Assembly: GCF_029502005.1 (NCBI RefSeq)
Contig: NZ_JAMQOT010000003.1
Span: 186,001 to 250,000, forward strand
Origin: Natrinema salsiterrestre
GTDB taxonomy: Archaea > Halobacteriota > Halobacteria > Halobacteriales > Natrialbaceae
DNA length: 64,000 nt
Direction of reading: 5' to 3'
The translations under genes and the position numbers were made by a program. The notes under the pieces were generated by a model that did not search any database, was not told where the DNA came from, and was given only the letters and a program-made list of their open reading frames with translations. Below, one piece after another: positions 1 through 64,000 of this stretch. Every line of letters begins with the position of its first letter. The first letter of the stretch is position 1.

Positions 1-238
1 CTCGAGGTCGATCCGTTTGACGTCCATACTACTTCATCGTGTCCTTACTGATGACCTTGTTATTCGCTCTGTAAGCGCGTGTGGAGGGTCATCGATACTG
101 ATGAAAGCACGTCTCTCGAGCGAGTAGTGCGCTCGAGCCACTATCGAGATTCCCGGTATGTCCGCACTACTGATTTATACTGACTGCACTAGAGTCGACT
201 ATTTTGATACGTTCCTTGGAGCGTATCGGTACGGCCGA

Positions 239-248
239 GATAACAAAC
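239..248 (+). promoter_or_regulatory. ATAACAAA-core promoter element, site 1
   Basis: GATAACAAAC lies 55 bases upstream of the ATG of the DUF354 gene and points toward it. It is one of seven ATAACAAA cores in the first 24 kb of the window, all oriented toward the next gene. It may be a core-promoter variant or a regulator site; which one cannot be told from sequence. Confidence 0.45.
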
Positions 249-293
249 ACGGTGAATTGCCTATTCTTCGTCCAGAATGCGGTGGCTTTCAAC

Positions 294-1412
294 ATGAGAT
301 ACCTGTTCTTCACGAACACGCCGGCACACGTTCACCTGTACAAACACGCCGTACGGGCGCTTCAGGAGCGAGGACACGAGGTGCTCGTCCTCGCTCGAGA
401 GTACACCTGTACGGTCGATCTGCTCGAGTGGTACGAGCTCCCCTTCGAGGTCTACGGCTACTGTGACACGTCGAAGGGATCGCTGCTGAGTCGCCTGCCG
501 ATGCACTACGTGCGAGCCATCCGGCACGCGCGACGGTTCGATCCGGACCTCGTCTTCGGGATGGGGGGATACGCGGCCCACACGGGCGCAGTCACGCGGA
601 CGCCGACGGTCCTGCTCATCGATTCCGAACCGGCGTCGTTCGACCACTCGGTTTCGACGCCGTTCGCTCGCGCCATCCTCACACCTCACACCTTCCGGAA
701 GGATCTGGGGGAGAACCACTACGTGTTCTCGGGGTTCAAGGAGTGCGCGTACCTCCACCCGGACGTTTACGCGCCGAACCCGTCGATCCGGGAGCGTCTC
801 GAGCTCGACCCCGGCGAACCGTACGCGATCATTCGGCTCAACGCGTTCGGATCGCAACACGACGTCGGCAAGGAGGGGATCACGGGCGCCCAGTGTCGGC
901 GCCTCGTCGAACGGCTCAGCGACGACGCGCGGGTCCTCGTCTCCGACGAAGGGAACGGCGTGGACCTCGCGGACCTCCCGGCGCAAACGTTCGACCTCCA
1001 CCCGGCGTTGATGCACGACGCGCTCGCCGAGGCGACGCTGCTGATCGCCGATACGCAGACGATGGTCACCGAAGCCGCGCTGCTCGGAACGCCGGCGATC
1101 CGCTCCAACTCGTTCGTCGGCGACTCCGACATGGGGAACTTCCTGGAACTCGAGAACGAGGGGCTGATCCACAACGTGTCTCGGTTCGACGAGATCCTCG
1201 AGCTGTCGACGACCCTGCTTCGCGACGACGCCGTCGACGAAACGTGGCAACGGCGACGAAACGAGTTCCTCTCGGAGACGGCGAATCTCACCGACGTGAT
1301 CGTCGACATCGCGTCCGCCCGCGGGGACGTCAGCGGGCTCGATTCGGTCCGGCAGTTCGACCAGCCGAACCGAACCGAACCGAAACCGCAGATCGGCGTC
1401 GGCAGCGACTGA
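294..1412 (+). CDS. DUF354 family protein (GT-B-like), paralogue 1
   Basis: A 372-residue cytosolic protein of the DUF354 family, a GT-B-fold group related to UDP-GlcNAc 2-epimerases and MurG and common in archaeal surface-polysaccharide loci. Its substrate is unknown. Visible features are an N-terminal beta strand followed by HVHLYKH (residues 12-18) and a C-terminal ADTQTMVTEAALLGTP stretch (from about residue 252) resembling the nucleotide-sugar-binding segment of GT-B enzymes. ATG 294 was chosen because the paralogue at 13646 begins at the same alignment position; the frame is open further upstream, but that extension has no family resemblance. The C-terminal 25 residues are low complexity. 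The gene heads the polysaccharide region and has an ATAACAAA element 55 bases upstream. Confidence 0.85.
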   Translation: MRYLFFTNTPAHVHLYKHAVRALQERGHEVLVLAREYTCTVDLLEWYELPFEVYGYCDTSKGSLLSRLPMHYVRAIRHARRFDPDLVFGMGGYAAHTGAVTRTPTVLLIDSEPASFDHSVSTPFARAILTPHTFRKDLGENHYVFSGFKECAYLHPDVYAPNPSIRERLELDPGEPYAIIRLNAFGSQHDVGKEGITGAQCRRLVERLSDDARVLVSDEGNGVDLADLPAQTFDLHPALMHDALAEATLLIADTQTMVTEAALLGTPAIRSNSFVGDSDMGNFLELENEGLIHNVSRFDEILELSTTLLRDDAVDETWQRRRNEFLSETANLTDVIVDIASARGDVSGLDSVRQFDQPNRTEPKPQIGVGSD

Positions 1413-1469
1413 TCCTCGACGGCCGGCCACCGTTCCCGACCGATTTCGGTCTCCGATAGCCGTTCCGGC

Positions 1470-2483
1470 TCACGGTCCGACGCTCGAAACCCGTGACTCG
1501 CCGCGCGCGTCGCCCTCGAGTTCCGCGCGGAGTTCCCGAGGCGACCCGACCCACGCGCCGAGTTCCAGTGCGCGTTCGACGAGCCATCGGTACAGGGATC
1601 GATAGCCGGGGAACTCCCGCTCGTTGAAGTAGCGGGGGTGCCAGAGTGCCGTCATCACGGCGTCGTTCTCAGCCGCTTCCTGCAGCAGACGCTCGCAGAT
1701 CTCGCGGGCGGCCTCGAAGTCGGCACCCGGATCCGGGAGCGCTTGCTCCATGATCGTCAGCGGGAAGACGAGGAAGTCGTCGTCGAACGGGCGAACGGGC
1801 CGGTATCCCGCGTGGAATCCGCAGTCCGTGCTCGAGCCGAGGCTCGCATCGTACGCGAGGCCGATCGCACGGTGGTGCTCCCACGTCTCCGGGACCGAGA
1901 GCCGCAGGTAGTGTTGCCGACCGCCGGTGACGGACCGGCCGAGCACGTCCTCGAGCGCGGTCTTCTCCTCGCGCAACCGGTTCGGATCGTCCGCGGAGTG
2001 GTACGATCCGTGGAGCCCGACCTCCCAGCCGCCCGCGTCGAGCTCGCGAACGACGTCGACGATCTCGGGGGCGGTGATATCGTATCGGCCGAGGTGCTGG
2101 ACCCAGTTCGCCGGCGAGAGCCACTCGCGTACCGACCGATCGGTCAGCAGGTGCTGTTCGTTCAGAAAATAAAACGCCGATCGGACGTTCAACGCCTCCT
2201 CGAGGGCCATTATCTCGTCGAACTGCCAGTACGGATTCGACGACGAGAGCGCGGTTCGCAGGTGATACCCCGGCCGCTCTCGCAGGGCGTAGTACAGCGA
2301 TCGGAGTCCCTTGTACGGGCGGTCGACGTCGTGGGTCAGACACAGCGCGAACGCGGCATCGTCGGGGAGGGGGGACCGGTCGCGCTGGAGATCGGCTATC
2401 CGGTCGCCTCCGAGCGGCGGTCGATCGGCTCCGTCTTCGGTCGTCGGGGCGGGGTCGGTTCGGGGGTCGGAATCCGTCGTCAT
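1470..2483 (-). CDS. polysaccharide deacetylase family protein
   Basis: A 337-residue NodB-type (carbohydrate esterase 4-like) protein expected to remove acetyl groups from N-acetylated or O-acetylated surface glycans. The THDVD motif (residues 50-54) supplies the catalytic-base and metal aspartates. HGSYH (158-162) matches the HxxxH metal-binding motif. The first 40 residues are acidic, Pro-rich and probably disordered. ATG 2483 was chosen because it follows the stop codon of the 2-epimerase gene by one base, so the two genes form one transcript. No signal peptide is visible, so the enzyme probably acts on a cytoplasmic or membrane-linked precursor. The substrate cannot be named. Confidence 0.87.
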   Translation of the reverse strand: MTTDSDPRTDPAPTTEDGADRPPLGGDRIADLQRDRSPLPDDAAFALCLTHDVDRPYKGLRSLYYALRERPGYHLRTALSSSNPYWQFDEIMALEEALNVRSAFYFLNEQHLLTDRSVREWLSPANWVQHLGRYDITAPEIVDVVRELDAGGWEVGLHGSYHSADDPNRLREEKTALEDVLGRSVTGGRQHYLRLSVPETWEHHRAIGLAYDASLGSSTDCGFHAGYRPVRPFDDDFLVFPLTIMEQALPDPGADFEAAREICERLLQEAAENDAVMTALWHPRYFNEREFPGYRSLYRWLVERALELGAWVGSPRELRAELEGDARGESRVSSVGP

Positions 2484-2484
2484 C

Positions 2485-3543
2485 TCAGCCCACGTGGTGC
2501 TCGAGGTGGGTGACGATGCGAGCCGCCGCGTTCCCGTTTCCGTACAGGTCGGGCTTTGACGGCGGGTTCTCGGCGGCGCGAACGGCGTCGACGATCCGCT
2601 CGGGCGTCGCCCCGACGAGTTCGTTCCATCCGGCATCGACCGTCTCCGTCCACTCGGTCGCGTCGCGGAGCGTCACGCACGGCGTGTCCAGGTAGAACGC
2701 CTCCTTCTGGACCCCGCCGGAGTCCGTCGCGACGCAGTGGGCACCCTCGACCAGCTCGATGAACTCGGTGTAGCTGACGGGGTCGATGACGCGGACGTCC
2801 GCAGTCAACTGCTCCCAGAGGCCGTGTTCGTGGAGCGAGTCGACCGTTCGCGGATGCGCCGGGAAGACGACCGGCGTCGCGAGTCGCGTCAGTGCGTCGA
2901 CGATCCCCGCGAGTCGCTCCCGATCGTCCGTGTTCTTCGCGCGGTGGACCGTCGCGAGGACGTACTCGTCGGGAACGGCGGGCTCGCCGGTCGGGCCGCC
3001 GCCGAGTCGCTCCCGGATCTGGAGGAGCGTATCGTACATCACGTCACCCGGGACGTACACGTTCTCCGAAATCCCCTCCGCCTCGAGGGTCCGCTTCGCG
3101 TGTGGCCCCGGAGCGAAGAGGACGTCGGAGCAGTGATCGGTGAGCCGACGATTCGTCTCTTCGGGCATCGACCGATCGTGGGATCGCAAGCCGGCTTCGA
3201 CGTGAGCGAGGAGCGGCGACGATTTCGCCGCCACGAGCGCGCCCGCGAGCGTCGAATTGGTATCGCCGTAGACGAGGACGACGTCGGGGGACTCGGCGTC
3301 GACGATTCGCTCCAACTCGGTCATCATCTCGGCCGTCTGTGCGGCGTGGGGAGCGGAGCCGACACCGAGGTGATACGCCGGTTCCGGAAGGGCGAGTTCG
3401 TCGAAAAACACCTCGGAGAGTTCGGCGTCGTAGTGTTGGCCGGTGTGGACGAGGAGTTCCTCGTGGTCTCCCTCGAGTTGCTGTGAGACGGCGACCGCTT
3501 TGACGAACTGCGGTCTGGCACCGACCACCGACAGCACCCTCAT
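2485..3543 (-). CDS. wecB: UDP-N-acetylglucosamine 2-epimerase (non-hydrolysing)
   Basis: A 352-residue enzyme that interconverts UDP-GlcNAc and UDP-ManNAc, or the 2,3-diacetamido-uronic acid equivalents (WbpI type). Family hallmarks are GARPQF (8-13), GDTNST (93-98), HVEAGLRS (114-121), the PEETNRRLTD segment (128-136) and a DSGGVQKEA nucleotide-binding segment in the C-terminal half. Length is normal for the family. It is the first gene of a two-gene operon with the deacetylase downstream. The dehydrogenase that would use its product may be the one at 16361-17872. Whether this is a WecB or a WbpI-type enzyme needs phylogeny. Confidence 0.92.
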   Translation of the reverse strand: MRVLSVVGARPQFVKAVAVSQQLEGDHEELLVHTGQHYDAELSEVFFDELALPEPAYHLGVGSAPHAAQTAEMMTELERIVDAESPDVVLVYGDTNSTLAGALVAAKSSPLLAHVEAGLRSHDRSMPEETNRRLTDHCSDVLFAPGPHAKRTLEAEGISENVYVPGDVMYDTLLQIRERLGGGPTGEPAVPDEYVLATVHRAKNTDDRERLAGIVDALTRLATPVVFPAHPRTVDSLHEHGLWEQLTADVRVIDPVSYTEFIELVEGAHCVATDSGGVQKEAFYLDTPCVTLRDATEWTETVDAGWNELVGATPERIVDAVRAAENPPSKPDLYGNGNAAARIVTHLEHHVG

Positions 3544-3910
3544 CGCATCGCCACCCCGGTCGGTCGCGTGGATCGCGTGGCGAGCGCGTGGACGCGCTCT
3601 CTTCGAACCGGACGAGTGGCACCGTTGTCGTGGACGGGCCGGACGCCGCTACGGGCGACTGGACCGTTTCGAATCTGGGCTCCGTTCATAACGTTCTGTG
3701 ACCGATTACATCGGAGCGGAGACAGGACATTAGTAAATAATCGCATACCGGACAGTCACGATCGCTGCGGCGGAACGCGACCACGCCGGCGGGCCCGTCC
3801 GGTCCGCGCTCGGACGGTCGACCGACGGGTCTCCGCCGGGCGGCGCTTGAATGCTAATAACTCCCACACGTTTTTCTGCCCCCTCTCCCAAATCATACCA
3901 GATCAGGCGA
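3544..3910. other. divergent intergenic region
   Basis: This 367-base spacer separates the minus-strand epimerase operon from the plus-strand sensor kinase. It has an AT-rich patch near 3728-3745 that could supply TATA elements for the epimerase operon. A second patch near 3850-3875 lies just upstream of the kinase. No ATAACAAA core and no convincing small gene was found. Confidence 0.5.
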
Positions 3911-5302
3911 ATGGAGATCGGAGAGCTGACACCGTTCCTGCTCGAGTACACGCAGGACAAAATCGCCGTCGTCGACGAGGAGTTGCAGTACGTCTACGTC
4001 AACGAGGCGAGCGAGGCGATCCTGGGTTACGAACCGGACCAGCTCATCGGCCAGTCGGCCCGCGACTACGTCCACCCGGACGACGAACGGACGGTCGCGG
4101 CACAGTTCCGAGCGATCGGTTCGTCGGACGAGCCGTCGGCGACGGTCCGCTATCGCCACGCGACCAGCGACGGCGAGTGGGTGTGGCTGGAAAGTCGCTT
4201 CACCGACTTCCCCGACGATACCCTCGAGGGATACGTCGTCAGCTCTCGGGACATCTCCGAGCAGGTGGCCGCGGAACGGGACCGCCGCGACGCCGAGAGC
4301 CGACTCCGCACGATCGCCGGCACGGTCGGCGACGTCTTATGGATGTTCAGCGGCGACTGGTCCGAGCTCCTGTTCGTCAACCCGGCCTACGAGGACGTCT
4401 TCGGCCGCCCCGTCGAGGCGCTCCGGGAGGACCCGACGCAGTTCCTCGAGGTCGTCCACCCCGACGACATCGATTGCGTTCGGGAAGCGATGGAACGCGC
4501 TTCGAGCGGCGAATCGGTCGACATCGAGTATCGCGTCAATCCGGAGGCCGATTACAGCAGGTGGGTGTGGGTGCGATCCGAACCGATCGTCGAGGACGGC
4601 GAGGTGGTCCGGATCGTCGGCTTCTCTCGAGATATCACGGACCGACGGCGGCGGGAACGCCAACTGGCGGTCATGGACAAGCTGCTTCGGCACAACCTGC
4701 GAAACGATATGGCCGTCATCCTCGGCAACGCCGAGTGCATCGCCAGCGAGGCGTCCGACCCGGCTCGCGGACGCGCAGAGATAATTCAACAGCAGGGCCG
4801 GGATCTCCTCGAGAGCACCGACAAGCAACGCGAAATTATCGATCTGCTCACCGGGAACACGGTTCCGAGCGCGGTCGATCTCGTCCCGTTCGTCACTGAC
4901 GCCATCGAAACGATACGCGACCGGTACCCGAACGCGACCATCGAAACGACGATGCCGGAGTCGGCGACGGCGACCGCCCTCCACGAGGTCGAACTGGCGA
5001 TCACGGAACTGCTCGAGAACGCCGTTCGGCACGCCGCGGACGGCCATCCGGAGCTGTCGGTGACCGTTCGGTCCGGGCCGGAAACCGTCGACATCGAGAT
5101 TCGGGACGATTGCCCGCCGATTCCGGAGGTCGAATTCCGCGTCCTGACCGGTGACTGGGGAATGGACGACGTCTATCACACGTCCGGACTCGGGCTCTGG
5201 CTCGTCTACTGGGTCGTCGATCTCTCGGACGGCCACGTCTCCTTCGACCGATCGGAAACGGGTAACGTCATCACCGTATCGCTCAAGCGGGACCGGTCCT
5301 GA
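3911..5302 (+). CDS. PAS-PAS sensor histidine kinase
   Basis: A 463-residue soluble two-component sensor kinase without membrane segments. It has two PAS domains (about 8-118 and 133-245), each ending in a PAC-like segment (SSRDISEQ, FSRDITDRR). These are followed by a haloarchaeal-type H-box LLRHNLRND with phosphoacceptor H261, then a HATPase domain with the N-box ELLENAVRH (N370) and the G-box GLGLW (427-431). The usual D-box DxGxGI is changed to DDCPPI (399-404), so nucleotide binding may be atypical. ATG 3911 is preferred over an in-frame ATG at 3851 because the first PAS domain starts right after it. No response regulator is adjacent, so the partner is unknown. Confidence 0.88.
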   Translation: MEIGELTPFLLEYTQDKIAVVDEELQYVYVNEASEAILGYEPDQLIGQSARDYVHPDDERTVAAQFRAIGSSDEPSATVRYRHATSDGEWVWLESRFTDFPDDTLEGYVVSSRDISEQVAAERDRRDAESRLRTIAGTVGDVLWMFSGDWSELLFVNPAYEDVFGRPVEALREDPTQFLEVVHPDDIDCVREAMERASSGESVDIEYRVNPEADYSRWVWVRSEPIVEDGEVVRIVGFSRDITDRRRRERQLAVMDKLLRHNLRNDMAVILGNAECIASEASDPARGRAEIIQQQGRDLLESTDKQREIIDLLTGNTVPSAVDLVPFVTDAIETIRDRYPNATIETTMPESATATALHEVELAITELLENAVRHAADGHPELSVTVRSGPETVDIEIRDDCPPIPEVEFRVLTGDWGMDDVYHTSGLGLWLVYWVVDLSDGHVSFDRSETGNVITVSLKRDRS

Positions 5303-5413
5303 CTGTGCGGACATCGCGCGACCGCACCGGCTGCGGGACCGAAAACGCGATCTGTCGAGGACGGTGTGCGGACAGCGTCACGTGTCGCCCGGCACTCGAT
5401 CGGCGGGCCTCCG

Positions 5414-7006
5414 TCACTCCATGTACCCGAGTCCCTTCAGTCGATCCTCGACGTCGCCGAACTCCTCGTCGACCTCCTCGTCGGTCTCGAGCCGACTCGT
5501 CGCCGTGCGTTCGACTTTGGTCGTCGCCGGCGTGGCGTCGTCGTCGAAGGCGTCGAACAGCACCCGCCCGTCGGCGTTTTTCGGCACCGGCTCGCCGATT
5601 CCGTGAAGCAGGGTCGGTGCGATGTCGACCACGCGGGCGCCGCGCAACGTCGCCCCCGCTTCGATCGAGGGGCCGCGACACAGGACGATCCCCTCGCTGC
5701 GGTGACTCGCCTCGTAGGTACCGGTGTCGCCGAGGACCGATTCGGCCATCCCGCTCCGGGACTCGTAGGCCCCGCGGCCGCTGACCACCAGATCCGGGGA
5801 CTCGTCGTCCGTCGGGAACAGTTCGTCGCCGTCGTGAACCTCGAGTAGCGGGTCGCCGCTCTCGTCGGTGGCGGACTCGAGCGCTGCCCTGATGTCGGCT
5901 TTCACCTGCCCTACTTCGCTCGGGGCGACGAGACCGCGATCGAAGCGGTCGGTGTCGTTGATGTAGCAGTTGCCCGTATCGTGAACGAACGCGACGGTGC
6001 GGTCGTAGTCGACGTCGTAGAGGGCGTGATCGCCGGGGATCTGTTCGGCGACGGAGTCGACCAGCCGTCGGGGGAGGGACTGCACGAGCGTCTCTTCGGT
6101 GATTCCGACGCGGCTGAGTGCGCCGGTAATGGCGTCGCGGGAGATACCGAGGCTGGCGAGCGCCCCTCGAGTACCCTCGTCCTCGCGCTGGAACAGGTAC
6201 CCCTCTCGTTCCAGGATGCGGTTGACGTAGACGAGTTCCTCGATCGGGCCGAAGCCGTGGTCGGAAACGATGTAGAGGTCCGCGTCGTGGTCGTCCGTGT
6301 AGTCAACGACGTCGCCGACGATCCGATCGAGTTTCTTGTAGTGGGCAAGTAATCGATCCATGTCCCAGACGAGATGCTGGAACCGGTCCGGTGCGGTGTA
6401 GACGAAGAAGAACAGCTGCCAGTCGTCGCCGGCCCGATCCATCTGGATCCGCATGAGTTCGCGGCGCTTGGCGAGCATCTCGTCGACGGCGGCCTCGAAC
6501 TCGTCCGGTCGATCGGCGTACTCGGGGTAGTCGAGGCTGATCTCGTAGTTCGGGATCCGGGCGTCGATCTCGTCCTGTAGCTCGGGCGGATGCGCGAACT
6601 CCCGATCCGTCGAGGGAGTCATCATCCCGGTGACCATGGTGCCGTCGATCTCGCGGACCGGATACGTCATCGGCACGTTTCCGACGTGTGACGGTCCGAG
6701 CTGGTCCCAGAGGGCCGGCTGTGCGAGATCGCGGCTCGTATACATTTCGTGACTGTACTCCGAAGAGAGGTTTTGAAAGCCGTATATGCCGTGCTTGTCC
6801 GGCCAGACGCCCGTCGCGATCGACGGCCACGCGAGCGGCGTCGTCGGTGGACGCGTGCTATCGAGCGTTCCGGACGCCCCTTCCTCGCGAACTCGGGCGA
6901 TGTTCGGAAGTTCACCCTCGTCGCTCCATCGCTCGATGAGTCTCCACGGTACGCCGTCGAGTCCGAGCACGAACGCTCGCTCGGAGGGTATTGTAGATCC
7001 GCTCAT
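5414..7006 (-). CDS. type I phosphodiesterase / alkaline-phosphatase superfamily protein
   Basis: A 530-residue metal-dependent hydrolase of the nucleotide pyrophosphatase / phosphodiesterase group. D17 in LGLDGVP is the first metal ligand. The RPPTTPLAW segment (52-60) carries the nucleophilic threonine. Further ligands are in APDRFQH, VSDHGFGP and the C-terminal EASHRSEG. The acidic tail ending in a leucine-glycine-rich segment resembles other members found in polysaccharide loci. No signal peptide is seen. An ATAACAAA element is 58-67 bases upstream. In surface-glycan clusters such proteins may process sugar- or lipid-phosphate intermediates; that role is inferred from neighbours only. Confidence 0.83.
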   Translation of the reverse strand: MSGSTIPSERAFVLGLDGVPWRLIERWSDEGELPNIARVREEGASGTLDSTRPPTTPLAWPSIATGVWPDKHGIYGFQNLSSEYSHEMYTSRDLAQPALWDQLGPSHVGNVPMTYPVREIDGTMVTGMMTPSTDREFAHPPELQDEIDARIPNYEISLDYPEYADRPDEFEAAVDEMLAKRRELMRIQMDRAGDDWQLFFFVYTAPDRFQHLVWDMDRLLAHYKKLDRIVGDVVDYTDDHDADLYIVSDHGFGPIEELVYVNRILEREGYLFQREDEGTRGALASLGISRDAITGALSRVGITEETLVQSLPRRLVDSVAEQIPGDHALYDVDYDRTVAFVHDTGNCYINDTDRFDRGLVAPSEVGQVKADIRAALESATDESGDPLLEVHDGDELFPTDDESPDLVVSGRGAYESRSGMAESVLGDTGTYEASHRSEGIVLCRGPSIEAGATLRGARVVDIAPTLLHGIGEPVPKNADGRVLFDAFDDDATPATTKVERTATSRLETDEEVDEEFGDVEDRLKGLGYME

Positions 7007-7063
7007 GATTGAACAGTTGAGACGCTACGAACGCCTGCTAACCTGCTGATCGACCGAGGACCG

Positions 7064-7073
7064 CTTTGTTATA
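7064..7073 (-). promoter_or_regulatory. ATAACAAA-core promoter element, site 2
   Basis: On the minus strand this reads TATAACAAAG, 58-67 bases upstream of the phosphodiesterase start at 7006 and pointing toward it. Confidence 0.45.
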
Positions 7074-7211
7074 GAGATGCTTCAGTATCCGGCTCGATTG
7101 ACGTGTTCTTGTTCGATCGAATTACTGAGAACCTCACCGGCGGTCGCGCACAATTCCCGCTTACTGGCCGCGTACGCTCACGATGAGGACAAGTGGCTCA
7201 GGCAAGACATT

Positions 7212-7221
7212 CATAACAAAG
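7212..7221 (+). promoter_or_regulatory. ATAACAAA-core promoter element, site 3
   Basis: CATAACAAAG lies about 63 bases upstream of the probable GTG start (7275) of the second polysaccharide deacetylase. Its position argues that translation starts at the GTG rather than at the far-upstream in-frame ATG at 7077. Confidence 0.45.
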
Positions 7222-7274
7222 ATATCCGAGAGAAAGCAGTTGGGCTATGGAACAGGACCGATGGGGTGGTTGCT

Positions 7275-8210
7275 GTGGGTAGCGTCGTGATCTCTCTCGA
7301 TGCGGAACTGGGCTGGGGCTTTCACGATCTTCCGACGCCGCCGTCCGAACGGGTCGAGGCCGGTCGCCGCGGCTGGTCGGTTTTACTCGACCTGTTCTCG
7401 GAGTACGACGTTCCGGCGACCTGGGCGGTCGTCGGTCACCTGCTGCTCGATCGCTGCGACGGGGAGCACGCCGATCATCCGGCCCCGAACGGCTGGTTCG
7501 AACGAGAACGAAGCGATTGGCGGGATCGCGAAGACTTGCGCTTCGGTCCGGACCTCGTGCGGGAAACCCTCGAGTCGGACGTCGATCACGAGTTCGCCAG
7601 CCACTCGTTTTCCCACGTCCTCTTCGGTCGACCCGAGACGGACCGCGAGCTCGCGGTCGCCGAACTCGAGCGCAGTATCGAAATCGCCTCGGACTGGAAC
7701 CAGTCGGTCAAATCGTTCGTTTATCCGCGCAACGACGTCGGTCACCGTGACGTCCTGGCCGACCAGGGGATCAAAGCCTATCGCAGCAAATCGCCGACCG
7801 GATACGGCGTTCGGTGTATGTTCGACCTGACGGTGCTCAACCGATCGATACTCGTGGAACCCACCATCGACGAACACGGGCTCGTCGACATCCCCGCTTC
7901 GATATTCCTCTTCGGGTTCGAGGGGCCCGCGCGGACGGTCGCCGAATCGGTCTGGGAGGATCCGATGGTCGCGCTCGCTCGGTACGGCATCGACGAAGCA
8001 GCGACGAACGACGGTATTTTCCACATGTGGCTCCACCCGAACAACCTGACCCGCGAACGGGACGATCGTCGCATGCGTGCGATCCTCGCCTACCTCGATC
8101 AGCGCCGTTCCGAGACCGAGCTGACCGTCGAGACGATGGCAGACGTCGCCCGTCGAGTCACCGGCGTGTCGACGGTCGCCGACGGCCATCCGACCGTGAG
8201 CTGGAACTGA
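7275..8210 (+). CDS. polysaccharide deacetylase family protein (second copy)
   Basis: A 311-residue NodB-type deacetylase. The N-terminal ISLDAELGWGF carries the catalytic and metal aspartate (D9). HSFSH (110-114) is the HxxxH metal motif, followed by FVYPRND and a C-terminal HMWLHP segment that supplies the last catalytic histidine. The start is uncertain: the frame is open back to an ATG at 7077, but similarity starts at the GTG cluster 7266-7287 and the upstream 66 residues look non-coding. This protein is only distantly similar to the deacetylase at 1470-2483. The next gene on the same strand begins about 130 bases downstream with its own ATAACAAA element. Confidence 0.82.
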   Translation: MGSVVISLDAELGWGFHDLPTPPSERVEAGRRGWSVLLDLFSEYDVPATWAVVGHLLLDRCDGEHADHPAPNGWFERERSDWRDREDLRFGPDLVRETLESDVDHEFASHSFSHVLFGRPETDRELAVAELERSIEIASDWNQSVKSFVYPRNDVGHRDVLADQGIKAYRSKSPTGYGVRCMFDLTVLNRSILVEPTIDEHGLVDIPASIFLFGFEGPARTVAESVWEDPMVALARYGIDEAATNDGIFHMWLHPNNLTRERDDRRMRAILAYLDQRRSETELTVETMADVARRVTGVSTVADGHPTVSWN

Positions 8211-8301
8211 CCTGTCGGCCGCCGTGATCGAATTCCGTGGCTACAGCGGGCGAGCGAGCGTGAACGAGATGCTACACGCGGCCCCGGATCGATACGACGC
8301 T

Positions 8302-8311
8302 GATAACAAAG
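8302..8311 (+). promoter_or_regulatory. ATAACAAA-core promoter element, site 4
   Basis: GATAACAAAG lies 36 bases upstream of ATG 8338. It is the closest of the seven sites to its gene. With archaeal TBP/TFB geometry (about 26 bases from TATA to start site) it would give a very short leader. Confidence 0.45.
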
Positions 8312-8337
8312 CCCGCTCCGGCCCCGGTCTCTGGCAG

Positions 8338-9456
8338 ATGGCACTACCGCTTTTGAACCGATTGACCGGCTCGACTGGACTTTCGCTGGCCGTTCTCGGG
8401 GTCGGAAACATCGGCTCAGTACACCTGAAATCGGCAGTCGCGATGTCCGGCGTCGAGGTCGCGGCAGCCGCCGACGCCGTTCCCGAGAACCGCACGCGAG
8501 CCGAACGCGCCGGCGTGTCTCGCACGTACGACGACTACGGGACGCTGCTCGAGTCCGAGGAGCTGGACGCGGCGGTCGTCGCGCTGCCCCCCTTCCTCCA
8601 CGCCGACGCCGTCGAGCGGGCCGCCGAGGCCGGCGTCGACGTCTTCGTCGAGAAACCGCTCGCCCGCTCGACCGAGGAGGCCGATCGGCTGCTCGAGACC
8701 GCCCGCGAGGCGGGGATCGCCGTCGGCGTCGATCACACGCTCCGCTACCAGCCGGACGTGGCGGGCGTCAAGGAGGCCTACGACGAGGGGAGCGTCGGCC
8801 ACGTTCCCTACGCCTCGATCACGCGACTCAACGACCACCCGCTCGGGCGACCGCCCGCCCGCGAGGCGCCGCCGGAGTGGCCCACGGACCCCGACGCGGC
8901 CGGCGGCGGCTCGCTGTTCGAACTGGGGATTCACTGTTTCGACGTCCTCGAGTGGCTGTTCGGCGACCTCGAGGTCAGGGACGCGGCGATGGGGCGGACG
9001 CTCGACACCGAAGCCGAGGACGCCGCGACCGTACTCGTCGAAGCGCCGGAGACGGGAACGACGATCACGCTCCACTGTGGCACCTACCAGTGGGAGCAGT
9101 TGCCGGAGGTCAACACCCGGCTGCGCCTCGAGGGCGTGACGGGGACGATCAGCAACCGGGACCACCTGCCGGGGAATTTCTACGCGGGCGCGGCTACATC
9201 GGCGCTGTCGAACCTCGCGAGCCGACTCACCGGCGACGACCCGGACGTCTTCGGCCCCACCTTCTACCTCCAGGCCCACTACGACGCGCTCGCGGACTTC
9301 TGTACCGCGATCCGCGAGGGCGAGCGGCCGCCGATCGACGGGGCCGACGGCCGGCGCGCGCTCGCGCTCGCCGAACGGGCCTACGACCTCGCAGCGGAGC
9401 GCGGGGAATCGAACGCGGCCGCCGACGACCTCGAGACGCCGGAGGTGTCCCCGTGA
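8338..9456 (+). CDS. Gfo/Idh/MocA family NAD(P)-dependent oxidoreductase
   Basis: A 372-residue sugar or nucleotide-sugar dehydrogenase. The Rossmann motif GVGNIG is at 21-26, and the family motif EKPLA (105-109) contains the catalytic-site lysine. A C-terminal alpha/beta domain with HCFDVLEWL carries the conserved active-site histidine region. ATG 8338 was chosen because the dinucleotide-binding strand follows directly; upstream in-frame codons do not resemble the family and overlap the promoter motif. The stop overlaps the GTG of the DUF362 gene, and that gene overlaps an epimerase, so three enzymes are translationally coupled. The substrate is probably a sugar or cyclitol derivative but cannot be specified. 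Confidence 0.87.
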   Translation: MALPLLNRLTGSTGLSLAVLGVGNIGSVHLKSAVAMSGVEVAAAADAVPENRTRAERAGVSRTYDDYGTLLESEELDAAVVALPPFLHADAVERAAEAGVDVFVEKPLARSTEEADRLLETAREAGIAVGVDHTLRYQPDVAGVKEAYDEGSVGHVPYASITRLNDHPLGRPPAREAPPEWPTDPDAAGGGSLFELGIHCFDVLEWLFGDLEVRDAAMGRTLDTEAEDAATVLVEAPETGTTITLHCGTYQWEQLPEVNTRLRLEGVTGTISNRDHLPGNFYAGAATSALSNLASRLTGDDPDVFGPTFYLQAHYDALADFCTAIREGERPPIDGADGRRALALAERAYDLAAERGESNAAADDLETPEVSP

Positions 9457-10382
9457 GCACCGCACCGGTCCGCGCGGCCGCCGTCGACGGCGCCGATCGC
9501 CGCGGGTGGGTTCCCGATATCGACGCCCGGATGGCCGCCCTCGAGTCGCCGGTTCGAGACGTGCTCGGGCCGGCGCTCGAGACGCTCGCGGACGCCGATC
9601 GGATCACCGTCGTGCCGGACGCACACTACCCGTTCCACCCCTCGTCGGGCATTGTCACGGACCCCGCCGTCGTCGGCTCGGTCGTCGCCCGCCTCGAGCG
9701 GCGGACGGACGCGGAAATCGCCGTCGCCGGGGCGAGCGACGAGCGGATCTCTTTCGACCGAACAGCGGCGTATCTCGGCTATGCGAGCCTGCTCGAGCGA
9801 TTCGACGCGACGCTCGTCGATCTGGCGGACGACGCTCGGACCGAGGAGGTCTGCGCGATCGACGAGCGTCCGATCCCGCTCTCGGTTCCGGATCGCCTCG
9901 TCGAGAGTCGCGTGGTCGTCGTGCCGTCGCTCCGGCCGACCGAGGACGGACCGGTCGCGGGTGCGATGCGAACGCTCGGCTCGCTCGTCGAGTGCGACGC
10001 GGCTCCCTCGCGGGCTCCGGTCGCGGCGACGCGCGTCCTCGACCCCGCGGTCGCCGTGCTGGACGCGACGATCGCCTACGGCGGCGACCCCGTCGCAGCG
10101 AATACGCTCTTCGCGGGGTCGGCAGACGCCGTCGACGCCGTCGCGACCTCCCTGCTCGGGCGGTCGATCGAGAGCGACGACGCGCTCGAGACGGTTCGCG
10201 GGGACGAGGGACCGGTCGCCGTCGACGGAGCCGACGTCGACCTCGAACGCCTCCGAGATCGGATTCCGACGGGCGGGTTGCCACCGGCTGACGACACGCA
10301 TCCCGCCCTCTCCGCGGCCTACCGCGTCTACGCGGCCGTGGCCGGCGACGCCGTCCCGCCGCAACTCGAGGGTGGTCGATGA
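9453..10382 (+). CDS. DUF362-like protein
   Basis: A 309-residue protein that I assign tentatively to the DUF362 family from its layout: an N-terminal ITVVPDAHYPFHPSSG segment followed by a repeated alpha/beta pattern. I see no cysteine clusters for an Fe-S centre and no membrane segment. GTG 9453 overlaps the stop of the preceding oxidoreductase (GTGA). The last bases overlap the ATG of the epimerase (ATGA). The fixed position between two sugar-modifying enzymes suggests a role in the same pathway, but no reaction can be named. Confidence 0.7.
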   Translation: MSTAPVRAAAVDGADRRGWVPDIDARMAALESPVRDVLGPALETLADADRITVVPDAHYPFHPSSGIVTDPAVVGSVVARLERRTDAEIAVAGASDERISFDRTAAYLGYASLLERFDATLVDLADDARTEEVCAIDERPIPLSVPDRLVESRVVVVPSLRPTEDGPVAGAMRTLGSLVECDAAPSRAPVAATRVLDPAVAVLDATIAYGGDPVAANTLFAGSADAVDAVATSLLGRSIESDDALETVRGDEGPVAVDGADVDLERLRDRIPTGGLPPADDTHPALSAAYRVYAAVAGDAVPPQLEGGR

Positions 10383-11359
10383 CCGCGACGACCGAATCTC
10401 GGACCGCGGCGGTCACCGGCGCGACCGGGTTCCTCGGGACGGCCCTCTGTCGCCGCCTGCTCGAGGCGGACTGGACGGTTCGCGGGCTCAGTCGGCCGAC
10501 GTCCGACCGGGGCGAACTCGACGACGTTGACTGGTACGTCGGCGATCTCTTCGACGACGGGTCGCTGCGAGAACTCGTCGACGGTGCCGACGCCGTCTTC
10601 CACCTCGCGGGGATCGGCCTCTGGGACGCCGGCCCCGAGACCGTCCGGGAGGTGAACCGTGACGGGACCGAGCAGGTGCTCGACGCGTGTCGCCGTACCG
10701 ATGCGGGCCGGGTGGTGTTTACGAGCACTGCCGGGACGCGCCGACCGCAGGGTGACGCGGATTTCGCCGACGAGACCGACGTGGCCGAACCGATCGGGGC
10801 CTACCAGGCGTCGAAAGCCGAGGCGGAGGCGCTGGTCGATCGATACGCCGAGGCGGACGGAGACGCCGTCACCGTCCACCCGACGTCGATATTCGGCCCC
10901 GGCGACGAGGCGTTCACCGCCCAGCTGCTCGCGATGGGCGTCGACCGGACCATGCCCGCCCACCTGCCGGGCGGCCTGAGCATCGTCGGCGTCTCGGACG
11001 TCGTCGACGGCCTACTGGCGGCGTACGAACGCGGCACCACCGGCGAACACTACGTCCTCGGCGGCGAGAACCTCACCTACGACCGGGCGGTGTCCCGGAT
11101 CGCCGACGCCGCCGACGGCTCCCCCGCACGGATCCGCGTTCCCGCGACCGCGATCCGCGCTGCCGGCCCCGTCGCCGAAGCCGTCGACGCCGTCGCCGAT
11201 CGCCGGGTGTTCCCCTTCGACCGGGAGATGGCCCGCCTCGCGACACAGCGGCTGTTCTACACCTCGAGGAAAGCCAGCGAGGAGCTGGGCTACGAGTATC
11301 AGCCCCTCGAGGCGCACGTGCCCGAGGCGATGGCGTGGTATCGGGCGGAAGTACAGTAG
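10379..11359 (+). CDS. NAD-dependent epimerase/dehydratase (extended SDR)
   Basis: A 326-residue extended short-chain dehydrogenase. GATGFLG (14-20) is the NAD-binding glycine motif and YQASK is the catalytic YxxxK. The HPTSIFGPGD segment is typical of the nucleotide-sugar epimerase / dihydroflavonol-reductase-like subgroup. It is the third gene of the oxidoreductase-DUF362-epimerase operon with an ATGA overlap. It probably modifies a sugar or isoprenoid-linked sugar. No terminator hairpin is obvious downstream, where a convergent gene pair follows 42 bases later. Confidence 0.86.
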   Translation: MTATTESRTAAVTGATGFLGTALCRRLLEADWTVRGLSRPTSDRGELDDVDWYVGDLFDDGSLRELVDGADAVFHLAGIGLWDAGPETVREVNRDGTEQVLDACRRTDAGRVVFTSTAGTRRPQGDADFADETDVAEPIGAYQASKAEAEALVDRYAEADGDAVTVHPTSIFGPGDEAFTAQLLAMGVDRTMPAHLPGGLSIVGVSDVVDGLLAAYERGTTGEHYVLGGENLTYDRAVSRIADAADGSPARIRVPATAIRAAGPVAEAVDAVADRRVFPFDREMARLATQRLFYTSRKASEELGYEYQPLEAHVPEAMAWYRAEVQ

Positions 11360-11401
11360 TCGCGAATCGCCGGAATCCTGCCGACCGGACGGCGATCACG
11401 G

Positions 11402-11833
11402 TCACGGCGGATTGTCGTTCACGTTCAGCGTCGAGGGATCGCCGGCCTCGAGCGCGTCCCACCAGCACTTGATAACGGCGAGCGTGACCAGTTCGGGTTC
11501 CTCGTGTGTGATACACGACTCGCGATGTTCGGCCGGGTTTTCGGGCGGATGAAAGTGTTTGTCCGGATAGTTCGGTCGAATCTCCCAGCCGAACCGAAAC
11601 TCGAGGTCGGCTTCGCTGTAGTGGTACTTGTATCCGTGATTCGTCCACCACTGGACGTCGAATCGGCTGCTGTTCGCCTCGAACCCGACGCCGAGTGTAA
11701 TCCGCAATTCGACCGGATCGATCGCGTTCGGAACGTACTCGACGTCCGAGACCAATCCGTTCAGTCGGTCTCGGAAAACGCCCTCGACTGCCCGCAATGC
11801 GTCCCAGTCGATCGGGCCGCGTTCCTCAGGCAT
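11402..11833 (-). CDS. partner protein of an HTH regulator (possible toxin, DUF6516-like)
   Basis: A 143-residue acidic protein rich in Trp, Tyr and His (QWWTNHGYKYHY, HFHPPENPAEH, IKCWWDALE). Its first eight bases overlap the end of the upstream HTH gene, so the two are co-translated. This arrangement, an HTH protein followed by a small Trp/His-rich partner, is frequent in haloarchaea and looks like a toxin-antitoxin module. The DUF6516-like label is from memory of that layout and is tentative. No catalytic motif is recognised. Confidence 0.6.
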   Translation of the reverse strand: MPEERGPIDWDALRAVEGVFRDRLNGLVSDVEYVPNAIDPVELRITLGVGFEANSSRFDVQWWTNHGYKYHYSEADLEFRFGWEIRPNYPDKHFHPPENPAEHRESCITHEEPELVTLAVIKCWWDALEAGDPSTLNVNDNPP

Positions 11834-12413
11834 TCTCCGCGCGTTCCTCCCCGGTACTCCTCGAGTCGACGAGTCGGGTCTCTTTGAACGAGAGGGCGGT
11901 CTTCGCGAACGCGAGGTTTCGACGCGTCGTCTTCCACCGCGAGAGGTCGTCCCAGCCGTCTTCGTCGTCCGCCTCCAGCAGTTCGACGAGTTCCTCGGGA
12001 CTCGTCGCTCCGTACTCGTCTTCGAACGAGCGGATCCGCGCTTTCATATCGCGAATGGTCGTCTCCAGGTCCCCGCGCGAATGCTCGTCGGCGAGGTGCT
12101 GCACTCGCTCGAGCCGTCGCCGGTCCGGATTGCGACGAAAGCGGGTCGCAGTCTCGGTCTCCGCCGTCGCCGCGTGGCCCGTCTCGGCCAGCGCCGTGAG
12201 ATGCTTGCGGGCGGTCGGTTCGGAGACGCGAGCCCGATCGGCGATCTCGCTCGCGCTCTGCCAGTCGGTCGTTCGACCGAGCACGGCCTCGACGCGTTCG
12301 AACGCCGTCGTTGCAGCCGTCCACTCTCGTTCGGCCGTTTCGTTCACCCCGGCGTCGCCGTCCGTCTCCGGAAACGGATCGATGTCGGCGGTCCGGATGC
12401 CGTCTTCTCCCAT
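11826..12413 (-). CDS. winged-HTH regulator, probable antitoxin-like partner
   Basis: A 195-residue DNA-binding protein. A helix-turn-helix (about residues 50-90: SASEIADRARVSEPTARKHL) is followed by a charged helical region (RRRLERVQHLADEH) that could form a coiled coil. The start could also be ATG 12440, nine codons upstream, which would suit a leaderless transcript from an AT-rich patch at 12445-12470. The gene overlaps the downstream partner by eight bases. It is likely autoregulatory, binding its own promoter, as is usual for toxin-antitoxin pairs. The intergenic gap to the glycosyltransferase at 12501 is short and the two are on the same strand. Confidence 0.72.
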   Translation of the reverse strand: MGEDGIRTADIDPFPETDGDAGVNETAEREWTAATTAFERVEAVLGRTTDWQSASEIADRARVSEPTARKHLTALAETGHAATAETETATRFRRNPDRRRLERVQHLADEHSRGDLETTIRDMKARIRSFEDEYGATSPEELVELLEADDEDGWDDLSRWKTTRRNLAFAKTALSFKETRLVDSRSTGEERAENA

Positions 12414-12500
12414 GCGCCGTTCTACGGACTGACAGAACATATCTTTTGGCCTGAAAACTATGCTTTGTCCATTCCCGTCGAGTGGTGCCCGACGGGTCCC

Positions 12501-13481
12501 TCACTCGAGCGGATCGACGCCCTGTGCTCGCCGTTTTTCACCGCTGGTTTCGATCCTCTTTCCGGCGACCCGCTCGTAGACCTCGAGCATCCGCTCTGCG
12601 GTCCGGTCGATACTGACCTCGCGGGCGGCCTCCCGGCCGTTCGATCGTTCGCCCCGCTCGAGGACGTCGATCAGTCCGCGAATCAATTCGTCGTCGCTGG
12701 TGGCGACGTGCGAGGGGGCGACGCCGGCCAGCCGCTCCCGGACGTCGCCCACGTCGAGGGCGACCACGGGGAGGTTACAGGCCAGCGCCTCCTTCACCGA
12801 GTTGGGAGAGCCCTCGCTGTCGGAGGTCAACAGGAGCGCGTCGGCGGCGTTCATGTAGTCGGGGATCGCGTCGTGGTCGACGCCGTAGACGGTCCGGAGC
12901 CGCACCGGCCGCTCGAGGAGGTTGTCGACCACGGTGACGATCCGCTCGGCCCGGGCATGATTTTTCACCTCGCGTGCGGGCGGGTACGGGAATAGCACCT
13001 CGTGTGCGTCCCCGTCGTCCCACCCGACCGCCGATCGGGCTCGAGCCCGGGGTTCCGGCCGAAACGTCTCGAGATCGACGCCGTTCGGAATCACCGTGCA
13101 TTCGCCGCCGATGGCCTCGCGCATCCGCTCGGACATGACGACGACCGCGTCGCACAGCGGGACGGAGAGTCGACTGATGGGTGCGACGGGTCCGTGTACG
13201 TCCGATCCCCACAGCGAGAGGACGACCGGTTTCCGGACCTGTGCGAGCGCCATCGGCGCCGTCAGGCCGTAGTGGGCGTGGATCAGATCGTATCCGTTCC
13301 CGGACTCTCGGACGACTTTCGGAACGGTGCGAACGTAATCCACCGGGCTTCGGTCGGTATCGGCGTCGACGTCGCCGGCGACCGACAGTGTCGAAAACGA
13401 GACGCCCCGGTCCTCGAGCGCGGCCATCTGCTGGATCATGAACGGGGCGTCGGCGTTCGTCGTGAGCGTGAGGACGTCCAT
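12501..13481 (-). CDS. glycosyltransferase family 4 protein
   Basis: A 326-residue retaining GT-B glycosyltransferase acting at the cytosolic face of the membrane to extend a lipid-linked glycan. Visible are the N-terminal DLIHAHYGLTAP segment, the LWGSDVHG acceptor-side motif, VIPNGVD in the linker, and the donor-binding EX7E-type motif within TSDSEGSPNSVKEA. ATG 13481 follows a TAACAAAA element by about 35 bases, which supports this start over the longer reading frame to 13592. Sugar specificity cannot be read from sequence. Confidence 0.88.
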   Translation of the reverse strand: MDVLTLTTNADAPFMIQQMAALEDRGVSFSTLSVAGDVDADTDRSPVDYVRTVPKVVRESGNGYDLIHAHYGLTAPMALAQVRKPVVLSLWGSDVHGPVAPISRLSVPLCDAVVVMSERMREAIGGECTVIPNGVDLETFRPEPRARARSAVGWDDGDAHEVLFPYPPAREVKNHARAERIVTVVDNLLERPVRLRTVYGVDHDAIPDYMNAADALLLTSDSEGSPNSVKEALACNLPVVALDVGDVRERLAGVAPSHVATSDDELIRGLIDVLERGERSNGREAAREVSIDRTAERMLEVYERVAGKRIETSGEKRRAQGVDPLE

Positions 13482-13513
13482 CTCGAAGCAGCTGAAAGAA
13501 GGGATCGGCGTCG

Positions 13514-13521
13514 TTTTGTTA
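13514..13521 (-). promoter_or_regulatory. ATAACAAA-like element, variant site
   Basis: On the minus strand the sequence reads GCTAACAAAACG, about 35 bases upstream of the GT4 start. It differs from the consensus ATAACAAAG at the first base. A second variant, GATTACAAAG at 13611-13620, sits 26-35 bases upstream of the plus-strand DUF354 gene, so this short divergent region has one variant facing each gene. Confidence 0.3.
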
Positions 13522-13645
13522 GCCACACCGCTTCGAGAGTTTTCTTCACGTACACCGGCATGTGAGGGCCGGACACGTCGACGTTCGATCAAGGGGCGGT
13601 GTAGCTATGCGATTACAAAGAGTCGAGAGGGGGTAGCGAACACCG

Positions 13646-14746
13646 ATGCGGATTCTCGTCCTGGCAAACACGCCCGCACACGTTCACCTGTACAGACACA
13701 CCGTCGATCGCCTCGAGGAAGCGGGACACGAGGTGCTCGTTCTCACCCGGGAATACGCCTGTACGACCGATCTACTCGATTTTTTCGACCTCCCCTACCG
13801 AGCGTACGGCCGCCACCGGACGGACGGGTACTCGACGCTCCAGTTCGCCCGCGAACTCGGCGGCCAGTTTTGCAGGATCGGGATCGAAGCGCTTCGGTTC
13901 GCTCCCGACGTCGTCTTCGGTCGCGGCCCCTTCGCCGCCTACGCCGGGACGCTCACGCGGACGCCGGTGGTACTCGTGCTCGACGACGAACCCGGGGACT
14001 TCAATCACACCGTCTCGCGACCCTTCGCGGATTGCATCCTCTCGCCGGCGGTCACCCGCCGCGATCTCGGCGACGACCACTACACCTTCGACGGCTTCAA
14101 AGAGTGCGCCTATCTCCATCCCGACGTCTTCGAGACGAACGGCGATATCCGCGAGTACCTCGACGTCGGTCCGGACGAACCGTACGTCATCGTCCGATTC
14201 AACGCCCTCGACGCGCTCCACGACGCCGGCCTCGAGGGGTTTCGTCCCGACCAGCGACGGGACCTGATCGAGCGGCTGAGCGAAGCGGCGACCGTCTTCG
14301 TCTCCGACGAGGGCGACGAGATGGACCTCCGGGACCTTCCCGCACGGCCGTACGACCTCCACCCCGCGTTGATCCACGACGCGATGGCCGAGGCCTCGCT
14401 GCTGGTCGCCGACACCGGGACGATGGCCACCGAAGCCGCGCTCCTCGGAACGCCCGCGTTCCGGTATCGCGGCACCGACGACCACGAGTACGGCGAGTTC
14501 CGGGAACTCGAGCGCGCCGGTCTGGCCGAACAGTTCGACGAGTACGAGGCGATTCGCGATCGGTCCCTCGAGATTCTCGCGGCCGACGACGCAGGCGACC
14601 GGTGGCAGAGCCGACGGCGGGAGTACGTGGGCGGGCTGGTGAACCTCACCGACCTCCTCGTCGACGTGGCCACGTCTCGAGGCGAACCCGGCCGACTCGA
14701 CGGGTCGACGAAACGAGCACTACAGCCGCGTTCACGGACGATCTGA
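13646..14746 (+). CDS. DUF354 family protein (GT-B-like), paralogue 2
   Basis: A 366-residue paralogue of the protein at 294-1412. It shares the N-terminal NTPAHVHLY segment, the FDGFKECAYLHPDVF-type central block and the ADTGTMATEAALLGTP block (from residue 255), and has the same length. Predicted function is a nucleotide-sugar-binding enzyme or glycosyltransferase in surface-glycan synthesis; no activity is established for either copy. It is divergent from the GT4 gene with a 164-base spacer containing the promoter variants. The two paralogues bracket a 13-kb stretch of glycan genes, which suggests an old duplication rather than a recent tandem one. Confidence 0.85.
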   Translation: MRILVLANTPAHVHLYRHTVDRLEEAGHEVLVLTREYACTTDLLDFFDLPYRAYGRHRTDGYSTLQFARELGGQFCRIGIEALRFAPDVVFGRGPFAAYAGTLTRTPVVLVLDDEPGDFNHTVSRPFADCILSPAVTRRDLGDDHYTFDGFKECAYLHPDVFETNGDIREYLDVGPDEPYVIVRFNALDALHDAGLEGFRPDQRRDLIERLSEAATVFVSDEGDEMDLRDLPARPYDLHPALIHDAMAEASLLVADTGTMATEAALLGTPAFRYRGTDDHEYGEFRELERAGLAEQFDEYEAIRDRSLEILAADDAGDRWQSRRREYVGGLVNLTDLLVDVATSRGEPGRLDGSTKRALQPRSRTI

Positions 14747-14856
14747 GGGTTCGTTCGCTCTTCGCGCCGATACCGTCTCACCGAAACGACTGCCGTCTCG
14801 TTGGTCACGAAACACTTTTATTCGTATCCGGAAAAGGTCCGACAAGCCCCCGTTCT

Positions 14857-15063
14857 ATGAGTCTCTCCACACTCCTCAGTGAACTGTTACCCGGCCGGAA
14901 CACCGCGGCGGACACTCCCGAATCCGCTTCGGAAGACGGCGACGGCGTCCCGACGGTCACGGTCGTCTACGAGTGTCGAAACTGCGGAACGAACGTCTCG
15001 GCCGGGACGAATCGGTGTCCCGCCTGCGAGAGCGAGGACATCGTCACGTACTCCATCGAGTGA
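14857..15063 (+). CDS. small zinc-ribbon protein
   Basis: A 68-residue protein with one C-terminal zinc ribbon, CRNCGTN...CPACES, giving four cysteines in two CxxC knuckles. The first 35 residues are acidic and probably flexible. A TATA-like CTTTTA ends about 37 bases upstream of the ATG, which supports transcription on its own. Such short haloarchaeal zinc-finger proteins mostly have unknown roles. It lies immediately after the DUF354 paralogue, but about 110 bases apart, so it is probably a separate unit. Confidence 0.78.
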   Translation: MSLSTLLSELLPGRNTAADTPESASEDGDGVPTVTVVYECRNCGTNVSAGTNRCPACESEDIVTYSIE

Positions 15064-15273
15064 GTCCGCGGTCCGTTTCGGAGTAGACACCGTCCCGTTC
15101 CGCCACCGCCGGTATCGTAGCCACTGCGACTATTCACACACTGATCGCACAGCCGTCGCGCGATCGGGTTTGCATCGACTCGCAGTGGCTACTGTAGAAA
15201 CCGCTGGTACCGTCCCCCGTCGTCGCGGAAACGCGACGCGGTTCGACCGACGTCTCGGTCCTCGAGCCCGACG

Positions 15274-16368
15274 CTACCGTGAGCGCGGGCGTGCTTGTGT
15301 TCGGTCCTCGTCTTCCTTCTCCTCTCGATCCCGTTTCGCCGTTCCAGTGCGATCGACCGAGTGGACCTCGAGGGGTTCGTTCGCCTCGGCGTCGAGCCGG
15401 ATCGCGGTGCCGAGGGAGACGAGACCGAGCAACGCGGCGACGAACGAGGCGACCACGCCCGCGATGCCGTCCTCGCCTCGCGCCGCCCGGCCGAGCGAGC
15501 CGACGATTCCTGTAAGCCCGCCGGCGAGACCCAGGCCGGCCGTCCCGTAGAAGACGACCGCCGGATTGAACGACTGAACGAGATACCGCGTCTTCAGCCG
15601 CCAGCAGAAACTCCGGAGCAACAGCAGCGAGACGAACCGGACGAACGGCACGTACTTGATACTGCTCTCTTCGTCGCCGTAGACGGCCGACATCGGTACG
15701 TCCGCGACCCGATACCCCGCGACGTTGAGATGCGTCAGGAGGTGATTGAGGAAGCCGTACTGGTCGGTGATCGACTCGAGGTCGAGCCCGTCGATCGCCT
15801 CCGCCGAGATGGCCGTGTACCCGTTCTGGGGGTCGCCGATCGACCAGTAGCCCGAGGCGAACTTCGAGAGGCCGGTGAGCATGGCGTTTCCGACGAACCG
15901 GAACCGCGACATGTCCTCGCGGTCCTCGGGATGGAGGAGTCGGTTCCCCTTGGCGTAGTCGGCCTCGCCGGTAACCACGGGGTCGATGATCCGATCGAGA
16001 ATCGCGGGATCCATCTGCCCGTCGCCGTTCATGACGGCGACGACGTCGATCCCGTCGTCGGCGGCACGACGATAGCCCGTCTTGACGGCCGCACCGTAGC
16101 CGTGATTCTCCTCGTGACGAATCGGGACGACGCGCCGGTCGTCCCCCCCGTCGGCCACCGTGAGCGCCGGTTCGGCGTCTCCATCGGCCGCGGTCTCGTT
16201 GATGCTCTCGGCGACGCGTCGGATCACGTCCCAGCTCTCGTCCGGCGAGCCGTCGTCGACGGCGTAGATCCGATCGGCGAAGTCCGGGACCGTCTCGATG
16301 ACGCGACCGACGAACGCCGCCTCGTCGTAGGCCGTCACGACGACGCCGATCCGTTTGCCCTTATACAT
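15274..16368 (-). CDS. glycosyltransferase family 2, dolichol-phosphate-sugar synthase-like
   Basis: A 364-residue GT-A enzyme. The N-terminal VVTAYDEAAFVG and DDGSPD segments bind the donor nucleotide, and the metal-binding motif is in MNGDGQMDP. Two hydrophobic stretches near the C-terminus (about 265-325) would anchor it in the membrane, and the tail is highly charged. This layout is typical of archaeal dolichyl-phosphate glucose or mannose synthases and related GT2 enzymes. The gene is last in the five-enzyme operon and overlaps the dehydrogenase gene by eight bases. It could transfer the uronic acid made by the upstream genes to a lipid carrier or growing glycan; that is inferred from position. 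Confidence 0.87.
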   Translation of the reverse strand: MYKGKRIGVVVTAYDEAAFVGRVIETVPDFADRIYAVDDGSPDESWDVIRRVAESINETAADGDAEPALTVADGGDDRRVVPIRHEENHGYGAAVKTGYRRAADDGIDVVAVMNGDGQMDPAILDRIIDPVVTGEADYAKGNRLLHPEDREDMSRFRFVGNAMLTGLSKFASGYWSIGDPQNGYTAISAEAIDGLDLESITDQYGFLNHLLTHLNVAGYRVADVPMSAVYGDEESSIKYVPFVRFVSLLLLRSFCWRLKTRYLVQSFNPAVVFYGTAGLGLAGGLTGIVGSLGRAARGEDGIAGVVASFVAALLGLVSLGTAIRLDAEANEPLEVHSVDRTGTAKRDREEKEDEDRTQARPRSR

Positions 16369-17872
16369 CGGTTCCACCGTCCGTCGGCCGCGGCGTCGGT
16401 TCGCCGTCCGCCGGCGTCGATCCGGTCTCCGAAGCGGGGGGTCGCTCAGGACGCGGCGGCCGGCCGTCGCTCGAGCCCGCGAAGGCGTACTCGCGATGTG
16501 CCGTCTCCGAGAGATCGACCGCGTCTCGTCCGTCGACGACGACCGCGGGCTCGAGGGCGTCCCAGTCGATTCGGTCGAACGCCTCGTGGGGAGTGACGAT
16601 CACGGCGGCGTCGAAGGCCTCCTCGGTCAGGTCGTCCGTCGCGACCGGGCGCGCGCCGTAGTCGGCCGGATCGACGAGCGGGTCGACGCCCGCGACGTCC
16701 GCTCCCCGCTCGAGCAGGGTCTCGATGACGCCGATCGCGGGCGAGGCGCGGGTTTCCTCGACGCCGGGGCGATACGTTATCCCGAGGACGACGACCGAGG
16801 CGTCCGCGAGGCCGGTGTCGACGCGCTCGAGTTCCCGCTCGAGCCGGCCGACGACGACCGACGGCATTGCGTCGTTGACGCGGCGGGCCGTCCGCGTCAG
16901 GTCCATCGGTTCGTCGGTCCGGTCGAGCAGGAAGTGCGGGTAGTAGGGAATACAGTGGCCGCCGACGCCGGGCCCCGGATCGTGTAACTGGCACATCGGG
17001 AGATCGTTGGCCGTGTCGATCGCCTCGCGAACGGAGATTCCGAGCTCGTCGGCGAGTCGGCCCAGCTCGTTTGCCAGCCCGATGTTGACGTCGCGGTAGA
17101 TCCCCTCGAACACCTTGACCGCTTCCGCCGTCGTCGCGTCGGAAACCGCGTGCACGTCGTTCTCCGAGACCTCGTCGTAGACGAGCGCCGCGGCTCGCGT
17201 ACTCTCCGCGTCGACGCCGCCGACGACCTTCGGATACCGGCCGCGGATGTCCCGCAGCGCCGTCCCCGACGACGTCCGCTCCGGACAGAACGCGATCCCG
17301 AACTCGTCGGGCGAGAGGCCGCTCTCGGCCGCGAGGTGGGGCTCGAGTACGTCGCGACAGGTCCCCGGCGGGAGCGTCGATTCCGCGATCACCAGGTCGC
17401 CGGGAGCGAGCCCGGCCGCGATATCGCCTGCGACGGATTCGACCGTCGAGAGGTCCGGTTGGTCGTCGTCATCCAGCAGCGTCGGAACGATGACGACGTG
17501 GATCCGCGCCATCTCGGCCGCCTCCGTCCCGTCGGTCGTCGCCGTGAGCCGACCGGCATCGACCTGTTCGGCGACCAGGGCGTCGAGTCCGGGCTCCCCC
17601 ACGACGTGGCTCTCGCCGTCCGTGACCCCGTCGACGACCGCGGGATCGACGTCCACGCCGATCACGTTCCCCGTCGTCTCGGCGTAGACGGCCGCGAGCG
17701 GGACTCCCATCTTGCCGAGTCCGTAGACCGCGACCGGGAGCTCGCCGTTCGTCACCCGGTTGCGCTGTCGGCGCTCCGACAGGCTCGAGCCGTACAGCCC
17801 GGACGCCGCCCGGGAATCGCTTTCCTCGAATTCGTCGGCTCCGTCGGTCCGGCCGGTCGAATCTCCGGACAT
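16361..17872 (-). CDS. nucleotide-sugar 6-dehydrogenase (UDP-GlcNAc / UDP-ManNAc type)
   Basis: A 503-residue NAD-dependent dehydrogenase that oxidises the C6 hydroxyl of a UDP-HexNAc to a carboxylate in two steps. The Rossmann motif GLGKMG is at 51-56, and the catalytic cysteine is C307 in GVGGHCIPYYP. The central dimerisation helix and C-terminal domain with GITYRPGVEETR are present. The first 45 and last 35 residues are disordered, acidic extensions. ATG 17872 overlaps the TGA of the upstream oxidoreductase. It probably makes UDP-GlcNAcA (WbpA type) or UDP-ManNAcA (WecC type); the WbpB/E/D-like neighbours favour the former. Confidence 0.9.
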   Translation of the reverse strand: MSGDSTGRTDGADEFEESDSRAASGLYGSSLSERRQRNRVTNGELPVAVYGLGKMGVPLAAVYAETTGNVIGVDVDPAVVDGVTDGESHVVGEPGLDALVAEQVDAGRLTATTDGTEAAEMARIHVVIVPTLLDDDDQPDLSTVESVAGDIAAGLAPGDLVIAESTLPPGTCRDVLEPHLAAESGLSPDEFGIAFCPERTSSGTALRDIRGRYPKVVGGVDAESTRAAALVYDEVSENDVHAVSDATTAEAVKVFEGIYRDVNIGLANELGRLADELGISVREAIDTANDLPMCQLHDPGPGVGGHCIPYYPHFLLDRTDEPMDLTRTARRVNDAMPSVVVGRLERELERVDTGLADASVVVLGITYRPGVEETRASPAIGVIETLLERGADVAGVDPLVDPADYGARPVATDDLTEEAFDAAVIVTPHEAFDRIDWDALEPAVVVDGRDAVDLSETAHREYAFAGSSDGRPPRPERPPASETGSTPADGEPTPRPTDGGTDV

Positions 17873-18897
17873 CAGGCTTCCACCTCCCGTTCCCGGGACG
17901 GGTCGTCCTCGGTGTCGTCCGTCGGCCCCGTCGCGAGCCGGTCGATCAACTGGACCGTCTCGAGGGCCTGAATGCCGTCCTCGGCGGTGACGACCGGTTC
18001 CGAACCGGCTCGAACCGCCGAGACGAACGCTTCGAGCTCGTATCGCAGCGGTTCGCCGGTGTCGACGTGGGGGCGTTCGACGACGCTCTCGTGGCGGTAG
18101 CGGGGCTGGCCGTCGCCCGAGAGGTATTCGGGGTAGGAATCGCGGTGGATCAACACCGACTGCTCGAGGTAGTCCACCTCGAGGAGACAGTCGCGGGCGG
18201 TGACGGTGAGCTTTCGCACCTTCTTCTGGGTGACGCGGCTCGCGGTCACCGTCGCGACGACGTCGCCGTACTCGATCGTCGCGGTGGCGTACTGCCCGTC
18301 GTCGGTCCCCATCGCGGCGATCGATCGCGGTTTCGCGTCGAGTATCGAACCGACGATGTCGACGTCGTGAACCATCAGGTCGTAGATGACGTTGCCCGGT
18401 GCCGCCCGGTCGACCGGCGGGCCGAGCCGCTCGGCTTCGACGCCGATCACGTCCAGGTCGTCGATCAGATCCGCGACCGTCCGGACTGCCGGATTGAACC
18501 GTTCGATGTGGCCGACCTGCAACACCAGCCCGGCCTCGCGCGCTTGCTCGGCCAGCTGCTGCCCCTCCTCGACGGTCCCGGCGATCGGCTTCTCGACGAG
18601 GACGTGGACCCCCGCGTCGAGGCAGGTCGAAACCGTCTCGTAGTGGGCTCCGGTCGGGACGGCCACCGTGACGAGATCGCACCGATCGAGCAGCGCCTCG
18701 AGTCGGACTGGCTCTGTTCCGTGCTCGCGAGCGACGGTTCTGGCGATCTCGTCGTCGCGGTCCGTGACGCCGACGAGGTCGACGGTCGGTAGTTCGCCGT
18801 AGACGCGGGCGTGGTTCTGTCCCATGGAGCCGACGCCGATGACGCCGGCCCGAATCGGTTCTTCGGTCGTTGTGTTCGTCCTCCGGTTCGTAGTCAT
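17872..18897 (-). CDS. Gfo/Idh/MocA oxidoreductase, UDP-GlcNAcA 3-dehydrogenase-like (WbpB/WlbA)
   Basis: A 341-residue NAD-dependent oxidoreductase with Rossmann motif GVGSMG (21-26) and family motif EKPIAG (102-107). The GHIERFNPAV segment is characteristic of the WlbA/WbpB group, which oxidises C3 of UDP-GlcNAc-uronic acid to a 3-keto sugar. Both ends overlap neighbouring genes by ATGA. The direct linkage to a DegT aminotransferase and a hexapeptide acetyltransferase is what points to the WbpB reaction rather than to a generic sugar dehydrogenase. Confidence 0.88.
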   Translation of the reverse strand: MTTNRRTNTTTEEPIRAGVIGVGSMGQNHARVYGELPTVDLVGVTDRDDEIARTVAREHGTEPVRLEALLDRCDLVTVAVPTGAHYETVSTCLDAGVHVLVEKPIAGTVEEGQQLAEQAREAGLVLQVGHIERFNPAVRTVADLIDDLDVIGVEAERLGPPVDRAAPGNVIYDLMVHDVDIVGSILDAKPRSIAAMGTDDGQYATATIEYGDVVATVTASRVTQKKVRKLTVTARDCLLEVDYLEQSVLIHRDSYPEYLSGDGQPRYRHESVVERPHVDTGEPLRYELEAFVSAVRAGSEPVVTAEDGIQALETVQLIDRLATGPTDDTEDDPSREREVEA

Positions 18898-20123
18898 TGA
18901 CTGGCAAAGTGATCGCGCACTGCTTCGACGACGATCCGTCGGTCGCGCTCGGAGAGCCCGGGATGGACGGGAAGCGAGAGGACTTCGTCGGCCGCCCGTT
19001 CGGCTCGGGGCAGCGTCGCCGCGGCCGTGCTGACCGTTTCGTAGGCGGGCAAGCGGTGGATCGGCGTCTCGTAGTAGACGCCGGTTCCGACCTCCCGCTC
19101 CGAGAGGGTCGTCTCGAGCCCGTCCCGATCGTCGGTTCGAACCGTATACTGATGGTAGACGTGTCGGGATCCCGCCGGCTCCGTCGGCGTTTCGAGCGGG
19201 AGGTCGGCGAACCGGTCGTCGTACGCGGCGGCGTTCTCCCGCCGAGCGCGGTTGAACTGGGACAGCCGCTCGAGCTGAACGCGGCCGATCGCCGCGGCGA
19301 CGCTCGTCAGTCGGTAGTTGTGGCCGAGATCGACGTGGTCGTATCCCCCGGTGCCGCTCGTGTCCCGGCCGTGATTGACGTAGCTCGCGGATCGATCGGC
19401 GACGTCGGCACGGTCGGTGACGATCATCCCGCCCTCGCCGGTCGTCATGTTCTTCGTGGGGTAGAACGAGAAGCAGGCGGCGTCGCCGAACCCGCCGACT
19501 CGAGTGCCGTCGATCGCCGCCCCGTGGGCCTGACACGCGTCCTCGACCACGAACAGATCGCGTTCGTCGGCGAGGGCACACAGCGCGGGCATGTCGGCGG
19601 GCAGCCCGTAGAGGTGGACGGGAAGGAGACCGACGATGTCGTCTCGCTCCTCGAGTACCCGCTCGACGGCGTCCGGGTCCAGGGTGTACGTCTCGGGATC
19701 GATATCGGCGAAGACCGGCGTCCCGCCGGCCAGTCGGATCGCGTTCGCGCTCGCGACGAAGGAAAACGGCGAGGTGATCACCGCGTCTCCGTCTTCGACG
19801 CCGAGCGCCTCGAGCGCGGCGTGGAGCGCGGTCGTTCCGTTGGCCGTCGCCACTCCCTCGTCGGTGCCACAGTACGTCGCGAACTCGTCCTCGAACGCTC
19901 TCACTTCCGGCCCGTCGGCGAGCCGGTCGCTCTCGAGGACGGATTCGACCCGTTCGATCGCGTCGGCACTGAGTTCCGGATCAGCGATCGGAACCGGCGT
20001 CGACGCCCCGTCCGACCCGAGCTCGCTGTCCGTCCCGTCGGTACCCACACCGGCGTCAGTACCGGACTCGGAACCGCCACCGGAATCGATACCGCCGTCG
20101 GTCTCTGGATTCGGTTCGGTCAT
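18894..20123 (-). CDS. DegT/DnrJ/EryC1 aminotransferase (WbpE-like)
   Basis: A 409-residue PLP-dependent sugar aminotransferase. The PLP lysine is K224 in SFYPTKNMTTGEGG, and the preceding VVEDACQAHGA carries the aspartate that pairs with the pyridine nitrogen. TANGTTALHAAL (93-104) is the phosphate-binding region. The first 45 residues are a Gly/Ser/Asp-rich tail not found in most relatives. It would transfer an amino group to the 3-keto-uronic acid made by the next gene product. It overlaps the acetyltransferase and oxidoreductase genes by ATGA on each side. Confidence 0.92.
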   Translation of the reverse strand: MTEPNPETDGGIDSGGGSESGTDAGVGTDGTDSELGSDGASTPVPIADPELSADAIERVESVLESDRLADGPEVRAFEDEFATYCGTDEGVATANGTTALHAALEALGVEDGDAVITSPFSFVASANAIRLAGGTPVFADIDPETYTLDPDAVERVLEERDDIVGLLPVHLYGLPADMPALCALADERDLFVVEDACQAHGAAIDGTRVGGFGDAACFSFYPTKNMTTGEGGMIVTDRADVADRSASYVNHGRDTSGTGGYDHVDLGHNYRLTSVAAAIGRVQLERLSQFNRARRENAAAYDDRFADLPLETPTEPAGSRHVYHQYTVRTDDRDGLETTLSEREVGTGVYYETPIHRLPAYETVSTAAATLPRAERAADEVLSLPVHPGLSERDRRIVVEAVRDHFASQ

Positions 20124-20710
20124 GCGAGCCGGTTCGCCCCCTCGAGCGGCTCGGGTAAGTCCCGGTCGGTGGCTGGCGTCCCGACGGCCAGACTGTCGGC
20201 CGGGACGTCTTCCGTAACGACGGCACCGGCCGCGACGAACGCGTTCTCGCCGACGGTGACGCCCGGCAACAGCGTCGCGTTCGCACCGATCGACGCGCCG
20301 TCCTCGATCGTCGGCCCCTCGAGTCCGTCGTCGGTCCGGACGGGGTACTCGTCGTTGGTCAACACCGCCCCCGGGCCGACGAAGACGTTGCTTCCGATCG
20401 TCGTCTGCGTCGGGACGTAGACGGACGTCTGGAGGCTGACGTCGTCGCCGATCGTCGTCTCCCCGTCGATGACCGTCTTCGTTCCGACGAGGACGTCGTC
20501 GCCGATCGTCGTCCCCTCGCGAACCAGCACGTCGTGGCCGGTCGCGAACCCGTCGCCGATCGTCACGTCGCCGTAGACGATCGACCCGGCCCTGATCGTC
20601 GCGTCGTCGCCGATCCGAGTCGGGTCGTCGAACTCGCCGTAGCCGACCGTTGCGTCGTCGTCGATCAGACAACCGTCGCCGCGTATCACCTCGCGGACCG
20701 CTTCGCTCAT
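20120..20710 (-). CDS. left-handed beta-helix acetyltransferase (WbpD-like)
   Basis: A 196-residue hexapeptide-repeat acyltransferase. Imperfect hexapeptide turns (IGDDATIRAG, IGDDVLVGTK and the like) run from about residue 18 to 180 and form the parallel beta-helix. The conserved FVGPGAVLTNDEYP segment matches sugar N-acetyltransferases of the WbpD/WlbB group. It would acetylate the 3-amino group of the UDP-sugar using acetyl-CoA. It is the first recognised enzyme gene of the operon. Confidence 0.9.
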   Translation of the reverse strand: MSEAVREVIRGDGCLIDDDATVGYGEFDDPTRIGDDATIRAGSIVYGDVTIGDGFATGHDVLVREGTTIGDDVLVGTKTVIDGETTIGDDVSLQTSVYVPTQTTIGSNVFVGPGAVLTNDEYPVRTDDGLEGPTIEDGASIGANATLLPGVTVGENAFVAAGAVVTEDVPADSLAVGTPATDRDLPEPLEGANRLA

Positions 20711-20832
20711 CGCCTCTCACCTCTCTCGTCCGGCGGGGTTCCCCTGTTCTCGCTCGCTCGACCGCGACGACGGCCCGTCGCGTCCGTTCGAACCGGTAAT
20801 CCATCTCGTGGTCCGTCCCGTATTCGTTTCAT
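20707..20832 (-). CDS. possible 41-residue leader ORF
   Basis: An ATG at 20832 opens a 41-residue reading frame whose TGA overlaps the acetyltransferase ATG (ATGA). The distance from the ATAACAAA element (20884-20893) to this ATG is about 61 bases, in line with the 36-67 base spacing at most other sites. The peptide is Arg-rich and very basic, unlike normal haloarchaeal proteins, so it may be only a leader peptide or chance. Without it the operon would have an unusually long leader of about 150 bases. Confidence 0.3.
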   Translation of the reverse strand: MKRIRDGPRDGLPVRTDATGRRRGRASENRGTPPDERGERR

Positions 20833-21177
20833 AGTGAATCGATACCCGCGTGGGCAGTCGTGCTCACACAGCCGGTAACGAGGCTTTGTTATCCCCGGCC
20901 TGTGGCGTCCGTAGCCACGAACTACAGTATCACCGAGCCGAACGGACGGCGACCGCCGTCTCTCGCTCGTTTGCGCCCGCGATGGAACGTCCCTGCCGGA
21001 GTGAATCCGAAAACCCTCGTCTGAGACGTCAGTCACGGGTGCTAACTGGTACAATTCGCTTTCGGACGGGTAGCAGAGTGATAGTAAAGTGTCACACGCT
21101 GGCATCCCCTGCTGTGAGGAATCCGACTACACCCGTCGGACGGGAACGGGAGCCGATCCGACACACCGAGGGCACAC
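20833..21177. other. divergent intergenic region upstream of the uronic-acid operon
   Basis: This spacer of about 345 bases carries the minus-strand ATAACAAA element near its left end and the promoter of the plus-strand HTH membrane protein at its right end (AT-rich patch near 21070-21090). I see no gene in the middle. Confidence 0.5.
20884..20893 (-). promoter_or_regulatory. ATAACAAA-core promoter element, site 5
   Basis: On the minus strand it reads GATAACAAAG, facing the acetyltransferase-to-GT2 operon. It is 183 bases from the acetyltransferase start, but only about 61 bases from the small leader ORF start at 20832. Confidence 0.45.
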
Positions 21178-21714
21178 ATGTCTGACAGCGAACTCACGCA
21201 AGCCAAACTGTTCGACGTCTTTAGCAATGCGCGCCGGCGGCGAACGGTCCAGTTCCTGAAACGGCAGGGTGGGTCCTGCGACCTCGCCCCGCTCGTCGAA
21301 CAGGTCGCCGCCTGGGAGAACGACACCGATATCGACGACGTGACCCGGACACAGCGACGGCGGGTCTACATCTCGCTGTACCAGACCCACCTGCCCATGC
21401 TCGAAGATCACGGGATCGTCGACTGGGACCCGGACGGTCACGAGATCGAGCTGTTGCCGAGCACGGAGCGCTTCGAACCGTACCTCGATCGCCACCTCGA
21501 GGATCGAACGCAGTGGCATCGCCGGTACGCGGCCGCGACGCTCCTCGGGACCGTCGCCTTCGGACTGACGGCGTTCGCGATCGGACCGCTGACGACGGCC
21601 ATGGCTCCGATCGTCGCACTCGCACTCTGTGTCGTCGTCCTCGGCCTCTCGATCGCACAGCACGTCTCACGTCGTCCGGAGCTACAGTTTCCGTTCCAGC
21701 GTGCGAGCCGATAG
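21178..21714 (+). CDS. HTH protein with C-terminal membrane hairpin (DUF7344-like), copy 1
   Basis: A 178-residue haloarchaeal regulator-like protein. The N-terminal winged HTH (AKLFDVFSNARRRRTVQFLK...YISLYQTHLPMLEDHGIV) covers about residues 8-85. Two hydrophobic segments (about 115-135 and 140-160) would anchor it in the membrane. The same family architecture recurs at 25196-25699. Genes of this type often sit near surface-protein and glycan loci, but no ligand or target is known. The DUF7344 assignment is from memory of the family's N-terminal pattern. Confidence 0.75.
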   Translation: MSDSELTQAKLFDVFSNARRRRTVQFLKRQGGSCDLAPLVEQVAAWENDTDIDDVTRTQRRRVYISLYQTHLPMLEDHGIVDWDPDGHEIELLPSTERFEPYLDRHLEDRTQWHRRYAAATLLGTVAFGLTAFAIGPLTTAMAPIVALALCVVVLGLSIAQHVSRRPELQFPFQRASR

Positions 21715-22012
21715 CCGTCGGGATTCTCGCGTTCTGCCGCTCCTGTTCCGTCCCGCAGTCGGCGCTCTCCTCCCGTGGTATCCCTCGACACCGTTCCGTG
21801 GGAACGATATGGCGACCGCTCCGTTCCGTCGACCCGTTTCCACGCCGTCAACGCGTCCGTGTGATCGGGTGCGAACTGACTGTCGGTGATTCCGATACCG
21901 CTCTCAACGACGCGACGTTCGCCGCCGTCTCCTCGAGAACGGGATCACCGTGACGGGCGAAAGAAATCGGACTCCGTCGACCGAGCTCCGACCGGCGAGT
22001 CTCGACTCGCCC

Positions 22013-23002
22013 TCACTCCTCGGTCACCGTGACCCAGAAGTGGGTCTCCTCGACAGCGTTCTCGTTCGTCGGCGAAGTCGGCGGAGCGCCGTCGTAGAGC
22101 AACACGCTGATCCGAACCGTGTCACCCGGCTCGGCCGTGGGCGTCACCGATCGTTCTCCGGTTCCCGTCGCGCCGTCCGACACCGTCGCGTCGATGCGCC
22201 GTAACTCCGTGCGCTCGACGACCGTCCCGTCCTCGAGGAACTGCTCCTGGACGACGACGGTGTACTCCCGATCGGTCCCCTCCTGGTTTTCGATTTCGAT
22301 CGTCAGGGGGATCGATTCCCCCGCCTCGATCTCGCTGGGGAGTTCGCCGGCGACGACCTCGCCGTCCTCGTTTTCGCCGTAGAGCGCGAGTTCGCTGAAT
22401 CCGCCGGCCGACACGGGAAACAGGACGGCCACGAACAACGCACTGATCGCCCCTCCGATCGCCAGGACGAGAAACACCGTCGACGCGGTCGCCAGCGCGT
22501 CGTCGTCGCCGACGAGACGCCCGAGAGCCACGCCCGGTGAGACGGAAAACCGTACGCCGTCCGGCGTTCGGAGCCGCCGAACGACGCCGACCTGTGCGAC
22601 GACGACCGTCCCGACGCTGAGTACCGTTACGATCGACGTCGCAGTCAACCCGACTCCGGCGACCGGGAGCAGTATGACGACCAGGGGGACGATCGCCAGC
22701 GACAGAACGAACCCCAGTCCGACGCGCTCGGTGACGTCGATTCCTCGAGGGCGGCCCTCGGCAGTCGTGGTCGGCGTCTCCGCCGGGTCGCGCGCGCTCG
22801 CCGGGAACAGCGCCGACACGAGTGCGTAGCCCGGAAGAAAGAGGGTGAGCGGAAACGTCACGAAGAGCCGCAGGCCGCTCTCGCGTCCGACCGACGTCAC
22901 GATCAGGTACGCGAGTACCGCACCGATCGAGACGGCTGCGAGATCGATCGGGTACCGCCGAACGAGGCCCAGCCCCATCCAGGTATTCCGTCGATGGCTC
23001 AT
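22013..23002 (-). CDS. DUF1616 membrane protein
   Basis: A 329-residue membrane protein. Four or five hydrophobic segments in the first 215 residues (starting at the DLAAVSIGAVLAYLI region, then the FPLTLFLPGYALV segment typical of DUF1616) are followed by a large extracytoplasmic beta-rich domain (about 220-329) with the pattern of an adhesion or NPCBM/CARDB-like fold (IPLTIEIENQEGTDREYTV). DUF1616 proteins are regularly found in archaeal polysaccharide loci; the function is unknown. ATG 23002 is preferred, although an in-frame GTG at 23011 is possible. An ATAACAAA element is 91-100 bases upstream. Confidence 0.82.
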   Translation of the reverse strand: MSHRRNTWMGLGLVRRYPIDLAAVSIGAVLAYLIVTSVGRESGLRLFVTFPLTLFLPGYALVSALFPASARDPAETPTTTAEGRPRGIDVTERVGLGFVLSLAIVPLVVILLPVAGVGLTATSIVTVLSVGTVVVAQVGVVRRLRTPDGVRFSVSPGVALGRLVGDDDALATASTVFLVLAIGGAISALFVAVLFPVSAGGFSELALYGENEDGEVVAGELPSEIEAGESIPLTIEIENQEGTDREYTVVVQEQFLEDGTVVERTELRRIDATVSDGATGTGERSVTPTAEPGDTVRISVLLYDGAPPTSPTNENAVEETHFWVTVTEE

Positions 23003-23092
23003 CGATGACACACCGACGTTCGCTGGTCACCGTTCGATCTCCGTCCGAACAGAGCGCCTGTCATTCTCGGTGCATCGGTGTACTCTCGCGTT

Positions 23093-23102
23093 CTTTGTTA
23101 TG
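23093..23102 (-). promoter_or_regulatory. ATAACAAA-core promoter element, site 6
   Basis: On the minus strand it reads CATAACAAAG, upstream of the DUF1616 gene and pointing toward it. Confidence 0.45.
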
Positions 23103-23196
23103 GTCGTGTTACCGACAGGAACCGGCGGCTGCTCGACGGGCGTGCAGGGCGGAGACGAACCGATCGCTGGACGACAGTCCGCCGCCGTTCGAAGCG

Positions 23197-23472
23197 CTAA
23201 AATTCGACGTACTGTTCCTCCCACTCCCGTCGCTCTTCGATCTGCTGTCGACCGGACTCGGTGATCGCGTAGTAGTTCGTTCGCCTGTCGAGTTGGCCCT
23301 TTTCGACCAGCTCCTTGTTGACGAGCGTGTCCAGGTTCGGATACAGCCGTCCGTGATTGATCTCCGAACTGTAGTACTTCTCGACCTCGTCTTTGACAGT
23401 CTGTCCCGACGGCCGATCGGCACCTGCGATCACGTACAACAGGTCGCGCTGGAAGCCGGTCAGATCGTGCAT
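23197..23472 (-). CDS. PadR-family transcriptional regulator
   Basis: A 91-residue PadR-type winged-helix protein. The N-terminal LTGFQRDLLYVIAGADRPSG, the recognition-helix region INHGRLYPNLDTLVNKELV and the wing RTNYYAITESGRQQI are all typical. Length is that of the minimal PadR group without a long C-terminal dimerisation domain. Its own promoter carries an ATAACAAA element 35-44 bases upstream, so it belongs to the same set as the glycan operons and may regulate them or itself. Ligand unknown. Confidence 0.88.
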   Translation of the reverse strand: MHDLTGFQRDLLYVIAGADRPSGQTVKDEVEKYYSSEINHGRLYPNLDTLVNKELVEKGQLDRRTNYYAITESGRQQIEERREWEEQYVEF

Positions 23473-23506
23473 TGCTCAATCACACTGACCGTTCTACTGA
23501 GTGGAT

Positions 23507-23516
23507 ATTTGTTATC
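23507..23516 (-). promoter_or_regulatory. ATAACAAA-core promoter element, site 7
   Basis: On the minus strand it reads GATAACAAAT, 35-44 bases upstream of the PadR-type regulator gene and pointing toward it. Confidence 0.45.
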
Positions 23517-23704
23517 CGTATCATACAGCCCCTTTCTCCCACGTTTATACGGTTTTACTCGATCGAAAGCGGCTATTCTTCTAGCAGTCTCCCGAATCGG
23601 AACGACCCGTCGCCGGCGCGCTCGAACCAGTCATCACCCGGTGAACCCGGATCGGGTTCGCTCCGACCCGAAACGACTCTTGATTCGGACACGTTCGGAC
23701 GGGA

Positions 23705-24037
23705 TCACTCCTCGCCGTCCGAAACCGCAACGTCGATCCCGTCCGCGGCGATCCGAACCCGGAGGACGTCGACCGTCGCCTCGTAGGCGGTCGTGTGCGA
23801 GCCGTCGTCGTCGAACCGCACACACTCCGCCAGGAGATCGCTCTCGAGGAGGTTGTTGATTCGTCGGTAGACCGTCGCCGACGAGCTATCCGTTCGTTCG
23901 GTCAGTTCCTTCGCCGTCTTCGGGCCGTCGCTCGTCGCGACGAGGATCGTTCGAGCACAGTCGTCCCCGAGGACGTCGAGCTGGGCCGACGGATTGGCAG
24001 TCGATTCCGATCGCATATCGCTCGCGTGCGTTGACAT
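23705..24037 (-). CDS. ArsR-like winged-HTH regulator
   Basis: A 110-residue winged-helix DNA-binding protein. The HTH is within residues 28-75 (DDCARTILVATSDGPKTAKEL...SSATVYRRINNLLE) and a short beta-rich C-terminus follows. This is the common haloarchaeal helix-turn-helix type in which the recognition helix contains ATVYRRI; a relative is at 59987-60358. ATG 24037 was chosen as the start because upstream codons lack family similarity; a second ATG at 24049 is possible. A TATA-like TTTTATAA near 24181 is far upstream, which would imply a long leader. Confidence 0.78.
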   Translation of the reverse strand: MSTHASDMRSESTANPSAQLDVLGDDCARTILVATSDGPKTAKELTERTDSSSATVYRRINNLLESDLLAECVRFDDDGSHTTAYEATVDVLRVRIAADGIDVAVSDGEE

Positions 24038-24602
24038 TGGCCTGGTCATTCGTTCGGGGCGGACAGGGTCCGTTCGCTCTTCGGGAGAGGCGGCGATTCG
24101 AGAGAGTCGGTAGTCGGGCCACCACTGTCGGAGGCACCACCAGTATGTTCCGGCACGGAAATCGGTAAGCGATAGTGGTATTTTATAACGATGTACCTTA
24201 CACCGTGTCGCCATTTCGTTCCGTGAGGTAAGATCGTATTTCGCCTCGGAAACTACATGTTTCGGCGAAACGGCGGGTCGATCAATACCCTGTTTGAGCG
24301 CCGAATGCGGCCCAACACGGCTGAACTCGGCTTGAGGTCTCTCGGCGGCCCGTGATTCGATCTGCAGTTTCGAACCGCCTCAGGTCCGTTGTCGGTCGGA
24401 AAGACCCTATTTCCCGGTTCTCACCGCCGCTTCGCCGCTGAACGGTCTCCGTCCTTTATTCGCGTTTGCTCCCCTCGATACCATGATGCTCGGACCGGTA
24501 CCGCGGCGACTCGCGATATCGCGATGGGGTCGAACGCGTCACGGTGAGGCGACGACCCCGCCAGCGAGCTCGCGAGACTCGTCCGAGTACACCCCACAAA
24601 CC
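24038..24602. other. long intergenic region
   Basis: A 565-base spacer between divergent small genes. It contains a TATA-like patch at 24179-24190 and a 7-bp inverted repeat (TTTCGCC ... GGCGAAA, about 24238-24270). A CTTTATTCG element near 24455 could drive the zinc-finger gene downstream. No additional coding sequence was convincing. Confidence 0.5.
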
Positions 24603-24794
24603 ATGAACTCCACACAACACGACTGGAAGCCCATGGAATCGTCGACAGCCGGCGCCAGATGTCGAAACTGCGGAACGCACGTGACACAGCAGTTCGCTCG
24701 CGTCTTCGGTGACAACGGCGACATCGTCCACGGCTGTCCGTCCTGTACGACCTATCGGGAGATGCAATCCGGTGGTCACCTTCCCGGCGACTGA
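24603..24794 (+). CDS. small zinc-finger protein (DUF7563-like)
   Basis: A 63-residue protein with two cysteine pairs, CRNCGTHV and CPSCTTY, forming one zinc ribbon; a VTQQFARVFGDNGD segment connects them. The same arrangement is known from many haloarchaeal small proteins that carry no other domain; the DUF7563 label is from memory and tentative. ATG 24603 is the likely start, though ATG 24633 is also possible. Confidence 0.72.
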   Translation: MNSTQHDWKPMESSTAGARCRNCGTHVTQQFARVFGDNGDIVHGCPSCTTYREMQSGGHLPGD

Positions 24795-25195
24795 GTTCGA
24801 TTCCTGCTCTTTGTCGCCCGCGTCTCCGACGCCGACCCTCGAGTACTGCCCGGACTGATCCGACGACGCGATCGAACGGGCCCCGACGCCGGCTCTCGTC
24901 CCGATCCGTCTTCACGCTCGTTCCGACGACGCCCCATTCACACCTCCCGTACGCGAGCCATCGCCACACCTCCCGTACGCGAGCCATCGCCACACCTCCC
25001 GTACGCGAGCGATGGGCCGAGGGAGAAACGATCGTATCCTCCGCCTACCACCGTTCGCGAATCCGTCGCTTCCGTCCGGGGAACCAAACGACACCGTACT
25101 CTGCAAAAGTTAAAGTTAGTGGTGCGTGAAGTGGGGAGACATGCCCACTGGTGGTGGATTGTCAGCCGAGTGCCGCTTCCCCTTCTCTCCAATCG
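24795..25195. other. intergenic region with tandem repeat
   Basis: A 401-base spacer. It holds three 26-bp tandem copies (24941-25018, listed separately) and, nearer the right end, an AT-rich patch (25105-25120) that is the likely promoter of the downstream HTH membrane protein. No gene is seen. Confidence 0.5.
24941..25018. repeat. three tandem copies of a 26-bp unit
   Basis: The unit CACCTCCCGTACGCGAGCCA plus six bases repeats with a period of exactly 26 bp at 24941, 24967 and 24993; the last copy diverges at its end. Because 26 is not a multiple of three and there is no spacer, this is neither a coding repeat nor a CRISPR. On the minus strand every copy contains GGAGGTG followed six bases later by ATG, a Shine-Dalgarno-plus-start pattern, but no reading frame there looks like a gene. 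Confidence 0.85.
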
Positions 25196-25699
25196 ATGTC
25201 AGTTCAAACGGACAGAACTGACCCGCTCGAAGAGAGCGAGGTGTTTCACATCCTCGGTAACGATAGACGGCGGGCTATCGTACAGCTGCTCGCTGAGGAG
25301 GGGAGACAGGTCGACGTCTCCGACGTGGCGAGCGAGATCGCCGCGACCGAATCGGATACCACGCCCGTTCCGAACAACCTCTACAAGAGCGTCTACGTCT
25401 CCCTTCAGCAGACCCATCTCCCGCAACTCGAGGAAGACGCCGTCATCGAGTACGATTCCGATTCGAAGACGATTCAATCCGGCCAGCATTTCGAGGAGGT
25501 CTTCCAGTACGTCGACGGCCACACCGACGACCACTCGCGAATCCTGCAAATCCATCTCGGGCTTTGCATTCTCGGTCTCGCCATCATCGCACTCGCCGGG
25601 CTCAGCCTGCCGGTCGTCTCGAGCGTCGATCCGGTTCTCTCGAGCGTGCTCGTGTTTCTCGCCGTCGCTGCGAGTAGTCTCTATCGATTACTGGGTTGA
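25196..25699 (+). CDS. HTH protein with C-terminal membrane hairpin (DUF7344-like), copy 2
   Basis: A 167-residue relative of the protein at 21178-21714. The HTH (SEVFHILGNDRRRAIVQLLAEEG...VSLQQTHLPQLEEDAVIEYD) spans about residues 13-95, and two hydrophobic segments follow (about 120-140 and 143-163). It lies upstream of the large sequon-rich surface protein on the opposite strand, so the two genes converge. Confidence 0.75.
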   Translation: MSVQTDRTDPLEESEVFHILGNDRRRAIVQLLAEEGRQVDVSDVASEIAATESDTTPVPNNLYKSVYVSLQQTHLPQLEEDAVIEYDSDSKTIQSGQHFEEVFQYVDGHTDDHSRILQIHLGLCILGLAIIALAGLSLPVVSSVDPVLSSVLVFLAVAASSLYRLLG

Positions 25700-25930
25700 A
25701 CGGCGAGCACGAACCGCTGCGTCGCCCGCGGACGCTCCCCCCGATTCGGTAGAGAATCCAGCGAGTCGACGCTCCGGTATCGAAGTCGGGGACGCCGTCC
25801 CAGTCGACGGAACGGATCCGTCATCGAAGAAATCGACTGCCGGCAGGTGATTCGTCGTGACGGCCGCATCGCAGTGTTCCGTCGAGACGGCGCGAAAGGC
25901 AAAAATGCGCCGTTGCGGAGCTGACGGGCC

Positions 25931-27907
25931 TTAGCTCACGAGGGTCCCGATTGCGGCTTCGGAGTCAGTATCGTCATCCTCAGTGAGTTCGAGGAACGCG
26001 ACCTCTCCGGCCTCGTCGCTCAGGATCATGTGGACGAAGCTTCCGGCCTCGAGGCCGCTCGTATCGACATCGAATCCGATTTCGTCGCTCTCTTCGCCCT
26101 CGAGCGTTACGGTCTGTGCGGCCGCGAGGTCACCGTCGATACGGAACTGAATGGTCTCGGTTTGCTCCTGATCGCTCGGATTCGAGACCGTCGCCGTCAC
26201 GGTGATCGTGTCACCGACTTCGGCGCTCTCGGGAGCATCCAGCTCGCTGACGTCGAACGATTCGGTCTGTTCTTCTTCGACGTCGGTTTCGTTGTCTTCG
26301 TCGTCGACGGGTTCTTCCTCAACGTCGTCGGTTTCGTTGTCTTCTTCGACGCCGTCAGTTTCGTTGTCTTCCTCGGCGTCGTCAGTTTCGTTATCTTCGT
26401 CGACCGGGTCTTCCAGAACGGGTTCGTCGATTTCCTCAGTTTCGTTGTCTTCTTCAGCGTCGTCAGTTTCGTTGTCGCCGTCGACGGGGTCTTCCAGAAC
26501 GGGTTCGTCGATCTCCTCGGTTTCGTTATCTTCTTCAGCGTCGTCAGTTTCGTTGTCGCCGTCGACGGGATCTTCCAGAACGGGTTCGTCGACCTCTTCG
26601 GTTTCGTTATCCTCTTCGTCGACGGGTTCCTCTTCACCCTCTTCCTCGTCCGGCGCGTCCTCGAGGACGATGAACACAGTAACTTCGTCGATCGTTACTT
26701 GCACGTCGCCGGCCGCTTCCTCGGCGGATTCGTCGGCGCCGTTTCCGCCGGTCTCGCTTTCGGTATCGGTTTCGTTGTCGTCTTCGATCCCGAGGCCGTT
26801 ATCATCAGCTTGCTCGTCGGACACATGGTCGGCACCGTTTATTTGAATGTCTCCGACGGAGATTGCCATTCTCACCTGATCGAAGGACATCGCTCGATCC
26901 CCGAGATCGTCGCCAATGCTCGACGCATTGCCGTCTTCGAGGTCGTCGAGTTCGTCCTGAGTGACGTGGAAGACGTTGAGTTGCTCGATCTGGACGTTGA
27001 TCGTGAGTCCGTCCATCGCCACGCGCTCTTCGTCGTCCGGTTCTTCTTCGACCGGTTCTTCTTCGACCGGCTCTTCGGTCACGTTATCGTCTTCCTCGAC
27101 CGGCTCTTCTTCGACCGGTTCTTCAGTCACGTTGTCGTCTTCTTCGACCGGCTCTTCTTCGACCGGTTCTTCAGTCACGTTGTCGTCTTCTTCGACCGGC
27201 TCTTCTTCGACCGGTTCTTCAGTCACGTTGTCGTCTTCCTCGACCGGCTCTTCTTCGACCGGTTCTTCCTCGACATCGTCCGCTGCTCCGACGGTGACCA
27301 CTGCCTCGTCGGTCACTGGTTCATCGTTGGGCGTGAGGAACGGTCCGTCTGCCTGACCGTCGGTCTCGACGAAATCGTACTGCTGGTTATCGTTCGTGTC
27401 GCGATGTGGCATCGCGATCAGGGTCTCGTCCTCCTCGAGCGGCTCGTCCAGCGTGACTTCGACCTGATCGTGCGTGCCCGCCTCGAGATATTCGGAGGTG
27501 CCGATAACGCTCTCCAGGACGTTCCCCACGAGGAGACTGCTGTCGTGGATCGTCACGAAGCCGGGGCTCGCGAGCGAGACGTTCTCGACGACGACCGTAT
27601 CGCCCTCGGTCGTCTGGTCGTTAAACGTCACGTACGCGCCCTGTTGGGCGTCCGTTTCGTTCTCTCCGTCGTCGGCCTCTATCGGTGTCGCGTTATCTTC
27701 CTGAAGTCCGGTCGCTGTGTCCGTCTCTTCTCGTTCGGTATCCGATTCGTCTGTCGAATCCGCGTTCGCCGAGTCGTACTCGTCCTGGCTGCTGTCGGTG
27801 CTCTGGTCGACGCCATTGCCGGACGCTGCGGCTGTGGCCATCGCCCCGCCCGAGCAAACGACTAGCAGCGCGACTAGTACGACGAGTACCTGTTTGCGTG
27901 CGTTCAT
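25931..27907 (-). CDS. secreted acidic repeat protein with DUF7282-like domain and many sequons
   Basis: A 658-residue exported protein. It has a Sec-type signal peptide at residues 1-28 (hydrophobic core, then ATAAAS). A DUF7282-like beta domain is at about 85-210. Four tandem 16-residue repeats EEPVEEEPVEEDDNVT follow, then a beta-rich middle part. Next come about three 27-residue repeats built on DNET...DEPVLEDPVD, and finally a CARDB-like beta domain. I count 18 N-x-S/T sequons, 14 of them within the two repeat arrays or their flanks, so it is a candidate heavily N-glycosylated surface protein. No C-terminal sorting motif or membrane anchor is seen. Location next to the glycan genes fits, but the link is inference. 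Confidence 0.83.
   Translation of the reverse strand: MNARKQVLVVLVALLVVCSGGAMATAAASGNGVDQSTDSSQDEYDSANADSTDESDTEREETDTATGLQEDNATPIEADDGENETDAQQGAYVTFNDQTTEGDTVVVENVSLASPGFVTIHDSSLLVGNVLESVIGTSEYLEAGTHDQVEVTLDEPLEEDETLIAMPHRDTNDNQQYDFVETDGQADGPFLTPNDEPVTDEAVVTVGAADDVEEEPVEEEPVEEDDNVTEEPVEEEPVEEDDNVTEEPVEEEPVEEDDNVTEEPVEEEPVEEDDNVTEEPVEEEPVEEEPDDEERVAMDGLTINVQIEQLNVFHVTQDELDDLEDGNASSIGDDLGDRAMSFDQVRMAISVGDIQINGADHVSDEQADDNGLGIEDDNETDTESETGGNGADESAEEAAGDVQVTIDEVTVFIVLEDAPDEEEGEEEPVDEEDNETEEVDEPVLEDPVDGDNETDDAEEDNETEEIDEPVLEDPVDGDNETDDAEEDNETEEIDEPVLEDPVDEDNETDDAEEDNETDGVEEDNETDDVEEEPVDDEDNETDVEEEQTESFDVSELDAPESAEVGDTITVTATVSNPSDQEQTETIQFRIDGDLAAAQTVTLEGEESDEIGFDVDTSGLEAGSFVHMILSDEAGEVAFLELTEDDDTDSEAAIGTLVS
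26380..26630 (-). repeat. coding tandem repeat, 81-bp unit (about three copies)
   Basis: This array encodes the 27-residue acidic repeat of the surface protein, with two NET sequons per unit. Copies are nearly identical in DNA, including silent positions, which suggests recent expansion or gene conversion. Confidence 0.75.
27043..27273 (-). repeat. coding tandem repeat, 48-bp unit (four copies)
   Basis: This array encodes EEPVEEEPVEEDDNVT four times, each copy ending in an NVT sequon, followed by a partial copy. The DNA copies differ at only a few bases, so the copy number probably varies between strains. Confidence 0.82.
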
Positions 27908-28125
27908 AGTTGCCGTGAAGGCATCCATCACGTCGGGGGTTCGGCGGATAAACAGGCAGAACCATTACGCTAAGAAACCGAATACTACGGCCCAGCAGTG
28001 CGTGTTCAGTGGCGGGCTCGACGGCAGAAAACAACGATTGCTGATAGGAACGATCGGTCGACCGTACTCCGTTTCGCTCGAGCAGGGCCAAGCCGCCCGC
28101 ACCCCGGCGGAGCGAAACGGCAGTG

Positions 28126-28626
28126 CTAGTCGTCGTTGGCCTGTTCGGGCGATTTCGAGGCCGTCGGTTCGTGGCCGGGCAAACAGACCAGGTTCTCCCG
28201 CCCGAGCCGAAGCTTGGTGATCTGACCGTCCTCCTCGAGATCGGCGAGCAGTCGGCTGACTTTCGCTTTCGACCAGTCGACGGAATCGACGATGTTCGAT
28301 TGCTTCATTCGCCCGCCGTTCTCCCTGAGAAGTCGGCGCACCAGCTCCCGATCGGTCACGAACTCCTCGCGTTCGGACTCCGTCTCGTTCGGGCGCGAGA
28401 CCGGTCGTTCGTATCGGTTACGGGCGACGAGTACGCCACCGAGTACTGCGAGCGCGACGATGCCCGCGAGAGCCGCGAGGTGTGCGTTCCCGTCCAGTTG
28501 CAGCGGTCGACTGGACTCGGGAAGGACGCCCGTCCACGAGCTCGTGGCAACTGTCGACGCGGCTACACCGACAATCGACGACCTGTGCCCGGCGAGTAGC
28601 GTGAAACCGTGTCGTCGGTTGCTCAT
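28126..28626 (-). CDS. membrane-anchored MarR-like HTH protein (DUF7343-like)
   Basis: A 166-residue protein. One or two N-terminal membrane segments (the clear one at 49-68, LAALAGIVALAVLGGVLVAR) precede a winged HTH of about 60 residues (VTDRELVRRLLRENGGRMKQSNIVDSVDWSKAKVSRLLADLEEDG). The DWSKAKVSRL recognition helix is typical of a haloarchaeal family usually found downstream of secreted or surface-protein genes. It is upstream of, and on the same strand as, the sequon-rich surface protein, separated by 218 bases. A TTATAAAAAAC element (minus strand, 28690-28702) is about 65 bases upstream. Confidence 0.8.
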   Translation of the reverse strand: MSNRRHGFTLLAGHRSSIVGVAASTVATSSWTGVLPESSRPLQLDGNAHLAALAGIVALAVLGGVLVARNRYERPVSRPNETESEREEFVTDRELVRRLLRENGGRMKQSNIVDSVDWSKAKVSRLLADLEEDGQITKLRLGRENLVCLPGHEPTASKSPEQANDD

Positions 28627-29084
28627 GGCTGGTGAGGGGTTGTCGTCGCGTAATTCATGTCCTATACCCTCGTGACCGCTCTACAAATTGTTTTTTATAA
28701 CACATATTCTGATAGCGGTTCATCTGTATATCACGATCACTGTGGTTTCGATGCGCGCGGCCGACTCTCTCGAGTCCGGCGAGTGGCCGGCGATCGGTAA
28801 CGGGGACTGCGGATACTCTCCGCACGGTCGTCCTGCTGGGACACTCGCCAGTCATGGTATAGGCGGTCTTTGATCGACGGTCTGAATAAACACGACTGGA
28901 CGTTCGGACGGTTAGCGCGGATTCGCTCCGGATTCAGTCAGTAATACCCTGTTGGTGCGACACTCTTTCGATCGGATACGAGCGAAAAACGGATTCGTCG
29001 AGGCCGCCGGAGCCGGGTTCGAACGTCGTCCGATTCAACCCGACTGGAGAATCGAATCGAGGAAAGAAGTGAACGGAAGTCGGG
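28627..29084. other. intergenic region
   Basis: This 458-base spacer contains the AT-rich promoter of the membrane HTH gene (28685-28735) at its left. The rest shows no gene. A GGGTTCGAAC stretch near 29015 recalls a tRNA T-loop, but no stem or cloverleaf forms around it. Confidence 0.5.
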
Positions 29085-30074
29085 TTAGCTATACGACTCC
29101 TCTTCTCGATTCGGTCCGAGCGGTACCTCAGCGTCCGCACCGGTTCCGCCGCTCCGTCCGTCGCCGATCAGCGACCGGATTCCGGACTCGAGACCGACGC
29201 GAGCCTCGAACCCGAGCTCGCGGGTCGCTTTGGAGGTGTCGGCACCGCTGTGTCTGATGTCGCCGGAACGAGGGGCCCGGTGGACGATCGACGAGGACGA
29301 CCCGGTCGCGTCGCGGACCGTCTCGGCGAGGTCCAGAATCGACGTTCGCTGGCCCGTGCCGATGTTGTACGCCTCGCCGACCGCATCGGTCGTCGCCGCG
29401 TGCAGGTTCGCCCGGACCACGTCGCTGACGTGGACGAAATCGCGACTCTGGCGGCCGTCTCCCTCGACGGTGATCGGTTCCGACGCTCGCGCCTGCTCGA
29501 GGAACGTCGAAATGACGCCGCTGTAGGGGCCCTGCTGGCGCGGGCCGTAGACGTTGAAGTATCGCAACGCGACGGTCTCAAGGCCGTATAACTCCTCGTA
29601 GAGCCGGGCGTACTGATCCAGCGCGAGCTTCTGGACGCCGTACGGCGAGGTCGGATTCGTCCGCGCCGTCTCCGGTACCGGAAGCTCGTCGGGGTGGCCG
29701 TAGACGGCCGCGCTCGAGGCGACGACGACCCGGGCGTCCTCCCGGCGGGCCTGCTCGAGGACCAGCAGGCTCGCCTCGAGGTTCGTTCGATTGCTCTGCC
29801 GGGGCTCGTCGACGCTCCGGCTGACGCTGACGACCGCCGCGTGGTGGAAGATCAGGTCGACGCCGCGGGCGGCCTTTTGCAGGGCGATCGGATCGCGAAC
29901 GTCGCCGTCGATGACCGTCGCGTCCTCCGGGAGGTGTGCTCGGTCGCCGGTCGAGAAGTCGTCGAGCACTCTGACCTCGTTGTGGGGGCAGAGGGCGTCG
30001 ACGAGGTGGCTCCCGATGAAGCCCCCGCCCCCGGTCACGAGGATCGTGCTGTCGCGGATCGCTGGCGAGTCCAT
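29085..30074 (-). CDS. UDP-glucose 4-epimerase-like NAD-dependent epimerase
   Basis: A 329-residue extended SDR enzyme. The NAD motif GGGGFIGSH is at 15-23, the catalytic serine region ASSAAVYG follows at 119-126, and YGVQK (145-149) supplies catalytic Tyr145 and Lys149. RYFNVYGPRQ and RDFVHVSDV are the usual UDP-sugar-binding blocks. It probably interconverts UDP-glucose/UDP-galactose or the N-acetyl or uronic forms; specificity is not evident. It has the NAD-binding and substrate blocks of GalE/WbpP enzymes at normal length and is monocistronic. Confidence 0.88.
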   Translation of the reverse strand: MDSPAIRDSTILVTGGGGFIGSHLVDALCPHNEVRVLDDFSTGDRAHLPEDATVIDGDVRDPIALQKAARGVDLIFHHAAVVSVSRSVDEPRQSNRTNLEASLLVLEQARREDARVVVASSAAVYGHPDELPVPETARTNPTSPYGVQKLALDQYARLYEELYGLETVALRYFNVYGPRQQGPYSGVISTFLEQARASEPITVEGDGRQSRDFVHVSDVVRANLHAATTDAVGEAYNIGTGQRTSILDLAETVRDATGSSSSIVHRAPRSGDIRHSGADTSKATRELGFEARVGLESGIRSLIGDGRSGGTGADAEVPLGPNREEESYS

Positions 30075-30286
30075 CGTCCCGACCCGATCAGGAGCTCGTT
30101 GTTTAGTATCGCGCTCGTACCGCCGCGTAGCCGGTGTCTACTCGACCGATAGGCGGTGCCTACGGCTTCGATCGCGGGTTTCCGACGGCAAGCCGAGGAC
30201 ACGACCGTGTCGTGACGTCGACCGATCTGTCAGTCGAAAATCCGACCTGGAATACACTTTTGAGCGTGGCTCCCCATCGGTCACGT

Positions 30287-30466
30287 ATGCTACGGAACGC
30301 CCTTTCGCGACTCCGCGAGTGGATCGCCGTCGACGATCCCGAGGACCGAATCGAGGGCTCCGGCGAGGCGATCGTCTCGCCCCAGCACAGACGGTCCGCC
30401 GAGGCCGAACGGGAACTCGAGCGGCTCGGCGAGCTGAGCGACGACCACGATTTCAAAAACCGGTAG
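30287..30466 (+). CDS. small acidic hypothetical protein
   Basis: A 59-residue protein of unknown function, charged and helical (RLREWIAVDDPEDR, AEAERELERLGEL). An ACACTTTTGA element lies about 27 bases upstream of the ATG, a good TATA distance for a nearly leaderless transcript, which is the main support that this is a gene. It ends before the candidate structured RNA. Confidence 0.55.
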   Translation: MLRNALSRLREWIAVDDPEDRIEGSGEAIVSPQHRRSAEAERELERLGELSDDHDFKNR

Positions 30467-30540
30467 CGTATCGTCTCGTCTCGTTCGATTGTCGGCTCTC
30501 GTTGCCCTCGAGTCCGTCCTTGTTTCGACGAATTAGCAGT

Positions 30541-30549
30541 AGATATAAG
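30541..30549 (+). promoter_or_regulatory. TATA-like element upstream of candidate RNA
   Basis: AGATATAAG lies about 25-30 bases upstream of the first base of the predicted structured RNA at 30574. That is the usual distance from an archaeal TATA box to the transcription start. Confidence 0.4.
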
Positions 30550-30573
30550 TCACATTAGATCAACTATTAGAAC

Positions 30574-30656
30574 GGAAGCCGGTCTCCGTCGGGGGCGTCC
30601 GCAAACGTCCCGGGTGTGCACACCACCCGAGACTGGCTTCCCAACCCGCAAGGGTT
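30574..30656 (+). ncRNA. candidate structured RNA: three-way junction plus GNRA hairpin
   Basis: A 13-bp helix P1 forms between GGAAGCCGGTCTC (30574-30586) and GAGACTGGCTTCC (30629-30641), with one G-U pair. It encloses two hairpins stacked without linker. P2 is GGGGCGT (30592-30598) with ACGTCCC (30605-30611) around a six-base loop. P3 is GGGTG (30612-30616) with CACCC (30624-30628). P1 is followed by a fourth hairpin, AACCC-GCAA-GGGTT (30643-30656), closed by a GNRA tetraloop. A TATA-like element is suitably upstream. I could not match it to a riboswitch, SRP RNA, RNase P RNA or H/ACA RNA. It may be an independent small RNA or a leader for the downstream zinc-finger gene. Confidence 0.5.
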
Positions 30657-30767
30657 CAGGAGCCATGCTTACGTTCAAACCAACGGGATATAAACGTCCC
30701 GCACGCACTCGGAATCGACCGACACGACCAGCCTCGAGTCCAGTTTTGGGGTCTCAACGGATGGGGT

Positions 30768-30944
30768 GTGATCGCCGTGTGTAGCGAGTCCGAGGGGGAC
30801 GACGGATCCTCGTCGATCCCCGACTGCTCACACTGTGGAGAGCCGGTCCTGTTCGCCGTCGTCACCGGCCCCACCACCGGGACCGTCGAGCCCTGTGGCT
30901 GTTCCGTGCCGCCGGACCTGTTCGCGGAGTTGCGGGAGGAGTAG
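30768..30944 (+). CDS. small zinc-finger protein
   Basis: A 58-residue protein starting at GTG 30768 or GTG 30777. It has an IPDCSHCGEP knuckle and a second VEPCGCSV cluster about 30 residues later, giving two cysteine pairs for one zinc site, and a short helical tail FAELREE. A GGATATAAACG element at 30687-30697 is about 72 bases upstream. A hairpin (30947-30968) follows the stop directly. No known function. Confidence 0.6.
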   Translation: MIAVCSESEGDDGSSSIPDCSHCGEPVLFAVVTGPTTGTVEPCGCSVPPDLFAELREE

Positions 30945-30946
30945 GG

Positions 30947-30968
30947 GAGGGCTCGGACTCAAGCCCTC
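30947..30968 (+). terminator. hairpin after zinc-finger gene
   Basis: GAGGGCT and AGCCCTC form a 7-bp stem with an 8-base loop three bases after the stop codon. It lacks a following T-tract, so it may be an mRNA 3'-end structure rather than an active terminator. Confidence 0.35.
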
Positions 30969-31190
30969 GGCGGTCACCCGGTCGGTCGACACGGCCAGTC
31001 GAGATCACCACGCACCACCTGCCGTCGACATCACTCGCCGGCCGATCGGGACGTACGCGGGGCTCGAGCGCGCCTTCGTCGTAACGTAGTGGTTTTTCAA
31101 AACCGTCGTCGCGTGGGTGCTCGATCGCTATATTCGTAGTGTCGGCCCTAGCATTGGTCTTTCTACCAACCTTGTAACAGGTGATCGAGA

Positions 31191-31487
31191 ATGGGAAACA
31201 TCGCACACCGTCCGGGTCGAAACGAATCTGCGGGGGAGGAGGTCACCCTCACGGTCGACGGTCACGGACGGGTTACGCTTCCGAAGGGAGTTCGAGAGCG
31301 ATTGGGTATCGAACCGAACGATCGAATTTCGGCCACGCTCATCGGATCCGTCCTCGAAATCACGCCGAAGCCGAGGTCGGAGTTGCAGACGGCGACAGCA
31401 GAGCGTGGCGAGTGGGCGAATTCGACGCCGATCGATGCGGGAGAAGCGCTTTTCGGATCGATGGACTCTGACGAAACGACGGAATGA
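31191..31487 (+). CDS. AbrB/SpoVT-type antitoxin or regulator
   Basis: A 98-residue protein with a single swapped-hairpin AbrB domain (about 17-62): VTLTVDGHGRVTLPKGVRERLGI followed by a second beta strand pair. The C-terminal 35 residues would bind a toxin partner. AGGTGATC, a strong match to the haloarchaeal 16S anti-Shine-Dalgarno, lies just upstream of the ATG and fixes the start. Such proteins usually pair with PIN-domain (VapC) toxins; only a remnant of one seems to follow. Confidence 0.87.
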   Translation: MGNIAHRPGRNESAGEEVTLTVDGHGRVTLPKGVRERLGIEPNDRISATLIGSVLEITPKPRSELQTATAERGEWANSTPIDAGEALFGSMDSDETTE

Positions 31488-31507
31488 CTGGCTAACTGCC
31501 GACCGAG

Positions 31508-31591
31508 GTCACGGTCCTCACGGACGTCAACGTACTCGAGTGTGTCGTCGGTTCAACCCTACCGTGGGTCTCTCGTCTGGAACGCTTCTGA
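31508..31591 (+). pseudogene. possible remnant of PIN-domain (VapC) toxin N-terminus
   Basis: Right after the AbrB gene, this frame reads VTVLTDVNVLECVVG and then stops at 31589. That resembles the first strand of a PIN domain with its first metal-binding aspartate (TDVNVL). No start codon precedes it in frame and no second half exists. It could be the decayed partner toxin, or chance similarity over 15 residues. Confidence 0.3.
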
Positions 31592-31610
31592 ACGATATTC
31601 GAAATAAGCA

Positions 31611-31624
31611 TATATTCGAATATA
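31611..31624. promoter_or_regulatory. TTCGAA palindrome upstream of small membrane protein
   Basis: TATATTCGAATATA is a perfect 14-bp palindrome 14 bases upstream of ATG 31638. A second TTCGAA in a similar AT context is at 31598-31603. The pair may be an operator overlapping the promoter. Confidence 0.4.
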
Positions 31625-31637
31625 TACTGTGTAATAA

Positions 31638-31886
31638 ATGCCTGCAATAGGTCTCCTGGGTATCGTCGCGTTCGCTCTTCAGATCGGGGTCGGATTCGGT
31701 GTGTATCGGTTCCTCGCTGACGACGGACGGATGGCTGCGGCGATCACTGGCACTGTCGCGGTCGGATTCGGTATCGTCTCCATGTTCGCAGTAGGTCTGT
31801 TTCTCACGCTTGCGTTGGACCTCGTCATCCTGGCACTCGCTGCGCTCGTCGGCGGGAAATTCGAGCGACGGCCGACCCCGAGTTAG
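31638..31886 (+). CDS. small membrane protein
   Basis: An 82-residue hydrophobic protein with three probable membrane segments (about 3-22, 32-53 and 54-72) and a short basic tail KFERRPTPS. I do not recognise the family. It starts right after the TTCGAA palindrome and is followed 89 bases later by dihydroorotase on the same strand. Function unknown. Confidence 0.6.
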   Translation: MPAIGLLGIVAFALQIGVGFGVYRFLADDGRMAAAITGTVAVGFGIVSMFAVGLFLTLALDLVILALAALVGGKFERRPTPS

Positions 31887-31975
31887 CGCTCGGCAACTCC
31901 ACAGTCGCCTCGTCGACAGGGGGCCGCGACCCGTTTGGGGAAGCTATATGCGCCGCCCTCGGCAAGTCCTCGCCA

Positions 31976-33343
31976 ATGACCGTCGATCTCGTCGTGCGCA
32001 ACTGTACCGTCGTCACGCCCGCGGGTCGTTCGCCCGATTCGGGCGTCGCCGTCGAGGACGGAACCATCGTCGCCGTCGGGCGGAGCGACCGCCTCCCCGA
32101 CGCGGATCGCGTCCTCGACGCCGAGGGGAACGTCCTCGTGCCGGGTATCGTCGACTGTCACATCCACAACCGCGAACCCGGCCTCGAGTACAAGGAAGAC
32201 TGGGAATCCGCGACGCGGGCGGCGGCCGCCGGCGGCGTGACCACCGTCGTCGGGATGCCGAACACGGACCCGGTCATCGACCGGCCCGAGCACCTCGAGC
32301 TGAAGTTCGAGCGAGGCGAAGCCTCGGCCCACGTCGACTTCCAGAGCTACGCCGTCGTCACCTCGGAGAACCTCGAGCTCATCCCCGAAATCGCCGAGAT
32401 CGGCCCGCTCGGGTTCAAGATCTTCCTCGGCTCGACGGTCGGTGACGTGCCGCCGCCGAACGACGGCGAGATCCTCGAGGCGATGGAGAAGATCCGAGAG
32501 ACGGGCAAACGGCTCGGCTTCCACGAGGAGAACGGCGAGATTATCGACCACTACACGGAGCGGTTCAAGGCCGAGGGGCGAAACGAGCCGATCGATCACT
32601 CCCACTCGCGACCTGTGATCGCCGAACGGGAGGCCGTCGAGCGGATGCTCACCTTCGCCGAGGAGACGGGCGCGAAGATCCACATGTTCCACGTTTCGTC
32701 TGGCTCGGCCGCCGAAGCCGTCGCCCGCGGGAAATCCCGAGGGGTCGACGTCACCGCCGAGACGACTCCTCACTACCTCTGGTTCACCGAGGACGTCATG
32801 CGCGAGAAGGGCAACGTCGCCCGCGTCCAGCCGCCGATCCGGAACGCCGACGAACGCGAGCGACTCTGGGACGTGGGCATCGACGACGGCGCGATCGACT
32901 GCATCGCCACCGATCACGCGCCCCACACGCCCGAAGAAAAGATGGTCGACGACCCCTTCGGGAACACCTGGGACGCGATCTCGGGCTTCGTCGGCCTCGA
33001 GACCGAGGTCCCGGCCATGCTCACCTTCGTCGATCGGGGTCGATTCACGCTCGAGGAGTGGGTCCGTCGCCATTCGACGCGCCCGGCGCAGGTCTGGGGG
33101 ATGTACCCGCAGAAGGGGTCGCTGCAGGTCGGCACTGATGCGGACTTCACCGTCGTGGATCCCGACCGCGAATGGACGCTCGAGGACCGAACGGAGTTGC
33201 ATTCGAAAAACTGCGTGACGCCGTTCGAGGGAGAGTCGTTTACCGGGAAAGCGGTCGCGACCGTCGTCCGCGGTGCGATCGTTGCCGAGAAGGGTGCGGT
33301 CGTCGGCGACTCGGGGTACGGAACGCGCGTGGACGTCGAGTGA
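31976..33343 (+). CDS. pyrC: dihydroorotase
   Basis: A 455-residue cyclic amidohydrolase of pyrimidine biosynthesis, closing carbamoyl-aspartate to dihydroorotate. The metal site shows DCHIHNREPG (in place of the usual DxHxHxREPG), a carbamylated-lysine candidate in GFKIFLGST, further ligands in MFHVSSG and TAETTPHYLWF, and the catalytic aspartate in ATDHAPHT. Allantoinase or hydantoinase cannot be excluded, but the archaeal pattern GFKIFLGST and the dihydroorotate dehydrogenase gene 3 kb away favour dihydroorotase. Monocistronic. Confidence 0.87.
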   Translation: MTVDLVVRNCTVVTPAGRSPDSGVAVEDGTIVAVGRSDRLPDADRVLDAEGNVLVPGIVDCHIHNREPGLEYKEDWESATRAAAAGGVTTVVGMPNTDPVIDRPEHLELKFERGEASAHVDFQSYAVVTSENLELIPEIAEIGPLGFKIFLGSTVGDVPPPNDGEILEAMEKIRETGKRLGFHEENGEIIDHYTERFKAEGRNEPIDHSHSRPVIAEREAVERMLTFAEETGAKIHMFHVSSGSAAEAVARGKSRGVDVTAETTPHYLWFTEDVMREKGNVARVQPPIRNADERERLWDVGIDDGAIDCIATDHAPHTPEEKMVDDPFGNTWDAISGFVGLETEVPAMLTFVDRGRFTLEEWVRRHSTRPAQVWGMYPQKGSLQVGTDADFTVVDPDREWTLEDRTELHSKNCVTPFEGESFTGKAVATVVRGAIVAEKGAVVGDSGYGTRVDVE

Positions 33344-33477
33344 GGACCGCCGCCGTTCCGGACCGGATGCGCCGAGAACCCGCTTGTAGGTCGTTCCGCG
33401 TGACGATTCTCAGGACCTGAAAGTCGCGGCCGGCTTATATTCACACCCGATCCGTTCGAATTCGATGACGATCGAAC

Positions 33478-33714
33478 ATGACCGAAGTAGACCAGGCGGC
33501 CGACGCGAGCGACGAGTCGGACGGTGCGGACAAGACGGAACAGCTCAGATCGGTGTACCTCTCAGTGACCGGCGGTGAGGCGGAGCCGATGATCGAATCC
33601 CAGCGGGATGATTCCAGTTCCCGGGAAATCCGCGCGGAACGAACCGACGAAGTCGTCGGTCCCGCGGAACACCACGGACTCGACGACGCGATCGACGATC
33701 CCGAGGTGAGTTGA
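33478..33714 (+). CDS. small acidic protein of unknown function
   Basis: A 78-residue protein that is almost entirely charged and probably disordered, apart from EQLRSVYLSVTGG (about 21-33). A CTTATATTC element about 40 bases upstream of the ATG is a good TATA box, which is the main reason for calling it. No family recognised. Confidence 0.5.
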   Translation: MTEVDQAADASDESDGADKTEQLRSVYLSVTGGEAEPMIESQRDDSSSREIRAERTDEVVGPAEHHGLDDAIDDPEVS

Positions 33715-33822
33715 TCCGAGCGTCGGCGACACTATCATCGCTTCGACGTCTCCGTGTCGTGTCTGCGATTCTATTCGGTACTAAAAAGTTGCGCAGGTAA
33801 CAAGTCGTCGAGAGAGACTCCG

Positions 33823-34581
33823 ATGTCCGACACTCAATTAGCGATCGAGGCGACCGGTTTGCGGAAGCGATTCGGCGACACCGTCGCCGTCGATAGCATC
33901 GACTTCGCGGTCGAGCCCGGCACGGTCTACGGCTTTCTCGGTCCGAACGGGGCGGGAAAGACGACCACGATGCGGATGCTGACGACGCTCACTCGGCCGT
34001 CTGCCGGAGCGGCGCGAATCCTCGGTGCCTCCGTCGGCGACCGCGACGCCGTCCGGGACCTGATCGGCTACCTCCCCGAGGAACCGCCGGTCTTCGACGA
34101 GTTGACCGGGTACGAACAGCTCGAGTACTTCGCGCGGCTCCGGGATATCCCCGCGTCGACGGCGGAGCGACGGATCGACGCGTGGCTCGAGCGGTTCGAT
34201 CTGGCCGGCGACGCCGGGAAACGGATCGAGGAGTACTCGAAGGGGATGCGCCAGAAGGTCGGACTCGTTCAGGCGCTGTTGCACGAACCGGACGTGCTCT
34301 TCCTCGACGAGCCGACGAGCGGTCTCGACCCCCGAGCCGCGCGAACGGTCATCGACGCCATCGCGGAGATGGCGTCGGAGGGCCACACGATCTTCCTCTC
34401 GACGCACATCCTCCCCGTCGTCGAGGAGCTCGCGGATACCGTCGGCGTCCTCTCGGACGGCCGAATCGTCGCCGAAGGGGCTCCCGAGGACCTGACTCGG
34501 CAGGTCGAAAGCGGGTCCGACTCGACGCTCGAGGACGTGTTCCTCGCGGTCACGACCGACCACGGTGCGACGGTGCAGTGA
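33823..34581 (+). CDS. ABC transporter ATP-binding protein (ABC-2 exporter type)
   Basis: A 252-residue ATPase. Walker A is GPNGAGKT (40-47), the signature is EYSKGMRQK, Walker B is VLFLDEPTSGLDP, and the switch histidine is in STHILP. The C-terminal extension with DSTLEDVFLAVT is typical of DRA/CcmA-type exporters of lipids, antibiotics or enzymes such as the NatA group. ATG 33823 is preferred because the conserved N-terminus starts right after it. The permease gene begins two bases after its stop. Confidence 0.93.
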   Translation: MSDTQLAIEATGLRKRFGDTVAVDSIDFAVEPGTVYGFLGPNGAGKTTTMRMLTTLTRPSAGAARILGASVGDRDAVRDLIGYLPEEPPVFDELTGYEQLEYFARLRDIPASTAERRIDAWLERFDLAGDAGKRIEEYSKGMRQKVGLVQALLHEPDVLFLDEPTSGLDPRAARTVIDAIAEMASEGHTIFLSTHILPVVEELADTVGVLSDGRIVAEGAPEDLTRQVESGSDSTLEDVFLAVTTDHGATVQ

Positions 34582-34583
34582 CG

Positions 34584-36191
34584 ATGCTCGCACGAGACCG
34601 CGTCGTCACGATCGCTCGTCTCGAACTCAGCCGCCGCTGGCGGGTGGTGACTGGGAACCCGGTTCAGGTGATCGCGCTCGCGATCGCGGCGCTGTTCCTC
34701 GTTCCGGTCGGACTCGGCGGGATCGTCGGGACCTACCTGTTCGGTGCGGGAATCGCGTCCGGGGACATCGAGACGCCACTGGCGCTGATCCGGCCCGGGT
34801 TCGTCTACGCGTGGCTATTCGTCGCCGGGTTCGGCGGGTATCGAGCGTACGCGACGGCGCTCCGTCCGGATCGACTGGACGGCTATCTGACGACCGTCTC
34901 CCACCGCGAACTGCTGGCCGGGTTCGCGTTCGCGGAGCTCGTCCTGTGGGGCGTCCCGAGCGTCCTGCTCGCCATGGCTGGCTCGCTCCTGTTCGCCGCG
35001 GGAACCGGCTCGGTGCTGTCGGCACCCGTGCTCTTTCTCACCGTCTGCATCACGCTGGCGACGGCACTCACGACTGGATTCCTCGTCTCACTGGTCGTCA
35101 GAAGCGCCGGCGTTCGCTCGAGACTGCTGACGCGACTCCGGTCGGTTCTGATCGCGGTGCTCGCCGTCGTCTACTTCGGTGTGCTCTTCACGCAGTCGTT
35201 CGCGTCCGTTCTCGAGCCGGTGTATCGCCTCCTCGCCCCGACGCCGATCGGCTGGTACGGCGACCTCGCGCTCGTCGGCACGGTGCCGGCGGCGTCGATC
35301 GGTCGGAGCGTCGGGACGGTGCTGGCGAGTGCCGCGTTCATGCTCGCCAGCGCCGCCGTCCTCCCGCGACTCGCGGCCGGAGTCTGGTACGCTGACGGCG
35401 TTCACATCGAGCACGAAGTCGAGCCCGCGTCCTCGTCGACGGCGGGCCGACTGTCGAGCGTCCTTCCACAGCCGGTCGCGGGTGTCGCGGCGACGGATTG
35501 GAAGCGGGCGCGGCGGGCTCCGATCACGCTCACGTTCGCTGTCTACCCGCTCTTTCTGTTATTCTCCCCGGCAATGAACGCCGTCCAGACCGGAACGATC
35601 GGTCGAGGGTTCCCGATCTGGATCGTCTGCTTCGGTCCCTGGATCGCCGGCGCACTGTTCGCACTCAACGTGGTGGGGAACGAAGGGGCCGTGCTCCCGG
35701 CGACGCTCCTGAGCGACGCTCCCGGCCGCGCGCTCGTCGCCGGACACGTCGTGGCCAGCGTCCTCCTCGTGGTGCCGGTGACCCTCGTGGCGGTCGTCGG
35801 ACTCGGGGCGGCGAGTCCCCACTCGATGGGGGCAGTCCTCACCCTCGCCGTGAGCGCGCTCGTGCTCGCCGTCGCTGCGCCCCCGATCGCCACCGGAGTC
35901 GGCGCGATATTCCCCCGCTTCGAGGCGGTCAGCGTCTCCCGGAGCACCGAAGCGATCGTCCCGAGCAAGCTGGCGTTTACCGGCTACTCGCTGGTCGTCT
36001 TCCTCGTCGCGATCCCGACACTGGCCGCCCACAGTTCGATCGTCGGCCACGCGATCGCGTCGGCGATCGGCCCGTCTCCGGCGGTCGTCCGCATCGTCGG
36101 AACGGTCGCGTCGTGTGCCCTCGCAGTGACTGCCGGGTCGCTCTCCGCGGCCTACGCCGTCCGCTCCGTCGAGCGGTTCCACCTCGATTGA
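34584..36191 (+). CDS. ABC-2 type exporter permease
   Basis: A 535-residue integral membrane protein with about twelve hydrophobic segments arranged as two bundles joined by a hydrophilic loop (about residues 270-315). Pairing with the ATPase two bases upstream makes this a complete two-gene exporter. The substrate is not evident. Nothing in the sequence links it to the glycan region, although similar exporters move lipids, drugs or ions. Confidence 0.87.
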   Translation: MLARDRVVTIARLELSRRWRVVTGNPVQVIALAIAALFLVPVGLGGIVGTYLFGAGIASGDIETPLALIRPGFVYAWLFVAGFGGYRAYATALRPDRLDGYLTTVSHRELLAGFAFAELVLWGVPSVLLAMAGSLLFAAGTGSVLSAPVLFLTVCITLATALTTGFLVSLVVRSAGVRSRLLTRLRSVLIAVLAVVYFGVLFTQSFASVLEPVYRLLAPTPIGWYGDLALVGTVPAASIGRSVGTVLASAAFMLASAAVLPRLAAGVWYADGVHIEHEVEPASSSTAGRLSSVLPQPVAGVAATDWKRARRAPITLTFAVYPLFLLFSPAMNAVQTGTIGRGFPIWIVCFGPWIAGALFALNVVGNEGAVLPATLLSDAPGRALVAGHVVASVLLVVPVTLVAVVGLGAASPHSMGAVLTLAVSALVLAVAAPPIATGVGAIFPRFEAVSVSRSTEAIVPSKLAFTGYSLVVFLVAIPTLAAHSSIVGHAIASAIGPSPAVVRIVGTVASCALAVTAGSLSAAYAVRSVERFHLD

Positions 36192-36238
36192 TCGGCCCAC
36201 GCAAGCACGGTATCTCGCGGAATTCGACGGCGGGTGGA

Positions 36239-37309
36239 TTACTCGAGGTCCGCACCGACGGCGTCCTCGACCGACGAGAAGCCGTCGCGCTCGAGCAGCG
36301 CCGAGAGCCCCCGGTTGATCCGCTTCGCAGTCGACGGCCCCTCGTAGACGAAGCCGGTGTAGAGCTGGACGAGCGAAGCGCCGGCCCGGATCTTTTCGTA
36401 GGCGCTGTCGGCCGAATCGACGCCGCCGACACCGATAATCGGAAGTTGGCCGTCCGTGTACTTCGCGATCGAACGGATACGGTCCGTCGACCGGTCCGCG
36501 AGCGGTTTGCCGCTGAGGCCGCCCCACTCGTCCCGACGGGGCGAGTCGAGCCCCTCGCGGCTCGTCGAGGTGTTCGTCGCGACGATGCCGTCGAGGTCGA
36601 ACTCCCGGACGATGTCGACGAGGTCGAAGACGGAGTCGTCGGGGGAGTCGGGGCCGATCTTCACCAGGATCGGCACGTCGCGGTCGTTTTCGGCCTCGAG
36701 CGTCTCGAAGATCGCCCGGAGATGCTCGGGCGAGCCCTCGTCGAACTCGTCGGGCGTGTTCGGACAGGAGACGTTCACGACGACGTAGTCGGCAAAGGGC
36801 GAGAGCCGGTCGAAGACGCGCCGGTAGTCCTCGATGGCCTCGCGCTCGGTCGAGGCGTTCATTTTGCCGACGTTCACGCCCATCGGGATGTCGGGCGTGC
36901 CGTCGTCCTCGAGTCGGGACTTGACCCGTTCCATCCCCTGGCCGTTGAATCCCATCCGGTTGACCATCGCCTCGTCCTCGCGGAGGCGGAAGAGTCTGGG
37001 CCGATCGTTGCCCTCCTGCGGGTAGGGCGTGACGGTTCCGATCTCGACGAATCCGAAGCCCAGCGCCTCGAGCGCGTGGGTCACTTCGGCGTTCTTGTCG
37101 AAGCCGGCGGCGACGCCGACCGGGTTCGGAAACGTGGCGTCGAACAGGTCGACCTCGAGGGCGGGATCGTCGTACCGATACGCATACGAGAGCGCCGTCC
37201 GCGTCGGCCGTGTCGACTGGGCCGCCCGGAGCGTCAGTTTGCCGAGATCGTGCGCCGTCTCGGCCGGCAGTGTGAACGCGAGGGGGCGAACCCGCGAGTA
37301 CAGCGTCAT
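36239..37309 (-). CDS. pyrD: dihydroorotate dehydrogenase (class 2, quinone-dependent)
   Basis: A 356-residue membrane-associated flavoenzyme that oxidises dihydroorotate to orotate. It has the N-terminal amphipathic region characteristic of class 2 (YSRVRPLAFTLPAETAHDL), FMN-contacting VGVAAGFDKNAE, substrate-contacting NRMGFNGQG, and the catalytic serine segment VVNVSCPNT, followed by VKIGPD and VGGVDSADSAYEKI for phosphate binding. ATG 37309 matches the family start; an in-frame ATG eight codons upstream is possible. It forms a pathway pair with pyrC at 31976, on the other strand. Confidence 0.93.
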   Translation of the reverse strand: MTLYSRVRPLAFTLPAETAHDLGKLTLRAAQSTRPTRTALSYAYRYDDPALEVDLFDATFPNPVGVAAGFDKNAEVTHALEALGFGFVEIGTVTPYPQEGNDRPRLFRLREDEAMVNRMGFNGQGMERVKSRLEDDGTPDIPMGVNVGKMNASTEREAIEDYRRVFDRLSPFADYVVVNVSCPNTPDEFDEGSPEHLRAIFETLEAENDRDVPILVKIGPDSPDDSVFDLVDIVREFDLDGIVATNTSTSREGLDSPRRDEWGGLSGKPLADRSTDRIRSIAKYTDGQLPIIGVGGVDSADSAYEKIRAGASLVQLYTGFVYEGPSTAKRINRGLSALLERDGFSSVEDAVGADLE

Positions 37310-37383
37310 TGCCGGTACGTGGGGACGGCTCACACGTAAACGTCTCGAAGCCCGCGAACGCGACGGTCCCGCGGGCCGGCGGC

Positions 37384-38742
37384 TCAGAGCGACTCCAGCA
37401 CGTCACCGACGTCCGTCACCGACCGGAGGTCGTCCAGCGCCGCCAGCGCGTCGTCGATGGCGACCGATCCCGGTGCGTGCGCGGCGCACATCCGGAACTT
37501 CGCGCGGAGTTCGTCGTCGGAGAGCGGATCGTCGTGGGTCCCGGGCGGCCGCTCTCGCATGCGCTCGTACTCCTCGCCGGCCTGGGTCGTCACCGCGACG
37601 CGGGCGGCGTTCGAGTCGTACGGAAGCGCCTCGTCGACGGTCACCGAGACTTGTTCGCGAACGGTCTGGACGTCAGGGTCGTCGATCCGATCCTCGTCGA
37701 ACGCGGACAGATCGACCTGCCGGCGGGCGATCGCGCTCCCGATCAGGTACGGCATCGAGAACTTCGCCTCGAGTCCCGTCTCCGGGTCGTCGTGTGCGAG
37801 GGCGTCGGCCGCTCCCTGCGAGGCCGTCACGGCTACCTCGTCTATCTCCGCGGCCGAGAGGTCGTGTTCGTCCGCGAGTCCGATCGCGGCGTAGATCGCG
37901 GCGTGGGTGTAGTAGCAACACGGGTACTTCTTGACGTCGATGCCGTCGTCGAGTATCGCCCACCGCGAGCCGAGGTCCGGGAGTCGCTCGAGGTCCGCTT
38001 CGCCGTCGCCCCGGTAGAGATCGAAGAAGCCCCGGTCACCGTCGATCGCCCTCGAGTCGGCGGTCGCACCGTCGGCGGCGAGCAGGGCTGCGGTCGTCCC
38101 GGAGCGGGCGGCTTGCCCCGCGTGGATCGGCTTGGTCGTCGTCCCGAAGTTGCGCTTGAGGCCGGCCGGCATCGAGGCGGCGATCGAGAGCGCGTTTTCG
38201 GTTCGCTCCGCGGACAGCTCGAGCAGCTTCGCGACCGCGGCGGCGGCCCCGAAGAGGCCGATCGTCGACGTGGCGTGCCACCCGGCCTCGTAGTGACCGG
38301 GACTGATGGGTCTCGAGAGGTAGTTCTGTGCCTCGAACCCGGCGACGTAGGCGGTCAAGAGCTCCCGACCGGTTGCGGCCTCTCGCTCGCCGATCGCCAG
38401 CAGCGGGGCGACCATCGGGACGCTCGGATGGCCGTCCATCGCCGCCAGGGCGACGTCGTCGAAGTCCAGCGCGTGGCCCGCCGTCGCGTTCGCGAACACG
38501 GCGTCGGACAGGGGGAGTCGGTCGTTTCGCCCGAGGACCGTCGTCGCGCCGCTTTCGATGCCGACCGCACCGGCTGCTATCTCCCCGGCGTCGGCACCCG
38601 CGCCCGCGATCGTCACCCCGACGGTGTCGAGGATCGCACGCTCCGCCAGTCGATACGCTTCGTCCGGCACGTCGTCGGCGGCGAGCGACGCCACGAACGT
38701 CGCGAGTTCGCCGGCGACTCCGGCCGCGTCTGCGTCTCTCAT
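37384..38742 (-). CDS. MmgE/PrpD family protein
   Basis: A 452-residue protein of the family that includes 2-methylcitrate dehydratase, cis-aconitate decarboxylase and iminodisuccinate epimerase. The conserved segments ILDTVGVTIAG, GHALDFDDVA, VPMVAPLLAIGE and KKYPCCYYTHAAI are present in order. The ATG at 38742 is preferred over an upstream in-frame start because the conserved domain begins there. It is the last gene of the acyl-CoA cluster, 76 bases after the thiolase gene. A dehydratase or decarboxylase acting on a tricarboxylate-like acid is likely, but the substrate cannot be named. Confidence 0.85.
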   Translation of the reverse strand: MRDADAAGVAGELATFVASLAADDVPDEAYRLAERAILDTVGVTIAGAGADAGEIAAGAVGIESGATTVLGRNDRLPLSDAVFANATAGHALDFDDVALAAMDGHPSVPMVAPLLAIGEREAATGRELLTAYVAGFEAQNYLSRPISPGHYEAGWHATSTIGLFGAAAAVAKLLELSAERTENALSIAASMPAGLKRNFGTTTKPIHAGQAARSGTTAALLAADGATADSRAIDGDRGFFDLYRGDGEADLERLPDLGSRWAILDDGIDVKKYPCCYYTHAAIYAAIGLADEHDLSAAEIDEVAVTASQGAADALAHDDPETGLEAKFSMPYLIGSAIARRQVDLSAFDEDRIDDPDVQTVREQVSVTVDEALPYDSNAARVAVTTQAGEEYERMRERPPGTHDDPLSDDELRAKFRMCAAHAPGSVAIDDALAALDDLRSVTDVGDVLESL

Positions 38743-38818
38743 GTCCGTCCATCTCTCGGGGAGCGGTATAGTCGTGCTCCCCACGGTTGGAAATCTGATC
38801 GGTTCGCGAGAGAGTCTG

Positions 38819-40006
38819 TCAGCGCTCCTCGAGCAGCGCCATGATCGCGCCGCCGCCACCGACGCTCATCCCGACGAGGCCGCGGGTCACGTCGGGATCG
38901 TCTCGCAACTGGTAGCCGAGGCTCGCGGCGAGCATGCCGCCGGAGGCCCCGATCGGGTGGCCGAACGCGACCGCGCCCCCGCAGGGGTTCATCTTCTCGC
39001 GTGGAATCCCGACGCGGTCCATGACGTACACCGACTGGGCCGCGAACGCCTCGTTGATCCAGCAGGCGTCGACGTCCCCGACCGTGAGTCCGTTGCGCTC
39101 GAGGAGCCCCTCGACGACGTCGCCGACGGCCTCGTTGAACTCGTCGGGGTCCCGATAGACGAGGTCGTAGTCGACCAGCGTCGCCAATGGCTCGAGGCCG
39201 CGCTCGGCGGCCGCGTCGCCGTCTGCCAGCAGGACGACGCCGGCACCGTCGCTGAGCTTCGAAGCGTTCCCCGCCGTGATCGTCCCGTCCTCGCGGAACG
39301 ACGCCGGCAACTCGGCCAGGTCCGACAGCGTCGACTCCGGTCGCGGCCCCTGATCCCGGTCGACGGTTGCGCCGTCGGTCCCGACCGGAACGATCTCGTC
39401 GTCGAACGCGCCCGATTCGATCGCCTCGGCGGCCAACTGATGGCTCTCGAGTGCGTACTGATCCTGCGCCTCTCGGGAGACTGTCTCGCGGTCGACCAGT
39501 CGCTCGGTGATTTCGCCCATGTGGACGTCGAGGTTCACGTCCCACAGCGAATCGAGGAGCATCGAGTCCTTGAGTTCGACGTCGCCGTACCGTCGCCCTT
39601 TGCGATAGTCTGGGAGGATCCACGGCGCGTTCGACATGGACTCGAAGCCGCCGGCGACCGCCAGCTCCGCACGGCTGGCCCGGATGCGATCCGCGGCGAG
39701 TGCGATCGCACGCAGCCCCGATCCAGATGCTTCGTTCACGGTCGTCGCTTCGGTCTCGTTGGGCAGCGCCGACTCGACGACGACCTGTCGGCCCGGGACC
39801 TGACCGATCCCGGCCTGAATGGCGTTGCCGAGAGCGACCCAGTCGACGTCCTCCGGCTCGACGTCGACGCGCTCGAGGAGGCCGTCGAGGGCCGTTCGGC
39901 CCAGTTCAACCGCCCCGACGCTCGCCAGCGAGCCGAGCAGCGTTCCGTGGGGCGTTCGCGCACCGTCGACGAGGACGATCTCCCCGTTCGGTTCGGTCGA
40001 TGACAT
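38819..40006 (-). CDS. thiolase-family protein lacking both catalytic cysteines
   Basis: A 395-residue thiolase. The nucleophile-loop position is VNEASGSGL, with S94 where active thiolases have cysteine. NEAF (318-321) and the catalytic histidine H350 in FGHPIGASGG are conserved. The second catalytic position is S381 in GMSVGGGG, where a cysteine is normal. Overall length and all other blocks are canonical. Both Cys-to-Ser changes are in the DNA. The protein may have lost thiolase activity, may bind acyl-CoA, or may use a different chemistry. It is embedded in an acyl-CoA gene cluster, 76 bases from the PrpD-like gene. Confidence 0.87.
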   Translation of the reverse strand: MSSTEPNGEIVLVDGARTPHGTLLGSLASVGAVELGRTALDGLLERVDVEPEDVDWVALGNAIQAGIGQVPGRQVVVESALPNETEATTVNEASGSGLRAIALAADRIRASRAELAVAGGFESMSNAPWILPDYRKGRRYGDVELKDSMLLDSLWDVNLDVHMGEITERLVDRETVSREAQDQYALESHQLAAEAIESGAFDDEIVPVGTDGATVDRDQGPRPESTLSDLAELPASFREDGTITAGNASKLSDGAGVVLLADGDAAAERGLEPLATLVDYDLVYRDPDEFNEAVGDVVEGLLERNGLTVGDVDACWINEAFAAQSVYVMDRVGIPREKMNPCGGAVAFGHPIGASGGMLAASLGYQLRDDPDVTRGLVGMSVGGGGAIMALLEER

Positions 40007-40118
40007 AGGTTCCACCACGACGGGGAGGGAAATGAAATGTGCCTCCGCGTTTCACTTTCCGAGACCGTCCGGGCGGCCGGCACTTTCTTTACCGGGACGG
40101 GGAGACTCGAGTACGAAC

Positions 40119-40268
40119 GTGGCCCGAGTCACCGAGACGGTACAGACGTCCCTCGAAACGATCGCCACCCCCGAAGCACGGCTGGCGGTCAGCGTCGGCG
40201 TGACCGTCCTCGGCGTCCTCATCGGATTCGTAGTGACACCAGGACTGTCTTATTCCGAGACGGAGTGA
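40119..40268 (+). CDS. short membrane-segment protein, possible MscS-type remnant
   Basis: A 49-residue reading frame starting at GTG 40119: a short helical N-terminus (VTETVQTSLETIA), one hydrophobic stretch (LAVSVGVTVLGVLIGFVV) and a polar end. It resembles the first helix of haloarchaeal mechanosensitive-channel proteins, but the channel domain is missing. A CTTTCTTTA element near 40083 could be its promoter. It is either a genuine mini-protein or a truncated gene; it lies on the opposite strand within the acyl-CoA cluster. Confidence 0.35.
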   Translation: MARVTETVQTSLETIATPEARLAVSVGVTVLGVLIGFVVTPGLSYSETE

Positions 40269-40293
40269 GCGGCGGCCGAACGCACCCGTCGAC

Positions 40294-41472
40294 TCAGATC
40301 GCGTCGGACTCGCGTAACCGCTCGATGTCGTCGCTCGAGTACCCCAGCGCCTCGAGCACGTCGTCGGTGTGCTCGCCGAGGTCCGGCATCGGTTCGGCGG
40401 CGAACTCGAGGGAGTCGGAGTCGATCGGGGTGTCGACGTACGGCACCGGGCCGTCCTCGGTCTCGAGTTCCTTCACGAGGTCGAGGTGGTCCGTCTGGGG
40501 ATGGTCGAGCACCTCGTCGAGCCGGTTGACGTCGCCCCACGGAATGCCCGCCTCGGCCAGCCGCTCGGCCCAGTAGTCGCGCGGGCGCTCCGCGATGAGC
40601 GACTCGAGCATCGGCTCGAGCGTCTCCCGGTTCGCGACGCGCTTTTCGTTCGTCTCGAAGCGCTCGTCCTCGAGCAGGTCGGGTCGCTCGAGGACGGCGT
40701 CGCAGAGGAGTTCCCAGTGGGCTTCGCTGAGGATCGCGAAGTTGACGTACTGGTCGTCGGCCGTCTCGTGGGGCCCGTACGGAGTCAGCAAGTGGTGTCG
40801 CATCCCGATGCGCTCTGGAACCTCGTCGGCGTGCCAGTACTTCTGCGGGAAGTAGCCGAGCCAGGAGAGCATCCCGCCGAACATGGTGACGTCGAGGTTC
40901 TGGCCCTCCCCGGTCCGCTCGCGGTGAAAGAGCGCGAGCAGTGCGGAGATCGTGCCGTAGGTCGCGGCGTTGATGTCGCAGACGCTCAGCGGGATCTTCG
41001 CCGGTGCGTCCGGCGAGCCGTTCATGAGGATGAGCCCGGTCTCGCCCTGCATGACCATGTCGTACGCCTTGCGGTCGCTGTAGGGGCCCGTTCGCCCGTA
41101 TCCCGAGATGTTCAGGTAGATGATGTCGTCGGTGATCGCCGCGATATCCTCGTAGCCGACGCCGAGTCGTTCGACCACGCCCGGCGAGTAGTTCTGGACG
41201 ACAACGTCGGCCTCCTCGGCCAGTTCGTGGAATATCTCGAGCCCCTCGTCGGACTTCAAGTTCAGTTCGACGCTCAGCTTGTTGCGATCGACCCAGACGT
41301 GGGCCGAGGAATCGCCGTCCACCACCGAATCCCAGTGGCGGTTGACGTCGCCCACGCCCGGGCGCTCGACCTTGATCACCTCCGCGCCGAAGTCGCCCAG
41401 CATTCGAGTGCAAAGCGGCGCGCTGATCCCGCTCTCGAGACTGAGGACCGTGATGTCGTCGAGCGCCATCAT
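40294..41472 (-). CDS. CaiB/BaiF family III CoA-transferase
   Basis: A 392-residue protein that moves CoA between carboxylic acids. The N-terminal nucleotide-like fold with VLSLESGISAPLCTRMLGDFGAEVIKVE and the VVVQNYSPGVVERLG block are conserved. The catalytic aspartate should be in the MVMQGETGL region. It overlaps no neighbour but lies 34 bases downstream of the MaoC gene, so probably shares a transcript. An acid released by the PrpD-like or other enzymes may be its acceptor. ATG 41472 is followed directly by a second ATG. Confidence 0.88.
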   Translation of the reverse strand: MMALDDITVLSLESGISAPLCTRMLGDFGAEVIKVERPGVGDVNRHWDSVVDGDSSAHVWVDRNKLSVELNLKSDEGLEIFHELAEEADVVVQNYSPGVVERLGVGYEDIAAITDDIIYLNISGYGRTGPYSDRKAYDMVMQGETGLILMNGSPDAPAKIPLSVCDINAATYGTISALLALFHRERTGEGQNLDVTMFGGMLSWLGYFPQKYWHADEVPERIGMRHHLLTPYGPHETADDQYVNFAILSEAHWELLCDAVLERPDLLEDERFETNEKRVANRETLEPMLESLIAERPRDYWAERLAEAGIPWGDVNRLDEVLDHPQTDHLDLVKELETEDGPVPYVDTPIDSDSLEFAAEPMPDLGEHTDDVLEALGYSSDDIERLRESDAI

Positions 41473-41506
41473 GGGTATCGGCTCTCCGTTCGATCGGCGA
41501 CGTGAG

Positions 41507-42094
41507 TCATCGCGACAGGTCCTCCGGCTGCGTGCCGATCCCCTCGAGCCAGCCCGGGGGTTTCGCCGCCGAGGGCTCGGCGTGCTCGCGTTTCAGCACC
41601 ATCGGCGTGCGCTCGAGGCTCAGGACGAGATCCCCGTCCTGGTTGTACGCTCGAAGCTCGGTCTCGACGATGCCGACGTGCTCCCGGGACTCGAGTTCCC
41701 GCTTGGAGAGCACTTCGCTCTCGGCGAAGATGGTGTCGCCGTGGAAGACCGGGGCGTGGTGGCGGATGTCGTCGTAGCCGAGGTTCGCGGTGGCGTTGAC
41801 CGAGACGTCGATGACGCTCATCCCGACGGCCAGGGCGATGACGAAGGTGCCGTCGACGAGGCGCTCGCCGAACTCGGTCTCCTCGGCGTAGGCCTCGTTG
41901 AAGTGCATCGGGTTGAGGTTCATCGTCACGTTCGTCATCCAGACGTTGTCCGTCTCCGTGACGGTGCGGCCGAAGGGATGCTTGTAGACGTCGCCGACCT
42001 CGAAGTCCTCGTAGTAGCGCCCGTGCCATCCTTCCACGAGCTGTTTGTCGTGCGATTCCGTCGCGTCGTCGGAGTCGGTAGTGTCGTCCGTCAT
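41507..42094 (-). CDS. MaoC-type hydratase/dehydratase
   Basis: A 195-residue hot-dog-fold enzyme that hydrates 2-enoyl-CoA. The substrate loop is TNVTMNLNPMHFNEAYAE: the NP-x-H core is conserved but the position that is aspartate in classical R-hydratases is asparagine. This TMNxNP-type loop is seen in a subgroup of MaoC proteins linked with acyl-CoA dehydrogenases and branched-chain or C5 acid degradation, so the change is not necessarily inactivating. The first 20 residues are acidic and disordered. It lies between the CoA-transferase and acyl-CoA dehydrogenase genes. Confidence 0.85.
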   Translation of the reverse strand: MTDDTTDSDDATESHDKQLVEGWHGRYYEDFEVGDVYKHPFGRTVTETDNVWMTNVTMNLNPMHFNEAYAEETEFGERLVDGTFVIALAVGMSVIDVSVNATANLGYDDIRHHAPVFHGDTIFAESEVLSKRELESREHVGIVETELRAYNQDGDLVLSLERTPMVLKREHAEPSAAKPPGWLEGIGTQPEDLSR

Positions 42095-42125
42095 GGCTGT
42101 GAGTCGCGGATCGGTGATCGCGGTG

Positions 42126-43331
42126 TCAGTACGAGCGGGGCAGTCCGAGGACGTTCTCGCCGATGTAGTTCAGGGCGAGTTCCTGCGTGATCGGTACCAG
42201 CCGGGTCAGTCTGGCCTCGCGGAAGTAGCGCTCGACGTCGTACTCCGTCGCGACCCCGAAGCCGCCGTGGGTCTGGACGGCCGCGTCGGCCGCCTCGTAT
42301 GCCGCGTCCGCCGCGAGGAACTTCGCCGCGTTCGCGTACGCGCCGAGGTCGACGTCCTCGTCGGACGCGGCCCGCTCGGCCGCGTTGTACGTCAGCTGCT
42401 TGGCCGCCTGCAAGCGCGCGTAGGCCTCCGCTAGCGGGTGCTGGATCGCCTGATTCGTGCCGATAGGTCTGTCGAAGACCACTCGGTCGTTCGCGTACTC
42501 GACCGCCCGCTCGAGCGCCAGCCGTCCCAGCCCGATGCACTCGGCGGCGATGACGAGTCGCTCCTCGTTGAGGCCGTCCAGCACCTGATAGAACCCCTCG
42601 CCCTCGACGCCGATCAGGTTCTCCGCCGGAATCCGAAGGTCGTCGAACCAGAGTTCGAACGAGTGGACGAAGTCGCTGGCGGATTTGGGAATCGCTTCCA
42701 TCTCGAGTGCCCCCTGATCGAGAGCGTCCTCGAGATCGACGAGGAACATCGAGATGCCGCGGGTGCGCTTGTCGACGTCCTCGAGCGGGGTCGTCCGCGC
42801 GACGAGGACGATGTAGTCGGAGACGTCGACGCGGGAGGTCCAGATCTTCTGGCCGTTGACGACGTACTCGTCCCCGTCTCGCTCCGCGCGCGTTTCGATC
42901 GCCGTCGAGTTCGAGCCCGCGTTGGGCTCGGTGAGGCCGAACGCCTGGATCGATTTCTCGCCGGCCGCGACGTCGGGAAGCAGATCCCGCTTGATGTCGT
43001 CGCTCGCGTATTCGACGATCGGGACGGAGTTGTAGACGCCGCCGTGGACCGCCTGAGCGGCGCTGAACCCGCCGCCGTTCGCCGCGATCTCCTCCATCAT
43101 GACGACCGTTTCCCGGGTTCCCATCCCGGCACCCCCGTACTCCTCGGGAAGCAAGATCCCCATCCACCCGTGGTCTGCCAGCGCGTCGACGAATTCGCGG
43201 GGATACTCCCCCTCGTCGGCCCGCTGGCGCCAGTACTCGCGGTCGAAGTCCGAACAGACGTCGCGGACGCTCGAGCGGACGAGTCGCTGGCTCTCGGTCA
43301 ACTCGACCGCGTCGTGCAGGAGTCGGGCCAT
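42126..43331 (-). CDS. acyl-CoA dehydrogenase
   Basis: A 401-residue FAD enzyme that introduces an alpha-beta double bond into acyl-CoA. Conserved blocks are the FGLTEPNAGS substrate loop, KIWTSRVDVSDY, ALERAVEYANDRVVFDRPIG (FAD/adenine binding), THGGFGVA and the C-terminal block ending PRSY. The C-terminal position usually carrying the catalytic Glu in short-chain enzymes (YEGTSEI) reads LVPITQELAL, so the catalytic base is probably supplied elsewhere, as in isovaleryl-CoA-type enzymes. Electron acceptor would be ETF. It is transcribed with MaoC, 31 bases apart. Confidence 0.88.
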   Translation of the reverse strand: MARLLHDAVELTESQRLVRSSVRDVCSDFDREYWRQRADEGEYPREFVDALADHGWMGILLPEEYGGAGMGTRETVVMMEEIAANGGGFSAAQAVHGGVYNSVPIVEYASDDIKRDLLPDVAAGEKSIQAFGLTEPNAGSNSTAIETRAERDGDEYVVNGQKIWTSRVDVSDYIVLVARTTPLEDVDKRTRGISMFLVDLEDALDQGALEMEAIPKSASDFVHSFELWFDDLRIPAENLIGVEGEGFYQVLDGLNEERLVIAAECIGLGRLALERAVEYANDRVVFDRPIGTNQAIQHPLAEAYARLQAAKQLTYNAAERAASDEDVDLGAYANAAKFLAADAAYEAADAAVQTHGGFGVATEYDVERYFREARLTRLVPITQELALNYIGENVLGLPRSY

Positions 43332-43406
43332 CGAGTTATCCTCATCCAGTCGGGAGAAAAACGTTGCGTCGCCACCCCTCGATTTCCGGAACCGCTGACC
43401 ATCCCG

Positions 43407-45089
43407 CTACGGTTCGAATCGATCCCGGACTCGCTCTCGGAGCACCGTCTTTTGGACCTTCTCCCCGTTCGGTCCCTCCGTCGTCGGGAACTCGTCGACG
43501 AACTCGACCGCCTCGGGGACTTTGTAATCGGCCACGCGAGACTCGAGGAAGCGCTCGATTCCCTCGGGCGTCACGTCTCCGGCGTCGGAAACGACGAACG
43601 CGACCGGCACCTCGCCGTGGCGCGGATGCGGTGCGCCGACGACCTCGCACGATCGCACGTCAGGATGGTCCTCGATCGCGGTCTGGATCTCCCGCGGCGC
43701 GACCAGAAAGCCGCGAACCCGGAGCGCGTCGTCGAGCCGCGAGCGGTAGTAGACGTACCCGTCGGCGTCGATCTCCGCGAGGTCGCCGGTGTAGAACCAC
43801 CTTCCGGAAGACGAGTTTTCCGACTCCCCGGTCGCTCCGCTCCCGGGGACCTCTTCGTCGAACGCCTCGGCGGTCGCCTCGGGTTTCCCGAGGTAGCCGT
43901 CCGCGAGGAGATAGCCCCGGATCGCGAGCTCGCCTTCCTCGCCGACCGGGAGTTGCTCGCGCGTCTCGGGATCGACGATTTTCGCCTCGATAGCCGGATG
44001 GATCGGCGGCCCGCCGACCCGCTTTCGTCGCTCGGCGGGATCCGACGGCTCGCCGACGAAGATCTGACTGTTGGCCTCCGAGAGGCCGTAGGGCTGGACC
44101 ACCGGGAAGCCGAACGTCGACTCGATGCGGTCGAACAGCTCCTCGTCGAACCCCTTGCTGATGAAGCCGACGACGCCCGTGTCGACGGTCTCGACTCGCG
44201 AGGACTCGAAGGCGTCGTGCTCGAGCATCCGTTCGAACATCACGCCGAGGCCCGTGAGGTAGGTGGCGTCGTGTGCGTCGACCAGCCGGATCGTCTCGCC
44301 GGGATCGAAGTGGGTCTGGGCGACGAGCGTTCCGCCCGTCGCGAGGACGCTGAAGAGCGTGTTGTAGCCCCAGATGCCACAGAACGGGAGCGTCGCGACG
44401 CCGACGTCGGCTTCGGTTACGCCGAGGTACTCCGCGACGTGGGTGGAGTGGTTCAGCAGCGATCGACTCGACTGGAGACACCCCTTCGGATCGCTCGTGG
44501 TGCCGCTCGTGTAGAAGATCGCCGCCGGCGCGTCCGGGTCGGTCGCCGGCTCGAAGCCGTCACCGTCCCGTGACCGCCCCGTCTCGAGCACGTCATCGTA
44601 CCCTCGAAGCGCCGGCAGGTCCGCCGTCGGCTCGAGACTCACGACCGCCTCGAGCCCCGGAACCGAGTCGGGATCGAACTCGTCGGGGGACTGCGCCTCC
44701 GTTTCGGGGACGGCCGTCGAGAGCATCTCGTGGTAGTCCCGGCCGAGCAGCGCTCGTTCGGTGACGAGAACGCTCGCGCCCGAGTCCGCGAGCATGTACT
44801 CGAGTTCGTGGGTTCGATAGCGCGTGTTGACCGCGACCATCGCCGCGCCCAGATAGGAGGTCGCGAGCTGGCACGCGATCCACTCCGGGCGGTTGCCGAG
44901 CCAGACCGCGACGACGTCGCCGTCCGAGACGCCCAGATCGGCGAGCCCGCGGGCGAGCGAACGGCTCTCGGCCAGCAGGTCGCCGTAGCTCCACGCCGTT
45001 TCGTCGGAGACGACGGCCCGGCTGTCTGGTCGCTCCCTGGCGACCGCCGCGATCCCCTCGTACATCGTCTCTTCGGGCCACGTGAGCAT
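43407..45089 (-). CDS. AMP-forming acyl-CoA synthetase
   Basis: A 560-residue adenylate-forming ligase activating a carboxylic acid to its acyl-CoA. The P-loop YTSGTTSDPKG is at 193-203, followed by the QPYGLSEAN block, the TGDLAEIDADGYVYYRSR hinge and the C-terminal GPNGEKVQK, whose lysine should adenylate. The substrate cannot be read from sequence. It is the first gene of the acyl-CoA cluster and probably supplies its starting acyl-CoA. Confidence 0.9.
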   Translation of the reverse strand: MLTWPEETMYEGIAAVARERPDSRAVVSDETAWSYGDLLAESRSLARGLADLGVSDGDVVAVWLGNRPEWIACQLATSYLGAAMVAVNTRYRTHELEYMLADSGASVLVTERALLGRDYHEMLSTAVPETEAQSPDEFDPDSVPGLEAVVSLEPTADLPALRGYDDVLETGRSRDGDGFEPATDPDAPAAIFYTSGTTSDPKGCLQSSRSLLNHSTHVAEYLGVTEADVGVATLPFCGIWGYNTLFSVLATGGTLVAQTHFDPGETIRLVDAHDATYLTGLGVMFERMLEHDAFESSRVETVDTGVVGFISKGFDEELFDRIESTFGFPVVQPYGLSEANSQIFVGEPSDPAERRKRVGGPPIHPAIEAKIVDPETREQLPVGEEGELAIRGYLLADGYLGKPEATAEAFDEEVPGSGATGESENSSSGRWFYTGDLAEIDADGYVYYRSRLDDALRVRGFLVAPREIQTAIEDHPDVRSCEVVGAPHPRHGEVPVAFVVSDAGDVTPEGIERFLESRVADYKVPEAVEFVDEFPTTEGPNGEKVQKTVLRERVRDRFEP

Positions 45090-45158
45090 CTGTAACGGGT
45101 GTGGTATCGGAGACCACAGGTAAAACCGTTGTGCGGCCCCCGATCGGCTCCCACCGAC

Positions 45159-45491
45159 TCAGTCCCCGCCGTCGGTCCGCTCGGCGTCGGGTCCGAACTC
45201 GGACTCGAGCAACTCGGGAACGGTCTCGGGAGTCACGTCCGAGTACCAGGTGTTTCGCGGCTGAATCGAGATCGCGGTGCCGCCCTCGCTGCACAGCCCG
45301 AGACACGAGGTTTCGCTGACCGACACTGCCGTCCAGAACGCGTCGCGGTCTCGCAGCCAGTCTTTGACCGCCGTGACCGTCTCCTCGGCACCGACCGCGC
45401 CGCAGCTGGCGTATTCCGAATCGCGGTCGTTGGTACAGACGAAGACGTGTGCGTCGAGGCGCTCGCGGTGCTCTTCGGTTCGATCCTTCAT
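45159..45491 (-). CDS. [2Fe-2S] ferredoxin-like protein, thioredoxin fold
   Basis: A 110-residue protein with four cysteines in the thioredoxin-like [2Fe-2S] pattern: C19 (HVFVCTNDRD), C30 (YASCGAVG), and C63/C67 (SCLGLC). The ATG overlaps the stop of cbtA (ATGA), so it belongs to the cobalt-transport operon. Proteins of this type are often linked to anaerobic or cobaltochelatase-associated cobalamin genes; it may feed electrons to cobalt reduction or corrin-ring chemistry. That role is inferred from context. Confidence 0.82.
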   Translation of the reverse strand: MKDRTEEHRERLDAHVFVCTNDRDSEYASCGAVGAEETVTAVKDWLRDRDAFWTAVSVSETSCLGLCSEGGTAISIQPRNTWYSDVTPETVPELLESEFGPDAERTDGGD

Positions 45492-46252
45492 GGACTGGTC
45501 AGCAGATCCTCGCGTCGGTCGGTGGCCGATCGCACGCCGGCTCGAGCCTGGAGCCAGCCGAACGAGCCGGCGACGAGCGTCCAGAGCGCGGCCTGGCTCA
45601 GCACGGTCAGCCCGCGGAACGCGGTCACGAGCGCGGTCGGCGTCGAACCGGATTCGACGACCGTCGGCGCCGCAACTGCGGTGACCGCGACGAGCGAAAC
45701 GATCGGGATCGCCGCTGTGACTACCCCGAGTAGACCCCGGCCGCCCGAAACGCGTCGATAGCCGTAGATCGATACTGCGGCGACGAGCGCGCCGAGGACC
45801 ATCATTCCCACGTAGATCGCGCTCCGGACCGTGGGATCGAACGCCAGCTCGGCACCCGGCGTCGCCGGCGGAAGCACCAGCCACGGTGCGACCGAAACGG
45901 TGAGAAACCCTGCGCCGGCCAGCACGTAAGTCTTGAGCCGCCCGCGGCCGGGCAGCGCCGGCTCGAGGAAGTAGAACGCCAGGGCGAAGACGCCCCCGAG
46001 CAGGATGCCCCAGAGAACGCCGCTGCCGACGCTCACGACGGCGGTCGTCGCTTCGCTGACCGCGTGAGCGTGTTCGGCGGCCTCGTGGGAGTGGTCGCCA
46101 GTTCCGTGAGCGTGGCCGCCGTGTTCTCTACCGTCGGCGAGCGTCTCCATGTAGCCGATCAGCGGGTTCGCGACGATCGCCATGTAGACGCCGTACGCGA
46201 TTCCCGCGATCGCACCGGCGAGCACCCCCCGCTCGAGGTAATCGACCAGCAT
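45488..46252 (-). CDS. cbtA: CbtA-type putative cobalt transporter subunit
   Basis: A 254-residue membrane protein with about six hydrophobic segments. A His-rich loop at 44-63 (GREHGGHAHGTGDHSHEAAEHAH) would bind Co2+ on one face. This is the CbtA family, predicted as a cobalt transporter because in bacteria it is controlled by cobalamin riboswitches. It overlaps cbtB at its start and the [2Fe-2S] gene at its end. No riboswitch is seen here. Confidence 0.85.
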   Translation of the reverse strand: MLVDYLERGVLAGAIAGIAYGVYMAIVANPLIGYMETLADGREHGGHAHGTGDHSHEAAEHAHAVSEATTAVVSVGSGVLWGILLGGVFALAFYFLEPALPGRGRLKTYVLAGAGFLTVSVAPWLVLPPATPGAELAFDPTVRSAIYVGMMVLGALVAAVSIYGYRRVSGGRGLLGVVTAAIPIVSLVAVTAVAAPTVVESGSTPTALVTAFRGLTVLSQAALWTLVAGSFGWLQARAGVRSATDRREDLLTSP

Positions 46253-46437
46253 CAGTGACAGATGACGCCGGCCGCGTGCCGGAAGTTGTGCATCGAGTCG
46301 TGGGCCAGGGGGTCCTGCAGGAATAGCAGCGCGAACGTCGCCGCCGCGACGAACGCGAAGACGGCCAGCAACTGACCGGTCGTTAGTTCGTCGCGCGCGG
46401 TCCCGATTCGATCGTGAACGGTTTCAGTCGTCGTCAT
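46252..46437 (-). CDS. cbtB: CbtB-type cobalt transporter subunit
   Basis: A 61-residue protein with one membrane segment (about 22-40, LLAVFAFVAAATFALLFLQ) and a C-terminal HDSMHNFRHAAGVICH that matches the His-rich end of CbtB. It forms the small subunit of the putative CbtAB transporter. The ATG at 46437 is the first codon of the operon. Confidence 0.85.
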   Translation of the reverse strand: MTTTETVHDRIGTARDELTTGQLLAVFAFVAAATFALLFLQDPLAHDSMHNFRHAAGVICH

Positions 46438-46443
46438 GCAAGT

Positions 46444-46464
46444 CAGTTTTCTCTACTGAAACTG
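46444..46464. promoter_or_regulatory. inverted repeat in the cbtBA promoter
   Basis: CAGTTT and AAACTG form a perfect 6-bp inverted repeat separated by nine bases. It starts seven bases upstream of the cbtB ATG, and AAAACT follows about 10 bases further. It may be an operator for metal-dependent control; no binding protein is identified. Confidence 0.35.
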
Positions 46465-46678
46465 CATTTGTAAAACTACCGATCGTCCAGCAGGGGCTGC
46501 GGGTTTTCCACTCCGGCGGCGGTACGATCCCGATCTGACTGCCGCGAGCGGCTCACGAGAACCGGCGGATCGAACTGCTGCTGGCGAATAACGAAATCGT
46601 TTTCCTACGGCTACCGCTTGATTCGGATACCAACGAGAGCCATGAGTATCCAACGACGGTCACCCGGAGGGAGACGCC

Positions 46679-47713
46679 GTGGCGGTTGAACGCCTGCTCG
46701 TCCCGCTGTCGGACACGGTGACCGTCCGGCAAACGGTCGCCTACGCCGTCCGATCGGGGCTCGAGGGGGCCGACTCGCTCGAATGCCACCTCGTCGTCGC
46801 GATGCCGTACGACGCGGACGTCCCCGAGAGCGACCAGTACGACGAGGACGCCGACGGACTGCTTTCGCGAGCGCGAAACTGGGTCGAGGAAGACGCGGGC
46901 GGGGCCGACGTGACGATCGAAACGGCCAGACTCGGCGCCGACGAGTACCTCTTCGGTCCACGAGACTACGCCGAAATCTTCGACGCTTACGCCGACGAAC
47001 ACGGCATCGACCGAGTCGTTCTCGATCCGGAGTACCAGCCCGGCGTCACCGCACAGCTGCTCCAGCCCCTCGAGCGCGAACTCGAGCGCATCGGGCTGGC
47101 TTACGAGGAAGCCCCGGTCGAGCGGTCGGCTCGGCGCGGTCGGCTTGCCGGTGGAACCGAGGACTTCGACCGCCTGTTCGCGACCTTTCTGATCTCCTAT
47201 GGATTCTATCTCGTGCTCGGCGACCCCACCTACTGGTTCGATCTGCTCACGGGCGCAGCGGTGGCCGGTATCGTCGCCCTCTCGCTCGCGCAGGTGACGT
47301 TTACCGTCCCCCTCGACCGCGTCCAGTCGCCGCTCCGAATCGTTCGGTTCGCCGTTTACGTTCCGTACCTGCTCTGGGAGATCCTCAAGGCCAACATCGC
47401 GGTCTCGGCCGTGATCCTCCGGCCGTCGATGCCGATCGAACCCACGCTGACGCGGGTCAATTCCCGCGTCCGAAGCGGACTGCCGCTGACCGCGCTGGCA
47501 AACAGCATCACCCTCACGCCGGGAACGCTGACCGTCCGGGCGAACAACCAGCAGCTGCTCGTCCACACGCTGATTCCAGCCGCCCAGGAGGACCTCTTCG
47601 ACGGCGGCCTCGAGCGCGGGATCCGGTTCGTCTTCTACGGTCGCGACTCGGCGGCGATCCCCTCGCCGCGCGAACGCGACGACGCGGAGGTCGTGGGGGG
47701 TGACGAGCTGTGA
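46679..47713 (+). CDS. mrpE: Mrp-type antiporter subunit E with N-terminal stress-protein domain
   Basis: A 344-residue fusion. Residues 1-150 form an alpha/beta domain of universal-stress-protein type (VERLLVPLSDTVTVRQTVAYAV..., DRVVLDPEY). Residues 160-340 are the MrpE/MnhE domain with two to three membrane segments, the VYVPYLLWEILKAN segment and the TLTPGTLTV motif. Start is GTG 46679, preceded by GGAGGGAG. It is the first gene of the Mrp operon. The USP domain may sense nucleotide or energy state; that is inference. Confidence 0.87.
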   Translation: MAVERLLVPLSDTVTVRQTVAYAVRSGLEGADSLECHLVVAMPYDADVPESDQYDEDADGLLSRARNWVEEDAGGADVTIETARLGADEYLFGPRDYAEIFDAYADEHGIDRVVLDPEYQPGVTAQLLQPLERELERIGLAYEEAPVERSARRGRLAGGTEDFDRLFATFLISYGFYLVLGDPTYWFDLLTGAAVAGIVALSLAQVTFTVPLDRVQSPLRIVRFAVYVPYLLWEILKANIAVSAVILRPSMPIEPTLTRVNSRVRSGLPLTALANSITLTPGTLTVRANNQQLLVHTLIPAAQEDLFDGGLERGIRFVFYGRDSAAIPSPRERDDAEVVGGDEL

Positions 47714-47991
47714 TGCCGGCGTCGCTCGAGGACGTCTTCCTCGTCACGGCCGCAGCGTTCGTCATCCTGGCAATCTTTGTGTTTTATCGGGCCGTCGTCG
47801 GCCCGACGACGCAAGACCGTCTGCTGGCGGTGAACGTCCTCGGGACGAACACGGTCGTCATCCTCGCGCTGTTAGCTGCGGGGCTCGACCAGGCGTGGTT
47901 CCTCGACGTCGCGTTGATCTACGCCCTGCTGAACTTCCTGATGTCGATCGCCATCTCGAAGTTCACCGTCGAGCGGGGTGGCGTGCTGTGA
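47713..47991 (+). CDS. mrpF: Mrp-type antiporter subunit F
   Basis: A 92-residue three-segment membrane protein of the MrpF/MnhF family (GPTTQDRLLAVNVLGTN in the first loop is characteristic). Its ATG overlaps the mrpE stop (TGATG) and its stop overlaps the GTG of mrpG. It takes part in the multisubunit Na+/H+ antiporter complex in the cytoplasmic membrane. Confidence 0.9.
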   Translation: MPASLEDVFLVTAAAFVILAIFVFYRAVVGPTTQDRLLAVNVLGTNTVVILALLAAGLDQAWFLDVALIYALLNFLMSIAISKFTVERGGVL

Positions 47992-48353
47992 TCGAGACGA
48001 TCCGGTTCTGGCTGATCGCGGTCCTGCTGGGGCTGGGCGTGTTCTTCACGCTCGTCTCGACGATCGGCGTCATCCGCCTCCCGGACATCTACGCCCGTGC
48101 GCACACCGCCTCGCAGACGGACACGCTCGGTGCGGGCTTCGCACTCGCCGGCGTCGCCCTGGCCTTCGGCTGGGAACAGGCGGCGGTCTACACCGTCCTG
48201 TTGTTGTTTTTCGTGTTCATCACGAACCCGACGGCGGCCCACGCGATCGCCCGGTCCGCCGCGGAGACGGGCGTCGAACCGCTCCTCGCCGACGAGGGGA
48301 CGGACCCGGACGAAACCGACGGCCCCGCGGAAACGGACGGTGAGACGACATGA
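47988..48353 (+). CDS. mrpG: Mrp-type antiporter subunit G
   Basis: A 121-residue protein with three membrane segments and the MrpG/MnhG pattern VIRLPDIYARAHTASQTDTLG. The acidic C-terminal 30 residues are a haloarchaeal extension. GTG 47988 overlaps the mrpF stop (GTGA). Confidence 0.9.
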   Translation: MIETIRFWLIAVLLGLGVFFTLVSTIGVIRLPDIYARAHTASQTDTLGAGFALAGVALAFGWEQAAVYTVLLLFFVFITNPTAAHAIARSAAETGVEPLLADEGTDPDETDGPAETDGETT

Positions 48354-48889
48354 GCCTGTTCGCCTACTCCCTCGCGGTGTTCATCCTCGCGACCGCCGTC
48401 GCGACGGCGCTGTTTCGCGACGTCCTGTCGGTGATCATCGTCTTCGGGGCGTACAGCCTCGGAATGGCGATCCTCTACACGTTCCTGCTGGCTCCCGACG
48501 TAGCGATGACCGAGGCCGCCATCGGGGCCGGCGTGACCACGCTCTTGTTGTTGCTGACGATCGCACGTACGACCCGGCCCTCGACCGACCGGCTCAGGGA
48601 GCGCATTCACCTGCCGGCGGTCGCCGTCGTCGGCGCGTTCGTGGTCCTGCTCTGTACCGCGGTCCTGCCCGAGATGTACGCGGTCGGTGTCACTGATGCG
48701 CCGGTCTGGCGCAACGCCGACGTGACCCAGTACTACATCCAGAACACGTACAACGACACGAGGGTACAGAACGCGGTCACGTCCGTCCTCGCCGCCTACC
48801 GTGGGTTCGACACCTTCGGCGAGGCGGTCGTCGTCTTCGCCGCCGGCGTCTCGACCCTGCTCGTCCTGAAACGCGAGGTGTTCGCCTAA
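48350..48889 (+). CDS. Mrp/Mbh-type antiporter subunit with DUF4040
   Basis: A 179-residue membrane protein. Residues 1-80 carry the DUF4040 (MbhD-like, MrpA C-terminal) module VIIVFGAYSLGMAILYTFLLAPDVAMTEAAIGAG; the rest has two further membrane segments and ends in the MbhE-like part. In bacteria this module is fused to the end of MrpA; here it is separate. It overlaps mrpG by ATGA and the next gene by one base. Confidence 0.87.
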   Translation: MSLFAYSLAVFILATAVATALFRDVLSVIIVFGAYSLGMAILYTFLLAPDVAMTEAAIGAGVTTLLLLLTIARTTRPSTDRLRERIHLPAVAVVGAFVVLLCTAVLPEMYAVGVTDAPVWRNADVTQYYIQNTYNDTRVQNAVTSVLAAYRGFDTFGEAVVVFAAGVSTLLVLKREVFA

Positions 48890-49407
48890 TGTCCGGCTCT
48901 ATCGACGACACGTACACCGAGAGTCAGGTGATCATGACCGCTGTCAAGATCATCGCACCGTTCACGCTCACCTACGGGCTGTTCATGACCTTCCACGGGG
49001 GCGACGCCCCCGGTGGCGGCTTCCAGGGCGGCACCATCGTCGGTGTGACTGTCCTGATGCTCGCCTTCGCCTTCGGGATCGAACCGACCCGCCAGTGGCT
49101 TCGCAACACCTTCCTCGTCGGGATCATCACCGGCGGCGTCGTCATCTTCGGCGCGGTCGGCCTCGCGATGGTCGCCCTCGGCGGGGACTTCCTCGAGTTC
49201 GCGCGCATCTCCGCGGCCCTCGGTCAGAAACCCAAGTGGGGGCTCGAGGCCGTGGAGATCGGCGGTATTTCGCTGATCGTCACGGGGACCATCATCAGTC
49301 TCTTCTTCACGATGGCAGCGGGCTTCTCGCCGGAGCGGCCGAGCGGGACCGGCGGCTTCGAGGAGAACGACGAACCGGCCGACGGAGAGGTGAGCGACGA
49401 TGATTGA
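48889..49407 (+). CDS. mrpB: Mrp-type antiporter subunit B
   Basis: A 172-residue MnhB-domain protein with four membrane segments. The PFTLTYGLFMTFHGGDAPGGGFQGG block is the family hallmark. It has an acidic C-terminal tail (about 150-172). Overlaps mrpC by eight bases. Confidence 0.9.
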   Translation: MSGSIDDTYTESQVIMTAVKIIAPFTLTYGLFMTFHGGDAPGGGFQGGTIVGVTVLMLAFAFGIEPTRQWLRNTFLVGIITGGVVIFGAVGLAMVALGGDFLEFARISAALGQKPKWGLEAVEIGGISLIVTGTIISLFFTMAAGFSPERPSGTGGFEENDEPADGEVSDDD

Positions 49408-49777
49408 GTCCCTCTTCAGTCACTACACGTACGTGCTGATGTTCGTCATCCTGGGAATCGGGATCTACATGGTGATCGCCAGCGAGAACCTCGTCAAGAA
49501 GCTGATCGGCGTCAACCTCTTCCAGACGGCCATCTTCCTGTTTTTCGTCTCGATGGCCTACATCGACGTCGAGGGTGCATCCGCACCGATCGTCCCCGCG
49601 ACGAAAGACCCCGGAGAACTCATGGTCGCGAGCCCGCTCCCCCAGGTCATCGTGCTGACCGCCATCGTCGTCGGGATCGCGCTGACCGCGGTCGGGCTGG
49701 CGCTGATCATCCGCATCTACGCGGAGTACGGCACGCTCCGCGAGGACACCCTCAGGGAGGTGCGCGCCGATGAGTAG
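49400..49777 (+). CDS. mrpC: Mrp-type antiporter subunit C (NuoK-like)
   Basis: A 125-residue protein with three membrane segments related to NuoK of complex I. The conserved glutamate region is in IVIASENLVKKLIGVNLFQTA-type sequence of the second segment. Its stop overlaps the ATG of mrpD by eight bases. Confidence 0.9.
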   Translation: MIESLFSHYTYVLMFVILGIGIYMVIASENLVKKLIGVNLFQTAIFLFFVSMAYIDVEGASAPIVPATKDPGELMVASPLPQVIVLTAIVVGIALTAVGLALIIRIYAEYGTLREDTLREVRADE

Positions 49778-51359
49778 CGTCGATCTGATTATCCCGTTGC
49801 TGATCGTCGCTCCGATCCTCGCCGCGACGCTCCCGATCGCGCTGGGTCTCCGGTTCGAGCGGACCGGCTGGCCCGTCGCCGGACTCACGACGCTCGGCCT
49901 GTTCGGCGCGGCCGGCTATCTCGCGAGCGTCGTCTACACGGGCGGAGAAGAGAATCACACGCTCGGCGGCTATCCACCGCGATACGGGATCGAACTCGTC
50001 GCCGACGAGTTCTCGATGCTGATCGTCCTGCTCATCACTGCCGTCGCAACCGGTGTCCTCGCGTTCACGCGCCGCGGCGGCCCGCGCGGGAACACGTTCT
50101 ACACCGCCTACCTGCTGCTGGTCGGCGGCCTGCTCGGCATCTCGCTGACCGGCGACGTGTTCAACCTGTTCGTCTTCCTCGAGATCACGAGCATCGCGAC
50201 CTACGCGCTGGTCGCGAGCGGCGACGGCCCGGAGGCGGCGGTCGCCTCCCTGAAGTACCTGATCCTGGGAACCGTCGCCGCGTCGATGTACCTGATCGGC
50301 GTCGCCTTCGTCTTCATGGCGACGGGGACGCTCAACATGGTCGAACTCGCGACGGCGATTCCGGCCCCGGAAACCAATCCGACGTTGATTCGGGCCGGCT
50401 TCGCGTTCATCACTGTCGGCTTCGCCGTCAAGGTCGCCCAGTGGCCGCTGCACACCTGGCAACCCAGCGCCTACCAGCAGGCCCCTGACGGCGTGACGCC
50501 GCTGATCGCGGCGCTAGTCTCGACGGCTTCCGCGTACGCCTTCGGCCGCCTGATCGTCACCGTCTTCGAGGTCGACTACCTCGCCGCCACGCCGAACGCG
50601 GCCGCGATCGTTCTCACGATCGGCTGCGTGAGCGTCCTCGCGGGGACGGTGCTCGCCGTGATCCAGACCGAGGTCAAGCGGATGCTGGCCTACTCGTCGG
50701 TGTCGCAGTTCGGGTTGGTCATCGCCGCCTACGGGGTCGTCATCGCCGGCAGCTCCGAGACGGCGCTGATCGGGGCCGCGATCCACCTCGTCGGCCACGG
50801 GCTCCTGAAGGCCGGGCTCTTCCTCGGAGTCGCGCTCGTCGCCGCGAGCTACGGCGCTCGCACCGTCGACGAGTACGCCGGCCTCGCGAAAGAGCGCCCC
50901 TTCGTCGCCGGTTCGATGGCCGTCCTCCTGTTCTCGCTGGTCGGCGTTCCGCCGGGCGTCGGCTTCGTCGGCAAGTGGTACATCGCCCTCGGTGCCGTCG
51001 AATCTCAGCTCTGGCCCGTCGCCGCCGTGATCTTCCTCAGTACCATGCTCACTCTCGCCTACGCCGCCCGCCTGCTCGAGAAGATGTACTTCACCCCGCC
51101 CGCCGTGGTCGAATCGCCCCACGCGACGGGAGCGGTCGCAACGGATGGCGGCGACGCCGACGACGAGGAGTCCGGTGACACCGACCCGACCGACGATATT
51201 GGGACCACCGTCCCCGTCACCGGGACGGACACGCGGACCGTTTCAGTCGGCATGGTCGCGATCGTCGTCGTCGCCGCGCTCGGCTCGATCGCCCTCGGCT
51301 TCGCCGGTGGCACGTTCGCCGACCTGCTCGAGCCGTTCCTGACGGAGGTGTTCAACTAA
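49770..51359 (+). CDS. mrpD: Mrp-type antiporter subunit D (NuoM/NuoN-like)
   Basis: A 529-residue membrane protein with about fourteen helices, homologous to the antiporter-like subunits of complex I. The conserved FVFLEITSIATYALVA block carries the TM5 glutamate. VKVAQWPLHTWQPSAY keeps the TM7 lysine, and EVKRMLAYSSVSQFG is the TM8-type block. It has an acidic loop near the C-terminus (about 450-480). It overlaps the next gene's start by one base. Confidence 0.92.
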   Translation: MSSVDLIIPLLIVAPILAATLPIALGLRFERTGWPVAGLTTLGLFGAAGYLASVVYTGGEENHTLGGYPPRYGIELVADEFSMLIVLLITAVATGVLAFTRRGGPRGNTFYTAYLLLVGGLLGISLTGDVFNLFVFLEITSIATYALVASGDGPEAAVASLKYLILGTVAASMYLIGVAFVFMATGTLNMVELATAIPAPETNPTLIRAGFAFITVGFAVKVAQWPLHTWQPSAYQQAPDGVTPLIAALVSTASAYAFGRLIVTVFEVDYLAATPNAAAIVLTIGCVSVLAGTVLAVIQTEVKRMLAYSSVSQFGLVIAAYGVVIAGSSETALIGAAIHLVGHGLLKAGLFLGVALVAASYGARTVDEYAGLAKERPFVAGSMAVLLFSLVGVPPGVGFVGKWYIALGAVESQLWPVAAVIFLSTMLTLAYAARLLEKMYFTPPAVVESPHATGAVATDGGDADDEESGDTDPTDDIGTTVPVTGTDTRTVSVGMVAIVVVAALGSIALGFAGGTFADLLEPFLTEVFN

Positions 51360-53299
51360 TGGTCGAAGACATCCGACCGCTCGCCGCCGTGTTGGTGTCG
51401 GCGGTCGCAATCGCTCTGATCGTCGCGTCGCATCGCCGGCCGAACCTCCGCGAAGGCTGGTCGGTGGTGGCCGCCCTCGCGAAGTTCGGCATCGTCGCCA
51501 GTATGCTCCCGGCGGTCATGGGTGGCGACGTCTTCAAGTGGAGTCTCAAGGAGTCTACGGGGATCCAGTTCCTCCCGGGAATCGACTTCGCCCTGCGGGC
51601 CGATCCGCTGGGGATCTTCTTCGCGCTGCTCGCGAGCTTCCTGTGGATCTTCACGTCCTTCTACGCCACGGGGTACATGCGCGGGCTCGACGAGCACTCC
51701 CAGACGCGCTTCTTCGCCTCCTTCGCGGCCAGCCTCTCGGCCGCCGTCGGGATCGCGTTCGCGGCGAACCTGGTGACGATCTTCGTCTTTTACGAACTCC
51801 TGTCGCTCGTCACCTACCCGCTGGTCGCCCACAACGAGGACAACGAGGCCCGTATCGCCGGCCGAAAGTACCTCACGTACACGTTCTTCGGCGGCGGGGT
51901 CTTCCTGCTCGCCGGCACGGTCATGGTCTACTGGCTGACGAACCAGGTCGGCACACCGACGACCGCCTTCGAAGCGGGCGGGATGGAAGCCCTCGCGACG
52001 GCCGCCCAGGCCGAACCGGTCTACGCGCAGGCCGCCTTCTTCCTGCTCATCGCCGGCTTCGGTGTCAAAGCCGCACTGATGCCCCTTCACTCCTGGCTCG
52101 CCGACGCGATGGTCGCGCCGACGCCCGTCTCCGGGCTGCTCCACGCCGTCGCGGTCGTCAAGTCCGGGGCGTTCGGGATCGCCCGCGTCATTCTCGAGGT
52201 ACACGGCCCCGGACTGATCCACGACCTGCCGCTGGACGTGCCCGGTATCGGCGAGGTCGGGCTGAATATCCCGGTCGCCGTCGTCGCCGCGTTCACGCTG
52301 ACCGCGGCGAGCATCATCGCGATGCGGAAGGACCACCTCAAGCGCCGGCTCGCGTACTCGACGACGGCGCAGCTCTCCTACATCGTCCTCGGTCTCTCGA
52401 TGCTTCATCCGGCGGCGATGGCCGGGGCGCTGTTCCACATCCCCGCACACGCGTTCGCGAAGCTCACGCTGTTCTTCTGTGCGGGCGCGATCCACGTCGA
52501 GACCCACACGGACTACATCAGCGAGATGGCCGGCATCGGCAAACGGATGCCGCTGACGATGACCGCGTTCACCGTCGGCGCGGCGGGCATGGCCGGCCTC
52601 CCGCCGATCGCCGGCTTCGTCAGCAAGTTCTACATGCTGATCGGCGCCGGCGTCGTCGGCGGTAGCTACTGGCTGTTCGCCGCGGCGCTGTTGCTCTCGG
52701 CCGTGCTCAACATCGGCTACCTCTGGCCGGTCGTCTACACCGCCTTCTTCGAGAGCGAGGACCGCCACGACGCGAAACCCGTCCTCGAGTTCCCGCGGGG
52801 CGGCCTGTTCCGATCCTACGGCGGTGACGAGGACCCGGTCGCCGCCGACGGCGGGGAGCCGACCGACCGAACCGACGCGGCCGACGCGTCGGACTCGGAG
52901 CCCGCGGCTGAGGAGGAGTTCGAATACGCCGTGGATCAGAACCCGAGCGATCACACGGTCCCCGACGCCGATGCCGATGCAGACGTCGATACCGACGCCG
53001 ACACCGATTCCGAGGACCACATCAGCAGCGTCGACCACCACGGCGACCACGACGACCACCTCACCGGCGGGCCGCCCGCTGCCGGCTGGCAGCGCCGCTC
53101 GCCGTTCGCCGAGAGCACGTGGCTCATGCTCGCGCCCATCGCCGTGATCGCGACCGGTGCCATCGTCCTCGGGATCGGCCCCGACTACGCCGTCTTCCTG
53201 GAGTTGGCCTTCCGGATCGTCGAGGACGTCTTCGGCATGCCCTTCGAGGACTTGATCGACACGCCGCTCGAGGAGGCCCTCACGGGGGTGAACGACTGA
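51359..53299 (+). CDS. Mrp-type antiporter subunit A/D-like (NuoL-like), with acidic loop
   Basis: A 646-residue member of the NuoL/MrpA group. FVFYELLSLVTYPLVA has the TM5 glutamate, VKAALMPLHSWLADAM keeps the TM7 lysine, and LKRRLAYSTTAQLSYI is the TM8 block. Between the last helices there is a strongly acidic loop (about residues 495-570) ending in a His cluster (HHGDHDDH). It lacks the MrpB-like C-terminus of bacterial MrpA, which here is encoded separately. Overlaps the following gene by TGATG. Confidence 0.9.
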   Translation: MVEDIRPLAAVLVSAVAIALIVASHRRPNLREGWSVVAALAKFGIVASMLPAVMGGDVFKWSLKESTGIQFLPGIDFALRADPLGIFFALLASFLWIFTSFYATGYMRGLDEHSQTRFFASFAASLSAAVGIAFAANLVTIFVFYELLSLVTYPLVAHNEDNEARIAGRKYLTYTFFGGGVFLLAGTVMVYWLTNQVGTPTTAFEAGGMEALATAAQAEPVYAQAAFFLLIAGFGVKAALMPLHSWLADAMVAPTPVSGLLHAVAVVKSGAFGIARVILEVHGPGLIHDLPLDVPGIGEVGLNIPVAVVAAFTLTAASIIAMRKDHLKRRLAYSTTAQLSYIVLGLSMLHPAAMAGALFHIPAHAFAKLTLFFCAGAIHVETHTDYISEMAGIGKRMPLTMTAFTVGAAGMAGLPPIAGFVSKFYMLIGAGVVGGSYWLFAAALLLSAVLNIGYLWPVVYTAFFESEDRHDAKPVLEFPRGGLFRSYGGDEDPVAADGGEPTDRTDAADASDSEPAAEEEFEYAVDQNPSDHTVPDADADADVDTDADTDSEDHISSVDHHGDHDDHLTGGPPAAGWQRRSPFAESTWLMLAPIAVIATGAIVLGIGPDYAVFLELAFRIVEDVFGMPFEDLIDTPLEEALTGVND

Positions 53300-55152
53300 T
53301 GGAAGCCGAACTCCTCTCGCTGGCCTACCCGCCGCTGCTGGTCTTCGCCGCGGCGCTGCTCGTGCTCGTCCTGCCGCGCGTCGCCGGCTTCGCCGTCGGC
53401 GCGCTCAGTCTCGCCGCCGTGCTGGCCATCTCGCTCGTCGCGCCCGAAGGTCAGCATCTGGCCGGCACCTTCCTCGGGTTCGAGGTCGTCCCGTTCTACG
53501 TCGACGACTTCTCCCGAATGGTCGGCCTCGGGCTGGGCTTCCTCGGCGTCTGTAGCGTTATTTACGCCTACTCGAGCGAGGCCAGCAAGACGCTGGTCGC
53601 GTTCGCACTGGTCTACGTCGCCTCGTCGATCGGGGCGGCCTTCGCCGGCGACTGGCTCGTGCTCCTGTTCATGTGGGAGCTGATGGCCGTGACCAGCACG
53701 CTCGTCGTCTGGCACTACGGCGGCGAGGCGGTCCGGGCCGGCTTCCGGTACGCGCTCTTCCACGGCACGGGCGGCGTGCTCGTGATGATGGCCGTCGCGG
53801 TCCACTACGTCGAGGTCGGGACGTTCGTCTACAGCGATGCCGGGATCGCGAACGGGATCCCGGCGATACTCGCGGTGCTGGGAATGGGCGTCAACGTCGC
53901 CTTCGTCGGGTTCCACACCTGGCTGCCGGATACCTACCCGCGACCGCACATTGCGGCCTCCGTCTTCCTCTCGGTCTACACGACGAAGACGAGCGCGTTC
54001 GTCCTCTACCGCGCGTTCCCGGTCGACGCCCAGAGCGAGCTCGGGATCTACATCGCGTACATGGGCGGATTCATGGCCGTCTACGGCGCGACCTTCGCGC
54101 TGTTGCAACACGACATGCGGGCGCTGCTGTCCTACCACATTCAGGCGCAGCTGGGCTACATCGTCGCTGGGATCGGGATGGGGACGGTCGTCCACTCCGA
54201 ACTCGCCGTCGCCGGCGCGATGAGCCACCTGTTCAACAACATCCTGTTCAAGAGCCTGCTGTTCATGGCCGTCGGCGTCGTCATCTACCGGACCGGCGAG
54301 GAGGACCTGTACGAGCTCGGCGGGCTCTGGCGCGAGATGCCCCTGACCGCGATCGGGTTCGGCCTCGGCGCGCTCTCGATCACCGCGATTCCGGGCTTCA
54401 ACGGCTACGTGAGCAAGGGGATGCTCTTCGACGCGGCCAACCCAAGCCCCAAATATTACGGCGAGCCGGAGTTCCAGGCGCTGTACTGGCTGCTCTACCT
54501 CGGCGCGATCGGGACCCTGCTCTCGTTCATCAAGCTCGGCTACTACGTCTTCCTCCACGGCGAGAGCGACATCGAGGTCGCCGACGCCAAACCCGGCCAG
54601 ACCGTCGCCATGCTCGGACTGGGCGGTGCCTGTCTCCTCTTCGGCGTCTGGTGGCAGGGGTTGGCCGACCTCGCGCCGACGATCCAGGGGGCCGACTTCG
54701 CGTTCGAGTATCCGGGCGGCGAGAGCAACCTCCATCCATATAGCGCCAGTCACCTCGAGACCGCGGGCATCCTGACGGCGATCGGCCTCGTCGGGTTCGC
54801 CGTCGTCCGCAAGCCGCTCTCGAAGCTCGATCTCGGCGATCCGGCGATGGTCGTCTACCCGGCGACCTACAGCGTCAGCCGCTGGACGATGCTGGCCGTC
54901 ACCGAGACGTACGCCGCCGTCGACGGTGCAGTCGTCGGTGCGGTCACACGCTGCTACTGGATCGGGAACAACCCGGTCCTCGCGGTCGACGCGGCCGCGG
55001 CCCGGCTTCCGGACTGGCTGGTCGACGTCGACGAGCGCCGGCCGACCGACGGCGGTCGCCCGTCGACGATCCACCTTCGGACCGGCATCGGGACGACCGT
55101 CCTGTTGCTGACGCTCGTCCTGACGGTGATCCTGTGGCTGCTCGTCGTCTGA
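53299..55152 (+). CDS. third antiporter-like subunit (NuoM/NuoL-like)
   Basis: A 617-residue membrane protein with about fourteen helices. LFMWELMAVTSTLVVWH holds the TM5 glutamate, but the TM7 block reads NVAFVGFHTWLPDTYPRP, with asparagine where the conserved lysine of active antiporter subunits is expected. The DMRALLSYHIQAQLGYI block is intact. It extends about 80 residues past the usual end, with a final hydrophobic segment. As the last gene of the operon it may be a structural or regulatory subunit rather than a proton pump; that is inference. Confidence 0.88.
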   Translation: MEAELLSLAYPPLLVFAAALLVLVLPRVAGFAVGALSLAAVLAISLVAPEGQHLAGTFLGFEVVPFYVDDFSRMVGLGLGFLGVCSVIYAYSSEASKTLVAFALVYVASSIGAAFAGDWLVLLFMWELMAVTSTLVVWHYGGEAVRAGFRYALFHGTGGVLVMMAVAVHYVEVGTFVYSDAGIANGIPAILAVLGMGVNVAFVGFHTWLPDTYPRPHIAASVFLSVYTTKTSAFVLYRAFPVDAQSELGIYIAYMGGFMAVYGATFALLQHDMRALLSYHIQAQLGYIVAGIGMGTVVHSELAVAGAMSHLFNNILFKSLLFMAVGVVIYRTGEEDLYELGGLWREMPLTAIGFGLGALSITAIPGFNGYVSKGMLFDAANPSPKYYGEPEFQALYWLLYLGAIGTLLSFIKLGYYVFLHGESDIEVADAKPGQTVAMLGLGGACLLFGVWWQGLADLAPTIQGADFAFEYPGGESNLHPYSASHLETAGILTAIGLVGFAVVRKPLSKLDLGDPAMVVYPATYSVSRWTMLAVTETYAAVDGAVVGAVTRCYWIGNNPVLAVDAAAARLPDWLVDVDERRPTDGGRPSTIHLRTGIGTTVLLLTLVLTVILWLLVV

Positions 55153-55234
55153 GGACAGCGGGTGTCACGCGACGAATTTTCGATCCGACTGTTGCGGAAC
55201 GTGCTGGGGGTCCGTCTCGATTCGCGCCGCGTCC

Positions 55235-56383
55235 CTACGGACTGGACTCGTCTGCTGACTCGTCCGACCCGCTCCCGTCGATATCGATCACGGTCCGGTC
55301 GACGTCCAGCGACGTGGGTTCCTCCTCGGGAACGACGATCGATCGCTCGGGGACCGTGGCCCGAAGCGTCGCTTTCGACGCCGTCGCCTCGCGCCGGTAC
55401 GCCGATCCCTCCTGCGCCTGCCGGATGCCCCGCGGGGTCAGGTAGTTCCCGTCGACGTCGACGACGGCCGCCTCGCAGAGCCGCTTGAGGACCGATCGGG
55501 CACCCTCGGTGGTGATCGCCGGCGGCGCGATCGATCGCTCGCGGGCGAGTTCCGTCGCCGTCGCGTCCTCGAGCAGCGTCTCGATTTCCTCCTCGTCGTA
55601 CCCCCGCTCGCGCAGGACCGACCGGACCCGCCTGGCGATCGACGGCGCGTGCGCCGTCGGAAACAGCGGCCAGTCGTTCGCGGGGGGATCGAGGACGACG
55701 CGATACCGCCGGAGCGGCGTCCGTGCGCGGGCGGGAAGCGGCACGTCCTCGAGTCGCTGGGACTTCCCCAGCACCCGTATCGTTCCCGTGTAGAAGTCCA
55801 CGTCGTCCCAGGTCGCACCCGTCCGCCGGTCGTCCTCGGGGACGCGGAACAGCTCCGACCCGCGGACGGTCGAGTGGGCGAGGACCGCGACCATCGCGTA
55901 CTCGCGCAACCGGCTGCGGCGCTCGCTGGCCGAGGACGGGGCCTCGAGCGCACGCTCGCGAACGTAGCGTTCGAGCTCGCGACGTTGCTCGGCGGTCCAG
56001 AAGTCGCTCCCCTGCCGCTCCTCGGCGGTCGGCAGTGCGGCCTCCGCGCGGTCGGTCGCGGCGGGGTTGGCCTCGAGAATCCCACCTCGGACACACCACG
56101 AGAGGAACGCCCGGACCACCGCGTAGTAGGTGCCGGCGGTCGAGGCCGCGTACTCGCCCCGGCCGGTTCGGCGATCGAGTTCGCCGGCGTACGCGCGCAT
56201 ATGCCCGACCTCGAGTCCGAACAGCGACGTCAGTCCGTGTTCGGCCTCGAGCCAGTCGGCCCACCGTCGGAGGATCGATTCCGCGTTGGACGCGTAGGCG
56301 CCCGCGCCCGATCCGTCCGGGTCGCCGACGGCCTTGCGCTGCAGGTAGGCGTCGATCGCGTCCGTGATCGCCACCTCGGTCAC
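55235..56383 (-). CDS. tyrosine recombinase family protein with degenerate active site
   Basis: A 382-residue protein of the XerC/D-like integrase family. It has an N-terminal SAM-like core-binding domain (about 5-105, with AYLQRKAVGDP and the AGTYYAVVRAFLSWCVRGG segment) and a C-terminal catalytic domain from about 130. The first catalytic arginine is R174 in STVRGSELFR. The HxxR block reads TPRGIR, so the histidine is lost, and after ATLRATVPERSIVV no tyrosine is found where the nucleophile should be. No att site, tRNA or other phage gene is nearby. It is probably a domesticated or inactive recombinase. Confidence 0.8.
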   Translation of the reverse strand: MTEVAITDAIDAYLQRKAVGDPDGSGAGAYASNAESILRRWADWLEAEHGLTSLFGLEVGHMRAYAGELDRRTGRGEYAASTAGTYYAVVRAFLSWCVRGGILEANPAATDRAEAALPTAEERQGSDFWTAEQRRELERYVRERALEAPSSASERRSRLREYAMVAVLAHSTVRGSELFRVPEDDRRTGATWDDVDFYTGTIRVLGKSQRLEDVPLPARARTPLRRYRVVLDPPANDWPLFPTAHAPSIARRVRSVLRERGYDEEEIETLLEDATATELARERSIAPPAITTEGARSVLKRLCEAAVVDVDGNYLTPRGIRQAQEGSAYRREATASKATLRATVPERSIVVPEEEPTSLDVDRTVIDIDGSGSDESADESSP

Positions 56384-56719
56384 GGCGCGATCACCCGGTC
56401 GGCGTCCGTCCGGACCGTCGCTACCGATCGCTGGCTCTCGATCCGGCCGCTGTCCGGTTGCTCGAGGCGGGTACGACGGCGACGAGAGCGGCTCGTGCGG
56501 ATGGCGTCACGCCTCATCAGTTCGTTCCATTCTGTTGCACGATGCTAAATCTGTGTTTCGGTCCCCGGGACCGCAACGGACGACTCATTCGAGTCGCACG
56601 CGCCGGAATAGTGAGGGCGTCTCCGATCGCAATCACGGGCGGTCCGCCCGTCTCCCGTTGCGGTTCCTCCGGGACGGACCGATACGTACTCGTTGAGTAC
56701 CGCTCCGTCTCGAACGCGG
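56384..56719. other. intergenic region
   Basis: A 336-base spacer between two minus-strand genes. It has two GC-rich hairpins, GGTCCCCGGGACC (56560-56572) and GGGCGGTCCGCCC (56637-56649), that may mark transcript ends. I see no gene in it. Confidence 0.5.
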
Positions 56720-56884
56720 TCAGGACGGATGCTGGTGGCTGATCTTCTCCGCGGTCATCCCCGGCACCGGCGTCCCGCAGTCTTTGCACTTCCAGTTCGG
56801 CGTCACCGTCCCCGGTTCTTTGTCCAGATCCTGTTTGAACTCGAGGCGCGCACCACACGGACACTGATAGGTCGTGCGGGTCAT
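56720..56884 (-). CDS. small zinc-ribbon protein
   Basis: A 54-residue protein with YQCPCGARLEF near the N-terminus and WKCKDCGTP in the C-terminal half, giving two cysteine pairs (CxC and CxxC) for one zinc site. It is encoded between the hairpin region and the DUF4350 gene, where there is otherwise no gene. The codon use (G/C-rich third positions) and the zinc pattern support it. Function unknown. Confidence 0.65.
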   Translation of the reverse strand: MTRTTYQCPCGARLEFKQDLDKEPGTVTPNWKCKDCGTPVPGMTAEKISHQHPS

Positions 56885-56979
56885 GGTCGAACCGACTCGG
56901 CGGGGAAGAATAAACGGTTCGACACCTGTAAATTAGAATACAGCCGTTCGACGCAGTCGGCTGACGGGAACGGATCCCG

Positions 56980-58011
56980 TCAGGACGAGTCGGCCGTCTG
57001 GCCCGATTGCGGCGGCTGGGTCATCGGTGGTCGATTGGGCCCGCCGACGCCCGAATCGTTACCGAAGTCGGTATTCGGTTCCTGACCCGCTACCAGGAAG
57101 TCCGCGAGGTTACCCGCGAGGACGTCGTTGTCGACCCGATGGACGTTCTCGGGCGTGAGGAAGCTCTCGTCCCCGATCACGGCGACGTTGTCGTTTCGAG
57201 CGGCGACGCCGTAGGTGCCCGCCTCTCTGGTCGTCGAGAGGGTCGTTCCGTTGATCGCCTCGAGGGCCGGCTCACCGCTGCTGGCTCCGACGGGAGTCGC
57301 CCCGCGGAGTACGACTCGATCGACGCCCTCAGTCAACGAGGAGTCGCCGGTCGGTTCGGCGTAGACGCCGAGGTGGTTGTTGTCGTTTTCCTCGAGGTTG
57401 TACAGGTAGCCGGCATCGGTGTAGAGTCCGCCCGCGGAAGCGATCTGGGCGGTGTCGCCCGTGCTGCCGGGATTGGACACGATGAGGGTGCGACCCCCGG
57501 AATCGATGAACTGCTCGAGGGTGTTGCGTTCCGTCGGCGTGTAGGTCGCGGAGCCGACCGTCAGGAATGCGTCGGCGTCCTCGAGTGTTTGGCTGAGCTT
57601 CACGTTCGACGTGGGCCCGCCGTCGTAGAAGACGACCTCGTGGCCGTTTTCGACGAGTGTGGAGACGAGCGGGTTGACGTCCCTATCGACGCCGCCGAGG
57701 GAGCCGACGGAGAGCCGGTGATCGGACCCATCGTCCCTCACCGGGATCGGCTGCCCCATGCCGAAACTGGATGTCGAGGAACTCCCCGCGTGTATCACGA
57801 TCGTCTTCCCCGATTCCGTGCTATCCATCTCGATCTCGCCCCCGTCGGGGGCCTGTTCCGGGACGATCGTCTCCGAGTCCCAGTGGTCCGTATCGACCTC
57901 GGCCGGCTGTGGCGTGCCGTCGTGGACGACCAGCCCACCGACGGAGACCGCACCGACGATGAGGACGAAGACTGCGACGAACGTCCCGAGGAGGGTCGTC
58001 GTCGAACTCAC
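56980..58011 (-). CDS. DUF4350-containing membrane-anchored protein
   Basis: A 343-residue protein. An N-terminal membrane segment (about 8-30, LGTFVAVFVLIVGAVSVGGLV) is followed by a periplasm-like alpha/beta domain of the DUF4350 type (VNPLVSTLVENGHEVVFYDGG, FLTVGSATYTPTERNTLEQFIDSGGRTLIVSN). It resembles glutamine-amidotransferase-like domains that lack catalytic residues. The disordered C-terminus is Pro/Gln-rich. It overlaps the SppA gene by ATGA. Role unknown; the protease partner suggests membrane-protein quality control or surface-protein handling. Confidence 0.8.
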   Translation of the reverse strand: MSSTTTLLGTFVAVFVLIVGAVSVGGLVVHDGTPQPAEVDTDHWDSETIVPEQAPDGGEIEMDSTESGKTIVIHAGSSSTSSFGMGQPIPVRDDGSDHRLSVGSLGGVDRDVNPLVSTLVENGHEVVFYDGGPTSNVKLSQTLEDADAFLTVGSATYTPTERNTLEQFIDSGGRTLIVSNPGSTGDTAQIASAGGLYTDAGYLYNLEENDNNHLGVYAEPTGDSSLTEGVDRVVLRGATPVGASSGEPALEAINGTTLSTTREAGTYGVAARNDNVAVIGDESFLTPENVHRVDNDVLAGNLADFLVAGQEPNTDFGNDSGVGGPNRPPMTQPPQSGQTADSS

Positions 58012-58970
58012 GATCCGTCACCCCCGTCGTCGGTACCCGTCCCGTTTACTTCGACGCTCGGAACCCCCTCATCGTCCGTCATAGCCGTCCAGTCACCGAC
58101 GAACAGTGCGTTCCAGAGATCGGGCGTCACGAGGAGCGGGCGGTACGGGTGTACCGTCGAGTCCCCGGATTCGACGGCGGTCCGGTCACCGCCGTCGGAC
58201 GCTCCGAACGCGAACGGTAAGTTCTGTTGCCGTTCGGATTCGCGGATTTCGACCTCGTACGATCCTAATCCGGCCTCCTCGGCCGTGTCGGCGATCGCGT
58301 CGTCGACGGTACCGATCTCGTCGGCGTACCCGTTTTCGACGGCCTCGACCCCGGGATAGGTCTGCGCGTGAGCCACTTCCGTGCGGCTCAGTTCGATTTC
58401 GTCACCGCGCTGTTCCATCACGCTCTCGAGGAACGCTCGCTTGATCGTCTCGGTCTGGGCCCGGTGGTCGTCGGGGTGGAACGAGCCCTTGTCGGGCGCG
58501 CTCGCGCCCTCGTTCGGTCCGGTGGGCTGTGGCGCGGGTCCGATCACGCCGACGCTGCCGACCTCGGCGGTCGGGGTGACGTAGATCTCGTCGGCCGGTA
58601 ACATCGTATAGTACGCGCCGGAGGCGCCGATCGTGTCCACGGCCGCGATGACCGGCATTTCTTGCGCCGTTCGCTCGACAGCCATATACATTCGTTCGCT
58701 CGAGCCGGGCGAACCGCCGCCGCTATTGACGTCGAGCACGACCGCGTTCACCGAATCGTTGTGTCGCGCGTCCCTGAGTTCCGTTTCGAGTTCCTGGGCG
58801 GTATTCGAGGTGATGATGCCGCTCACTTCGATCACTGCGACGGTTCCGTCGTCGTCCGTCGTCTCTCCGTACACCTGCGGGGCGACGAGTGCCCCTGCGA
58901 CGATAGCGAGTGCCGCCGCGATAGCGACCTGCTGTCGCCGCGAGAGTCGTTCGAGTGGCCATACTGCCAT
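58008..58970 (-). CDS. sppA: signal peptide peptidase SppA-like serine protease (S49)
   Basis: A 320-residue membrane-bound protease. One N-terminal membrane anchor (about 13-33) is followed by the S49 domain with GIITSNTAQELETELRDA, DVNSGGGSPGSSE (oxyanion region), the nucleophile S117 in GASGAYY, and a candidate general-base lysine K161 in DKGSFHPDD. ATG 58970 was chosen because a TTATTTATG element (58992-59000 on the minus strand) is centred 26 bases upstream, which fits a leaderless haloarchaeal mRNA. It degrades signal peptides or membrane fragments. It is coupled with the DUF4350 gene. Confidence 0.87.
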   Translation of the reverse strand: MAVWPLERLSRRQQVAIAAALAIVAGALVAPQVYGETTDDDGTVAVIEVSGIITSNTAQELETELRDARHNDSVNAVVLDVNSGGGSPGSSERMYMAVERTAQEMPVIAAVDTIGASGAYYTMLPADEIYVTPTAEVGSVGVIGPAPQPTGPNEGASAPDKGSFHPDDHRAQTETIKRAFLESVMEQRGDEIELSRTEVAHAQTYPGVEAVENGYADEIGTVDDAIADTAEEAGLGSYEVEIRESERQQNLPFAFGASDGGDRTAVESGDSTVHPYRPLLVTPDLWNALFVGDWTAMTDDEGVPSVEVNGTGTDDGGDGS

Positions 58971-58991
58971 GCGGCGGCGGTTCGTAGCAGG

Positions 58992-59000
58992 CATAAATAA
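58992..59000 (-). promoter_or_regulatory. TATA box of the sppA-DUF4350 unit
   Basis: On the minus strand TTATTTATG is centred about 26 bases upstream of ATG 58970. That is the TATA-to-start distance of haloarchaeal promoters, so the mRNA is probably leaderless. It decides the start codon choice for sppA. Confidence 0.6.
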
Positions 59001-59013
59001 TAACATACTGCCA

Positions 59014-59030
59014 TTTTCTCGATCAGAAAA
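59014..59030. promoter_or_regulatory. 17-bp palindrome, copy 1
   Basis: TTTTCTCGATCAGAAAA, an inverted repeat TTTTCT-N5-AGAAAA, lies about 45 bases upstream of the leaderless sppA start and 133 bases upstream of the divergent hydrolase gene. Copies 2 and 3 are at 59949 and 60916. Confidence 0.5.
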
Positions 59031-59162
59031 ACCGCCGGCAATCGTCGAAATCGTCGCCCCTTCGAGACGTGCTCACTGGAGCGGGTCGGTCGATAGGATC
59101 GGTCGCCACCGGTTGCCGGACCATCGCTGTCAAGGTGTTCGGAACCGTCCGTTGAGAAACGA

Positions 59163-59903
59163 ATGCCCGAATCGCACGACGTCCCGTTCGAGAGGACGGC
59201 GATCGAGACGGATTCGAGTCCGACGCTCGCTGCCGTCCACCACGAGAGTGACTCCGACGACTGGCTCGTCTTCTGCCACGGCCTTCGCAGTGACAAGTCC
59301 GGCAGCTACGAACGGCGGTGTCGGCGGGCTCGCGAGGCGGGGTACAACGCCGTCCGGTTCGACGCCAGAGGTTGCGGTGAGTCCGACGGCGAGTTCGTCG
59401 ACTCGACGCTCGAGGCGCGGCTCGCTGACCTCCGTCGCGTCGCGGACTACTTCGACCCGGACAGCTACGCCCTGTTCGGCTCGAGCTTCGGCGGCAAAGT
59501 CGCGCTCCACGCCGCCGCCGAGGACGACCGGGTCGATGCGGTCGCCACGCGGGCGCCCGTGACTACCACCGAGACGTTCGACGAGTATCGGGCGACTGTC
59601 GCCAGCGAGGGTGAGTGGACGTTCGATACCGGGGAGCGAATCGACCGCCGGTTTTTCGACGCCCTCGATCGGTACCCCTTCGCGGACGTCGTAGGATCGC
59701 TCGCGGTTCCGGTAGCGATCTTTCACGGCGGTGCCGACGACGTCGTCGACCCGGCCGATAGCTTCGATGCCGCCCGCCGACTCGAGACCGACGTCCTCGT
59801 CGAGCGGTTCGCGGGCGAGGGACACCGGTTTTCGGCCGCCGCCGAGGATCGGTTACTCGAGCGACTGTTCGGCTGGCTCGAGTGGGCAGGCAATCGAGAG
59901 TGA
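59163..59903 (+). CDS. alpha/beta hydrolase
   Basis: A 246-residue alpha/beta hydrolase of the serine-aminopeptidase / lysophospholipase-like group. The nucleophile elbow is GSSFGG (106-111, S108), the acid D192 or D193 is in HGGADDVVDP, and H221 is in GEGHRF. The VFCHGLRSDKSG oxyanion loop is at 37-48. It has no signal peptide and is cytosolic. The ester or peptide substrate is unknown. Start ATG 59163 is within normal leader distance. Confidence 0.85.
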   Translation: MPESHDVPFERTAIETDSSPTLAAVHHESDSDDWLVFCHGLRSDKSGSYERRCRRAREAGYNAVRFDARGCGESDGEFVDSTLEARLADLRRVADYFDPDSYALFGSSFGGKVALHAAAEDDRVDAVATRAPVTTTETFDEYRATVASEGEWTFDTGERIDRRFFDALDRYPFADVVGSLAVPVAIFHGGADDVVDPADSFDAARRLETDVLVERFAGEGHRFSAAAEDRLLERLFGWLEWAGNRE

Positions 59904-59948
59904 AGCGTTCGCACATGTAGCCGCCACTGGGTCGGGTCGCGGACCGTG

Positions 59949-59965
59949 TTTTCTCGCCCAGAAAA
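59949..59965. promoter_or_regulatory. 17-bp palindrome, copy 2
   Basis: TTTTCTCGCCCAGAAAA ends 21 bases upstream of ATG 59987 of the HTH gene. The palindrome continues into AACCGG, as in copy 1, where AACCGCC follows. Confidence 0.5.
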
Positions 59966-59986
59966 ACCGGACCGCTTTTGATAGCC

Positions 59987-60358
59987 ATGCCGGAACGAAC
60001 AGCTATACCAGTGAGTGAGGAAACCGACCTATCGACACTGCTCGCAGTGCTCGACGACGAGTATGCGCGAGATATCCTCACCCACACCAGCGTCGAACCC
60101 ATGTCTGCCAGTACACTGAGCGAACGGTGTGACGCCTCCCTCCCGACGATCTATCGGCGGCTCGACCGCCTCGAGGAGTGTCACCTCGTCACCGAAGAGA
60201 CGGAGCTCGCACCCGACGGCAACCACTACAGCGTCTACAGTGCGAACCTCGACAGGCTGGAGCTCTCGCTGGACGACGGCTCGTTTTCGCTCGACGTGAC
60301 CTACAGTGAGGAAGACGTCGCCGACAAGTTCACTCGCATGTGGGAGGGGATGCGATGA
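59987..60358 (+). CDS. ArsR-like winged-HTH regulator
   Basis: A 123-residue DNA-binding protein. The HTH is in residues 18-65 (LLAVLDDEYARDILTHTSVEPMSASTLSERCDASLPTIYRRLDRLEECHLV), followed by a beta hairpin and a short DKFTRMWEGM helix. It resembles the family member at 23705-24037. The 17-bp palindrome just upstream could be its own operator. Its last bases overlap the ATG of the membrane protein that follows, so the two form a conserved pair. Confidence 0.83.
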   Translation: MPERTAIPVSEETDLSTLLAVLDDEYARDILTHTSVEPMSASTLSERCDASLPTIYRRLDRLEECHLVTEETELAPDGNHYSVYSANLDRLELSLDDGSFSLDVTYSEEDVADKFTRMWEGMR

Positions 60359-60666
60359 GTCGGAGCGTGGTCCGGATCGATCAGGCGAGCCTGTTCGAGT
60401 TGTTGACCGTCGCGAGCCTCTTCCTCGTCGCACTCTTCGGGACGGTTATCGCGTATCAGGCCTATCGGGGATACCGACGGAACGACGCCTCGTCGATGCT
60501 CTATCTCGCGATCGGACTCCTCCTGTTGACGCTGTGTCCGTTCCTCGTCAACGTCGCGCTCACGACGGTCGTGAGTCCGGATCGGATCGTCATCGCATTC
60601 CTCGAGAACGTGAGTCGACTGTGTGGGCTCGTCGCGATTACCTACTCCCTGTACGGCAATCATTGA
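60355..60666 (+). CDS. small membrane protein paired with HTH regulator (DUF7521-like)
   Basis: A 103-residue protein with three membrane segments (about 14-34, 46-66 and 78-98). It overlaps the HTH gene by ATGA. This HTH-membrane protein pairing is common in haloarchaea, often labelled DUF7521 (label from memory). A likely role is modulating the regulator at the membrane, which is inference. Function unknown. Confidence 0.72.
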   Translation: MSRSVVRIDQASLFELLTVASLFLVALFGTVIAYQAYRGYRRNDASSMLYLAIGLLLLTLCPFLVNVALTTVVSPDRIVIAFLENVSRLCGLVAITYSLYGNH

Positions 60667-60714
60667 TCGGTTCGTCGCTCACCGGCGACCGTGTCGGGCC
60701 GAAGCGATCCCAGT

Positions 60715-60732
60715 GTCACCGGGTTCGGTGAC
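60715..60732 (+). terminator. hairpin after HTH-membrane protein pair
   Basis: A 6-bp GTCACC/GGTGAC stem with a six-base loop lies 49 bases after the stop codon. No T-tract follows, so terminator activity is uncertain. Confidence 0.3.
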
Positions 60733-60915
60733 GTGAGGAGGGCCGAACGACGCGGCACGTCCCGAGGAGGCGGTCGGGGGACGTGTCGGGCACGCGTCGC
60801 GGCCCCGGGATGATCGGATGCGGGGAAGTTCGGGGGATCAACCGAGGGATGTGGGGATGATCTCTCGTCCCCCGTGTGGGTCGTTTCGTGCCGCCGTATT
60901 AGTACTACGAGCGCG

Positions 60916-60932
60916 TTTTCTGGGTCGGAAAA
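60916..60932. promoter_or_regulatory. 17-bp palindrome, copy 3
   Basis: TTTTCTGGGTCGGAAAA has the same arm spacing as copies 1 and 2, with one mismatch in the right arm (GGAAAA). It is about 86 bases upstream of the GTG of the universal stress protein gene. Confidence 0.4.
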
Positions 60933-61017
60933 TACACCACTGCGCCACCGCCGCCACTACATCAGTGCGTCGCGTGCGATCCGCAGGTTTCTTCGAGGTA
61001 CTCACCGAAGCACCGCT

Positions 61018-61401
61018 GTGCAGTACCTCGCTGGAACCGACTCCGTCCATACGACGGCAGCGATCTGTGACTACCTCGTCGATCGAGCCGGTCCCGACGA
61101 CACCGTCACCGTGATCGCCGTCGCATCGCCCGACGACCCGACCGCCCGCAGAGACGGCGAGGAAGCGCTCAACGTCGCCCCCGTTCGGCTCGCGACCGTC
61201 GGCGACGTGGAGACCGAACTTCGAACCGGGACCCCCGCAGCGGCGCTCCGCGACGCGGCGGCGGCCGCCGACGTCGACGAAATCGTCATCGGAACGCACA
61301 GCGGTGATCCCGACGCGACGCGCACGCTCGGGTCGACCGCGAGACGGGTTCTCGCCGACGCGGACCGGCCGGTCGTCGTCGTTCCGATACCCGATCTGTA
61401 A
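61018..61401 (+). CDS. universal stress protein
   Basis: A 127-residue UspA-fold protein starting at GTG 61018. The C-terminal ATP-loop motif reads IGTHSGDPDATRTLGSTARRVL, the usual G-x2-G-x9-G(S/T) pattern, so it probably binds ATP. The frame is open further upstream, but the USP fold starts at the GTG. The N-terminal YLAGTDSVHTTAAICDYLVDRA segment forms the first strand and helix. Role in stress response is general to the family. Confidence 0.82.
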   Translation: MQYLAGTDSVHTTAAICDYLVDRAGPDDTVTVIAVASPDDPTARRDGEEALNVAPVRLATVGDVETELRTGTPAAALRDAAAAADVDEIVIGTHSGDPDATRTLGSTARRVLADADRPVVVVPIPDL

Positions 61402-61493
61402 CTCCTCGAGAGGCGAGGGCGGCCGAAATACCAGTCCGCTTCGCACGAGACGGATAGGATCGAGGCTCTCGACGAGACCCGAACGCGGCCGGT

Positions 61494-62282
61494 TTAGAAC
61501 GGGAACAGCGAGTCGGCCTCGAGGTCGCGCTCGATGAGCTCGATCTCGTGGCCGTCCTGGTCCGTCGTGAAGGCGTACATGTCGTCGCAGCTCTCGGGAT
61601 CGCGGTAGTCCGCGGCCTCGCGCGTCATGAGCTGGTTCCAGTCCTCGTGGAGGTCGTCGAGGCGGACGCAGAGGTGGCCCCAGGCGTCGCCCATGTCGTA
61701 GCTCCGGCCGTCGTAGTTGTAGGTGAGTTCGACGGACATCGCCTCGTCGGCGGCGTCAGCGGGCTCGACGAAGTAGTTCGCGAACGTGTCTGCCTCCCAG
61801 CGGCCGACCTCGTCGTACTCGAACTTGCGCGTCCAGAAGCCCAGCGCCTCGTCGGCGTCCTCGACGCGGATCATGGTGTGATCGAGCGACCAGAGCGCGC
61901 CCTCCTCGCGCTGGACGATCTCGATCTCGTGACCGTCGGGATCTTTGACGAACGCGTACCGGCCGCCACAGGACTCGGGATCGCGGTAGTCGTCGACGCC
62001 CTCGTCCATGAGCTGCTGGTAATAGTCCTCGAGTTCGCCCTCCGGGACCCGTACCGCGATGTGTCCCCAGCCGTCGCCCACTTCGGGTTCCTCGCCCTCG
62101 TTGTGGGTGATCTCGAGCATCGCCCCCTCCTCGTGCATCTCCTCGGGCCCGAGATAGACGATGGTGAAGCCGTCGCCCTCGTGGCGATCCTTCTCCTCGT
62201 ACTCGAGGTGGGTCTCATACCAGTCGAGCGATTCCTCGAGGTCGGCGACGCGGATCATCGTGTGGTCGAGCGTTCCGTCCAT
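61494..62282 (-). CDS. tandem VOC-domain protein (glyoxalase I-like)
   Basis: A 262-residue protein with two homologous VOC domains, 1-130 and 131-262. Each begins with LDHTMIRV (H7, H134 as metal-site candidates) and ends with a HEIE or HEIEL segment carrying the metal-binding glutamate. The layout matches lactoylglutathione lyase or a dioxygenase-type VOC enzyme, in which the two domains form the active site between them. Haloarchaea lack glutathione, so if it is a lyase the thiol would be another one. Monocistronic. Confidence 0.85.
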   Translation of the reverse strand: MDGTLDHTMIRVADLEESLDWYETHLEYEEKDRHEGDGFTIVYLGPEEMHEEGAMLEITHNEGEEPEVGDGWGHIAVRVPEGELEDYYQQLMDEGVDDYRDPESCGGRYAFVKDPDGHEIEIVQREEGALWSLDHTMIRVEDADEALGFWTRKFEYDEVGRWEADTFANYFVEPADAADEAMSVELTYNYDGRSYDMGDAWGHLCVRLDDLHEDWNQLMTREAADYRDPESCDDMYAFTTDQDGHEIELIERDLEADSLFPF

Positions 62283-62330
62283 ACGTTAGCTCTGTCCTGC
62301 GGACGGCAAAAATATGGCGGAGACGGCGGT

Positions 62331-64000
62331 CTAGTCGAGGTCTTCCGGGGCGGAGCCCGGTTCGGCCTCGGGCTCTCGACCGGTGCGGTCGACGTCGGTC
62401 GAGGAGGCCCTGGGAGCGAGGCCCTTGCGCTGGGCGTCGATCTCCGAGAGCCCGTAGACGAGTCCGACTAGCAGAACGACGCTGAGGGGGAGGAAGATCA
62501 TCCACGGAACGCCGAGGAAGCCGTAGAGCGCGTAACAGACGACCACGACGAACAGGACGGTTCCGGCGTAGTAGAGCTGCGTGCGGATGTGATCGATGAG
62601 GTCGGCACCGGTGAACGTCGCCGAGAGGACCGAGGTGTCGGAGATCGGCGACGAGTGATCGCCGAAGATCGCACCCGAAAACACCGCGCCGACCATCACC
62701 GGCATGAGTTCGAACGTGCCGGTGAGTTCGTAGGCGACGCGGATCGAGATCGGCGTGACGATGCCCATCGTCGCCCACGACGAGCCCATGGTGAACGCGA
62801 CGAACGCGGAGACGAGCAACACGACGATCGGGAGGACGGCCGGCGAGACGACCCCTTCCGCGACGCCGGCGACGTATCTTCCCGTGCCGAGTTCCTCGGC
62901 GACCGCACTGATCGCCCAGGCGAGGACCAGAATCGTCACCGCGGTCAGCATCAGCGAGAAGCCCTCGAGAATCGTGTCGACGCCGTCACCCAGATCGAAG
63001 AGGTCGTAGGCCAGTCCGATGAGGAGCAGGGTCGCGACCATCGCGAACGAGCCCCAGACGAGCGCGGCCGCGAAGTCGCCCGCGCCGACGACGTCGACCA
63101 GCACCTGGACGACGCCGTCGTTGCCGATGGCGGTCTCGAGCGACGTCGTCGCGTCGGCCTCGGCCTGCTCGTCGAGCCACGACTGATAGCCGGTCCAGAA
63201 CGCCCCGGAGAGCGTGACCGCGACCAGGACGACGATCGGTGCGAAGAACGTTCGAAGCATCGGCCGATCCTCGATCGGCGCGCCCAGATCCTTCTCGACT
63301 TCCTGCAGGGGCTGTGCCTCGTCGCGGTTCACCTTCCCGGTCTGCCAGGATCGGTGTTCGGCGTCGAGCATCTCCCCGTAGTCGCGCTGTGAGAGGACGA
63401 TGACGCCCACCATGACGATCGCGAGCAGGGAGTACGTGTTGAACGGGATCGAGCCGACGAACGTCTCGAACACGCCCGGCGTGTCGGCCGCACTGACGGC
63501 GTAGTCGTCGCTCTCGACGAGGGCGGTGTATCCCTCGTCGATCATCGAGAGCTGGAACGCGACCCAGCTCGAGAGCCCGATCGTCGCGACGGGCGCGGCC
63601 GTCGAGTCGACGATGTAGGAGAGCTTTTCGCGGGAGATGCGCAGCTGATCCGAGATTTCGCGCATCGTACTGCCGACGATCGCCGTGTTGGCGTAGTCGT
63701 CGAAAAACAGGAGGATTCCCAGGATCCACGTCGCCGCACCGGCGTTGCGCTGGGTCTCGAGCCGGCTCGTCGCCCAGTTGCGGACGGCGCTCGCACCGCC
63801 GAGTCGCCAGATCAACGCGACGCCCGATCCGAGCAGCAGGGTGAACACCAGGATATTCGCGTGGAACACGTCCGCGATCGCTCCGGTGATCCACTCGAAC
63901 GTCTGTCCGATGCCGATGCTTCCGGTGGCGATGACTCCGCCCGACCAGATCCCGAGGAACAGCGACAGGATCGGTCGGCGCGTCCAGATCGCGAGGACGA
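62331..64000 (-). CDS. NhaC-family Na+/H+ antiporter, 5' end outside the window
   Basis: The frame stays open to the window edge, so the visible 556 residues lack the true N-terminus. About eleven hydrophobic segments are visible, with a hydrophilic loop (the NRDEAQPLQEVEKDLGAP region). The VAFTMGSSWATMGIVTPI and FGDHSSPISDTSVLSATFTG blocks are NhaC-family hallmarks that carry ion-binding residues. The C-terminal tail is acidic and Pro-rich. It exports Na+ in exchange for protons, in parallel with the Mrp operon at 46.7-55.2 kb. Confidence 0.88.
   Translation of the reverse strand, partial: VLAIWTRRPILSLFLGIWSGGVIATGSIGIGQTFEWITGAIADVFHANILVFTLLLGSGVALIWRLGGASAVRNWATSRLETQRNAGAATWILGILLFFDDYANTAIVGSTMREISDQLRISREKLSYIVDSTAAPVATIGLSSWVAFQLSMIDEGYTALVESDDYAVSAADTPGVFETFVGSIPFNTYSLLAIVMVGVIVLSQRDYGEMLDAEHRSWQTGKVNRDEAQPLQEVEKDLGAPIEDRPMLRTFFAPIVVLVAVTLSGAFWTGYQSWLDEQAEADATTSLETAIGNDGVVQVLVDVVGAGDFAAALVWGSFAMVATLLLIGLAYDLFDLGDGVDTILEGFSLMLTAVTILVLAWAISAVAEELGTGRYVAGVAEGVVSPAVLPIVVLLVSAFVAFTMGSSWATMGIVTPISIRVAYELTGTFELMPVMVGAVFSGAIFGDHSSPISDTSVLSATFTGADLIDHIRTQLYYAGTVLFVVVVCYALYGFLGVPWMIFLPLSVVLLVGLVYGLSEIDAQRKGLAPRASSTDVDRTGREPEAEPGSAPEDLD

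Follow-up and report, generated by a model that had tools for sequence, protein, structure and literature searches.

The window analysed here, a stretch of 64,000 nucleotides from the haloarchaeon Natrinema salsiterrestre, contains on its plus strand two small overlapping ORFs preceded by a TATA box and a structured RNA element. The following features are referred to in the text, with positions counted from the first letter of the window.

30543 to 30548, plus strand: ATATAA, the TATA box of the leader promoter, kept as CAGTAGATATAAG in almost every copy
30572 to 30667, plus strand: whole leader element, from P1 to the AUG, as delimited by the class model R3
30574 to 30586, plus strand: 5' arm of helix P1 (GGAAGCCGGTCTC), from the fold, with two-sided changes in 8 of the 12 modelled P1 pairs
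30592 to 30611, plus strand: hairpin P2, from the fold and covariation, with class-wide conserved adenines in the loop right before its 3' strand
30612 to 30628, plus strand: hairpin P3, from the fold and covariation, with a nearly invariant GUG-loop-CAC tip and covarying lower pairs
30629 to 30641, plus strand: 3' strand of P1, the shared middle strand (GAGACTGGCTTCC), whose final 8 nt can pair with either of two partners according to the arm permutation
30643 to 30656, plus strand: hairpin P4 (AACCC-GCAA-GGGTT), from the fold, with two-sided changes in all 5 of its pairs
30659 to 30665, plus strand: 3' arm (GGAGCC plus the A of the AUG), which according to the permutation test can pair with 30634-30640 once P1 is open
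30665 to 30784, plus strand: first ORF, 39 aa, Arg-rich, beginning with MLTFKPTGYKRPARTRNRPTR, its stop overlapping the start of the zinc-finger gene
30684 to 30701, plus strand: hairpin P5 (CGGGA-TATAAACG-TCCCG), at +20 of the first ORF, with a covarying pair and invariant wobble positions
30777 to 30944, plus strand: ORF for a small CxxC...CGC zinc-finger-like protein of 55 aa, with a GTG start and an alternative GTG at 30768

Folding of positions 30571-30660 rendered a minimum free energy of -49.1 kcal/mol (z -4.70), and none of 200 shuffled sequences was equally stable; these and all other folding energies given here refer to 1 M NaCl, not to molar KCl. The fold reproduces exactly the shape proposed in a preliminary description of this DNA, namely a 13-bp P1 with one G-U pair (30574-30586 paired with 30629-30641) enclosing two abutting hairpins, followed by the AACCC-GCAA-GGGUU hairpin. 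That description took the stretch for a candidate new structured RNA, a view that is borne out by strong covariation, by membership in a multi-copy family and by the lack of an Rfam match at gathering and at relaxed thresholds. Rfam 15 at gathering thresholds gave zero matches in the whole window, two matches at chance level (E 7.7 and E 9.4) were all that relaxed thresholds returned around the element, and a tRNA/tmRNA scan with ARAGORN detected no tRNA. In the window, R3 gave a single sense match, at 30572-30667 (84.3 bits, E 1.5e-16), where R1, a model from the own genome, gave E 3.9e-28. The element exceeds the limits first assigned to it, since it extends to the AUG at 30665, exactly where the leader terminates, and then to the hairpin at 30684-30701. 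The GNRA hairpin that had been pointed out is present at 30643-30656, but it is the tip of an alternative start-codon hairpin rather than a feature of its own, and it is missing in many distant members.

Covariation in P1-P4 was assessed in 44 divergent sequences, in which 86.5% of the cells were paired, a proportion that fell to 25-52% when the partners were slid by 1-3 columns. Instead of breaking P1 or P2 without compensation, which the preliminary description had named as the observation that would speak against the RNA, the homologues showed two-sided changes in 19 of the 28 P1-P4 pairs, amounting to 60 such cells versus 14.3 in shuffles (0/500). G-U cells outnumbered A-C cells (108 versus 50) and the sense strand scored higher than the antisense strand with R3 (84.3 versus 19.5 bits), which indicates that function resides in the plus strand; an antisense reading was rejected for its lower score and the G-U asymmetry. 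Variation is almost absent at the GUG/CAC tip of P3, at the adenines that end the loop of P2, at the UUC in the 3' strand of P1 and at the AUG. Invariant unpaired bases are few in the leader, unlike in classical aptamers.

The sequence GGCUUCC (30635-30641) of the P1 3' strand is complementary both to GGAAGCC in the 5' arm and to GGAGCC (30659-30664), located directly before the AUG. Since this strand is shared, the closing helix P1 and a start-codon helix would be mutually exclusive. In two loci (L111 and L116) the three strands have changed together (GGAAACC/GGUUUCC/GAAACC-AUG and AGAAACC/GGUUUCU/GAAACC-AUG), and the same relation is found, with other sequences, in distant relatives (GGUCUUCC/GAAGACC-AUG, GGGUUUC/AACCC-AUG and GGCUUUCU/GAAAGCC-AUG). 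The AUG marks the end of the 3' arm in haloarchaeal families whose arms are quite different in sequence, as in GGUCUU/AAGACC-AUG, GGGUU/AACCC-AUG and GGCUUUC/GAAAGCC-AUG. In an alignment-free permutation, in which arms were swapped between loci (15 distinct middle strands, 5000 permutations), pairing of the 5' arm was 15.67 with its own middle strand versus 11.0 (sd 0.57) when permuted, and that of the 3' arm 10.67 versus 8.36 (sd 0.43), with counts of 0/5000 for each arm that are not strict probabilities because the permuted sequences are related. An earlier alignment-free test of alternative pairings had rendered 0/500. When the alternative helix was tested for covariation column by column in a MAFFT alignment, the result was not significant, we think because MAFFT puts variants that have GC-AUG in place of GCC-AUG in the wrong columns; the alignment-free tests were used in place of this one. 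The P1 state is predicted to be more stable than the start-codon state by a mean of 8.6 kcal/mol (range 1.1 to 20.4, energies for 1 M NaCl), and the latter would therefore need a helper.

A TATA-like element upstream had also been noted, and ATATAA is indeed located 26-31 nt before P1, with a similar spacing in 42 distant members, in which A/T reaches its highest share, 0.88-0.93, between -29 and -26 relative to P1. This is the usual spacing of archaeal TATA boxes relative to the transcription start. The 5' end is therefore predicted to lie at or beside P1, giving a leader of ca. 95 nt.

As to the genes downstream, the preliminary description had the RNA precede a small zinc-finger gene; the CxxC gene is found at 30777-30944, but what the RNA abuts is the first ORF, which had been missed. 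Among the 81 copies from Natrialbaceae in which the first ORF could be read, 72 are followed by a C(P)XCG pattern (two CxxC/CxC motifs in less than ca. 70-90 aa). Stop and start codons overlap or nearly touch at 71 of the 72 loci with a zinc-finger ORF versus 22 of 140 control frames (the other two frames), a difference that is somewhat favoured because the candidate nearest to the stop was taken as the start of the second ORF, a freedom that the control frames lacked. More than one frame relation is involved, with the TGA within ATGA at 34 loci and the stop 5 nt inside the next ORF at 32 loci, and many second-ORF starts are preceded by a GGAGG-like sequence, which fits reinitiation. In the own genome, a CxxC-type ORF comes after 26 of the 28 leader copies. 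Two loci of this genome, L088 (C24) and L089 (C20), keep the RNA with no recognisable zinc-finger ORF and could be decaying copies. The zinc-finger-like proteins follow the pattern CPxCGxPV...TGPxxGTxxPCGC, and the small CxxC/CGC products probably bind zinc; a search of Pfam and NCBIfam with these proteins rendered no match above cut-off.

Conserved structure runs on into the first ORF in the form of P5, whose pair +22/+35 is GC in 64, AU in 10, AC in 4 and GU in 1 of the 81 copies. In codons 7-13 of this ORF, which contain P5, the third positions are invariant and the first and second positions vary, the opposite of a protein constraint. A constraint on the peptide was ruled out by this pattern, and a second TATA promoter was ruled out as well, since distant members bear at this place hairpins whose loops are not TATA, and since the arms covary. 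P5 is present in part of the distant members, in which hairpins were counted in 17 of 42 versus 8-13 in control windows, a weak difference, and folding of +13 to +46 gave a clearer one, with a mean z of -1.08 versus -0.31 to 0.21 in windows further on. In two loci (L124:1601-2011 and L129:1607-2080) the first-ORF peptide (PGFKRPDR and TGYKHPAR, respectively) shares its reading frame with a protein of zinc-ribbon type (DRWKWVCPNGHRTWEPTNNHFWCQSC), which suggests that the short first ORF of the Natrialbaceae may be a split-off N-terminus.

The covariance model R1 detected 28 good copies in the own genome, all of them with E <= 3.7e-12, and a 29th, weak match that lies on the strand opposite to a true copy. 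This genome holds 17 occurrences of the motif GGGATATAAACGTCCCGCACG and none of its reversed control. Comparison by blastn with 100 related genomes rendered strong matches of ca. 200 nt in many of them, with several per genome. In a pattern scan of species genomes, the named organisms among the matches listed were all Natrialbaceae, including Natrinema, Natrialba, Halopiger, Halostagnicola, Natrarchaeobius and one Natrialbaceae MAG. The copy in the window is syntenic in two relatives, and a unit of ca. 520 bp that reaches beyond the zinc-finger gene is duplicated in one relative with 84% identity. Next to the locus, the segment 31079-31535 (ca. 457 bp), with an AbrB/MazE-like gene (31191-31487, PF04014), is absent from the syntenic place in the relative G010 (L055), where its flanks join directly, which corresponds to an insertion or deletion adjoining the switch locus.

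Two further covariance models made from diverse copies, R2 and R3, detected members in 111 and 142, respectively, of the 391 haloarchaeal genomes sampled. Those found by R3 are spread over 58 of the 86 sampled genera and nine families (f1, f4, f5, f6, f7, f10, f12, f14 and f17), and in a sample of 247 genomes from the phylum the 13 with matches were all within the same order. The distant members inspected are built alike, from the TATA box through P1, P2 (whose loop is rich in A at its end) and P3 (with the GUG/CAC tip) to the 3' arm and the AUG; the members of this wider class may all be homologous or may in part have arisen by convergence. The downstream genes vary, including SWIM zinc-finger proteins in Haladaptatus, CxxC proteins and others with no Pfam match. 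Many of the distant downstream proteins are small and contain cysteine, and a Cys-cluster regular expression, too crude to give an enrichment figure, flagged 19 of 41 loci; in Haloferax, two C(P)XCG motifs have been described in 49 of ca. 400 micro-proteins (PMC11241148). Leaders followed by a CxxC protein and then by a conserved ORF of ca. 300 aa were observed in several families (L331:1593-3007, L318, L339, L320 and L341); one scanned protein from this set had a weak match to the RAMP superfamily, and the arrangement is possibly a mobile cassette.

In Haladaptatus plasmids (L355/W03 and others), blastn located the unit of RNA and SWIM gene at 194 places over 22 plasmid records, with a maximum of 31 on a single plasmid. 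Among the plasmid records listed, no annotated feature lies beneath the leader matches, and no member was found on plasmids pNRC200 and pNG700. The first protein after the distant member L124 can be aligned almost from end to end with a PHROG family, a match that led to the pleolipoviruses HRPV9 and Humcor2. Both carry ACGGAAG...CUUCCGUG...ACGAAAGCC-AUG and, at +19 to +20, a hairpin CGGGG/CCCCG or GGGGG/CCCCC, with modest R3 scores of 25.0 (HRPV9) and 21.9 bits (Humcor2). In each case the leader precedes an uncharacterised ORF; in HRPV9 (L351:1386-1902) the leader adjoins a PhiH1-like repressor gene, and in Humcor2 (L352:1296-1782) it is close to CxxC genes and an integrase. The presence of the leader in these viruses suggests that the switch may travel with mobile elements. 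When viral contigs were scanned, neither the P5 motif nor any of three related proteins was detected.

These results indicate the existence of an uncatalogued, multi-copy class of RNA leaders with a switch-like anatomy. The preliminary description had considered either a leader or an independent small RNA, of which the leader is upheld by its fixed place at the AUG, the distance between TATA and P1, the covarying start-codon arm and the coupling of the ORFs, and the independent small RNA is less likely. We therefore regard with high confidence the element as a structured leader that acts in cis. That it works as a two-state translational switch for genes of small, often zinc-binding proteins is in our view probable, although at a clearly lower level of confidence. 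Comparison among copies supports the structure P1-P5, the promoter spacing, the position at the AUG, the potential for both pairings and the ORF overlap. What we infer is that the two states both occur in vivo, with A as the ON and B as the OFF state, and that a common factor acts as the trigger and not the product of each gene.

According to this model, transcription would start at or beside P1 and produce a two-gene mRNA with the leader, the Arg-rich ORF of 39 aa and the zinc-finger-like protein of 55 aa. In state A, which would be favoured both by energy and by the order of synthesis, P1 would close the three-way junction and leave free the strand before the AUG, so that ribosomes could start the first ORF, initiating without a Shine-Dalgarno helix, and the zinc-finger gene would be reached by termination-reinitiation at the overlapping stop and start codons. 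In state B, the 3' strand of P1 would leave the 5' arm and pair with the strand that ends at the AUG, so that P4 would grow into a longer hairpin in which the start region would be buried. Several events could bring about the shift from A to B, such as a signal sensed at the junction, a bound factor, a change in the ionic conditions, or a 5' arm that is lost, captured or trimmed. Our confidence in any particular trigger is low. The fact that the RNA is shared and the downstream proteins are unrelated points to a shared signal rather than to separate autoregulation. A more ambitious version, in which the leaders would be a haloarchaeal class of ligand- or ion-sensing riboswitches (for zinc or salt, for instance), spread by viruses and plasmids, with dozens of chromosomal copies and a regulon of small zinc-binding proteins, appears to us rather doubtful.

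Other explanations have to be weighed against the two-state switch. It can be the case that the leader responds to a protein, in such a way that a common RNA-binding protein, or each zinc-finger product, binds the junction and represses or activates translation, like in ribosomal-protein leaders; the switch would be the same as in the preferred reading and its trigger would be different. Invariant loop bases are few, yet the near-invariant P3 tip and P2 adenines fit recognition by shape, zinc fingers may bind RNA (PMC11241148) and an S15 leader has been predicted in Halobacteria (PMC7247131), but the same RNA stands before unrelated families (CxxC, SWIM and others), which makes autoregulation by each product unlikely, though a common regulator may be at work. 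On the whole we consider this alternative possible, with tentative support. A constitutive leader, protecting the 5' end or setting the rate of initiation, with a similarity of arms that has no role in switching, would agree with the much higher stability of state A and with the non-significant column test. Against it, swapping the arms between loci weakens the alternative pairing (the 0/5000 count given above, among related sequences), and changes in the three strands occur jointly, for which reason we hold it unlikely.

The compact and stable fold, the promoter-like element of its own and the many copies, whose arms could cross-pair, would also be expected of a small RNA acting in trans, processed or terminated from this region. 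The element, however, always ends at the AUG, its last arm covaries with P1, and conserved structure (P5) runs on into the ORF, making such an RNA very improbable. Still less credible is a dispersed, MITE-like mobile DNA repeat with palindromes that would simply resemble RNA structure. The 28 copies per genome, the duplicated unit of ca. 520 bp (84% identity) in one relative and the very high copy number on Haladaptatus plasmids would be in line with it, but not the asymmetry between G-U and A-C, the compensatory changes, the synteny of the window locus with relatives and the retention of the coupled ORFs. The two-state leader thus continues to be the reading that we prefer.

The number of cis-regulatory RNAs known or predicted in archaea is low (PMC7247131), and as of 2021 the fluoride riboswitch was the sole natural archaeal riboswitch determined experimentally (PMC8241225). 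A literature search, with subscription papers mostly outside its scope, rendered no description of the element. The leader resembles translational riboswitches, both the bacterial classes and the archaeal fluoride riboswitch, in its location in the 5' leader, its junction fold, the strand with two potential, mutually exclusive partners and the predicted burying of the start in one state, and the conserved structured domain expected of a riboswitch is found in the predicted 5' leader, to judge from covariation, TATA spacing and the position of the AUG. On the other hand, it differs from them in having no known ligand, few invariant unpaired bases and no Rfam match, and in acting at the start codon without a Shine-Dalgarno helix; the Shine-Dalgarno motif is absent from most leadered haloarchaeal transcripts (PMC3986360). 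With the ribosomal-protein leaders, including the S15 leader predicted in Halobacteria (PMC7247131), it shares the condition of structured leader, in that case also haloarchaeal, and the possibility of a protein ligand, but its many copies per genome and its lack of an Rfam match set it apart. No ribosomal-protein genes were found downstream in the more than 100 loci read, which encode small CxxC, SWIM and unknown proteins instead. Because there is no Rfam fit and the ribosomal-protein context is absent, we do not claim a riboswitch or a protein-responsive class, and speak of a switch-like anatomy.

The small CxxC/CGC product downstream recalls the C(P)XCG zinc-finger micro-proteins of Haloferax (PMC11241148, PMC10716476), but those papers describe proteins, and the present element is an RNA leader with a coupled first ORF. 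In their early regions, the pleolipoviruses HRPV9 and Humcor2 share with the present locus the leader, the 3' arm at the AUG and the hairpin at +19 to +20, and HRPV9 also a related N-terminus of the first ORF; they differ in their weaker model scores (25.0 and 21.9 bits) and, in the case of HRPV9, in the adjoining PhiH1-like repressor gene. The element would represent a known kind of regulator, in a new class, in a domain where few are known. If this is true, few RNA regulons of archaea would be larger, given its presence in 58 of the 86 genera sampled, with 28 copies in one genome, and in viruses. The leader also draws attention to many small genes that had been overlooked, and it would make testable both the control of initiation by RNA structure in haloarchaea without Shine-Dalgarno sequences and the regulation of many haloarchaeal zinc-finger micro-proteins that are as yet unexplained.
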